Assembly (NCBI GenBank): GCA_021806685.1
Contig: JAJZQU010000005.1
Location: 1-36,993, forward strand
Source: a bacterium
GTDB taxonomy: Bacteria; Patescibacteriota; Patescibacteriia; 2-12-FULL-60-25
DNA length: 36,993 nucleotides
Reading direction: 5' to 3'
A model generated the notes under the pieces. That model saw nothing but the letters and a program-made list of their open reading frames with translations. It did no database searches and was not told where the DNA came from. Position numbers and translations under genes: made by a program. Shown here piece after piece: positions 1 through 36,993 of the stretch; the first letter of the stretch is position 1, and each line of letters starts with the position of its first letter.

Positions 1-243
1 TTTGGTTGAGTTTTTTTCTTGTATTTTTATTTCCTCATACTCACTTAGGGTATTTTTCAAGGCTTGAGTGGCGTCCGCAATGGGCTTTAATTGTTTTAAG
101 ACGTCAGTTGATGTCTTTACTGGAGACAGAAGACTAAACAAGCCGTACAAAGGCTTCCTCCAAACAATTCCCCCAATCACAACCAATATCGCCACCGCAA
201 ATATGATGATCGGGGTTAAGGTAAATCTCTTCTTGGATTTCAT
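1..243 (-). CDS. N-terminal part of a membrane-anchored protein, runs off the left window edge
   Basis: Minus-strand reading from ATG at 243: MKSKKRFTLTPIIIFAVAILVVIGGIVWRKPLYGLF...; one N-terminal TM helix, open to the window edge (absent from ORF track because no stop). Confidence 0.6.
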   Translation of the reverse strand, partial: MKSKKRFTLTPIIIFAVAILVVIGGIVWRKPLYGLFSLLSPVKTSTDVLKQLKPIADATQALKNTLSEYEEIKIQEKNSTK

Positions 244-350
244 AATTATGTATAGATTACCACAAAACAACTCCCAAGACGATTGGCTTTGACAAAAAAG
301 GACCGGCCGCGCCGATCCTAATTGTTAATTCTTAATTGTTCATTGTTAAT

Positions 351-2432
351 TTATTTTTTGGCCTTGCCTTCGATGATTTGTAGTTGAATGTTGGACGGCA
401 CTGGCGAGTAGTGGTCGAATTCCATGGTGTAAGAACCGCGACCCTGGGTCATGGAGCGCAACGAAGTGGAATAGCCGAACATTTCGGCCAACGGCACTTC
501 GGCCTGGATGACTTTGACATCATTGCGGTCTTCCATGGAATTGATTTGCCCGCGTTTGGAGTTGAGGTCACCGATCACATCGCCCATGTACAACTCTGGC
601 ACGACAACTTCCACGCGCTCGATAGGCTCAAGGATGGAAACACCGGCCGTTCCGCAAGCCGCCTTAAAGGCCATTGAAGCCGCAATCTTAAAAGCTGCTT
701 CGGATGAGTCGACCTCGTGATAAGAACCATCATAAACAGTGGCTTTGACATCCAACATGGGATAACCGGCCACAACTCCCCTTTGCATGGCTTCCTGCAC
801 GCCTTTGTTGATTGGCTGGATGTACTCACGGGGAATAACGCCGCCTTTAATGTCATTAACGAACTCATAGCCCTTGCCGCGCTCGGTCGGTTCCACGCGC
901 AACCAGCAATGGCCATATTGTCCACGGCCACCTGACTGGCGGATGAACTTGCCTTCGCCCTCGGCCATGCCTTTGATGGCTTCCTTGTAAGCAACTTGCG
1001 GTTTACCGACATTAGCTTCGACATTAAACTCGCGCTTCATGCGGTCAACGATGATTTCAAGGTGGAGTTCACCCATGCCGGACAGAATTGTCTGCAAAGT
1101 TTCTTCGTCAGTCCTGACATGGAATGACGGGTCTTCTTCGGCCAACTTCTGCAAGGCAACGCCCATCTTTTCCTGGTCAGCCTTGGTCTTAGGCTCAACA
1201 GCCAAATCAATGACCGGTTCAGGAATAACAATTGTCTCGAGTATGACAGGGTGCTCTTCGTCGCAGAGCGTGTGGCCAGTAAAAGTTTCCTTCAAGCCCA
1301 CGGCTGCAGCGATTTCGCCTGAATAAACGTCCTGCACTTCTTCGCGGCTATTGGCATGCATGCGCACAATGCGGCCCACGCGTTCCTTTTTGCCGTTGGT
1401 CGCATTATAGACGTAAGAGCCGGCGGATAAATGGCCTGAGTAGACACGGAAGAAAATGAGCTTACCGACATAAGGGTCTGACATGACCTTAAAGGCCAAG
1501 GCTGCGAACGGTGCGTTATCGTCTGGCTTGCATTCAATAATCTTTTCCGGATCATTGGGATCAGTGCCTCTGACAGGCGGGACATCCAACGGCGACGGCA
1601 AATAGTAATTGACGGCATCCAACATGAACTGCACGCCCTTGTTCTTCAAGGCCGAACCGCACATGATCGGGAAAAGATCCATGTGGATGACGGCTTTGCG
1701 CAAAGCCGCGCGGATTTCATCAACTGAAAGTTCCTCACCGGCCAGATATTTGTTCATGAGCGCTTCGTCAGTCTCTGACAAGGCTTCCAAAAACTCATTG
1801 CGCCACTTCTTGGCCTCATCCATCATATCGGCAGGCACATCAGCTTCTACAATTTCCTTACCCATTTCATCCATATACATCTCGGCCTTCATGGTAATGA
1901 GGTCAATAATGCCTTTGAAGTTTGATTCCGCACCAATGGGCAACTGGATTGGGTAAGCACGCTTATTAAGACGAGTGCGGATGGAAACCACATCCTTAAA
2001 AAAGTCAGCTCCCGTACGGTCAAGCTTGTTAACGAAGCACATGCGAGGCACGTGGTACTTGTCAGCCTGGCGCCAGACAGTCTCTGACTGGGCTTCCACG
2101 CCGGCCACGCCGTCGAAGACAGTGACCGCGCCATCCAAAACGCGCAGCGAACGCTGAACTTCGATGGTAAAGTCGATGTGTCCCGGAGTGTCGATCAAAT
2201 TCAAACGGCAGCCTTTCCAAAAACAGGTCGTGGCGGCCGAGGTAATGGTGATACCGCGTTCGCGTTCCTGTTCCATCCAGTCCATGGTGGCCTCGCCCTC
2301 GTGCACTTCGCCAATCTTGTGCTTGCGGCCGGTATAAAAAAGCACGCGTTCGGAAACCGTTGTCTTGCCCGCATCAATGTGGGCGATGATCCCGAAGTTT
2401 CGGGTATCTTTGAGTGAGTATTCTCTTGGCAT
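351..2432 (-). CDS. fusA: Elongation factor G
   Basis: [58 protein letters not shown]. Confidence 0.98.
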
Positions 2433-2524
2433 AATGTTATTGAGACAAAAAAAGGACGACGAAACCGCCGGCCTTTGACCTTGCATTAATCACCTGCGAT
2501 GTCTGAGCCGTCATCCATAACGGC

Positions 2525-2992
2525 TTAGCGGGCGAAGTGGGCGAAAGCGCGGTTGGCTTCGGCCATGCGCTGCACGTCCTGCTTCTTCTTGACGGCGTCA
2601 CCTTGGTTTTCGGCAGCAGCCAGGATTTCGGCAGACAATTTGTCAGCCATTGGCCTGCCCTTTTTGGAGCGGGCGGCCGTGATGAGCCAACGGAAGGCTA
2701 GTTGTTGGCGGCGGTCTGCGCGGACTTGGAGAGGAATCTGGTAGTTGGCGCCTCCCACGCGGCGGGATTTGACTTCGAGTAAAGGTGACACGTTCTTGAG
2801 GGCCTCATCAAAAACTTCCATGGCCGGTTTCTTGGTCTTGGCTTCGACTTTATCAAAAGCCTCATAAACAATCTTTTGGGACGTTGACTTCTTGCCACGT
2901 TCCATCACGTAGTTTATGAGTTTGGCCACAACAACCGAACCGTATTTCGGATCCGGGAGAACTGACCTACGAGGTGCTTGCTTTCCACGCAT
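2525..2992 (-). CDS. rpsG: 30S ribosomal protein S7
   Basis: [19 protein letters not shown]...[11 protein letters not shown]; adjacent to fusA and rpsL. Confidence 0.97.
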
Positions 2993-3029
2993 ATTATTCA
3001 ATCGTCAACATTCAATATTCAACATTCAA

Positions 3030-3455
3030 TTATTTACCGGCTTTGGGTTTCTTATTGCCGTAGAGCGAACGGCCGCGACGGCGGTTGGCTACTCCCTGGG
3101 TATCATAAACGCCACGCAGTACATGATAACGCACGCCTGGCAGGTCTTTAACGCGGCCACCGCGGATCATGACGATTGAGTGCTCTTGCAGGTTATGTCC
3201 TTCACCCGGGATATAAGCCGTGACTTCCTGGCCATTGGAGAGGCGGACGCGGGCGATCTTGCGCAAAGCTGAGTTTGGCTTTTTCGGCGTCATGGTCGTG
3301 ACCTTGGTGCAGACGCCACGCTTAAACGGACTCCCTTTGGGGAGCTCTGTGCGGGTGCGGTGCAAGGTATCGCGCGTGAACTGCAGCGCCGGACTCTTGG
3401 ATTTTACCTTGGCTGTGCGGCGAGAGCGCCGTATGAGTTGGTTGAAAGTAGGCAT
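3030..3455 (-). CDS. rpsL: 30S ribosomal protein S12
   Basis: [13 protein letters not shown]...[20 protein letters not shown]...[11 protein letters not shown]. Confidence 0.98.
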
Positions 3456-3544
3456 GGTCGGTTAAAGATTAGCCAAAACCTTGGCTGAATGTGGGCGAAA
3501 TATAACAAATGCCCTGTTTATCGTCAAGGACGCGCCATTTTATG

Positions 3545-4543
3545 CTATTTTGACGATAGTAACCACCAAAGATTCTCCAATTCTCTCGATATGCCATAGG
3601 CATTGCCGTGCGACAAAAGGCCGAGATATGACTCGACGGACTGGCGGTTGGGACTATAGCCGACGCGTTTCTTCATCCTGATTTTCGTCTTGGTGCGCAG
3701 CACTCGGTGATGCGGAAAATGTACCCAGCCTAAAAAATCGACACCCGGTGCAAGGGTTTTAATGAAAACTTTGTCCGGATGAAGGCTCAAGGCAAGCGAC
3801 CCGGATAAGAACGCGGCGACCTTTGGCAAACAGTTCGACAACCCGGATCGGTCATGCGACATGAAAACGAAATCATCGGCATAACGGGCGTAATATCTCA
3901 TGTGGAGATCGTTCTTGACGAACTGGTCTAGCTCATTCATGTAAACATTTGCAAAAAGCTGTGAGGTCAAATTGCCGAGCGGTATACCCTTGCCGTGACA
4001 GACTTCGAAGCTTCCGATGACGCTTTTAAGCAAATCAAGCAAACGGGGACTGGTTATGCGGTTGCGCAAAATATCAACCAAAATTGCATGATCCACGCTG
4101 GCGAAAAACTTTCGGATGTCGCATTTCAAAACCCAGCACGTCCTCATATTGTTCTGACTTGTCATCCTAGCGAGCTTCTCAAAACGCTCAAGTGCGCGAT
4201 GCATGCCTTTGCCCGTTTGGCATGAAAATGAGTCGGAAATAAAAAGCGTGGCAAAGAACGGATAAAGTTTCCGATGGATAGCATGGTGCAACAGTCGATC
4301 TCGCACAGTAGCCTTATGGATGTCACGCGGTTTCGGGTCGTTGATCCGAAAATGCTGATAGTCGCCATGCACATAGTGACCGTTCATTAAATCCGCGTGT
4401 AAATTAGCGACCTCATCGCCTAAATGCAACATGAATGCCTGCACGTCTTTCTTATTTCGCTTCCCTCGGATAAACTCTTGCCAAGCTTCACAGAGGTTTT
4501 CCACCGACACAACCTCTTCAAACGAAACAGTACACAATTTCAT
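3545..4543 (-). CDS. DGR-type reverse transcriptase
   Basis: RT motifs: KCDIRKFFASVDH, GIPLGNLTSQLFANVYMNELDQFV (DGR-like GNxTSQ motif), YARYADDFVF, VDFLGW; no intron maturase/HNH domain; adjacent TR/VR pair. Confidence 0.95.
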   Translation of the reverse strand: MKLCTVSFEEVVSVENLCEAWQEFIRGKRNKKDVQAFMLHLGDEVANLHADLMNGHYVHGDYQHFRINDPKPRDIHKATVRDRLLHHAIHRKLYPFFATLFISDSFSCQTGKGMHRALERFEKLARMTSQNNMRTCWVLKCDIRKFFASVDHAILVDILRNRITSPRLLDLLKSVIGSFEVCHGKGIPLGNLTSQLFANVYMNELDQFVKNDLHMRYYARYADDFVFMSHDRSGLSNCLPKVAAFLSGSLALSLHPDKVFIKTLAPGVDFLGWVHFPHHRVLRTKTKIRMKKRVGYSPNRQSVESYLGLLSHGNAYGISRELENLWWLLSSK

Positions 4544-4565
4544 ATCTCTAATTCGTAATTTTTAA

Positions 4566-4976
4566 TTGTTAATTATTAATTTCTATGAGTATACCCCCCC
4601 CCCGCAACTAATCACGTCAAACCTGCCTGTTTTACAAAAAGTAGTGGACGCATACAAAATCTGGCACGCGCATTATTCTAACTTTCCCCGTCTCTCTAAA
4701 TTTTCACTGGGTACCAAGATCGATTCGCTCTTCACTGACCTGATCAATCTCATCTTCTTGGCCGGATATGCCGGAGCCGACCAAAAATACACGTTCGTCG
4801 TGAGGGCAGCGACAAAACTGGATCTTCTTAAATTCTTCATGCAGATCGCGTGGGAAACACGGTGCTTGGATCATAAAAAATACGCAGCCCTGTCCGTTCC
4901 CTTGAACGAGATTGGAAAAGACGTTGGAAACTGGCAAAAATATTGTAAAAAGAAACAACCCCCATCCGAGGAATGA
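4566..4976 (+). CDS. avd: Avd-like accessory protein (four-helix-bundle family) of the DGR
   Basis: LPVLQKVVDAYKIWHAHYSNFPRLSKFSLGTKIDSLFTDLINLIFLAGYAGADQKYTFVVRAATKLDLLKFFMQIAWE... resembles the Avd/four-helix-bundle family; lies between RT and TR. Only in-frame 5' start is TTG at 4566; ATG at 4585 is out of frame because of a C10 tract. Confidence 0.85.
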   Translation: MLIINFYEYTPPPQLITSNLPVLQKVVDAYKIWHAHYSNFPRLSKFSLGTKIDSLFTDLINLIFLAGYAGADQKYTFVVRAATKLDLLKFFMQIAWETRCLDHKKYAALSVPLNEIGKDVGNWQKYCKKKQPPSEE

Positions 4977-5001
4977 GGGCGTTTGTAAAAACATGAAGAG
5001 A

Positions 5002-5138
5002 TTTGCGGGACGAACGGGAACCGGTTGCTCTCGTTCCAGTCGTTGTCGAACCAGTTGTCGTCGAGATACGGTTCGCCGTCATTCACGTTCAGCACCGCGA
5101 CGTTCCGGTTGTTGCCATCATCGAGGGTGAACGAGCCA
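5002..5138 (-). repeat. DGR template repeat (TR)
   Basis: Aligns without gaps to 5567-5703 (offset 565); all 24 mismatches are at T on + strand (A in TR sense). Confidence 0.96.
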
Positions 5139-5214
5139 CTCGTCCATATCGGAAGCCATCTGGATCACCACCGCTCGAAAAATCTCACGGTTGAATTTTA
5201 TTCGGGGTCGCTCG

Positions 5215-5240
5215 CCCGCCGTAGCTTTAGCGAAGGCGGG
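5215..5240. repeat. Minipalindrome family A copy 1
   Basis: CCCGCCGTAGCTTTAGCGAAGGCGGG. Confidence 0.7.
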
Positions 5241-5418
5241 TTGCCCACCAGCTTCCGATACCAAGTATCTTCAGTTTATGAAAAGGCCGCTACACGCTGC
5301 CGACCAGCGTACCGACCGACATTCTGGCAAACGGTCCCTTCCAGATTTCGACCGTCCGAAGCCTTGACTGCGGACTGTTTCGTCTATTATCCATTTTAAA
5401 TTATACAAAAATGCAAGC

Positions 5419-5469
5419 GGCCCCGTCCAGTGCACGAATCCAAGTGAGGATTGTGTACCGAACGGGGCC
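5419..5469. other. Nested hairpin between TR and VR
   Basis: GGCCCCGT(5419-5426)/ACGGGGCC(5462-5469) outer stem, inner TGCAC-AATCC/GGATT-GTGTA stems, AAGTGA loop; on minus strand followed by gcttgcatttttg. Confidence 0.6.
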
Positions 5470-5515
5470 TGAGAGCCGAGCGACCAAGGGATCGAGGGCC
5501 GTTTTGAAGGGCCAA

Positions 5516-5541
5516 GGCACGGCGGTCGCGACCGCCGTGCC
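5516..5541. repeat. Perfect 26-bp palindrome downstream of VR (candidate cruciform/hairpin)
   Basis: GGCACGGCGGTCGCGACCGCCGTGCC; 15 bp past the target stop codon, no T-run after it. Confidence 0.9.
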
Positions 5542-5555
5542 AAGGAACCGAGGGT

Positions 5556-6272
5556 CTAAGCGCTTACTTGCGGGACGAACGGGAACCGGCCGCTCCCGCC
5601 CCAGTCGATGCCGAACCAGCCGTCGCCGAGACACGGTCCGCCGCCATGCACGCCCAGCACCGCGACGCCCCGGTCGGCGCCATCACCGAGGGAGAACGAG
5701 CCAAGAGCGACCATCCAGAACTGCTTGTACAGCTCCGGGTGCGCCCGGTGCAGGTCGAGCAGCTCATTCTGTCCCATGATGGGACGGTACCCATGCTGAG
5801 CGACCTCGGTCCGCTGATCGCGACCCCAGGCGATGATCTCCTCACTGTCGCTGAGCACCTCGCGGGGAGGAGCGGCGAGCCAGACGACGTGATCCTCCGG
5901 CCTCGTCGAAACGATGGCCGAGGCGTGTCTCTTCCACTTGCGACCGTCGAAGATGCTGGAGACGCCGCCCTTGTAGGTTCGCTTCAGATCCGCCATGGGC
6001 GGGATAGGGGTGTAGGCGAAGGGCACGAGCACGTGGTCGGGCGGGAGAGCCAGCCCGCTCGTGCGGTACTGACTGCCGCCGTTGCCGGTGGCCGTCACGA
6101 TGGGCTGCGGCTCGGGGAGGAGCTCGCGGCGCATGGCCCGAACCCCCCGTTCGGCTCCGCCGTTGCGGATCACCTGACCGAGCTCATCGTCGAACGACGA
6201 AACGCGCGTGAGAGCGGTGACGGTTTCCAGCCCATTCGAAAACTTGTCGTCGAGGAGGCGTACCTGATTCAT
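5556..6272 (-). CDS. DGR target protein with C-terminal variable region (C-type-lectin-like fold inferred)
   Basis: MNQVRLLDDKFSNGLETV...QVSA*; start 6272 preceded by AAGAAGG ribosome-binding site; VR spans its last codons. Confidence 0.9.
   Translation of the reverse strand: MNQVRLLDDKFSNGLETVTALTRVSSFDDELGQVIRNGGAERGVRAMRRELLPEPQPIVTATGNGGSQYRTSGLALPPDHVLVPFAYTPIPPMADLKRTYKGGVSSIFDGRKWKRHASAIVSTRPEDHVVWLAAPPREVLSDSEEIIAWGRDQRTEVAQHGYRPIMGQNELLDLHRAHPELYKQFWMVALGSFSLGDGADRGVAVLGVHGGGPCLGDGWFGIDWGGSGRFPFVPQVSA
5567..5703 (-). repeat. DGR variable repeat (VR) at 3' end of target gene
   Basis: Encodes VLGVHGGGPCLGDGWFGIDWGGSGRFPFVPQ versus TR-encoded VLNVNDGEPYLDDNWFDNDWNESNRFPFVPQ. Confidence 0.96.
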
Positions 6273-6463
6273 GGCGTACCTTCTTTCTTCTGCGATTGGC
6301 GTACCCGTTATCCCGACCTCATTGCCGGGAATCCGAGCGTACCACTGATCGTTCATCCGTAAGTAAGCATCTAAATGCAAGGTTCAAAGCCTTAGTCTGT
6401 AATGAAAAAATATAGCATAAAAAAGCCCTTTTGTCAATGACTTTAGGGACTTTACGAACTTTA

Positions 6464-6490
6464 CCCACCTACGCCGAAGGCTATGGTGGG
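6464..6490. repeat. Minipalindrome family A copy 2 (reverse orientation)
   Basis: CCCACCTACGCCGAAGGCTATGGTGGG; reverse complement CCCACCATAGCCTTCGGCGTAGGTGGG. Confidence 0.65.
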
Positions 6491-6530
6491 TCCGCCATGG
6501 CAATATAATTGTTTGCGAAGGCGGATGGAC

Positions 6531-8078
6531 TTATAGCGGTAAAAGACGTGGGTTGAGCCAACGCGGCAGCCAAAAAATGAATATCAAAACCGCTAATGTA
6601 TATAATATGATGGCCAAAGGCATGATCTGGCCGGTTTTGTCTTTTAGCTTAAATAAAATGTAGCAAAAGACTAAAACCAACAAGGCTAGGGCAAAAACCG
6701 CAAAAGCCTGCAGTAAATAAGCTGCTGCCAAGCTGGCCACCAACCAACAACCAGCCGTGATAAACCAGCCATTAGCTTTGCCTTGGACTGAACGCCAGAT
6801 TAAAGCAGGGGCAATAAGCAAGCCAAAAGCCATAACAGTATTAACCATAATTAACCCGGTGGTTTGGGAGCCTCTGATAAAAGCTAGGGACGCGCTGGCT
6901 ATCAACATCCAAACCAACCATGAGATAACATCCTTAAGCCAATCCCATTTCACTGCCAAACCATCTTTAGACAGCCATGAAATAATTAGGACAGCGACCA
7001 CAAATTGCATGATTGGCCAGCCAAGCAAAGCAGATAGGATTATGACCAGGGGCAAATGCCAAGCAGCAAATAATGACTCCCCTTCCGGTTGGACTCCTTC
7101 CACCAAAATTTTTGTTTCTTTGGTGCGCCAGTATGTAAACAAAAGAATCATGACAATCAAGAAGGCCAACCATGTTGCCCAATCCAAAGGCGAATGAGGC
7201 ATTCTACCCCAACCAGCAGACAGGCCGGCCAAGATGGCTGTTACCCAAATGGCCATATCCCAAGACTGTGAGAGGATATTTTTTATTGACCATGTTCTGA
7301 ACTTTGTAAGCCCGCTAACTATCCAAGTAACAGCCAAAGCAATGACTGCCACCCAGGTAATTTGGAATAAAGCCATCATGTTGGGCAGTTGGCCGCCAAA
7401 CCCAGTGAACCAACGCGTGAGCTGCAAGTTGCTCCAATAAGTGTTCAAATTCAACCGTGAAAAATTTTCGACAATGTTCTGGCCTGTCTGATTCAGGATT
7501 GGTAAACCTTGGAAAAGCAGAGCAAACAAGATAATTATCGACGGCAAAAGCAGGACAAGCGAACAAGCCAACCAAGTACCGACAGCACCTACAATTGTCC
7601 GCAAATCATTTTTAGTGGCGCGATATTCATGCCAAGCCACACCCAAAGCTAAACCAAATACAAAACCACGCAAAAGCGATTCCGGGCCGGCTGTTGTTGG
7701 CCAGAAACCGATTGATAAAAGATAAACGGGCAACTGACTCAAGGTTAATGGCAAGCTACCCGACCCTTGTTGCCATAAATTGATAAGTGCAAAAACTAAA
7801 GCCATTACCAGGGCAAAAGGCAAAGCAGCTTTAAGCGTATCCCAAACCTGGCTCCAAGTTTTTTTCTGCCAATAAACCAGCCATTGCCCAGCAGCCAAGA
7901 GCGCTGTGCAGGCAAGTATTGGCCGCCACAAAAAAATATCCAGCGGTAAAAGTGCTGCCGGGCGTATTACCTGCACCAACAAACTGACTAACAACAAAGC
8001 TCCCAGCAAAAACCAAACATCAGAAGCTCGGTCTGGAATTGAGGGATCTTGGCTTGTCCAAATACGTGAGCGGATCAT
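6531..8078 (-). CDS. Polytopic membrane protein, function unknown
   Basis: 515 aa with many hydrophobic TM segments. Confidence 0.85.
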   Translation of the reverse strand: MIRSRIWTSQDPSIPDRASDVWFLLGALLLVSLLVQVIRPAALLPLDIFLWRPILACTALLAAGQWLVYWQKKTWSQVWDTLKAALPFALVMALVFALINLWQQGSGSLPLTLSQLPVYLLSIGFWPTTAGPESLLRGFVFGLALGVAWHEYRATKNDLRTIVGAVGTWLACSLVLLLPSIIILFALLFQGLPILNQTGQNIVENFSRLNLNTYWSNLQLTRWFTGFGGQLPNMMALFQITWVAVIALAVTWIVSGLTKFRTWSIKNILSQSWDMAIWVTAILAGLSAGWGRMPHSPLDWATWLAFLIVMILLFTYWRTKETKILVEGVQPEGESLFAAWHLPLVIILSALLGWPIMQFVVAVLIISWLSKDGLAVKWDWLKDVISWLVWMLIASASLAFIRGSQTTGLIMVNTVMAFGLLIAPALIWRSVQGKANGWFITAGCWLVASLAAAYLLQAFAVFALALLVLVFCYILFKLKDKTGQIMPLAIILYTLAVLIFIFWLPRWLNPRLLPL

Positions 8079-8731
8079 AGGCCGAAAAGTCCATTAAGGC
8101 CAAAAAGGCCGGCTATCCAATGATATGGCCCGCCCAAAACAGCGCTTATCAGGCCAACGCCAAAAACAACATCCAGCAAAATCAGGCCCATCAATACCCA
8201 GGAACCATAGCTCTCCAGCTTTTCCCTAAAGGCATACCATTTTGGCCTATGTAACAAGGCCATGATAATTTTTGAGCCATCAAGCGGCGGCAAGGGAATC
8301 AAATTAAACAACATCAGGGCTGTATTGATTAGGAAGCAAAGACCTAAAAATACAATGAGTAGATTGTTTGAGCCAAGTATGGGCAATAATAGCCTTAACA
8401 AGATGCCTACCAATGTGAGCATTAATAAGTTACTGAACGGCCCAGCCAAACCTATATATAGAGGCCCCCACTTCTGGTCGCGTAAAAGATAAGGGTTAAA
8501 AGGCACAGGCTTGCCCCAACCAAAGCTGACAAGAACCAAGGCTAAAAGCCCAAACCAATCAATATGGGCCAATGGATTCAAGGAAAGCCTGCCCAGCCGC
8601 TTGGCGGTTGGGTCACCCATCCAGGTTGCAGCCAAGGCATGCGAAAACTCGTGGACAGTCAGGGCCACCAGGACAGCCACAATCCAAAGGACAAACAGAA
8701 TCGGGTCAGAAAACAAGGTCGTTAGATTCAT
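8075..8731 (-). CDS. Site-2 protease family (M50) metalloprotease
   Basis: MNLTTLFSDPILFVLWIVAVLVALTVHEFSHALAATWMGDPTAKRLGRLSLNP; HEFSH and NLIPLPPLDGSK motifs. Confidence 0.93.
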   Translation of the reverse strand: MNLTTLFSDPILFVLWIVAVLVALTVHEFSHALAATWMGDPTAKRLGRLSLNPLAHIDWFGLLALVLVSFGWGKPVPFNPYLLRDQKWGPLYIGLAGPFSNLLMLTLVGILLRLLLPILGSNNLLIVFLGLCFLINTALMLFNLIPLPPLDGSKIIMALLHRPKWYAFREKLESYGSWVLMGLILLDVVFGVGLISAVLGGPYHWIAGLFGLNGLFGL

Positions 8732-8795
8732 AATCAGGGCAGATGAATAGGGTCTTGCCAATCATACCGTAAACGTCTATACTTGTGCCAATCCT

Positions 8796-9047
8796 ATGTC
8801 CCGTATCTGCATATTAACCGGTAAGACAGCCAACACGGCCAATAGCCGGAGCCACTCAAACCGCGCCACAAAGCGCTTACAAGGAGTAAACCTCCAAACC
8901 CGCCGCATGGGTGGTGTTAAGGTTTTACTTTCAACCCGCGCGCTCAAGACCCTCAAGAAGCTTGAAGCCATCAATAAAGGCCAGGTATTGACCAAGAAGC
9001 AAAAGAAGCAGGCCAAGACAGCTGCCCGCAAGCAAGTTAAAAAATAA
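8796..9047 (+). CDS. rpmB: 50S ribosomal protein L28
   Basis: [38 protein letters not shown]. Confidence 0.93.
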
Positions 9048-9058
9048 ATCGGTTTTAA

Positions 9059-9092
9059 AAAAAGAGACGTTGCATTGCAACGTCTCTTTTTT
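9059..9092. terminator. Bidirectional intrinsic terminator
   Basis: AGAGACGTTGCA-T-TGCAACGTCTCT hairpin flanked by A- and T-runs. Confidence 0.9.
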
Positions 9093-9095
9093 TCA

Positions 9096-9935
9096 TTACA
9101 ATATTCGTTCCCTGGTCTGCTTAATGATATCAAAAGCTTCTTTAGCCGTGTCCACGATGCGAATTAATTTTAGGTCGTCTTTGCCCACAAAACCATTCTC
9201 TTCGAAAAGCGTCTTATTGACCCAATCAAAGAATGGCTTCCAAAAAGCCTTGCCATAAAAGATGCAAGGCACTTCGCGCGGAGTCTTGCCGGTTTGAATC
9301 AAGGCCACCATCTCAGTCGCCTCGTCCAATGTGCCAAAGCCGCCCGGGAAAAAGACATAGGCTTGGGCCGAGGCCGAGAGCATGACTTTGCGGGTGAAAA
9401 AATAATGGAAACCGATGGCCCGTGTCACATAGTCGTTGCGCCTTTGTTCAGTTGGCAACTCTATATCCAAACCAATTGATTCCCCTCCTCCGTTATAAGC
9501 TCCCTTGTTCCCAGCTTCCATGAGGCCAGGCCCGCCGCCTGTAATGACTGTCAGGCCGGCCTTGGCGCACATGCCGCCCAACTCTTCGGCCGCTTTGTAG
9601 TAACGGCTGTTCTTAGAAGCCCGTGCGCTGCCAAAAAAAGTTACTTCATTATGGAGCTTGGATAAAAATTCAAAGCCTTCGATGAACTCGGCCATGATCC
9701 GGAAAATCCTCCAATACAAGTTTTCAGTAAAGGGCGTGTTCTCCGCCGGATAACATTGGTTATCCGGCGAGCAAACCCAAGACATGAAGCGTTTGCCGAC
9801 AGCCCCATTGGCCTTAGGTACTCCTGATACGAAATCAGAGCTCTTATAAAAAGGCCTCTGCGGTTTATGGCGTTTTTTGGAAACTGTTTTTTTGGCAGGA
9901 TGGCGGGCCTTTGCCTTGCGATGGGAATTTGGCAT
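9096..9935 (-). CDS. LOG/TIGR00730-family Rossmann protein (nucleotide 5'-monophosphate nucleosidase-like)
   Basis: VTFFGSARA, ITGGGPGLMEAGNKGA, PGGFGTLDEATE; basic N-terminal extension. Confidence 0.93.
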   Translation of the reverse strand: MPNSHRKAKARHPAKKTVSKKRHKPQRPFYKSSDFVSGVPKANGAVGKRFMSWVCSPDNQCYPAENTPFTENLYWRIFRIMAEFIEGFEFLSKLHNEVTFFGSARASKNSRYYKAAEELGGMCAKAGLTVITGGGPGLMEAGNKGAYNGGGESIGLDIELPTEQRRNDYVTRAIGFHYFFTRKVMLSASAQAYVFFPGGFGTLDEATEMVALIQTGKTPREVPCIFYGKAFWKPFFDWVNKTLFEENGFVGKDDLKLIRIVDTAKEAFDIIKQTRERIL

Positions 9936-9976
9936 ATCTGCTAAAGTGCAATCCGGAAATTATTAATCGTTAATTC

Positions 9977-10510
9977 TTAATTATTAATTTCGCTGGTCGT
10001 CTTTTCCAAAGAGCGGCCCACCGTATCGATAAAAGCTGTTAAATCTTGGCGACGCCAACAAGGACCAAGGCCAATCTGGATTGGTTGGCTGCGTTCGGCG
10101 ACGCCGATTTCAAAAACATAAAAATCTCCATTCAGGCTCCAACCAAGATCAGTCAAACGCAGGGCCGTTACCTGTTCCAACTGAAATTTTTGTGACCTGC
10201 CCAAGGCAACATTGAACTCCAAGGTCCCGTCGACCAACCTAAAGCGTTCGGAAAAACGGTTGATAGTATAAACCCAACAAGCCAAGGCCAGAATGGCAAT
10301 AATGGCCAACTGCAAAGCTCCAACCATGGGTATTAGCAACGAAAAAATCAGAAAGAGCGTAGCCACGATGGTTATGGCCAAAACCACTCCCCCGCCCAAT
10401 GAAATAAAATTCGCGCGGATCTCTGTCACGTGCTCTTCTGGCTTTAGGGGCGGGTCTCTCTCTACCTTTACGTCCGCAATGACTTCTGGCATGACTGAAT
10501 TATAACACAT
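9977..10510 (-). CDS. Membrane protein with possible PH-like domain
   Basis: Two TM segments then a beta-rich C-terminus (LVDGTLEFNVALGRSQKFQLEQVTAL). Confidence 0.7.
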   Translation of the reverse strand: MCYNSVMPEVIADVKVERDPPLKPEEHVTEIRANFISLGGGVVLAITIVATLFLIFSLLIPMVGALQLAIIAILALACWVYTINRFSERFRLVDGTLEFNVALGRSQKFQLEQVTALRLTDLGWSLNGDFYVFEIGVAERSQPIQIGLGPCWRRQDLTAFIDTVGRSLEKTTSEINN

Positions 10511-10552
10511 CGGCTATACAAAAAGGCCTCAAGCTGGTATCCTGGCGGCCGT

Positions 10553-11065
10553 ATGACAAATATCTGCGAAACAATCCAACGCACGCTCGTGCTGCTTAAG
10601 CCCGACGCCCTGGAACGCGGGCTGATCGGCGAAATCATCCAACGCTTTGAAAAAGTCGGCCTTAAAATCGTTGGCTTAAAGATGGTCTGGCCAAGCGAAG
10701 AAACGGCCATGAAACATTACACGGAGGATCTGGCCATCCGCCGCGGGGAACATGTCAGGAAACTCATGGTTGAGATGCTGCTTTCCGGGCCGGTCGTGGC
10801 CATTGTCTTGGAAGGCGTAGAATCCGTGGAGCTGGTCAGGAAAATGGTGGGTGGGACTGAACCCAAGACAGCCGCGCCGGGTACCATCCGAGGAGATTAT
10901 TCACATGTTTCTTATAAGCATGCTGATGCCCGGGGCACAGGCATCTTCAACCTGATCCATGCCTCAGGCAATGTTGAGGAAGCTGGCCAAGAGATCCAAG
11001 TCTGGTTTGAGCCGGAAGAACTGCACGAATTCAGCCCAGCCTACACCCAAAGAACCATCGTTTAA
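10553..11065 (+). CDS. ndk: Nucleoside-diphosphate kinase
   Basis: QRTLVLLKPDALERGLIGEIIQRFE, GTIRGDY, NLIHAS active-site His. Confidence 0.95.
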   Translation: MTNICETIQRTLVLLKPDALERGLIGEIIQRFEKVGLKIVGLKMVWPSEETAMKHYTEDLAIRRGEHVRKLMVEMLLSGPVVAIVLEGVESVELVRKMVGGTEPKTAAPGTIRGDYSHVSYKHADARGTGIFNLIHASGNVEEAGQEIQVWFEPEELHEFSPAYTQRTIV

Positions 11066-11161
11066 CCAAGCCAAAAATCTCATAACCAAGAACTCAGGAG
11101 GGGTCTTGCGCCAACCTGAGTTTTTTGTTAGACTTTTGATATAATTCACTGACAGAACCGT

Positions 11162-11389
11162 ATGGGTCTTCCTGGACATCGTAGAACAAGCTCACATAAG
11201 CGCCGTCGCGCTTCACATTTTGCCTTGAAAGGCCAAAACATCAGTTTGGAAAAACAGGGCGAACAAACTCACCTATCACACCGTGCCGCTCCCGGAGCGT
11301 CTTCTTATCGCGGGCACGCCATCCATATCAAAGGCAAAGAGCACAAGCTTGAAAAGCTGCTTAAAAAATCCAAAAAATCCCCGGCCTAG
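11162..11389 (+). CDS. rpmF: 50S ribosomal protein L32
   Basis: MGLPGHRRTSSHKRRRASHFALK. Confidence 0.9.
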   Translation: MGLPGHRRTSSHKRRRASHFALKGQNISLEKQGEQTHLSHRAAPGASSYRGHAIHIKGKEHKLEKLLKKSKKSPA

Positions 11390-11423
11390 GGCTTTGGCCT
11401 AACCCCTCATTCGCACCTTCTTT

Positions 11424-11927
11424 ATGTCAAACCGCCACCTAGCCCGCTCCCTGGCCCTCCAATCCCTCTATGAATGGGATTTCCATGCTTTGGATCAGGA
11501 TAAGGCCATTGAAATAATGGAACGTAACCTTTCAGAGTTTGCCCCGGAAATGGATGAACGGCCTTTTGCTTTATCTTTGGTTAAAGGCGTCTTGAAAAAC
11601 AAGGAAGGAATCGATGCAGCCATCGGGCACTTTGCGCCTGACTGGCCGATTGAACGTATTACGACGGTCGATCGCAATGTCTTGAGGATGGGTATCTATG
11701 AATTAGTCTTTGACCAAGAGATACCTTCCAAAGTTGCCATTAATGAAGCCATTGAACTAGCTAAGACGTTTGGCGGAGAATCATCCGGCAAGTTCGTAAA
11801 CGGAGTGTTGGGAGCTGTTTACCGCGACCAACAAGCCAAAGGCATTGCCAAACCGGCCGATAAACCAAAAGAAAGCCCTGACGCCCCAGTTGATAGTCCC
11901 CCGCCATTAGAAAAGAGCGAAGAATAA
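11424..11927 (+). CDS. nusB: Transcription antitermination factor NusB
   Basis: [17 protein letters not shown]...[20 protein letters not shown]...[31 protein letters not shown]. Confidence 0.95.
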
Positions 11928-12021
11928 TTAGTAAGATAATCGATTGGCTGAACGAGACTGGCGAAGCGCACGGAATAATCCGTCAGCTTCGCGAGCAACG
12001 TTCGCCACAAAAGTGAACGCT

Positions 12022-12741
12022 ATGACCACAATCCCACAGAGTGACTTCAAGCCACTGGAAGAGCGGCTTGGTTATAAATTTAAAGACAAAGGGATGCTGG
12101 TACAGGCCCTAACACACCGTTCATATCTGAACGAGCATTCTGATTTCCCTTATGAACACAACGAGCGACTGGAATTTTTAGGCGATGCTGTCTTGGAACT
12201 GATCGTGACAGAATATTTATATAAAAATTACGCCAATCCTGAGGGCGAACTGACCAATTGGCGTGCTGCTTTGGTGAATGCCAAAACCTTGGCCGGCATT
12301 GCGACGCAATTGGCTTTCGAAGACTATCTCTTGATGTCAAAAGGCGAAGCCAAGGATAAAGAATCCAAAGCTCGCATGTATATCCTGGCCAATGCCATCG
12401 AAGCCATCATCGGCTCAATTTATCTTGATGGCGGAGCCGAGGCTGCTGAGGGCTTTATCCATAAACATATTCTGAGCACGCTGCCCTTCATCCTAAAGAA
12501 CCAGCTCTACATCGATCCCAAAAGTAAGTTCCAAGAAACTGCCCAGGAACTTTTGGGCATAACCCCGAATTATAAAGTCTTGAAAGAATCAGGGCCTGAC
12601 CATAACAAGGAATTTACGGTCGGAGTCTTTTTGGATAAAGAGTTAGTGGCAGTTGGCAGTGGGACTTCGAAACAAGAAGCCCAGATTGCCGCTGCCCAAG
12701 CCGGGTTAGATGCCAAGCATTGGAGCGTTTCAACGTCTTGA
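12022..12741 (+). CDS. rnc: Ribonuclease III
   Basis: LTHRSYLNEH, NERLEFLGDAVLELIVTEYL, C-terminal dsRBD. Confidence 0.96.
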   Translation: MTTIPQSDFKPLEERLGYKFKDKGMLVQALTHRSYLNEHSDFPYEHNERLEFLGDAVLELIVTEYLYKNYANPEGELTNWRAALVNAKTLAGIATQLAFEDYLLMSKGEAKDKESKARMYILANAIEAIIGSIYLDGGAEAAEGFIHKHILSTLPFILKNQLYIDPKSKFQETAQELLGITPNYKVLKESGPDHNKEFTVGVFLDKELVAVGSGTSKQEAQIAAAQAGLDAKHWSVSTS

Positions 12742-12791
12742 CATGGCGGACTGGAAATGGTAGTAAAATAATACAAACGCGGAGGTGTGCG

Positions 12792-13346
12792 ATGATTCGC
12801 TATCCTATCGTAGTTCGAAAGATCCCAGGCGGATGCAGAATTTCGTTCCCTGATTTGAGCACCTATGTCGAGTACACGCCCAAGGACGGCGGACCACCGA
12901 CTGAAGATGCTTACAGGCAGGCCATAAGCCAGGCGGCTGCAAATTACTTGTCGGCAACCAGCGACAAGAAGCCCGGCTGGATCCCTGCTCGTCTCCGGGA
13001 CACCAGTGTCTATAGGGACGGCTACCAGATTGTACGTCCCGGAACCGGAGGAGAAATCACCCTCCGTGACCCTGAGATGGCGCTCGAAGTTGAGCTTCCT
13101 CCCAACATCGAGGAAGCACTGAAGTTCCACTGGCTGCGCCAAGACTTGGGCAAGAGCCGGGAAGCGATGTCCCGCCTACTGAACATTGATCCTGAACGCT
13201 ACGTGCAGATTGAAGAATGCAGGATCAGGCCCAACCACCACGAACGCGCTCGGTTGCGTAACATCCAACAACGCAGCCAGAGCTTCTCCATCAGGCGGGC
13301 CGAGGAGCCTGCCGCCGAAGAGGACACTCGCCTCACGGCATCTTGA
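12792..13346 (+). CDS. HicB-like antitoxin-type protein with C-terminal HTH-like segment
   Basis: MIRYPIVVRKIPGGCRISFPDLSTYVEY...; ...LGKSREAMSRLLNI; SD GGAGGTG upstream; no HicA toxin gene visible beside it. Confidence 0.55.
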   Translation: MIRYPIVVRKIPGGCRISFPDLSTYVEYTPKDGGPPTEDAYRQAISQAAANYLSATSDKKPGWIPARLRDTSVYRDGYQIVRPGTGGEITLRDPEMALEVELPPNIEEALKFHWLRQDLGKSREAMSRLLNIDPERYVQIEECRIRPNHHERARLRNIQQRSQSFSIRRAEEPAAEEDTRLTAS

Positions 13347-13378
13347 GCGGCATCTAGCCGTCTCTTTTTTTGCGAAAC

Positions 13379-13414
13379 AAAGATCCCCCATAGCCTTGGC
13401 GAAGGGGGATCTTT
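13379..13414. repeat. Minipalindrome family A copy 3 (stem AAAGATCCCCC/GGGGGATCTTT)
   Basis: AAAGATCCCCCATAGCCTTGGCGAAGGGGGATCTTT. Confidence 0.65.
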
Positions 13415-13415
13415 G

Positions 13416-13490
13416 TGGTGCGCCCTGAGGGAATCGAACCCCCATCACCGGTTCCGAAGACCGGCACTCTATCCGTTGAGCTAAGGGCGC
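13416..13490 (-). tRNA. tRNA-Arg(UCG), CCA encoded
   Basis: GCGCCCTTAGCTCAACGGATAGAGTGCCGGTCTTCGGAACCGGTGATGGGGGTTCGATTCCCTCAGGGCGCACCA; loop CTTCGGA. Confidence 0.95.
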
Positions 13491-13521
13491 TCTTGGATGC
13501 CGGCATATTAGCAGGCAATGG

Positions 13522-13551
13522 TTGACAAATCAATCATCCAGTTCTTATAGT
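13522..13551 (+). promoter_or_regulatory. Candidate sigma70 promoter
   Basis: TTGACA - 18 nt - TATAGT upstream of the 13590 gene. Confidence 0.55.
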
Positions 13552-13589
13552 ATGCGCCAGACAACTCGTTCCCTGAAAGGATAAAGGCT

Positions 13590-14264
13590 ATGTCACCCAT
13601 CGTTGTTCTAGTTCTCAGCTTCCTCGTAATGCCCGTCGGCATCTACTTCATCTACCGTGGGTGCAGGCAGAAATACGACTACGCGCCCTTAAAGGTCATG
13701 CTGAAAAATACCTGCTTCACCTCGGGCGCGATCAGCTTTTTGGTCGGCCTCATCGGTATAAGCGCTGTACTTTTCTTTTCTGTGATTGTTGACCTTACGG
13801 GCAACGACCTAACGCTCATCCTAGATAATGGCGGCAACGTCATTGATGTACCTCAACAATCCCGCTGGGTCTGGCACAACAAGGTGGTTGTACTCAAACG
13901 CGAAACACATATGAGTGCTTCAATCCAACCCATCACCGACAACCCCAAAGTGCGTCACCTCGGACTGACGGTGGATACTGAAATCGTAGATGCGCGTCGT
14001 TTTGCGGAATCAATGGGCGTCAGCATCAACTCTAGGTGCGAGGATATTAATGACACGGGTCTAGTCTGCAAACAGAGGGACGCCGGGCTGTTCCACCTCT
14101 ACGAGTTCATGAACGCCCACTCGCGCGAACTCAGCTGGTTCTACAACCCCTACGATCCTCAACAGACGCGCGACCTGGAAGCCCTGCTGCATGCCAACCT
14201 CGACGAGTCGCTCGCGGCCAAAGGCCTGCGCCTAGTCAAGCTCGCCAAGTGGACTACTGAGTAG
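13590..14264 (+). CDS. Membrane-anchored hypothetical protein
   Basis: Two N-terminal TM helices, soluble C-terminus; SD-led, own promoter and terminator. Confidence 0.75.
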   Translation: MSPIVVLVLSFLVMPVGIYFIYRGCRQKYDYAPLKVMLKNTCFTSGAISFLVGLIGISAVLFFSVIVDLTGNDLTLILDNGGNVIDVPQQSRWVWHNKVVVLKRETHMSASIQPITDNPKVRHLGLTVDTEIVDARRFAESMGVSINSRCEDINDTGLVCKQRDAGLFHLYEFMNAHSRELSWFYNPYDPQQTRDLEALLHANLDESLAAKGLRLVKLAKWTTE

Positions 14265-14429
14265 CCGCTTACTCTTCTTCTCCGATCCCTGACAAGGATC
14301 GATTTTTTTATTGACAAAGCTATTTTAATCGGCCAAAGTGCTGCCAGCCACGATCGCTCGCGAGTGACGTGGCCAGCTGTAAAAGTTGTTGTTCCGTAAC
14401 AAACCCCATGTGGGGAAGGAGAATGTGTC

Positions 14430-15134
14430 ATGAAGGCGAAGGATTACATCACATTGGCTCTGGACGTAGACAGCTTGGAAAAGGCTCGACCTCTCGTGGA
14501 GAGCCTTGCACCGCATGTCGGGTGCCTCAAAGCCGGGCTGGAGTTGATCACGGCTGTCGGAACTCCCAAAGTCGTCGAGTTCGTCCATTCACTCGGCGGC
14601 GAGGTATTCATCGACGGCAAGTTCGATGACATCCCGAACACAGTCGGCAAAGCATCCAAGGCGGTTGCAGGACTCAAGGTCAAGATGTTCAACGTCCACG
14701 CCTCGGCCGGCATCGAAGCGATGATGGCCGCAGTTGCCAACAAGGGCGACTCCCTTGTTCTCGCAGTCACGGTTCTGACCTCGCTCGAGGAGAACAATGC
14801 CCACCTGATCTTCGGCGGACCAAGCAAGGCCAAGGTCCTGCAATTCGCACGCGACGCGAAGATTGCCGGTTGCGACGGCATCATCTGCTCGCCGCAAGAG
14901 CTCGAACTCCTCGGGAAGCAGAGAGAACTTAAGGATATACTGAAGTTCACCCCCGGCGTCCGTCCCCCGTGGGCAAGCAAGGGAGACCAGAAGCGCGTCA
15001 TGACTCCGGCAGAAGCAATCCTGCATGGCGCAACAGGCGTCATCATCGGTCGGCCCATCACCGATGCGCCTTCGCCCGTGGAAGCGGCGAAGAAGATTGC
15101 CGAAGAGATCGAGTCAGCCCTGGAGAAGAGGTGA
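14430..15134 (+). CDS. pyrF: Orotidine 5'-phosphate decarboxylase
   Basis: LALDVDSLEKA, DGKFDDIPNTV, FNVHASAG, TPGVRPP, GATGVIIGRPI. Confidence 0.92.
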   Translation: MKAKDYITLALDVDSLEKARPLVESLAPHVGCLKAGLELITAVGTPKVVEFVHSLGGEVFIDGKFDDIPNTVGKASKAVAGLKVKMFNVHASAGIEAMMAAVANKGDSLVLAVTVLTSLEENNAHLIFGGPSKAKVLQFARDAKIAGCDGIICSPQELELLGKQRELKDILKFTPGVRPPWASKGDQKRVMTPAEAILHGATGVIIGRPITDAPSPVEAAKKIAEEIESALEKR

Positions 15135-15138
15135 GGCC

Positions 15139-15927
15139 ATGAGAAACGAAAGGCGTTTTTCCCTGACCGAAATCGGCCAGGCATCAGGCCTGCGCTGGCT
15201 CGACCCGCGCGACTTCGAGAACCGAGGGCCATTGACCGATGCGGAGTTCGACCACATCTTCGATCTCAAGCAAGCGAGATGGCTCCACTCCGGCGATCCC
15301 AAGAACCCGCACGTTGAACTCACAAGCGGGAAGCACAGCAACGGGTTCGTCTCCGTGCCACTCATACTCGTTGATCCCAACCTCTGTGAGATCATGGCCA
15401 TCCAAGCAGAATACGTCATCAGGAAGGCCATGAAGGACCTGGGCCTACCGGCTTGGGAAATGGGCAATAAGAACTGGGTCATCGGCTCTGATCATGCCGG
15501 CGCCACTTTCTCCCAACGAGTCGCAGCCCGTCTTCAGGCCAAACACGATTTTACGGAGAAGGGCTATGACAAGAAGCTGGCAGATGGCACGATCGAGAAG
15601 ACGCAGATCTGGACGCGGCACACTATCGAACCCGACGAGTTCGTGCTCCAGGCGGAAGAGCTGGTAACCACCACGGCCACCATGATCGCCGTGCGCAGAG
15701 CCATCCGGGCCGGCACTCTCAAGCCAGTCAACTTCTATCCGCTGAACGTGACATTGGTCCATCGTTCAACCCAGACCGAGTTCGAGGGATCGCCTATCAT
15801 CGGTGTCCGACACTATGATATCGAGACCTGGGACAGCGCTGAAGTCTGCCCCCTCTGCAAGCAAGGCTCCAAGGCTATCAAGAGCCCCAAGAAGCACTGG
15901 GCCGAGCTCACCGGCAAGGCAGCCTGA
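15139..15927 (+). CDS. Orotate phosphoribosyltransferase-like protein (atypical)
   Basis: ELTSGKHSNGFVSVPLI, WVIGSDHAGATFS, VLQAEELVTTTATMIAV; SD overlaps the pyrF stop. Confidence 0.75.
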   Translation: MRNERRFSLTEIGQASGLRWLDPRDFENRGPLTDAEFDHIFDLKQARWLHSGDPKNPHVELTSGKHSNGFVSVPLILVDPNLCEIMAIQAEYVIRKAMKDLGLPAWEMGNKNWVIGSDHAGATFSQRVAARLQAKHDFTEKGYDKKLADGTIEKTQIWTRHTIEPDEFVLQAEELVTTTATMIAVRRAIRAGTLKPVNFYPLNVTLVHRSTQTEFEGSPIIGVRHYDIETWDSAEVCPLCKQGSKAIKSPKKHWAELTGKAA

Positions 15928-15957
15928 CAAGGCGAGGGGTCTATCCCTCCCGACTAC

Positions 15958-15985
15958 TGACACGCACTCGCGTGTCTATTTTTTT
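15958..15985 (+). terminator. Intrinsic terminator
   Basis: GACACGCACTCGCGTGTC followed by TATTTTTTT. Confidence 0.8.
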
Positions 15986-16071
15986 GTTCGTAGTAAAATT
16001 TTTATTGACAATGCCATGCAGAAGCAACAAACTATGCGCCAAGTTGTTTTGGTATATGCAAAGGAGACGCC

Positions 16072-16824
16072 ATGAACAATCGCATCTTGGAAATGAACAG
16101 CGAGGATGACCTCAGCCAGCTCGACCCTGACAAGTTCGATCCGGAGGAGTATACCCCTGAAGCAATAGACCACATCTTCGGGATCTGCGGCGCGCTCTGG
16201 GTTCGCCCAGACAACCCCAAAGAACCACACAAGGAACCGCACGTCGAAATCTCGAGCGGCCTATGTAGCGATGGCTACGTGAATCTGCGCCGCGTGCTCA
16301 GGCACACCAACCTCTGCGAGATCATGGCCAGGCTCATGATACTCGAATTCCGGAGGCACCTCCCAGGGCTATCCTGTGGCGCCAAGCAGCGTATCCATTG
16401 GGTGATCGGCTCAGACCATACCGCTGCCACACTTTCGTTCTGCGTGGCACGACTGCTTGGTGCCAAGCATGAATTCACAGAAAAGGGGCCAAACAAAACT
16501 CAACTTTGGCGGCGCGGTATCATCCGCCAGGATGAGGTGGTGCTCCAGGTCGAAGACTTGATTGCGACGGGCGATACTGTCAGGGCAGTCCGCCTTGGCC
16601 TTCGCCAGGGTAACCGGTGCCCCATCAACTTCTTCCCGGCAGTACTGACCTTGGCCCACAGGTCAGAAGAACGGCTCATCGATCGCATCTATCCCATCCT
16701 GTCTCTTCGCCACTACGCTATGCAGATGTGGCCGCGCTACAAGTGCCCGCTGCATACCAAAGGATCGGTAGCTATCCACGAACCACAGTTCAATTGGGGA
16801 AAGCTGACCGGCAACTACTCCTGA
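16072..16824 (+). CDS. Second orotate phosphoribosyltransferase-like paralog
   Basis: EISSGLCSDGYVNLRRVL, WVIGSDHTAATLSF, VLQVEDLIATGDTVRAV (PRPP-loop-like). Confidence 0.75.
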   Translation: MNNRILEMNSEDDLSQLDPDKFDPEEYTPEAIDHIFGICGALWVRPDNPKEPHKEPHVEISSGLCSDGYVNLRRVLRHTNLCEIMARLMILEFRRHLPGLSCGAKQRIHWVIGSDHTAATLSFCVARLLGAKHEFTEKGPNKTQLWRRGIIRQDEVVLQVEDLIATGDTVRAVRLGLRQGNRCPINFFPAVLTLAHRSEERLIDRIYPILSLRHYAMQMWPRYKCPLHTKGSVAIHEPQFNWGKLTGNYS

Positions 16825-16850
16825 CACGCCCTCGCGTGTCTCATTTTTTT
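16823..16850 (+). terminator. Intrinsic terminator
   Basis: GACACGCCCTCGCGTGTC followed by TCATTTTTTT. Confidence 0.8.
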
Positions 16851-16915
16851 ACTATTTGATTTTTGTGTCATACTGTAATGAGTTCCTTCACATGACAGGA
16901 AGAGAGGAGGCCTCT

Positions 16916-17188
16916 ATGCGCCGTAAATTTATTTTATTACTTGCTTCCAAGTTAGTTGACAAACCCGAACCAGCGCCGACGAACGCGCGACCAATGTTCA
17001 AGAGCAGCCATCATGGGCCAGGTGCCAGAAAAGGCACAGCCGACCCTGAGGCTTCTCGCCAACTCGCCCTCAGCATCACCCAAGACATATTGTTCCAGAG
17101 CGGCCACATCACCTGGGCCAAGCTCAATGTGACACCGTGTGCGATAACAACCAAACCCGAGGCTACCAATGATCCTGCCACTAAGTGA
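16916..17188 (+). CDS. Hypothetical small protein
   Basis: SD AGAGGAGG then ATG; 90 aa. Confidence 0.6.
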   Translation: MRRKFILLLASKLVDKPEPAPTNARPMFKSSHHGPGARKGTADPEASRQLALSITQDILFQSGHITWAKLNVTPCAITTKPEATNDPATK

Positions 17189-17236
17189 ACTCCTTCTTCC
17201 CGGGAAAAGCGCATTGCTCGTTGCTTTTCCCCGGCT

Positions 17237-17265
17237 CTAAAAACCTGTCTTTGACGGGTTTTTAG
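17237..17265 (+). terminator. Terminator-like hairpin
   Basis: CTAAAAACC tgtctttgac GGGTTTTTAG. Confidence 0.6.
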
Positions 17266-17289
17266 ATAATTAAAGTATAAGCGCCACCC

Positions 17290-17318
17290 TTGACAAATAG
17301 GCTATTTTGTGCTATATT
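17290..17318 (+). promoter_or_regulatory. Near-consensus sigma70 promoter
   Basis: TTGACA - 17 nt - TATATT. Confidence 0.75.
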
Positions 17319-17324
17319 AGCTAG

Positions 17325-17680
17325 TTCTAAATCGAATGGCGCTTTAGAAAAAACCTTTAAAATCAAGCTCAAATCTAGCTTTTACGCTAGGTTAGCAAAA
17401 ATTCTGAGGAGAGAATTTTTGGCTAAACTACGCATATTGCGTGTTTAGTTATATAAATGTAAATTCGGCGGCAATTTTTGTGCGACTCTCTCCAAAGGGT
17501 TTTACGGAAATTGCCGTCTTTTGTTTAAACGGCAGTTATAAGGAGCCGGAATTATGCAGAGGAGGAATCTTCAGTACTTGTCGTCTGAAGGACTGCCAAC
17601 TTCTGCATAATTCTCGCTCTTTTCACCCTTGTATCGTCCACTCACGTACCAAGCAACGCATAGTTGCAGGAGGATAAGAT
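17325..17680 (+). ncRNA. Structured leader / candidate cis-regulatory RNA
   Basis: Stems 17392-17405/17412-17426, 17423-17434/17438-17448 (overlaps previous), 17469-17477/17508-17516 + T-rich tail, 17549-17560/17602-17613. Confidence 0.5.
17554..17610 (+). CDS. Candidate 18-aa leader peptide MQRRNLQYLSSEGLPTSA
   Basis: AAGGAG 8 nt upstream of ATG; TAA at 17608; start and stop lie in opposite arms of a 12-bp stem. Confidence 0.4.
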   Translation: MQRRNLQYLSSEGLPTSA

Positions 17681-17681
17681 C

Positions 17682-18653
17682 ATGACGACGACCCGTAAGA
17701 ACACCGCACGTAGCCAGGATGCACGTAGCCCGTATGCGCCGACCGGCGCCAAGCCCGCTCACCTGCATCTGGTCAGCGACAAGGCTGATGCCAAGGAGGT
17801 CGCTGCCAGGAAGTGCACTTGCGGCAAGGAGATCGTGGGCAACCACAAGACCTGCGGGCAGTGCAACCTGCTCGACCAGGCCAAGATCCATGGACAGGAA
17901 CTGTTCACCTGCATGATCTGCGCAGCGCCCACACCCTTCGACTTCTGCTGGCACTGCAATCGGAAACCTGCTGACGTGAAGGCATCGGCCCGCAGGGCCT
18001 ATGATGCCAAGCCGCTCGCAAGCACACCGGCTGCTGAGCCCAAGGCGACCAAGACAGTCGAGACCAGCACTCAGCCTGCTGCCAAGCAGCCCGAGCTCCT
18101 GAAGACGACGGTCATCGACCTAGACGACAGGACCCTGGAGTACCGCGAGGCCAACGGCAACGAGCTGGTGATCGTCCGACGCGTGCTGGCCGAGATCGAG
18201 GAAGAGGAGCATGCCGAGGAAGTTCAGCGGCAGATGGATGAGGCACGCAAGGCCCGTGAAGCTGAAGCGGCTCGCGTCGCAGCGATCCGCGCTCCCCTTC
18301 TCGAGACGCTCGCCAAGAAAGGCAGAGAGGGCCTGAAGGAGCTGGGGGTGATCATCGTCGACGGCACTCCCATCTACGTGGACGGCAACAAGTACGCCAA
18401 CCCGCACTTCACGGTCAAGTACCAGAACGTCAGCTGCGATTTCCACGACAAGGAAGCGGCTAATGCGATCAAGGCGGCGCGTTCCGCACTTGCCGACAGG
18501 CTCGAAGCAGCTGCCAAGGCCCGCCGCGAGGATGAAGCCGCTGCTCGTCGCGCCAAGCACGCCCCCAAGAAGGACGAGCCCAAGCCTGGCAAGTCCGGTG
18601 GCAAGAACGGAAAGGGTGGCAAGTCGGGCAAAGGCGGCAAGGGCAAGAAGTAA
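17682..18653 (+). CDS. Zinc-ribbon protein with coiled-coil middle and Lys/Gly-rich C-terminal tail
   Basis: CTCGKEIVGNHKTCGQC, CMICAAPTPFDFCWHC; C-term GKSGGKNGKGGKSGKGGKGKK; SD GCAGGAGG. Confidence 0.75.
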   Translation: MTTTRKNTARSQDARSPYAPTGAKPAHLHLVSDKADAKEVAARKCTCGKEIVGNHKTCGQCNLLDQAKIHGQELFTCMICAAPTPFDFCWHCNRKPADVKASARRAYDAKPLASTPAAEPKATKTVETSTQPAAKQPELLKTTVIDLDDRTLEYREANGNELVIVRRVLAEIEEEEHAEEVQRQMDEARKAREAEAARVAAIRAPLLETLAKKGREGLKELGVIIVDGTPIYVDGNKYANPHFTVKYQNVSCDFHDKEAANAIKAARSALADRLEAAAKARREDEAAARRAKHAPKKDEPKPGKSGGKNGKGGKSGKGGKGKK

Positions 18654-18869
18654 CCTACCATTCAGATGTTCCTTCCTCGGGCGCAGCACTCGCTTCAACG
18701 CGATCTCTGCTGCGCCCTCCCCAAGCGCTAACTGCTCAGGAAGTGACACGTGAAACGTGACACGTCAGAACCAGACGAGTCACGAGTCACATATCACAAA
18801 TCACTCCGAAGAGAAGTTCGCACTTGGGGTCCTGCTTCACAAACCAAAGGATCCTGTGGAGGTATTCCC

Positions 18870-19109
18870 ATGCTCTCTGACTCAACGCTCAAAGACTTGA
18901 ACGTGATCTTCAGCAAGAACTTCGTACCCGGCAGCACGGTCAACATGGCGGATATCGCCGTGCCGGACGAATCGAAGCTGACCATGCCGGTTCTGCCCGT
19001 ATACAGTGAGCGCGTGGATCTCCGAGAGATCTGCTACAAGCCGAGCAAGGTCCAGATCCTGGCTCCCCTTGTCCTCGACAACATTGCCGAGGCCAACCAC
19101 GCCGCCTAG
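18870..19109 (+). CDS. Hypothetical small protein
   Basis: SD GTGGAGG then ATG; 79 aa. Confidence 0.55.
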   Translation: MLSDSTLKDLNVIFSKNFVPGSTVNMADIAVPDESKLTMPVLPVYSERVDLREICYKPSKVQILAPLVLDNIAEANHAA

Positions 19110-19183
19110 CGACAAGCAACTTCTGCCCCTTCCCACCACGGCGCCAGCATCCTGCTCGCGCCTCCCCAAATGAGTCTCTGTCT

Positions 19184-19212
19184 GCCACCCTTCGCGTAAA
19201 GCTACGGGTGGC
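19184..19212. repeat. Minipalindrome family A copy 4 (reverse orientation)
   Basis: GCCACCCTTCGCGTAAAGCTACGGGTGGC; reverse complement contains GTAGCTTTACGCGAAGG. Confidence 0.65.
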
Positions 19213-19273
19213 AAGCTAACCAACTTCGTCCTTTCAAATGGACGGAGGCTCTCAAGGGAACGAAAGGTCAGCC

Positions 19274-19936
19274 ATGAACGAAAAACGTTGGAGCGGATAC
19301 GCCGATTATCTTGCACGAAAAGGCAAGACACCGGAGATCATCTACTTGGTCAGGGAACAGCTTTCGAGCATTCTCGAGACCGTACATGCGCCAGAGTTTG
19401 TCTTGGCTCCTGACACGAGCCTCGACGACACTGACATCATACGAGCTATCACTCTGATGACCGGCCAGGAAGTGAGAGAACTGAACAAGGTGAGCTTCAA
19501 GAAGTTCGCATCCGCAACCCACAGCATTCCGGGCAAATCGCATCAGGCGTTGCTTAAGAGCCTATTGGTTCAGAATGTTGGCCGGCGATTCCGGACTTGG
19601 GTCGAGAACCCTCAACAGGGTTTAGGCGCCGCCTTCTTCAACATTACCGATCCCAATCGGCACTCATCGATCGTCCACGACAACGACGAGGCCATCGAAA
19701 GACTGGGCTTCGACGATGCGATGCGTGGCAGGCTGCATTTGTCCTTCGGCCAGAAGCTGGGTAACGAGATCGACCGTGGGCTGTGGGCATTGCTCCGCTT
19801 CTATACGGTATTCGTCCTGGCAGACCATGCTCAAGGTCGCGACATCACGGCCATCGGCCTGGATCTCTGCAGCCAGGTCTTCCCGGTAGGCTCACTGGAT
19901 GCAAGGCCCAAGGCCTGGCGGATCTTGGTCGCCTGA
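19274..19936 (+). CDS. Hypothetical protein
   Basis: 220-aa ORF, SD GAAAGG-like. Confidence 0.65.
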   Translation: MNEKRWSGYADYLARKGKTPEIIYLVREQLSSILETVHAPEFVLAPDTSLDDTDIIRAITLMTGQEVRELNKVSFKKFASATHSIPGKSHQALLKSLLVQNVGRRFRTWVENPQQGLGAAFFNITDPNRHSSIVHDNDEAIERLGFDDAMRGRLHLSFGQKLGNEIDRGLWALLRFYTVFVLADHAQGRDITAIGLDLCSQVFPVGSLDARPKAWRILVA

Positions 19937-20104
19937 GTCCACCGACGATCCACGCTCGTCCGCCAATCGCCCTTTCCCATCACATCGCTCGCGAGCGACG
20001 TGACCCACCACTGGCGCCAGCGTCCTGCTCGCGCCACCCCAAATGAGCTTCTGTCATATTCGTCCTTTGACTGAGACGGAGGCTCTGAAGGGAGTAATAG
20101 GAAG

Positions 20105-20215
20105 ATGAAGAACAACTACGTTTTCCCGCTCATGCGGATCGTGGCCTGGGCCATGGAACCTGTCTGTAGCTTGATTGACCAACTAATGGAGCGACGCTCC
20201 AGGAGGATGCGATGA
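20105..20215 (+). CDS. Small ORF (36 aa), coupled to next gene by ATGA overlap
   Basis: MKNNYVFPLMRIVAWAMEPVCSLIDQLMERRSRRMR*; SD upstream; stop overlaps ATG at 20212. Confidence 0.5.
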   Translation: MKNNYVFPLMRIVAWAMEPVCSLIDQLMERRSRRMR

Positions 20216-20583
20216 GTCGTTTCGATCTGGACAAGGCACGTCATGCAAGCAAGTTCGGTCTGAGCGATGATCGGCGCGTTGCGACCGTGGTCACCACCCA
20301 CGCCGGATATGCCAAGGAACTTGGCGAGCAGCTGGCTGACGTGGTCGTCGTCTGCAACCCGGAGCACCCGCTCAACCCGGACGATCTCCGGCGCGGAACC
20401 ATCATCGAGTTCGAGGTCACCCGGCGCAATACCGAGGTGGCCGTGGACCTGCTCGGTGCCCTCAAGGAGCTCCAGAGCCTGGGATGGATCGGCAACGCGG
20501 AACGCATTGTGTCTTCACCGAAATCGTCGTCTCTCCTCAAACTCCAAGAGGTGGTGGACATTGTCTGCCGCCATCTCAAGTAG
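20212..20583 (+). CDS. Hypothetical protein
   Basis: SD CAGGAGG, 123 aa. Confidence 0.65.
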   Translation: MSRFDLDKARHASKFGLSDDRRVATVVTTHAGYAKELGEQLADVVVVCNPEHPLNPDDLRRGTIIEFEVTRRNTEVAVDLLGALKELQSLGWIGNAERIVSSPKSSSLLKLQEVVDIVCRHLK

Positions 20584-20593
20584 GAGGTTCGCC

Positions 20594-20788
20594 GTGAAGG
20601 TGAAAGCTGGCGGCACGGTACTCGGGTTGCTGTTCATCATCGCTGCCATCTGCAAGGAAGGCGGCGGCCCATGGCTCTTGGAAGCCCTCGGCTGGATATA
20701 CTGGGGGATCAACTGGATCTGCGTAGGCATCCTGTGGGTCGTCCACAGCGTGGGCTGGGTGATCGACAACTTCCACAACTGGTTCTAG
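20594..20788 (+). CDS. Small membrane protein (GTG start)
   Basis: SD TAGGAGG; MKVKAGGTVLGLLFIIAAICKEGGGPWLLEALGWIYWGINWICVGILWVVHSVGWVIDNFHNWF. Confidence 0.6.
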   Translation: MKVKAGGTVLGLLFIIAAICKEGGGPWLLEALGWIYWGINWICVGILWVVHSVGWVIDNFHNWF

Positions 20789-20983
20789 CGACCAGACTCA
20801 AAACGCTAACTGGCCAGGGGCGACCGAGCATCACAGCTCGTTCTGCTCGCCCCTGGCACCCCGTCATCTGGTCATTACAAGTCCGCCGGGTATGCAAAGT
20901 TCTCGTCTCAAGTCGTTAACTCGACTCGAGAATCTCTCTCCTCCGAGGACTCAAGCCTGCCCGCGGACTTGCGATGATCAACC

Positions 20984-21024
20984 AAAAAAGTAGAGACGCC
21001 CTCGGAGGACGTCTCTACTTTTTT
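20984..21024. terminator. Bidirectional intrinsic terminator
   Basis: AAAAAAGTAGAGACG...CGTCTCTACTTTTTT between convergent genes. Confidence 0.9.
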
Positions 21025-22942
21025 ATTTCCTCACAACACCCTTGCCCTTGGCGCTCTCATCATTTTGCAAATCAGTACTCAAAGCTTTTGTTACCTGTAG
21101 GATATTTTCCTTGATGTTTTCATCGTAAGCCTGGAAGTTGGAACTGCCGATAAGCTCCACAAACTTCCCGTCATCCGAGGCGGTTGGCGTAAGCTCTACA
21201 TCAAATTCCATTTCCGCATTCTGGACACCTTCAGGCAAACGATTCAACCTCCAAGAAACTGTCCTGGAACTTGGGTCATAGGCAATCTCACCGGCCGTGC
21301 TGGTAGCTAAAGTTACGAACCGCACATTGCGCGGCAACACGCCGGAAACATTTATGTCCTTAAGCGCATGTACTTGTTTGTTGATTGCCCAGTAAACCCG
21401 ATAGCGAGTAGCCTGGCCAACCTTGGGCGGCAATGGCCCGTCGCCCAAAGGCGCGCCTTCTTCAGAATAATAACGCGCTTCGGCTGACAAGCTCGCATCT
21501 GACTTAAACTTAAAAATCATGGGCGCAATCTGGATAGTGCGCTTGATTTTAGAATTACCAATCCCCTCGATGTCAGCAAATATAGTCGCCCGTACGGCTG
21601 CCATGCCAGTCCCGGTGGCTTGCGAGAGGAGCGGGACATTAACCTCAAATGAACCATTGCCACGTTGCGTTATCTCCTTAAGCTCATTCAGCTTGGAAGG
21701 AGCCCAAACCAAAGTTTGGTCTTGGCGCGTCGTACTGGCAGTAATTTGCAGTTTATCCCAATCTACCAATGCGTAATTTTGTTGCGTACTTATGTTATTT
21801 AAATCAACAGTTTCTAATAACAACCTGATTGTCACGTTTTTAAGCGGTTCATTGGCAGTATTTTCATAACCAATAGCACACTGCAAATTATCGCCATAAC
21901 CAACACTCCGTTCTGTTGTGTCAGTGCCATTGACCACCAGCTTGAGCGATAGATCTCCGGCCAAGACCGGGAAATTAGCCTCACTTGTTTGGGCCGGCAA
22001 AAAAACGTTGTTCGCACCCAATGTCCCGGCTTGGGCAGTAACCTTGGCTTGGCCGCCAAAACCCAAAGCAAATGTCCCGATGACTTTGACCTCGGTCGAA
22101 GTATTGGCGCCCAAAATCGGGAGTTCTTGTTTGTAAACTCGTCCCTCCAACAAATCCTGGCTGCCGGTGGCATTAATGAGATTAAAACCTTCGGGTAATC
22201 CAATCCTCGCTTCAAACTTACCCAAAGGGTTTTGAGCTTTATTTGTTAGGCGGTAAATGATTGTCACCTGGTCGCCGGGTATGGCTCTTTCCGGCACTTC
22301 AATCATACCTTCCAGGACTGTGCCGGAATAAGTGACCTGCTTGGTAGCCATGGCTTCCAAGCCATTTGTCCGGCTAGCCGGACGATAAGTAGCCACTGCC
22401 TGAATGGCCGAGACAGTCCCCAGGGCGCCAATAAAACGGCCCTTAATCATAATTGTGCCCTTTTCCTCAGCTGCCAAGTCCCCCAGTTTCCAAACCATGG
22501 CCTTATCCGCTGTTTGGGGATTAATTTCCGTGACTATAAAATCCGAAGGGAAATTAACCCGCATATCAACCGAAGCCAGCGGCTCATCCAAAGGATTGGA
22601 GTAATTAATTGAATAAGTCGTTTCCTCGCCCAACGAAACCTGGCTAGGCCCATCAATCTCCAAAACCAAACCCTTGCCAGCGGCCAAACTTTTATATGAA
22701 TTAAAAAATAAGAATCCAGCCCAAGCAGCCATGCAAAGCATAACGATTAGCATTGGTATGCCAACTGCAAAATAAATCCATCGCTTGCTCTTCTTTTTTT
22801 CCAGATGCGAAAGGTCAGGCATCCCCTCTTCCGAGCCATAGATAGTGCGCAAACTTTGCTCCACCTCACGGTCGCGCTTTACAGTGTCTTCTTTTGGTTC
22901 GGAAAAATTATGCCAGAACCTTTTCTTATTTTTCTTGCTCAT
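21023..22942 (-). CDS. Single-TM protein with repeated extracytoplasmic beta-domains (DUF11-like)
   Basis: Cytoplasmic N-term MSKKNKKRFW, TM WIYFAVGIPMLIVMLCMAAWAGFLFF, then beta-sandwich-type repeats. Confidence 0.75.
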   Translation of the reverse strand: MSKKNKKRFWHNFSEPKEDTVKRDREVEQSLRTIYGSEEGMPDLSHLEKKKSKRWIYFAVGIPMLIVMLCMAAWAGFLFFNSYKSLAAGKGLVLEIDGPSQVSLGEETTYSINYSNPLDEPLASVDMRVNFPSDFIVTEINPQTADKAMVWKLGDLAAEEKGTIMIKGRFIGALGTVSAIQAVATYRPASRTNGLEAMATKQVTYSGTVLEGMIEVPERAIPGDQVTIIYRLTNKAQNPLGKFEARIGLPEGFNLINATGSQDLLEGRVYKQELPILGANTSTEVKVIGTFALGFGGQAKVTAQAGTLGANNVFLPAQTSEANFPVLAGDLSLKLVVNGTDTTERSVGYGDNLQCAIGYENTANEPLKNVTIRLLLETVDLNNISTQQNYALVDWDKLQITASTTRQDQTLVWAPSKLNELKEITQRGNGSFEVNVPLLSQATGTGMAAVRATIFADIEGIGNSKIKRTIQIAPMIFKFKSDASLSAEARYYSEEGAPLGDGPLPPKVGQATRYRVYWAINKQVHALKDINVSGVLPRNVRFVTLATSTAGEIAYDPSSRTVSWRLNRLPEGVQNAEMEFDVELTPTASDDGKFVELIGSSNFQAYDENIKENILQVTKALSTDLQNDESAKGKGVVRK

Positions 22943-25649
22943 GGCTGTCTCCGTTGGCTGACAATAGGACGGCAACTGCCTGGTCACGATCCAAAACTCC
23001 CTGCCAACCCAAATTCGCGCCATCCGTTGCTACCTGGACCTGGCCACCAGTCGATCCTGGATCGGTTTGTGTGCTGGGTTGGGATTGATCACGGTTCCAG
23101 AGGCTCTGCCAAGGGCTGCTTAACACAACTTGTTGAACCATGGTGCGCGGCTTGCCAGACTGGCTGGTCAACAACATGAGGTAAGCACCGCGCGTTTGCT
23201 GGTCTTGGCTCTGGTCAGATTCCTGGACTTTATCCATGATGTCGAAAACCGTAAAGGGAAGCTTGTAACGCAAAACTATTTCCTGGCTCTTGCCCGGGTC
23301 TAGCTGCAGCCAACCCCCGAAGACAGTCCGATCATCTTCCATGGCCGACCAGACAGTATTCTTTTCTGACTTGGCAGTCTTTTCTATTTCAGCCAACTGC
23401 GGATCAATGCCATCGCCTTCCAAAGGTTGTTTAAATAAACTGGCTGGTGGCGGCTCAAACCCTTGGGCATCCAAAAGCTCTGATCCTTTTGGCACATAAA
23501 CTCTCAGATATTGGACATTGCGTACTCCGCGGAATATTTCACCTTTTGTGCCCTGGTGCGTACGCTGGATGCGCAAAGTATCAATAATCCCGCCATTGGG
23601 TTGGATTTCGGCCACATGCTTAACACTCTCCTGGACAACAGCATCGGTTTTTTGCCCGGCCACATTAGCTCCAACAATGGCCAATGAATCGCCAACTGTC
23701 GGCTTAAGCCTACCTTGCCAGCCAAAATCCTCGACCAACTGCTCTTCGTCCGGCTTAAACATGGATATTTGGATTTCCTTGGTTTCCAAGGCCTGGCTAC
23801 TGGCACTGGCCAAGGCTAACCACTGTTCAGACGTCAGGCTCTTGGTTTTGTCCATGAGTTTGGCAAACAAATCGCCAATAAATTTTTTGGGCGTGTTAGC
23901 CTCTTTGTCATATTCCACCTCCACTGCTTTTTGGGTTTCCAATAAAAAGTTATCAGCCGTAATCGTCTTGCCGTATTCGGGCATCTCGATGGGACCAGTC
24001 ACCTGCAATACTTTTTCCATGAAAGATGCGTTGACAGCCACTACCCCATCCAATGTCGGCTGGCCGGATTTGCTCCAGAACCACCTAATCTTTTCAGCTG
24101 TCTTGGGAAAATCAGCAAACCAGTTAGCATCTTGGAATTGCCATAAAGGATTTATTAGTTGGATTGGTTTGGGAGGGATGACGCGGGCCGTTAACTGGCC
24201 TTTCAAGTCATAGGTCCCGCCCTTTGGGACATAAAGCGATACTATCTTGCCCTGGTCAATGCGGATTTCTGCCACTGATCCCATAAAACCGCCGCTCGGC
24301 CGCAACTCAGTCTGGTTTTGGAAGACCAGGAGATAACTGCGTTGGCTGTCTTTGCCTAAAAAGTTGACCATGGCATCCGAGAGCACTGCAAACTCGCGCA
24401 CTGACTCCTTGGCTTGGCGGATCTTACCAGCCAAAGCACGGGCTTGGTCTTGCTGGCTGGCCGGGACTGACGCAATATCAACTGTTTGGACCGCGTGTTC
24501 GGCATCAGTTAAGAGAGGCAGAGCGCCGCGGGCATAAGTCCCAAGCACTTCCAACCTTTCGATCAACCCGCGCGAGGGATCATCAAAGACTTTTCCAAAA
24601 CCCATAGCCAGCAACTGGCCAGCTTGGCTCATTTTGTTGCCGACTTCCAAAAGCGAGCGGGCACTTTTGTATTGCTTGGGCACAACAGCTGCGGCACTGA
24701 CAGCCAAGAGCCGAGATTCATCCAATAAACGGTCGGCTTGCCTGAACTTGGTTGAAGCACTTTGCAATTTTTGTTCGGAAACACCCAAGCTCGGATTGCT
24801 GGCCAGATCAGACAAGGCCGCCACAGCATTTTGTCCCTCCTGTTCAACCTGGTTGCGTTCTTGAGTCAGATTGCGATAAGCCACCAAAGCCTGGGCCGGC
24901 AAGGTAATGATGGCCACCAAGGCCACAAAACCCAAAGTGGCTTTGGCATAAGAAAAACGCTCATTAGCTACTTCGGTAGCTACCTCGGAAAAATCTTGCT
25001 CGGCTTCAGCCACCAAAGCCTGTTCCTTTTTTTCCAAAATCGCCAAATCTTTGGTAGTCCGCGAAAAAATATTGGCCCAAAAAAGCTTTAAGCGATTGGC
25101 CAAAAGCCTAAAATTCAAAGCTCCGGTGGCAATGTGAGGTTTGTTGATTTGGCTTTCCCTGACGGTCGGGTAAATTTTCGATTTTAAAGCAGAGGTTGCT
25201 AACGCTTGGTACGATTCCTTATGCGGCGTGGCCAATGATTGAGCATAGGCCAGATGTTCAGCCACAGGCGACCTCTCTTCTGTCACTTGCTCCTCAGGCA
25301 CAAAACAGTCACGAAGTGAAACAACAAAGGGGCTTCGTGCATGATGGCGGTGATTGATTGTGATGGCTTTGGCAATGGGCGCCTCGTGCCGCTTAACCAC
25401 ACAGGCCACTGACTCCAAATCCATTTTCTCGGCTATGTCCTCTGACTGGGTGCTGCTTGGTATTGAATATAAAAAAGATGACTTTTTATGAGCCGGCTTG
25501 GCTTTGTGTATTTTCTTCTTAAAACCCAAAGGGGTGGACATGACAACTCCATCTTGTTCAACCACGCTCATCAAACGAGATTCAAAATCGCTCGTCCCCT
25601 TTTGGACGACCTCCTTTTTGTCCTGGGATGGTTTTTGAATGGGTTCCAT
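22926..25649 (-). CDS. DUF4012 domain-containing protein
   Basis: LLVFQNQTELRPSGGFMGSVAEIRIDQGKI, WQFQDANWFADFPKTAEKIRWFW, LDGVVAVN. Confidence 0.88.
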   Translation of the reverse strand: MEPIQKPSQDKKEVVQKGTSDFESRLMSVVEQDGVVMSTPLGFKKKIHKAKPAHKKSSFLYSIPSSTQSEDIAEKMDLESVACVVKRHEAPIAKAITINHRHHARSPFVVSLRDCFVPEEQVTEERSPVAEHLAYAQSLATPHKESYQALATSALKSKIYPTVRESQINKPHIATGALNFRLLANRLKLFWANIFSRTTKDLAILEKKEQALVAEAEQDFSEVATEVANERFSYAKATLGFVALVAIITLPAQALVAYRNLTQERNQVEQEGQNAVAALSDLASNPSLGVSEQKLQSASTKFRQADRLLDESRLLAVSAAAVVPKQYKSARSLLEVGNKMSQAGQLLAMGFGKVFDDPSRGLIERLEVLGTYARGALPLLTDAEHAVQTVDIASVPASQQDQARALAGKIRQAKESVREFAVLSDAMVNFLGKDSQRSYLLVFQNQTELRPSGGFMGSVAEIRIDQGKIVSLYVPKGGTYDLKGQLTARVIPPKPIQLINPLWQFQDANWFADFPKTAEKIRWFWSKSGQPTLDGVVAVNASFMEKVLQVTGPIEMPEYGKTITADNFLLETQKAVEVEYDKEANTPKKFIGDLFAKLMDKTKSLTSEQWLALASASSQALETKEIQISMFKPDEEQLVEDFGWQGRLKPTVGDSLAIVGANVAGQKTDAVVQESVKHVAEIQPNGGIIDTLRIQRTHQGTKGEIFRGVRNVQYLRVYVPKGSELLDAQGFEPPPASLFKQPLEGDGIDPQLAEIEKTAKSEKNTVWSAMEDDRTVFGGWLQLDPGKSQEIVLRYKLPFTVFDIMDKVQESDQSQDQQTRGAYLMLLTSQSGKPRTMVQQVVLSSPWQSLWNRDQSQPSTQTDPGSTGGQVQVATDGANLGWQGVLDRDQAVAVLLSANGDSHEQEK

Positions 25650-25655
25650 GCCGAC

Positions 25656-26798
25656 TTAACCCAAAACGGCGGACTGGTAAGCTTGCAGGGTTTTAGTAGC
25701 CGCCTGTTTCCAAGAATGCCTGGCGGCCAACTCTACCCCAGCCTCAAGCGTTTGTTTTTGAAATTCCTTTTGGTTATCCACCACCGTTTTGATTGCTCCC
25801 AGCATACCATCCTTGGACCCTGATTTGAAGTAGATAACGCCCTTTTTCCCCAGGACCTCGGGCAGGCAAGTTGAGTCAGAACTGACCACCGGGCAACCAT
25901 AAGCCAAAGCCTCCAAAGGAGTCAGTCCAAAACCCTCAAAACTCGAGGGAAAAACCAAGGCCTGAGCCTTCTGATAGAGTTCAGACAGCTGATCGTCTGT
26001 CACTTTGCCCAAAAACTTGATTCTGGTCAGGCCTTGTCGCTCAGCCTCGTCTTTTAGCTTTTGCATGAAGACATCCAGCTCTCCGGCAATCACCAACTCC
26101 ATGTCCGGCCAAAGCAACGACGCCTGTTTCCAGCCTTCAAGCAGCAAATCAAGACGTTTATGCGGGTAGGCACTGCCGACATACAACAAATATTTCGAAT
26201 CTCGAGACTCGTATCTCGAATCTCGATCCGAACCCGAGATACGAGCTTCGAGCTTCGAGCTTCGATTAAGCGACGCGATGCCCTCTCCAGTAACAATGAC
26301 TTTATTTGCCGCTGAGGGATAAAAATTTATAAGATCTTTTTTGGTAAATTCAGTTGGCACACAGATGCGACGGCTTGATTTGATGGCGTGGTCAAGGACA
26401 AGACGAAAACCAAGACGTTTAGCTAACCTAATTGGCCAGGAGCGCGTGCTGGTCTTGGCGCTGTCGGGTTGATGGCGCAATAACAAGTCGTGAATCGTTG
26501 TCACCAACGGACCAGAGTAACCTAACGGAACATTCCAGTGTGGCACATGAATAACATCTGCTTTTAACCCCCTCAAGATCTTTGGCAACTTCATTTGCTC
26601 TTCAAGGCCATACCACGGGACATCAGCCACGACCGTCTCAACCCGATCTGACAGGGCGTGATCCGATGAGCGGGTCACAAGGACATACTGGTTTTCAGGT
26701 GCGACCGCAACCATGGCCCTTACCAGTTCCTCGATATATCGCCCAAGTCCGCGTGTGTTTTCCGGGCCCATCATCCTGGCCTCAATGCCTATTCTCAT
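25656..26798 (-). CDS. GT4-type glycosyltransferase
   Basis: GLGRYIEELVRAM, IHDLLLRHQPDS, YLLYVGSAYPHKRLDLLLEGW, FPSSFEGFGLTPLEALAYGCPVVSSD. Confidence 0.93.
   Translation of the reverse strand: MRIGIEARMMGPENTRGLGRYIEELVRAMVAVAPENQYVLVTRSSDHALSDRVETVVADVPWYGLEEQMKLPKILRGLKADVIHVPHWNVPLGYSGPLVTTIHDLLLRHQPDSAKTSTRSWPIRLAKRLGFRLVLDHAIKSSRRICVPTEFTKKDLINFYPSAANKVIVTGEGIASLNRSSKLEARISGSDRDSRYESRDSKYLLYVGSAYPHKRLDLLLEGWKQASLLWPDMELVIAGELDVFMQKLKDEAERQGLTRIKFLGKVTDDQLSELYQKAQALVFPSSFEGFGLTPLEALAYGCPVVSSDSTCLPEVLGKKGVIYFKSGSKDGMLGAIKTVVDNQKEFQKQTLEAGVELAARHSWKQAATKTLQAYQSAVLG
26194..26265. repeat. Palindromic low-complexity element inside the glycosyltransferase CDS
   Basis: CTCGTATCTCG (26208-26218)/CGAGATACGAG (26235-26245) and GCTTCGAGCTTCGAGCTTCGA. 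Confidence 0.7.
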
Positions 26799-27499
26799 AT
26801 TTTTGGCTTGCCATTTTTAAGCTCTAAGAGCTTGCTCCTGATATAAAAAACCACTCCACCGGCGATTAGGATGAAAAGCACGGCGCCAATCCGACCCGGC
26901 CAGGCACCCGAAGCTCGCCAAGCCGTACCAAAAAAGAATCCGACCAAAACATAGAAAAACGACCACAGGATGGCACTGACCACATTCCAAAAAAAGAATG
27001 TCCTAAACCGCATGTGCATCAAGCCGGCAATAAACGGTATGAGCGGGCGTAAAGGTCCGATAAACCTGCCCAAAAAAATGCTTTTTGATCCGTATTTCTC
27101 AAAAAAATTCTTACCCAACTCAAAATGTGAGGCCTTGAGGATCCTAACTTCATCCTTAAAATATTTTAATCCCTTACTCCCTAACCAATAACTTACTCCA
27201 TCGCCGATTACAGCACCGATAAAAGCTAAAAGCATCAACCACCAAATGTTAAATAGGCCTTCTGAGGCCAATAGCCCGAAAACAACAGTGATGGTCGTGC
27301 CCGGCATGAGCAAGCCGACCACGGCCAATGATTCAAAAGCTGAAACCAGAAATAAAATCCAATAACCCCAAGATTGGTAAATCTCAATAAATAGCATCAA
27401 ACGGTCGAATCTATGCATAACTGAAGCAATAATCAGGATATAGCATATACCTCGGCCTGGCAATGAAAAAACCCTCAGCAAATGCGAGGGTTCTTTCAT
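26795..27499 (-). CDS. DedA / SNARE-associated family membrane protein (start probably within N-terminal portion)
   Basis: FESLAVVGLLMPGTTITVVFGLLA, GDGVSYWLGSKG, FLGRFIGPLRPLIPFIAG. Confidence 0.9.
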   Translation of the reverse strand: MKEPSHLLRVFSLPGRGICYILIIASVMHRFDRLMLFIEIYQSWGYWILFLVSAFESLAVVGLLMPGTTITVVFGLLASEGLFNIWWLMLLAFIGAVIGDGVSYWLGSKGLKYFKDEVRILKASHFELGKNFFEKYGSKSIFLGRFIGPLRPLIPFIAGLMHMRFRTFFFWNVVSAILWSFFYVLVGFFFGTAWRASGAWPGRIGAVLFILIAGGVVFYIRSKLLELKNGKPKI

Positions 27500-27575
27500 G
27501 GTGGGCGTGCCTGGATTCGAACCAGGGACCTTTACATTATCAGTGTAACGCTCTAACCAACTGAGCTACACGCCC
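27499..27575 (-). tRNA. tRNA-Ile(GAU), CCA encoded
   Basis: GGGCGTGTAGCTCAGTTGGTTAGAGCGTTACACTGATAATGTAAAGG...CACGCCCACCA. Confidence 0.96.
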
Positions 27576-27576
27576 A

Positions 27577-27651
27577 TGGTGCCGAGGGCGGGGATTGAAC
27601 CCGCGACGCAAGGATTTTCAGTCCTTCGCTCTACCACTGAGCTACCTCGGC
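27577..27651 (-). tRNA. tRNA-Phe(GAA), CCA encoded
   Basis: GCCGAGGTAGCTCAGTGGTAGAGCGAAGGACTGAAAATCCTT...CCTCGGCACCA. Confidence 0.96.
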
Positions 27652-27770
27652 TGGACGGGCGTTATATTACCCAAGAACGAGCTATTGTGCAAGACCCTGG
27701 ATTAACAGAAAAAAACACAGGGTAGCGGGAATCTTAAAAACAAAAAATCCCCTTGCAGGGATCTTTTGTT

Positions 27771-27845
27771 TGGAGCGGGTAGCGGGAATCGAACCCGCCT
27801 CTCAACCTTGGAAGGGTCGCATAATAGCCACTATACGATACCCGC
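27771..27845 (-). tRNA. tRNA-Gly(UCC), CCA encoded
   Basis: GCGGGTATCGTATAGTGGCTATTATGCGACCCTTCCAAGGTTGAGAGGCGGGTTCGATTCCCGCTACCCGCTCCA. Confidence 0.95.
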
Positions 27846-28050
27846 AATATAATTTTGAAATGAGGGTGAGTAGCCTGCCCCGAGCGCAGGCCAGCTCAGC
27901 TGGCCGTAGTCTAGGGGATACCCGCTTATTCTAATTGACAATTACTGACTGGCAATAAGTTATCAGAAGAAAAACTATGACGCAAGACATAAATGCTCGA
28001 CAAAAATCATCAGTTCGGATATTATGGCGCAGTTAATTTGGCCCATGAGT

Positions 28051-28124
28051 CGGGGCGTGGCGCAGTTGGCTAGCGCGCCTGCTTTGGGAGCAGGAGGCCG
28101 CGAGTTCAAGTCTCGCCGCCCCGA
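28051..28124 (+). tRNA. tRNA-Pro(UGG), CCA not encoded
   Basis: CGGGGCGTGGCGCAGTTGGCTAGCGCGCCTGCTTTGGGAGCAGGAGGCCGCGAGTTCAAGTCTCGCCGCCCCGA then CTC. Confidence 0.95.
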
Positions 28125-28138
28125 CTCATAAGCTAAAT

Positions 28139-28414
28139 ATGTTTTTCGTCTATTTTTTAAAGAGTAGGTCCAATGGGGATGTTTATGTTGGATCGACCGG
28201 TCAGATACCAGAAGCCCGTCTTAAACAACACAATCTTGGTAGTAATCAATGGACAAGAAACAACGGTTTTTTCGATCTGATTTATTACGAAGCTTATGTC
28301 TGCATCGAGGATGCCCATAATAGGGAAATATTCTACAAATCAGGGTTTGGCCGAAAAGTTAGAGATGCGATTATTGGCGTGGCGCAGTTTCCGCCAGAGG
28401 CGGACAAGGGCTAG
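28139..28414 (+). CDS. GIY-YIG family nuclease
   Basis: MFFVYFLKSRSNGDVYVGSTGQIPEARLKQHNLG...LIYYEAYVCIEDAHNREIFYKSGFGRK; 3' end runs into a tRNA-Pro-derived sequence. Confidence 0.85.
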   Translation: MFFVYFLKSRSNGDVYVGSTGQIPEARLKQHNLGSNQWTRNNGFFDLIYYEAYVCIEDAHNREIFYKSGFGRKVRDAIIGVAQFPPEADKG

Positions 28415-28507
28415 TGCTTGTCTGCCTATGGCAGACGCCTGCTTTTCATGTGCCTCTGGCACATGGGAGCAGGAGGCCGCGAGTTCAAGTCTCGCCGCCC
28501 CGACTCA
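28376..28507 (+). pseudogene. Second tRNA-Pro copy interrupted by three 19-nt hairpins
   Basis: GGCGTGGCGCAGTT-[28390-28408]-GGCTAGTGC-[28418-28436]-GCCTGCTTT-[28446-28464]-GGGAGCAGGAGGCCGCGAGTTCAAGTCTCGCCGCCCCGACTCATAAGCTAAA. Confidence 0.85.
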
Positions 28508-28571
28508 TAAGCTAAAACTATGGTTGGCGAGAGCCATACAAAAAGACCGGGTAAAACCGGTCTTTTGGAAT

Positions 28572-29144
28572 TTAGTTGCTGGATGCTGGTTCTTTTGGCT
28601 GGAGCTCCCAGGTGACAATGACTGTTGATTTGCCCTTGGCAGCATCATCCGATGGCCCAATATTCATGCTCATCTTTTCATTATCCTTGGTAAAGGTCTG
28701 CATCACGGCTTTGTCATAGGCCAGATTTGAATCTTCTTTCCAACCCTTGTCTTTGGCCTCTTTGTTGTACCATTCAACAACCTTGCTTACTTCGTCACCG
28801 GAATAAAACATCACCCAAGCGCTATCCCCGTTCTCATGCGAGACAGTCACGCCAGAGACTTTAGCCCCGGGATAAATTAAGGCGCTCTTGGGAAAATCAT
28901 CAGGGAGTTTTACATCCTCACCAAAGGCCGTTGTGCCGCCTGTCTTGCTGTCTTTATAGGTAATTTGGTTGCCGCCTTCTTTAATATCTACCTTACCGCC
29001 TGTGACCTTGCCTAAAATGCCCTCAGCAACTTTTTCATTAATCTTATCTTGGGCTTTCTGGAAAGGGTTGCACCCCAAACCATAAAGTGACAAAACAGCG
29101 ACTGCGCTAAGGACCAATGCAAATGAGATTGACTGTCTTCGCAT
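28572..29144 (-). CDS. Predicted lipoprotein
   Basis: Signal sequence with lipobox-like LYGLGC. Confidence 0.75.
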   Translation of the reverse strand: MRRQSISFALVLSAVAVLSLYGLGCNPFQKAQDKINEKVAEGILGKVTGGKVDIKEGGNQITYKDSKTGGTTAFGEDVKLPDDFPKSALIYPGAKVSGVTVSHENGDSAWVMFYSGDEVSKVVEWYNKEAKDKGWKEDSNLAYDKAVMQTFTKDNEKMSMNIGPSDDAAKGKSTVIVTWELQPKEPASSN

Positions 29145-29189
29145 ATGAAAAAAAATTAAATAAAAGTTCTTAATAAACAGAATTGTAGT

Positions 29190-29906
29190 TCAATATCTCT
29201 CGAAACGCAATCTTTTTTCAGTCTCAACGCCCTTGGCCTGCAGTAATTGGCGCACGCTGTCCATCAAAGCCACTGGACCGCACGTCATAAATTCCCCATT
29301 GGAAAAATCTTTTACGTACTTATCCAACATTTCCTCATCAAAACGATGGCATTCGCCCGGCCAACCGCTCGGACATTCCCTGGTCACAATCGGAACGTAC
29401 TTGAAGTTAGGATACTTTTTTGAAAGCTCCATGAACTCAGCATGGTACATCAAGTCATCTTCATTCTGTCCGGAATAAAAGAGAACCAATTCTTGGCCAA
29501 GCCCGGTCAACAAGCTCTCGCGGATATGGGACCTAAAAGGCGTCATGCCGACCCCACCTGCAAAAAATACTATTCGTTTGGCATTTTTATTCAAAGTAAA
29601 TGTCCCAAAAGGGCCTTGAATGTTGTAAATCGTACCGGGCTGGCAAGCGCAGAGCGCATGGGAAAAAGAACCTTGGGCCCTGATGCCGAATTCAATCTGT
29701 TGCTGGGACTCGCAAGGCGCAGAAGCCAGAGAAAAAGCCCTGGGATGAGTTGTTGCACCGTCATCGTTTGGTTCGCGCACCATTACGAACTGGCCAGCCT
29801 CAAAAGGGAAAACCGGCTCGTTGTCAGCGGGCTCTAAAACCAACCGGCAAAGGTCTTCAGCCGGGCTTTCTCTTTTAACTACCTTGAATGGCCTGATGGG
29901 TAACAT
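29190..29906 (-). CDS. FAD/NAD(P)-binding oxidoreductase (ferredoxin reductase-like)
   Basis: HPRAFSLASAP, VFFAGGVGMTPFRSHI, MTCGPVALMDSV. Confidence 0.9.
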   Translation of the reverse strand: MLPIRPFKVVKRESPAEDLCRLVLEPADNEPVFPFEAGQFVMVREPNDDGATTHPRAFSLASAPCESQQQIEFGIRAQGSFSHALCACQPGTIYNIQGPFGTFTLNKNAKRIVFFAGGVGMTPFRSHIRESLLTGLGQELVLFYSGQNEDDLMYHAEFMELSKKYPNFKYVPIVTRECPSGWPGECHRFDEEMLDKYVKDFSNGEFMTCGPVALMDSVRQLLQAKGVETEKRLRFERY

Positions 29907-29935
29907 ACGAATATTGACAATACCATAAATTTAGA

Positions 29936-30055
29936 AAACACCAAACACCAAGATACAAGATACAAACAAACTCCAAGCTCCAAAACTTCAAAACACCAAT
30001 TGGCTTTTGAATGTTTGCTATTTGTTTGTTACTTGGTTTTTGTTTCTTGGTGTTT
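29936..30055. repeat. Imperfect long palindrome of short repeated words
   Basis: AAACACCAAG (29943-29952) ... CCAATTGG centre (29996-30003) ... CTTGGTGTTT (30046-30055). Confidence 0.65.
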
Positions 30056-30491
30056 ACGGCGCAAAGTATCGCGACAGAACTTCATCTGATTGCAGTTTCG
30101 CGACATTGCGCCGGTATTGGGTCCAAAATGGCGGGTGATGGATCATCCGGACAAGGCGGAACCATTGGCGATAGATGCGCGGCGGTTTTTGGTGGTGCGC
30201 CAGCTCGTGCGCGACGACCCTCAAGATGGCGTCTATCTTGCGCGTTTTCATTGTCCGCGGGGTATAGAGGTCGATAGTGATTAATTTTTGGTTCAGTCGC
30301 GTATAGCCATAGACAACCGAGCGTAACCTCCCCTCTCCCCTTGTACGCCGGCGCATTGGCCGCAACTCAAAACCCGGCATTTCCAAAACCAGCAACACCC
30401 TTTGGAAAAGATGTTCGACTAGCGCCTCATGACGAGGATCAAGAATGTCTGGCACAAAAAACAGTTTACGGCAGTTGCCCCTAACCTTCAA
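30054..30491 (-). CDS. Zinc metallopeptidase-like protein (HExxH)
   Basis: ILRVVAHELAHHQKPPRIYRQWFRLVRMIHHPPFW. Confidence 0.7.
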   Translation of the reverse strand: MKVRGNCRKLFFVPDILDPRHEALVEHLFQRVLLVLEMPGFELRPMRRRTRGEGRLRSVVYGYTRLNQKLITIDLYTPRTMKTRKIDAILRVVAHELAHHQKPPRIYRQWFRLVRMIHHPPFWTQYRRNVAKLQSDEVLSRYFAP

Positions 30492-30556
30492 GGATTGACG
30501 ACTAAGCGAAATCGTGTAATATAACCGCAGTCGTTCTTCGGGAGAAAAGAGGGCCC

Positions 30557-30772
30557 ATGGAAAATGCCGCCTACCTGACTGTAATCAAGAAGGATGGCAA
30601 GTATTTCGCCATCCTCTCTTCCAAGGAGTTGCCCCCATCAATTCCTGACACGCGCCACATCTTCACCCTGGATGAGCCACTCGTCAGCATAGCCTCGATT
30701 GAAACTCTCCGGGGGAAAGCCCGGGACGAGGCCAGGAAGCTGGGCATCACTTGGGTCAACGGTTTGGACTAA
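30557..30772 (+). CDS. Hypothetical small protein
   Basis: 71 aa, purine-rich SD region. Confidence 0.55.
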   Translation: MENAAYLTVIKKDGKYFAILSSKELPPSIPDTRHIFTLDEPLVSIASIETLRGKARDEARKLGITWVNGLD

Positions 30773-30789
30773 GTTCGAAGGAGGATGAC

Positions 30790-31080
30790 ATGCGATTGCG
30801 CGCCTACTACAAGCTTGTTGTTCGATCGTTCCATAGAGGGCTCAAGTCTGCCCATGGCGTTGACCCCGTCTCACTTCGGTACGAAGGCCTGGTCGCTGAC
30901 CTCAAGGACCAGGACTTCGACGACCAGTACATCTTCATCGAGTTCCTGCGGTTCACCCTCGACTACAAGGATGGCCCGCATGCGCACTTGATCGCCAAGC
31001 TGCTCGACCTGATCGCAGAGCAGCGCAAAGACGCTTACTCCAAACTCACTGAGTTGGTCGGCGTCCAAGTCCCTGCGTAG
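30790..31080 (+). CDS. Hypothetical small protein
   Basis: SD GGAGGATGAC then ATG; 96 aa. Confidence 0.6.
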   Translation: MRLRAYYKLVVRSFHRGLKSAHGVDPVSLRYEGLVADLKDQDFDDQYIFIEFLRFTLDYKDGPHAHLIAKLLDLIAEQRKDAYSKLTELVGVQVPA

Positions 31081-31124
31081 CCATCTGCTTCATGCCTGAG
31101 AAGAATCTGCTTCCAGGTATTTTT

Positions 31125-31427
31125 TTATGCCTTATCTTCCAGCATTATGCCATCTGCGCCTTTATAAACCCGGTGACGGTTTTTCTCTAGCTTTTCGAGG
31201 ATCTCTTTTTCCAAATTAATGTCCAACATTTGCGCCAGTCCGAGCAAATATATCGCGATATCAGCCAACTCTTCGCCTACGTCAGATTGTTTGTACCTAA
31301 AAGCCTTGAAAGCCTCGGCAACTTCCGTATTCATGAGGCAAAACTCGACGGCTATATCGGTCGTGTTAAAACCCTTGGCAACTTTGTTGTCGAAAGCTTC
31401 TTTTTGAAGCTGGCTTAGGTCGATCAT
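31125..31427 (-). CDS. MazG-like nucleotide pyrophosphohydrolase
   Basis: NTEVAEAFKAFR...VGEELADIAIYLLGLA. Confidence 0.85.
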   Translation of the reverse strand: MIDLSQLQKEAFDNKVAKGFNTTDIAVEFCLMNTEVAEAFKAFRYKQSDVGEELADIAIYLLGLAQMLDINLEKEILEKLEKNRHRVYKGADGIMLEDKA

Positions 31428-31536
31428 ACAACAAGATTATTACCAAAGAGTGTTGGTTGCGCAAGCCCGATCCTCCTCTTGAATAATCAAAAATTATGTG
31501 CTAGGTTCTGCTGTACCGTAAACCCAGGAGGAAGAG

Positions 31537-31863
31537 ATGCGAAACGGAACAATTCCACTCTCAGTCCCCGGCGCCCAGGCCTATCGGCCGGCAAACATGA
31601 TCGAGAGGTTCAGCCTCTATCACGACCTGGCCAAGTTGGCCAAGGCCAAATCTAATGGTAAGGGATATGAGGATGGGACGACTTGCGTCTTCACTCGTGA
31701 AGAGGTCGAGAATGCCCTCCTCTCCCAGCACATTCACGCCAACGATCTCCCGTTGGCTATCCAAAACTGCCTCAACTCCCAGCTCCTGGAAGAGAGAGAC
31801 GATGGCTTCCATGCCACCAACAACGGCCTCTCCAACTATTACTGCATGCTGCGGCGAGTCTGA
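31537..31863 (+). CDS. Hypothetical protein
   Basis: SD AGGAGGAAGAG, terminator-like hairpin + T7 downstream. Confidence 0.55.
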   Translation: MRNGTIPLSVPGAQAYRPANMIERFSLYHDLAKLAKAKSNGKGYEDGTTCVFTREEVENALLSQHIHANDLPLAIQNCLNSQLLEERDDGFHATNNGLSNYYCMLRRV

Positions 31864-31897
31864 TCTTACGCCCCGGTTCTCCTCTACGAACCGCGGG

Positions 31898-32332
31898 CTA
31901 TTTTTTTATCTTACTTAGATCGCCATTAAGCACAACCGGCTGCATGGCCTTGATTTCATCCGTATACCCCATGTCAGGAATACCGTTCAACAAGTAGAGC
32001 GGCTTTTCAAGCACATGCGCAAAGCCCATTTCCATAAGCGCGTTGCCGCCTATGTAGTTCTTGATGCCTTTCTTGTCGTAATTCGCCACCAGAAGAGCAT
32101 CCGAGTCTTTAATCACTCGCCAATAGCGTCGAATCGCATCGTCCTTAATGCTTCGTGAAGCAAAAGTGCCGTCTTCTTTTTCACGGCGGATATCATCCAA
32201 GTTAACCTCGCCGCGCAGGATTGCCTGAGAGGTAGGCGGGATATGGACCTCATGACCCATCTCCTCCAATTTTTCCTTAATACCCAAAATTTCAGGCGTG
32301 AAATCCAGGCTAACGCAGATGGTAATGGTCAT
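31898..32332 (-). CDS. Nucleoside 2-deoxyribosyltransferase-like protein
   Basis: SDALLVANYDKKGIKNYIGGNALMEMGFAHVLEKPLYLLN. Confidence 0.7.
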   Translation of the reverse strand: MTITICVSLDFTPEILGIKEKLEEMGHEVHIPPTSQAILRGEVNLDDIRREKEDGTFASRSIKDDAIRRYWRVIKDSDALLVANYDKKGIKNYIGGNALMEMGFAHVLEKPLYLLNGIPDMGYTDEIKAMQPVVLNGDLSKIKK

Positions 32333-32336
32333 ATCC

Positions 32337-32948
32337 TTACATTAAATCATTTAGACCAGATATATCGTCAAAAATATAATCCGGGTTAGCTTCCGCGAGT
32401 CTTTGTCTCGGCTCAAAACCCCAAGCCAATCCAATAGTCTTTAGATTCGCGTCTTTCCCGGCTTCGATATCTCCCCGGCAATCGCCAACAAAATAAGAGC
32501 ATGTTGAATCCAGCCCGAATCTCTCGACAATGTATTTTGCTGATTCTCTCTTGTCCTCGTCCTCGCCTATCACTTGATCGAAATAAGCGGCAAGACCGGA
32601 TTTTCCAACTCCCGGTAAAAGCTTTTCAAGGGGGTCTGAACTAATCACAAAAATTTTATGTCCAGCATCATAGAGCCGCTTAATTGATTCCGCGACTCCA
32701 GGGAATAAATCCGGGTCTTTCAACTGACAAAAATAATTTGCGAACATTTGATCCTGCTTTTCCTTGGTTAAATCAGGAAAATACTTGTTCCAAAACTTCA
32801 TGTAAGGAGTCACATAGTTCAAGCGTAATTCTTCAGGAGTCAGAGGCTTTCCTCCCAAATCTTTAAACATGCGTTCGCACACCTGGTGAAAGCCGCTAAA
32901 ATTATCAGCCAACGTTCCTGACCAATCAAAGATAAAACCTTTGTTCAT
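32337..32948 (-). CDS. HAD-family hydrolase
   Basis: FIFDWSGTLADN, FVISSDP, YFVGDCRGDIEAGKDANLKTIGLAWGF. Confidence 0.9.
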   Translation of the reverse strand: MNKGFIFDWSGTLADNFSGFHQVCERMFKDLGGKPLTPEELRLNYVTPYMKFWNKYFPDLTKEKQDQMFANYFCQLKDPDLFPGVAESIKRLYDAGHKIFVISSDPLEKLLPGVGKSGLAAYFDQVIGEDEDKRESAKYIVERFGLDSTCSYFVGDCRGDIEAGKDANLKTIGLAWGFEPRQRLAEANPDYIFDDISGLNDLM

Positions 32949-33514
32949 ACTTCAATTTCATTTATAAACTTATCACTCTTATAATGTTGCTCGAGATAAT
33001 ACGCTGATGCCTTGTCGAGGATGGAAATATCTTTTACGAGCTCTGCGGCTCTAGCTGAAAAAGACTTAATATACTCTGCGGCGCCTTCAATATCTTCAAC
33101 AACCACATCACATGGCACGGCCACAAAAGGATGCACCCAATCCCTAAACATTTTTCCCCTGATTTCCGTCTCAGTTTTATTGAACTTTCCGCCTTTGGGG
33201 GCGATGCCGACCAATGGCTTACAGTAATACTTTGCAATCAGCATTTCCTGCGAACCGCCCACACTGATGTCATCCGTCAAATTCACAATGACCAAATCAG
33301 CTGAGTTGATCATGAAACAGTCCCTGCCCAAAATCAGCTTGGCATCATTTTCATCCAAATCAAAATCACCTCTGCTCTGCGTGGGATCAAGGTTTACGAT
33401 TTCTAACCCCGAGAGTTCTGCCAGCTTGGCACAAAAACCTCCACGCCAATCATGACGGCCAAAAACTGAGTTAGGCGAGACCTTGCCAGCGACGTAGACC
33501 TTGAGCTTCTGCAT
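32945..33514 (-). CDS. Nucleoside 2-deoxyribosyltransferase-like protein
   Basis: KVYVAGKVSPNSVFGRHDWRGGF, SADLVIVNLTDDISVGGSQEMLIAKYYCKPLVGI. Confidence 0.7.
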   Translation of the reverse strand: MQKLKVYVAGKVSPNSVFGRHDWRGGFCAKLAELSGLEIVNLDPTQSRGDFDLDENDAKLILGRDCFMINSADLVIVNLTDDISVGGSQEMLIAKYYCKPLVGIAPKGGKFNKTETEIRGKMFRDWVHPFVAVPCDVVVEDIEGAAEYIKSFSARAAELVKDISILDKASAYYLEQHYKSDKFINEIEV

Positions 33515-33516
33515 AT

Positions 33517-34104
33517 TTACGAGCTTGCCTTTACCGCCCCTTCTATCTTTACTACCTTATAACCCGAACCGTTTTTCTCAAGCTCAAACACCGCACAATC
33601 TCCCAGCGACTTTAGTTCGCCCAGCTTCACAACTTCTCGAAAAAAACAGCGAATTGGGCCGCCGTGAGTCAGGACAGCGATAGTTTCATGCTGCGAGGAC
33701 GTTAATTCCTCAAAAACCCTTCTTACACGCTCCGTAAAACCCTCATAGCTCTCTGCGCCTTCTATGGTATTGCCATAAAACTTTACGGCTTCAGCCATTT
33801 CCGGATATTTTTCTTTTGCTTCGGCCTTGACCATACCTGTCATGACTCCATAGGCGTTCCTTTCCCGTAAATCGGAGTTAATTTCCATTTTACATTCTAA
33901 GCGTTCCTTTAAAATATCAGCTGTTTCCTTGGCTCTGATTCTAGGACTTGAATAGATAACCTCAATTCCCTTGTCTGTAAGCTTTTCTGCGAGTTCTCTC
34001 GCCTCTGCCAGGCCCTTTGGTGTCAAGTGATCATCATAATCACCGCCATAACGGTCTTCAATATCAGAAGTTGATTCACCGTGGCGCAATAAGAATACAT
34101 GCAT
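33517..34104 (-). CDS. Histidine phosphatase family protein
   Basis: HVFLLRHGESTSDIEDRYGG...VLTHGGPIRCF. Confidence 0.92.
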   Translation of the reverse strand: MHVFLLRHGESTSDIEDRYGGDYDDHLTPKGLAEARELAEKLTDKGIEVIYSSPRIRAKETADILKERLECKMEINSDLRERNAYGVMTGMVKAEAKEKYPEMAEAVKFYGNTIEGAESYEGFTERVRRVFEELTSSQHETIAVLTHGGPIRCFFREVVKLGELKSLGDCAVFELEKNGSGYKVVKIEGAVKASS

Positions 34105-34112
34105 AACTCTTA

Positions 34113-34970
34113 CTATTTGCTATTCGTAGCTTTCAGCTTCTCCGCATAAGTCCTCAACGTTGCCTTAACCGCTTCTTCTGTCGGGCGCATGTGGATGCCG
34201 ATTTCAGGCAAACGGAGGTTGGCCAGGATGTTGGTCGAGCGTTTTTTGGCAGCCAGGCCTTGTGCCACCAACTGCTCCTCGGTAATCCATTCATTCTTAT
34301 GGTTGGGATCAACAATCTCTTCATACCACTTCATAAAATCCCGATAGGACAGGGGCTGCGGATTAACCGCATGGAAGATGCCTGTCGCGCGTTTTTCCAT
34401 GACTTGATAAAAAACATCCAGCAGGTCGTCAATGACTGTGGCTGAATTCGAAACATCAATGACTTTTGGGTATGAAACGATTTTTGTGATGGAGTTTTTG
34501 GGCGAAGGTGTTGAATCTAATGGCAGGCGCAGACGGACAACGGCCACGTTTGGCATTGAACCTAGCACCATGTCGGCCGCGGCCTTAGTTTTGGAGTAAT
34601 AAGCTACCGGATTTGGGTAATCATCCTCGCGCCAACCGCCGGGCTGGGGCGAATCGCCATAAAAAATACAACCGCTGCCTAAGTGAGTCAGGTGGATGCC
34701 ACGCTCGGCACAAGCCTGGGCCAGCATAATCGGGAACATGGTATTGCCGACCGCTGTTTCGACTTGATGCGTTTCGCACCAATCAACATTTGGTTGGCCG
34801 GTGATGCCGGCGCAGTTCAAAACAACGTCCGGATCTTCTGTCTCCAAGACTTGTTCAATGTCCTGCGGGCTTTTAGCAAAGACAATGGACATGCGGGCTT
34901 CGGGGTAACGCTCGATGAATTTGTTGCCGATCCATCCGTTACCAAAAACTAAAATTGACATATTGGACAA
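34113..34970 (-). CDS. RmlD-like sugar-nucleotide reductase / SDR
   Basis: ILVFGNGWIGNKF, VLNCAGITGQPNVDWCE, YYSKTKAAAD. Confidence 0.88.
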   Translation of the reverse strand: MSNMSILVFGNGWIGNKFIERYPEARMSIVFAKSPQDIEQVLETEDPDVVLNCAGITGQPNVDWCETHQVETAVGNTMFPIMLAQACAERGIHLTHLGSGCIFYGDSPQPGGWREDDYPNPVAYYSKTKAAADMVLGSMPNVAVVRLRLPLDSTPSPKNSITKIVSYPKVIDVSNSATVIDDLLDVFYQVMEKRATGIFHAVNPQPLSYRDFMKWYEEIVDPNHKNEWITEEQLVAQGLAAKKRSTNILANLRLPEIGIHMRPTEEAVKATLRTYAEKLKATNSK

Positions 34971-35021
34971 GTTTAAAGCCCTATGACGGCAAAGTCAAAA
35001 TAACCTGCGGCTCGACTAAGC

Positions 35022-35768
35022 TTGAGACAAGGTTTACAGTGTTTAGGTATGAAGCGCCGTAAAGCAATTCGCCCTGCCCGGAAAGAACCGTCGGCTGACG
35101 AGTTCCGTTACGTTGGCGTGGACGAGGCGGGCCGCGGGCCTGTTTTGGGGCCGATGGTGATTGCCATTTGCGCGCTGACAGACAGGGATCGCCGCTGGTG
35201 CGCGACGCATAACGTGACAGACAGCAAGCTCATCCCACCGGCCAAGCGCGACAGGCTGGCCGAAGCGCTTAGAGAACGTTGCTGGTTTGCTACAGCCGTC
35301 ATCCAGCCGCCGGAGATTGACGAGGCTGTACGCAACCGCAGCGTGACATTGAATGGCCTTGAAACAAAATACATGGCCCAGTTGATCAAACAGTTCCGCG
35401 AAGCACATCTGGATTCGCCGGCAGAAATTATGGTCGACGCGCCGGTGCGCAAGACAATGCCTTTTCGCCAGTTGTTGAGCTACATGTCCGGCTGGACGGA
35501 TGTTGCCACGCTCAAAGCCGAAAACGAGGCTGACCTCTGGCACAGGCATGTGGGGGCAGCCAGCATTATTGCTAAAGCCGAACGCGAGAGGCTGATGCAT
35601 GAACTGACAGAAAAAATAGGACGCGACATTGGCTGCGGCTATGCGCACGACTCCCAGTCATTGGCCTATGTCCACTCTGCCCAAAAAGATGATCCGCATG
35701 TGCGCTGGACGTGGCTGACTTGCGGCAAACCGCCGGAACCCGAAGATTTTATGGAGCCACTGCTCTAA
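35022..35768 (+). CDS. rnhB: Ribonuclease HII
   Basis: YVGVDEAGRGPVLGPMVIA, NVTDSKLI, AASIIAKAERERLM, GCGYAHD. Confidence 0.92.
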   Translation: MRQGLQCLGMKRRKAIRPARKEPSADEFRYVGVDEAGRGPVLGPMVIAICALTDRDRRWCATHNVTDSKLIPPAKRDRLAEALRERCWFATAVIQPPEIDEAVRNRSVTLNGLETKYMAQLIKQFREAHLDSPAEIMVDAPVRKTMPFRQLLSYMSGWTDVATLKAENEADLWHRHVGAASIIAKAERERLMHELTEKIGRDIGCGYAHDSQSLAYVHSAQKDDPHVRWTWLTCGKPPEPEDFMEPLL

Positions 35769-35811
35769 CCTTGTCATGGGAAGCAAAAAAGTGTAGATTG
35801 TTCTCGCTTTG

Positions 35812-35886
35812 GGGCGCTTAGCTCAGCGGTAGAGCAGATGTCTTATACACATCGGGTCGTAGGTTCAAATCCTACAGCGCCCACCA
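35812..35886 (+). tRNA. tRNA-Ile(UAU), CCA encoded
   Basis: GGGCGCTTAGCTCAGCGGTAGAGCAGATGTCTTATACACATCGGGTCGTAGGTTCAAATCCTACAGCGCCCACCA; loop CTTATAC. Confidence 0.92.
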
Positions 35887-35928
35887 AAAAGTAGAGACGT
35901 TGCATTGCAACGTCTCTACTTTTTTAAA
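35886..35928. terminator. Intrinsic terminator, hairpin identical to the 9063-9087 hairpin
   Basis: AAAAAGTAGAGACGTTGCATTGCAACGTCTCTACTTTTTT. Confidence 0.9.
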
Positions 35929-35980
35929 AAAAGAAAGCCCATGAGGGGCCGAGGGGAAGGGCTGCCAAAAAGGCAGTAAG

Positions 35981-36301
35981 CTATGGCTGGGGAGGTGACG
36001 AGGGCACCTCGGAAGGAGCTGGCGCGGGAGGAGAAGACGGAGTCTCCTCAGCAGAAGGGGGCTCGGGCGGCGGCGTTGAAAGAGACCTGGAAGTCTGCTG
36101 AAGAAACTTCAGCCGAACCGTTTCAACCGCTCCCCTGACCGCCATGAGATCATAGAACGCCAAGCCGTCATCTTCCGCCGTACGTCCGAGTTCGATGCAA
36201 CGTGTCAGTTCAGACAAGGTGACGCTATGAGTAGTAGACCGTTTGGCGAGCAAGAAAACGATTCGAAACCGAGGTGGTGCACCTCGCAGGTCTTCGTCCA
36301 T
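35981..36301 (-). CDS. Hypothetical protein with Pro/Ser-rich C-terminus
   Basis: SD GGAGG upstream of ATG 36301; ...PPPEPPSAEETPSSPPAPAPSEVPSSPPQP. Confidence 0.6.
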   Translation of the reverse strand: MDEDLRGAPPRFRIVFLLAKRSTTHSVTLSELTRCIELGRTAEDDGLAFYDLMAVRGAVETVRLKFLQQTSRSLSTPPPEPPSAEETPSSPPAPAPSEVPSSPPQP

Positions 36302-36399
36302 CTCTCTACCTCCAATGTTCATCAAAAGCGACGAGCGTATATAATAAATAATTCTGGCGCAATGTCAAGTCAAAGCGCCTCACAGTCCTGGTCAAATGG

Positions 36400-36993
36400 C
36401 TAAGCTGACCGGATTGAACCTGATTTTTTGGATTTGGGTTGGGCTTCTGACCTCTTATTCAATGCCATGGCCCAAGCTTTTGTAATCAACTCATCATCAA
36501 CTCCCTCGCGGCGACAGATAGTTGAAAATAGCTGATCTGCGCCCTGTTTAAGACGGCCGACATACTGGTCTCCGAATTCCATAAACTTCTGTGCCACTGC
36601 GGACATCTCTTCTACAAGAAAAGCCTTATCCAGTTCTAAAGTCTTGAGAATTGATTTACTCCTACCCAACCTGCCGCTCTCAGTCCGTTTGATATCCTTC
36701 CAACTTTCGCCTTCTTGCCTGATAAAGGCATTCAACTTTTCCCTGGCCGCCTCTTGTTCTTTAGTAATGACCGGTGCTTTTTTAACATCATGGCCATTTT
36801 TAGTTTTTTGATCGGGCTTTTCCATGGCAAGCCTAAGTGTCGGTGTCCTTTTTCCAGAATTTTTGAACTTAACTTTGTCGACAAAACCCGTTTCTCCGCC
36901 TTCTGGCTGATAGTCTTCCAGTCCACCTTCCTTTAGCAAGGCATAGGCTATGACTTTGGGTGAGAGCGGCAAGCCAGCTATGACGCTTGTAGC
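36400..36993 (-). CDS. Hypothetical protein, open to right window edge
   Basis: Frame stays open upstream of the TTG at 36972 (ATSVIAGLPLSPKVIAYALL...). Confidence 0.65.
   Translation of the reverse strand, partial: ATSVIAGLPLSPKVIAYALLKEGGLEDYQPEGGETGFVDKVKFKNSGKRTPTLRLAMEKPDQKTKNGHDVKKAPVITKEQEAAREKLNAFIRQEGESWKDIKRTESGRLGRSKSILKTLELDKAFLVEEMSAVAQKFMEFGDQYVGRLKQGADQLFSTICRREGVDDELITKAWAMALNKRSEAQPKSKKSGSIRSA

Follow-up and report, generated by a model that had tools for sequence, protein, structure and literature searches.

A complete diversity-generating retroelement (DGR) was identified in a window of 36,993 nucleotides, the whole stretch of DNA analysed here, from a Patescibacterium whose nearest named relatives are Ca. 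Uhrbacteria. The element is likely a genuine cellular DGR, with the C-terminus of its target gene as the site of diversification, from a lineage in which avd, and less often the reverse transcriptase (RT) gene, is phase-variable. It is also likely that Patescibacteria gate hypermutation stochastically in this way, with slippery repeats in avd or RT toggling the DGR heritably, so that only a changing subset of cells diversifies. The new part of the cassette is a repeat tract at an avd start that is out of frame with the Avd body, which may be read as phase variation gating a hypermutator.

The features of the cassette are collected in Table 1. In minus-strand order the target gene is followed by the VR, the TR and the RT gene, and avd is placed on the plus strand between the TR and the RT gene. 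An earlier, sequence-only reading of this DNA had claimed a complete DGR, and this was supported by the presence of an RT, an Avd protein, an adenine-only TR/VR pair and a VR at the C-terminal end of the target. The same reading had proposed that the layout could be unusual, which held true, while the inverted avd, the hairpin after the TR and the frame-shifting C10 tract had escaped it. Four sigma-70-like promoter matches were found, against a mean of 1.9 in shuffled sequence, and the match between the VR and the TR was not significant alone.

Table 1. Features of the DGR cassette in the window, and the repeats of the second DGR in the same genome (positions given on its own locus, L007).
Feature	Position	Strand	Remarks
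RT gene	3545..4543	-	DGR reverse transcriptase, 332 aa; GNLTSQ and YADD motifs
avd	4585..4976 (4566 if TTG start)	+	Divergent from RT
C10 homopolymer tract	4594..4603	+	After avd start (ATG AGT ATA C10 G); proposed phase-variation switch
Intrinsic-terminator-like hairpin and T-run	4958..4980	-	Just past TR; overlaps avd 3' end in antisense
Template repeat (TR)	5001..5138	-	Gapless pairing with VR
Possible TR-RNA promoter (weak)	5400..5429	-	Sigma-70-like match, 10/12; between VR and TR
GC-rich perfect palindrome	5516..5541	.	11-bp stem, 4-nt loop; 24 nt past VR 3' end
Variable repeat (VR)	5566..5703	-	C-terminus of target gene
Diversified target gene	5556..6272	-	238 aa, GC 0.67
Strong sigma-70-like promoter match	6409..6437	-	TTGACA-17-TATATT, 11/12, extended -10; upstream of target gene
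Second DGR (L007), TR	9240-9377	-	
Second DGR (L007), VR	7684-7821	+	Inverted orientation, far side of RT

The RT matched the Pfam family RVT_1 (8e-23) and the PHROG reverse transcriptase family (4.5e-101), and its best PDB match was 8ub7, the RT of the BPP-1 DGR (3.6e-39). The BPP-1 DGR RT was matched with 138 bits and group II intron RTs with at most 62 bits; matches to retron RTs were also far weaker. By these PDB match scores the RT does not group with group II intron or retron RTs, and the DGR-type RT that had been proposed has the RT of the Bordetella phage BPP-1 DGR as its closest solved relative. A relative of the RT was present in 14 of 41 genomes of the family and in 146 of 381 genomes of the class. 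Further relatives came from 75 contigs of named genomes, where nearly all near relatives were labelled as Patescibacteria or lineages of the Candidate Phyla Radiation (CPR). DGR clade 2 is described by Roux et al. 2021 as limited to Patescibacteria (PMC8144416), and we infer from taxonomy, rather than from a rebuilding of their tree, that the cassette belongs to this clade.

The TR and the VR paired without gaps over 138 bp at an offset of 565. All of the 24 mismatches were located at the 34 adenines of the TR sense strand and none at the other 104 positions, for which the probability of chance placement is 3e-19. The values obtained by hand in the earlier reading (137 bp, 24 mismatches, 34 adenines, offset 565) were essentially exact, and mismatches at non-adenine positions do not exist (24/24 at A). 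The substitutions were 20 A>G, 2 A>C and 2 A>T, and affected codon positions 1 and 2 only. An exhaustive scan found this to be the single TR/VR pair in the whole 37-kb window. A stem-loop 3' of the VR, a feature of DGRs, was present in the form of the palindrome in Table 1, and hairpins 3' of the VR were observed in 19 of 61 loci compared to 4 of 61 upstream controls. In about 50 pairs from the divergent-avd clade the A-to-N substitutions favoured G (466 G, 205 T and 125 C), compared to 101 G, 96 T and 29 C in other DGRs.

The C-terminal domain of the target, of about 150 aa, is conserved in related cassettes. The AlphaFold2 (AF2) model of the target had a pLDDT of 77, and a structure search resulted in no confident PDB match, with C-type lectins, the fold expected of a DGR target, found only at an E-value of about 0.8. 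The GC content of the target gene was 66.7% (GC3 0.83), compared to 50.7% for the window and 47% for the RT gene, which suggests either a recent import or a strong composition bias.

The source genome (G000) is 920 kb in size and 84.8% complete. A second DGR was found on contig C12 of this genome (L007), with an RT 56% identical to the RT of the window and an avd that is likewise divergent. The body of the L007 target, an ORF of 650 aa, is split from the in-frame VR domain by one TAG codon (7646-7648), where the relative L066 has a Gln (YKDQP); the VR half of this target is either severed from the body or dependent on readthrough. L081, L084 and L068 hold cassettes with multiple VRs, or with several paralogous target genes per locus. 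As had been reported, the str operon (rpsL at 3030-3455, rpsG and fusA) adjoins the DGR in the window. Its association as a feature of DGRs was rejected, as rpsL was found next to a DGR at no other locus examined.

The product of avd matched the Pfam family bAvd above cut-off (6e-12), PHROG Avd (1e-15) and, with a score below the curated cut-off, NCBIfam DivGenRetAVD (2e-18). The AF2 model was a four-helix bundle, which superposed on BPP-1 Avd (4dwl) with a TM score of 0.90 by target length; a PDB sequence search with Avd and with the target gave no useful match. The family and fold matches bear out the Avd-like protein of the sequence-only reading, which had missed that avd is encoded on the strand opposite to the RT, the TR and the target. 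The ATG at 4585 is, as assembled, out of frame with the Avd body across the C10 tract. A TTG at 4566 is in frame with the body, and weak translation from this codon is possible in the off phase. In the second avd of the genome (L007) the ATG is followed by (CT)9 and is also out of frame. As assembled, both cassettes of the genome are in the off phase from their ATGs. The C10 was the sole tract of at least 8 C/G, or of at least 5 dinucleotide units, in the window. It codes for approximately residues 10-13 of the AF2 model, in a low-confidence N-terminal tail before helix 1. As this tail is outside the Avd helices, in-frame length changes should be harmless, and all other changes should silence avd.

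The switch would operate by gain and loss of C units after the avd ATG, caused by slipped-strand mispairing during replication. By arithmetic, about one third of the tract lengths place the ATG in the Avd frame, and changes in length would thereby give reversible and heritable Avd-on and Avd-off states. Efficient retrohoming of BPP-1 needs Avd, RT, TR and the stem-loop (PMC12875486), and mutagenic retrohoming, which stops in BPP-1 without Avd, would be expected to stop here as well. In Avd-on cells the RT and Avd would make an error-prone copy of the TR RNA, with the adenines as sites of error in keeping with the substitution pattern observed, and the cDNA would rewrite the VR. Diversification would in this manner be limited to a random and changing subset of the cells.

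Tracts at the avd start were found in 105 of 153 non-redundant divergent loci, about two thirds. Most of them were C8-C15; besides these there were (CT)n with at most 18 units, (CA)n, (CAAT)7 and a single case of (GA)10. These lengths are from consensus assemblies with one consensus genome per species, so differences are those between relatives, and homopolymer lengths in single MAGs may be off by one. Miscounted homopolymers leave the di- and tetranucleotide tracts, and likewise the tracts in RT genes, unexplained. Among the 77 divergent loci of the first set, the 5' ends of avd (6.2 kb in total) held 46 tracts of at least 8 C/G and the other 793 kb held 5, of which one belongs to a second avd and one to an RT; this makes such tracts about 1,200-fold rarer in the remaining DNA of the same loci. 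Dinucleotide tracts of this set numbered 10 at avd 5' ends and 11 elsewhere, several of the latter inside RTs. Of 77 divergent avd in a hold-out set from other genomes, 50 had a tract; in a phylum-wide search for avd the figure was 24 of 29, a few of them duplicates of the earlier sets. No tract was found in about 30 DGRs from viral contigs, nearly all of them with distant phage-type RTs. The remaining 48 of the 153 divergent loci had no tract of at least 8 bases, and several of these keep short or interrupted C runs.

On the genome scale, two tracts of at least 9 C are present in the 920 kb of G000, one of which is that of the avd in the window, and the only (CT) tract of at least 6 units is that of the second avd. 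In 41 genomes of the family, approximately 17 of 54 distinct tracts of at least 9 C were located at avd starts by our own count. Of 21 other such tracts examined, almost none starts a coding frame and almost all were intergenic. The counts of C/G (at least 8), C (at least 9) and (CT) (at least 6) tracts led to rejection of the tract as general genome noise. The idea that some strand-specific reason keeps the avd strand of the tract always C-rich met with an exception, the (GA)10 in the avd of L245. The other tract of at least 9 C in the genome (L118:3487-3495, G000:C13:33486) is located between two genes, upstream of a gene for a ZnuA-like metal-binding protein. In a genome of the same genus (L286), a glycosyltransferase-like ORF with an internal C10 around 1505 is a candidate for an ordinary phase-variable gene. 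Close relatives can have tracts of another length or unit: avd bodies that are 88.6% identical carry (CAAT)7 and C12, respectively, and bodies at 94% carry C15 and a tract under the 8-base threshold. On the RT tree, the C tract of avd was gained or lost many times.

The reading frame was random with respect to the Avd body. In the 105 tract loci the nearest open ATG was in frame 0, +1 and +2 in 33, 37 and 35 cases, respectively, compared to an in-frame ATG in 38 of the 48 loci without a tract (Fisher p=6e-4 on the nearest ATG). The Avd body was under strong purifying selection, with dN/dS values of 0.00-0.12 in close pairs, and in one pair with both members in the off frame the body had a dN of 0 and a dS of 0.19. 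Two features of contingency genes were thus found in avd, a repeat tract in the 5' coding region and a tract length that is unconstrained by frame in front of a conserved body.

A plain DGR without any switch would require that the tracts are neutral noise or homopolymer assembly errors, and that Avd is made from alternative starts. The assemblies are indeed MAGs, the window has the in-frame TTG, and GTG/TTG codons are found at many loci just inside the first helix of Avd. The positional enrichment of the tracts was nevertheless repeated in the hold-out and phylum-wide sets, five unrelated repeat units (C, CT, CA, CAAT and GA) were found at one spot, and some cassettes that lack an avd tract have one in the RT instead. 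Furthermore, 59 of 66 off loci had no ATG, GTG or TTG in the avd frame before the body. A plain DGR was therefore regarded as very unlikely. Homopolymers can cause slippage, and intact bodies behind off frames would also be explained if RNA polymerase or ribosomes slipped on the tract and produced a fixed, low fraction of in-frame Avd at any tract length. Such programmed slippage would be satisfied by a fixed slippery sequence, and tract lengths should then be conserved. Together with the poor suitability of (CT)n, (CA)n, (CAAT)7 and (GA)n for efficient single-base slippage, this leaves it little probability, and a heritable switch of frame is the preferred reading.

Tracts were also found inside the RT gene. 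Seven cassettes without an avd tract had (GA)n or G10 in the RT loop just before IPIGNLTSQ. At the tract the RT frame was broken in five of these cassettes (L090, L098, L032, L033 and L116); in L078 it stays open, and L117 ends at the contig end. L116 and L117 had been chosen for their split or partial RTs, and as predicted both proved to have the tract at the split. The cassettes with an RT tract occupy at least three places on the RT tree. The occurrence of the same kind of repeat in the gene for the other essential protein points to a frame switch, and not to a role in amino-acid sequence or promoter spacing. RT tracts were under-sampled in the hold-out set because it favoured unbroken RTs. 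No repeat tract was present at the junction of the RT frame breaks of L109 and L111. In a Thalassolituus MAG (L110:3117-3125) a G9 with a frame break was observed in the RT loop, with a further frameshift upstream, which is a hint of RT tracts beyond Patescibacteria. More distant DGR RTs carried (GA)16 (L088:2205, ADurb.Bin212) and (GA)20 (L099:6952, Peribacteria), with the frame open across the repeat.

The position of the tracts also bears on the explanation that the tract tunes transcription through changes to the RT leader or to the spacing of the promoter, in the manner of divergent phase-variable promoters. The start codons of avd and RT are 41 bp apart in the window, and a distance of 12-18 nt between the tract and the RT ATG is frequent, as such tuning would predict; the tract may thus have some effect on RT expression. 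However, the distance from tract to RT start is widely spread around a median of about 14 nt, the tracts inside RT break the frame far from any start, and in 64 of 105 loci the tract is located 4-20 nt after the avd ATG. Tuning of transcription was for these reasons considered highly improbable, and frame switching of avd or RT the better explanation.

In essentially all relatives above approximately 44% RT identity, avd was divergent from the RT. The TR and avd face each other tail to tail, with a median distance of 22 nt between the TR end and the avd stop codon, and this layout is common to Patescibacteria DGRs. In such an arrangement, a counterpart of the BPP-1 spacer would fall antisense to avd. 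By single-sequence folding, the region antisense to avd was more stable than mid-avd (mean z -1.56 vs -0.19, p=1e-5). No consensus RNA structure of the spacer was obtained with RNAalifold across distant loci, as the alignments were too divergent. At the 3' end of avd, the TR strand carried a hairpin with a T-run in 85 of 150 loci, compared to 1 of 150 in the middle of avd and 6 of 150 for the opposite strand, and this terminator-like motif accounts for much of the folding of the antisense region. The TR RNA probably ends at the terminator-like hairpin within the avd antisense region, apart from the RT message.

It is a general question how DGRs avoid endless scrambling of useful variants, and it is sharpest in Patescibacteria, where DGRs are common (146 of the 381 class genomes). 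If the proposed switch is true, a mutator is controlled by a mutator, and most cells would retain a variant that works while a few try out others. Gene callers will probably mark many avd genes with a tract as truncated, mis-started or absent, and RTs with a tract as broken; these DGRs may consequently be under-counted.

The cassette resembles the BPP-1 DGR (mtd-avd-TR-brt) in its RT (closest PDB entries 8ub7-8ube), in the fold of Avd (4dwl), in the A-only substitution between TR and VR, in the location of the VR at the target C-terminus and in a stem-loop 3' of the VR, where the target-site stem-loop of BPP-1 is found. In BPP-1, avd, TR and brt are co-oriented and a structured spacer separates TR and brt, whereas the cassette in the window has avd inverted between TR and RT, a terminator-like hairpin after the TR and a tract at the avd start. 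As a cellular Patescibacteria DGR with a target without known domains it also resembles DGR clade 2, the published text on which mentions neither Avd nor orientation (PMC8144416). Cassette parts on two strands, as here, and a VR opposite in strand to its TR, which is the arrangement of the second cassette of the genome (L007), are known from DiGReF (PMC3521204) and MetaCSST (PMC6642488); the passages found there describe an RT inverted relative to TR/VR, and neither an inverted avd nor a repeat-tract switch. A literature search found no DGR with a repeat-tract switch or an antisense avd; Paul et al. 2017 and Wu et al. 2018 were outside its scope and could contain the layout. The search likewise found nothing on phase-variable genes in the CPR. 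The contingency genes of Haemophilus, Neisseria and Campylobacter carry mono-, di- or tetranucleotide tracts in the 5' coding region, with a random frame among relatives and a conserved body. Phase-variable genes with such simple repeats are mostly surface, restriction-modification or LPS genes. Unlike these contingency genes, the switched gene proposed here would drive a second, targeted mutator.
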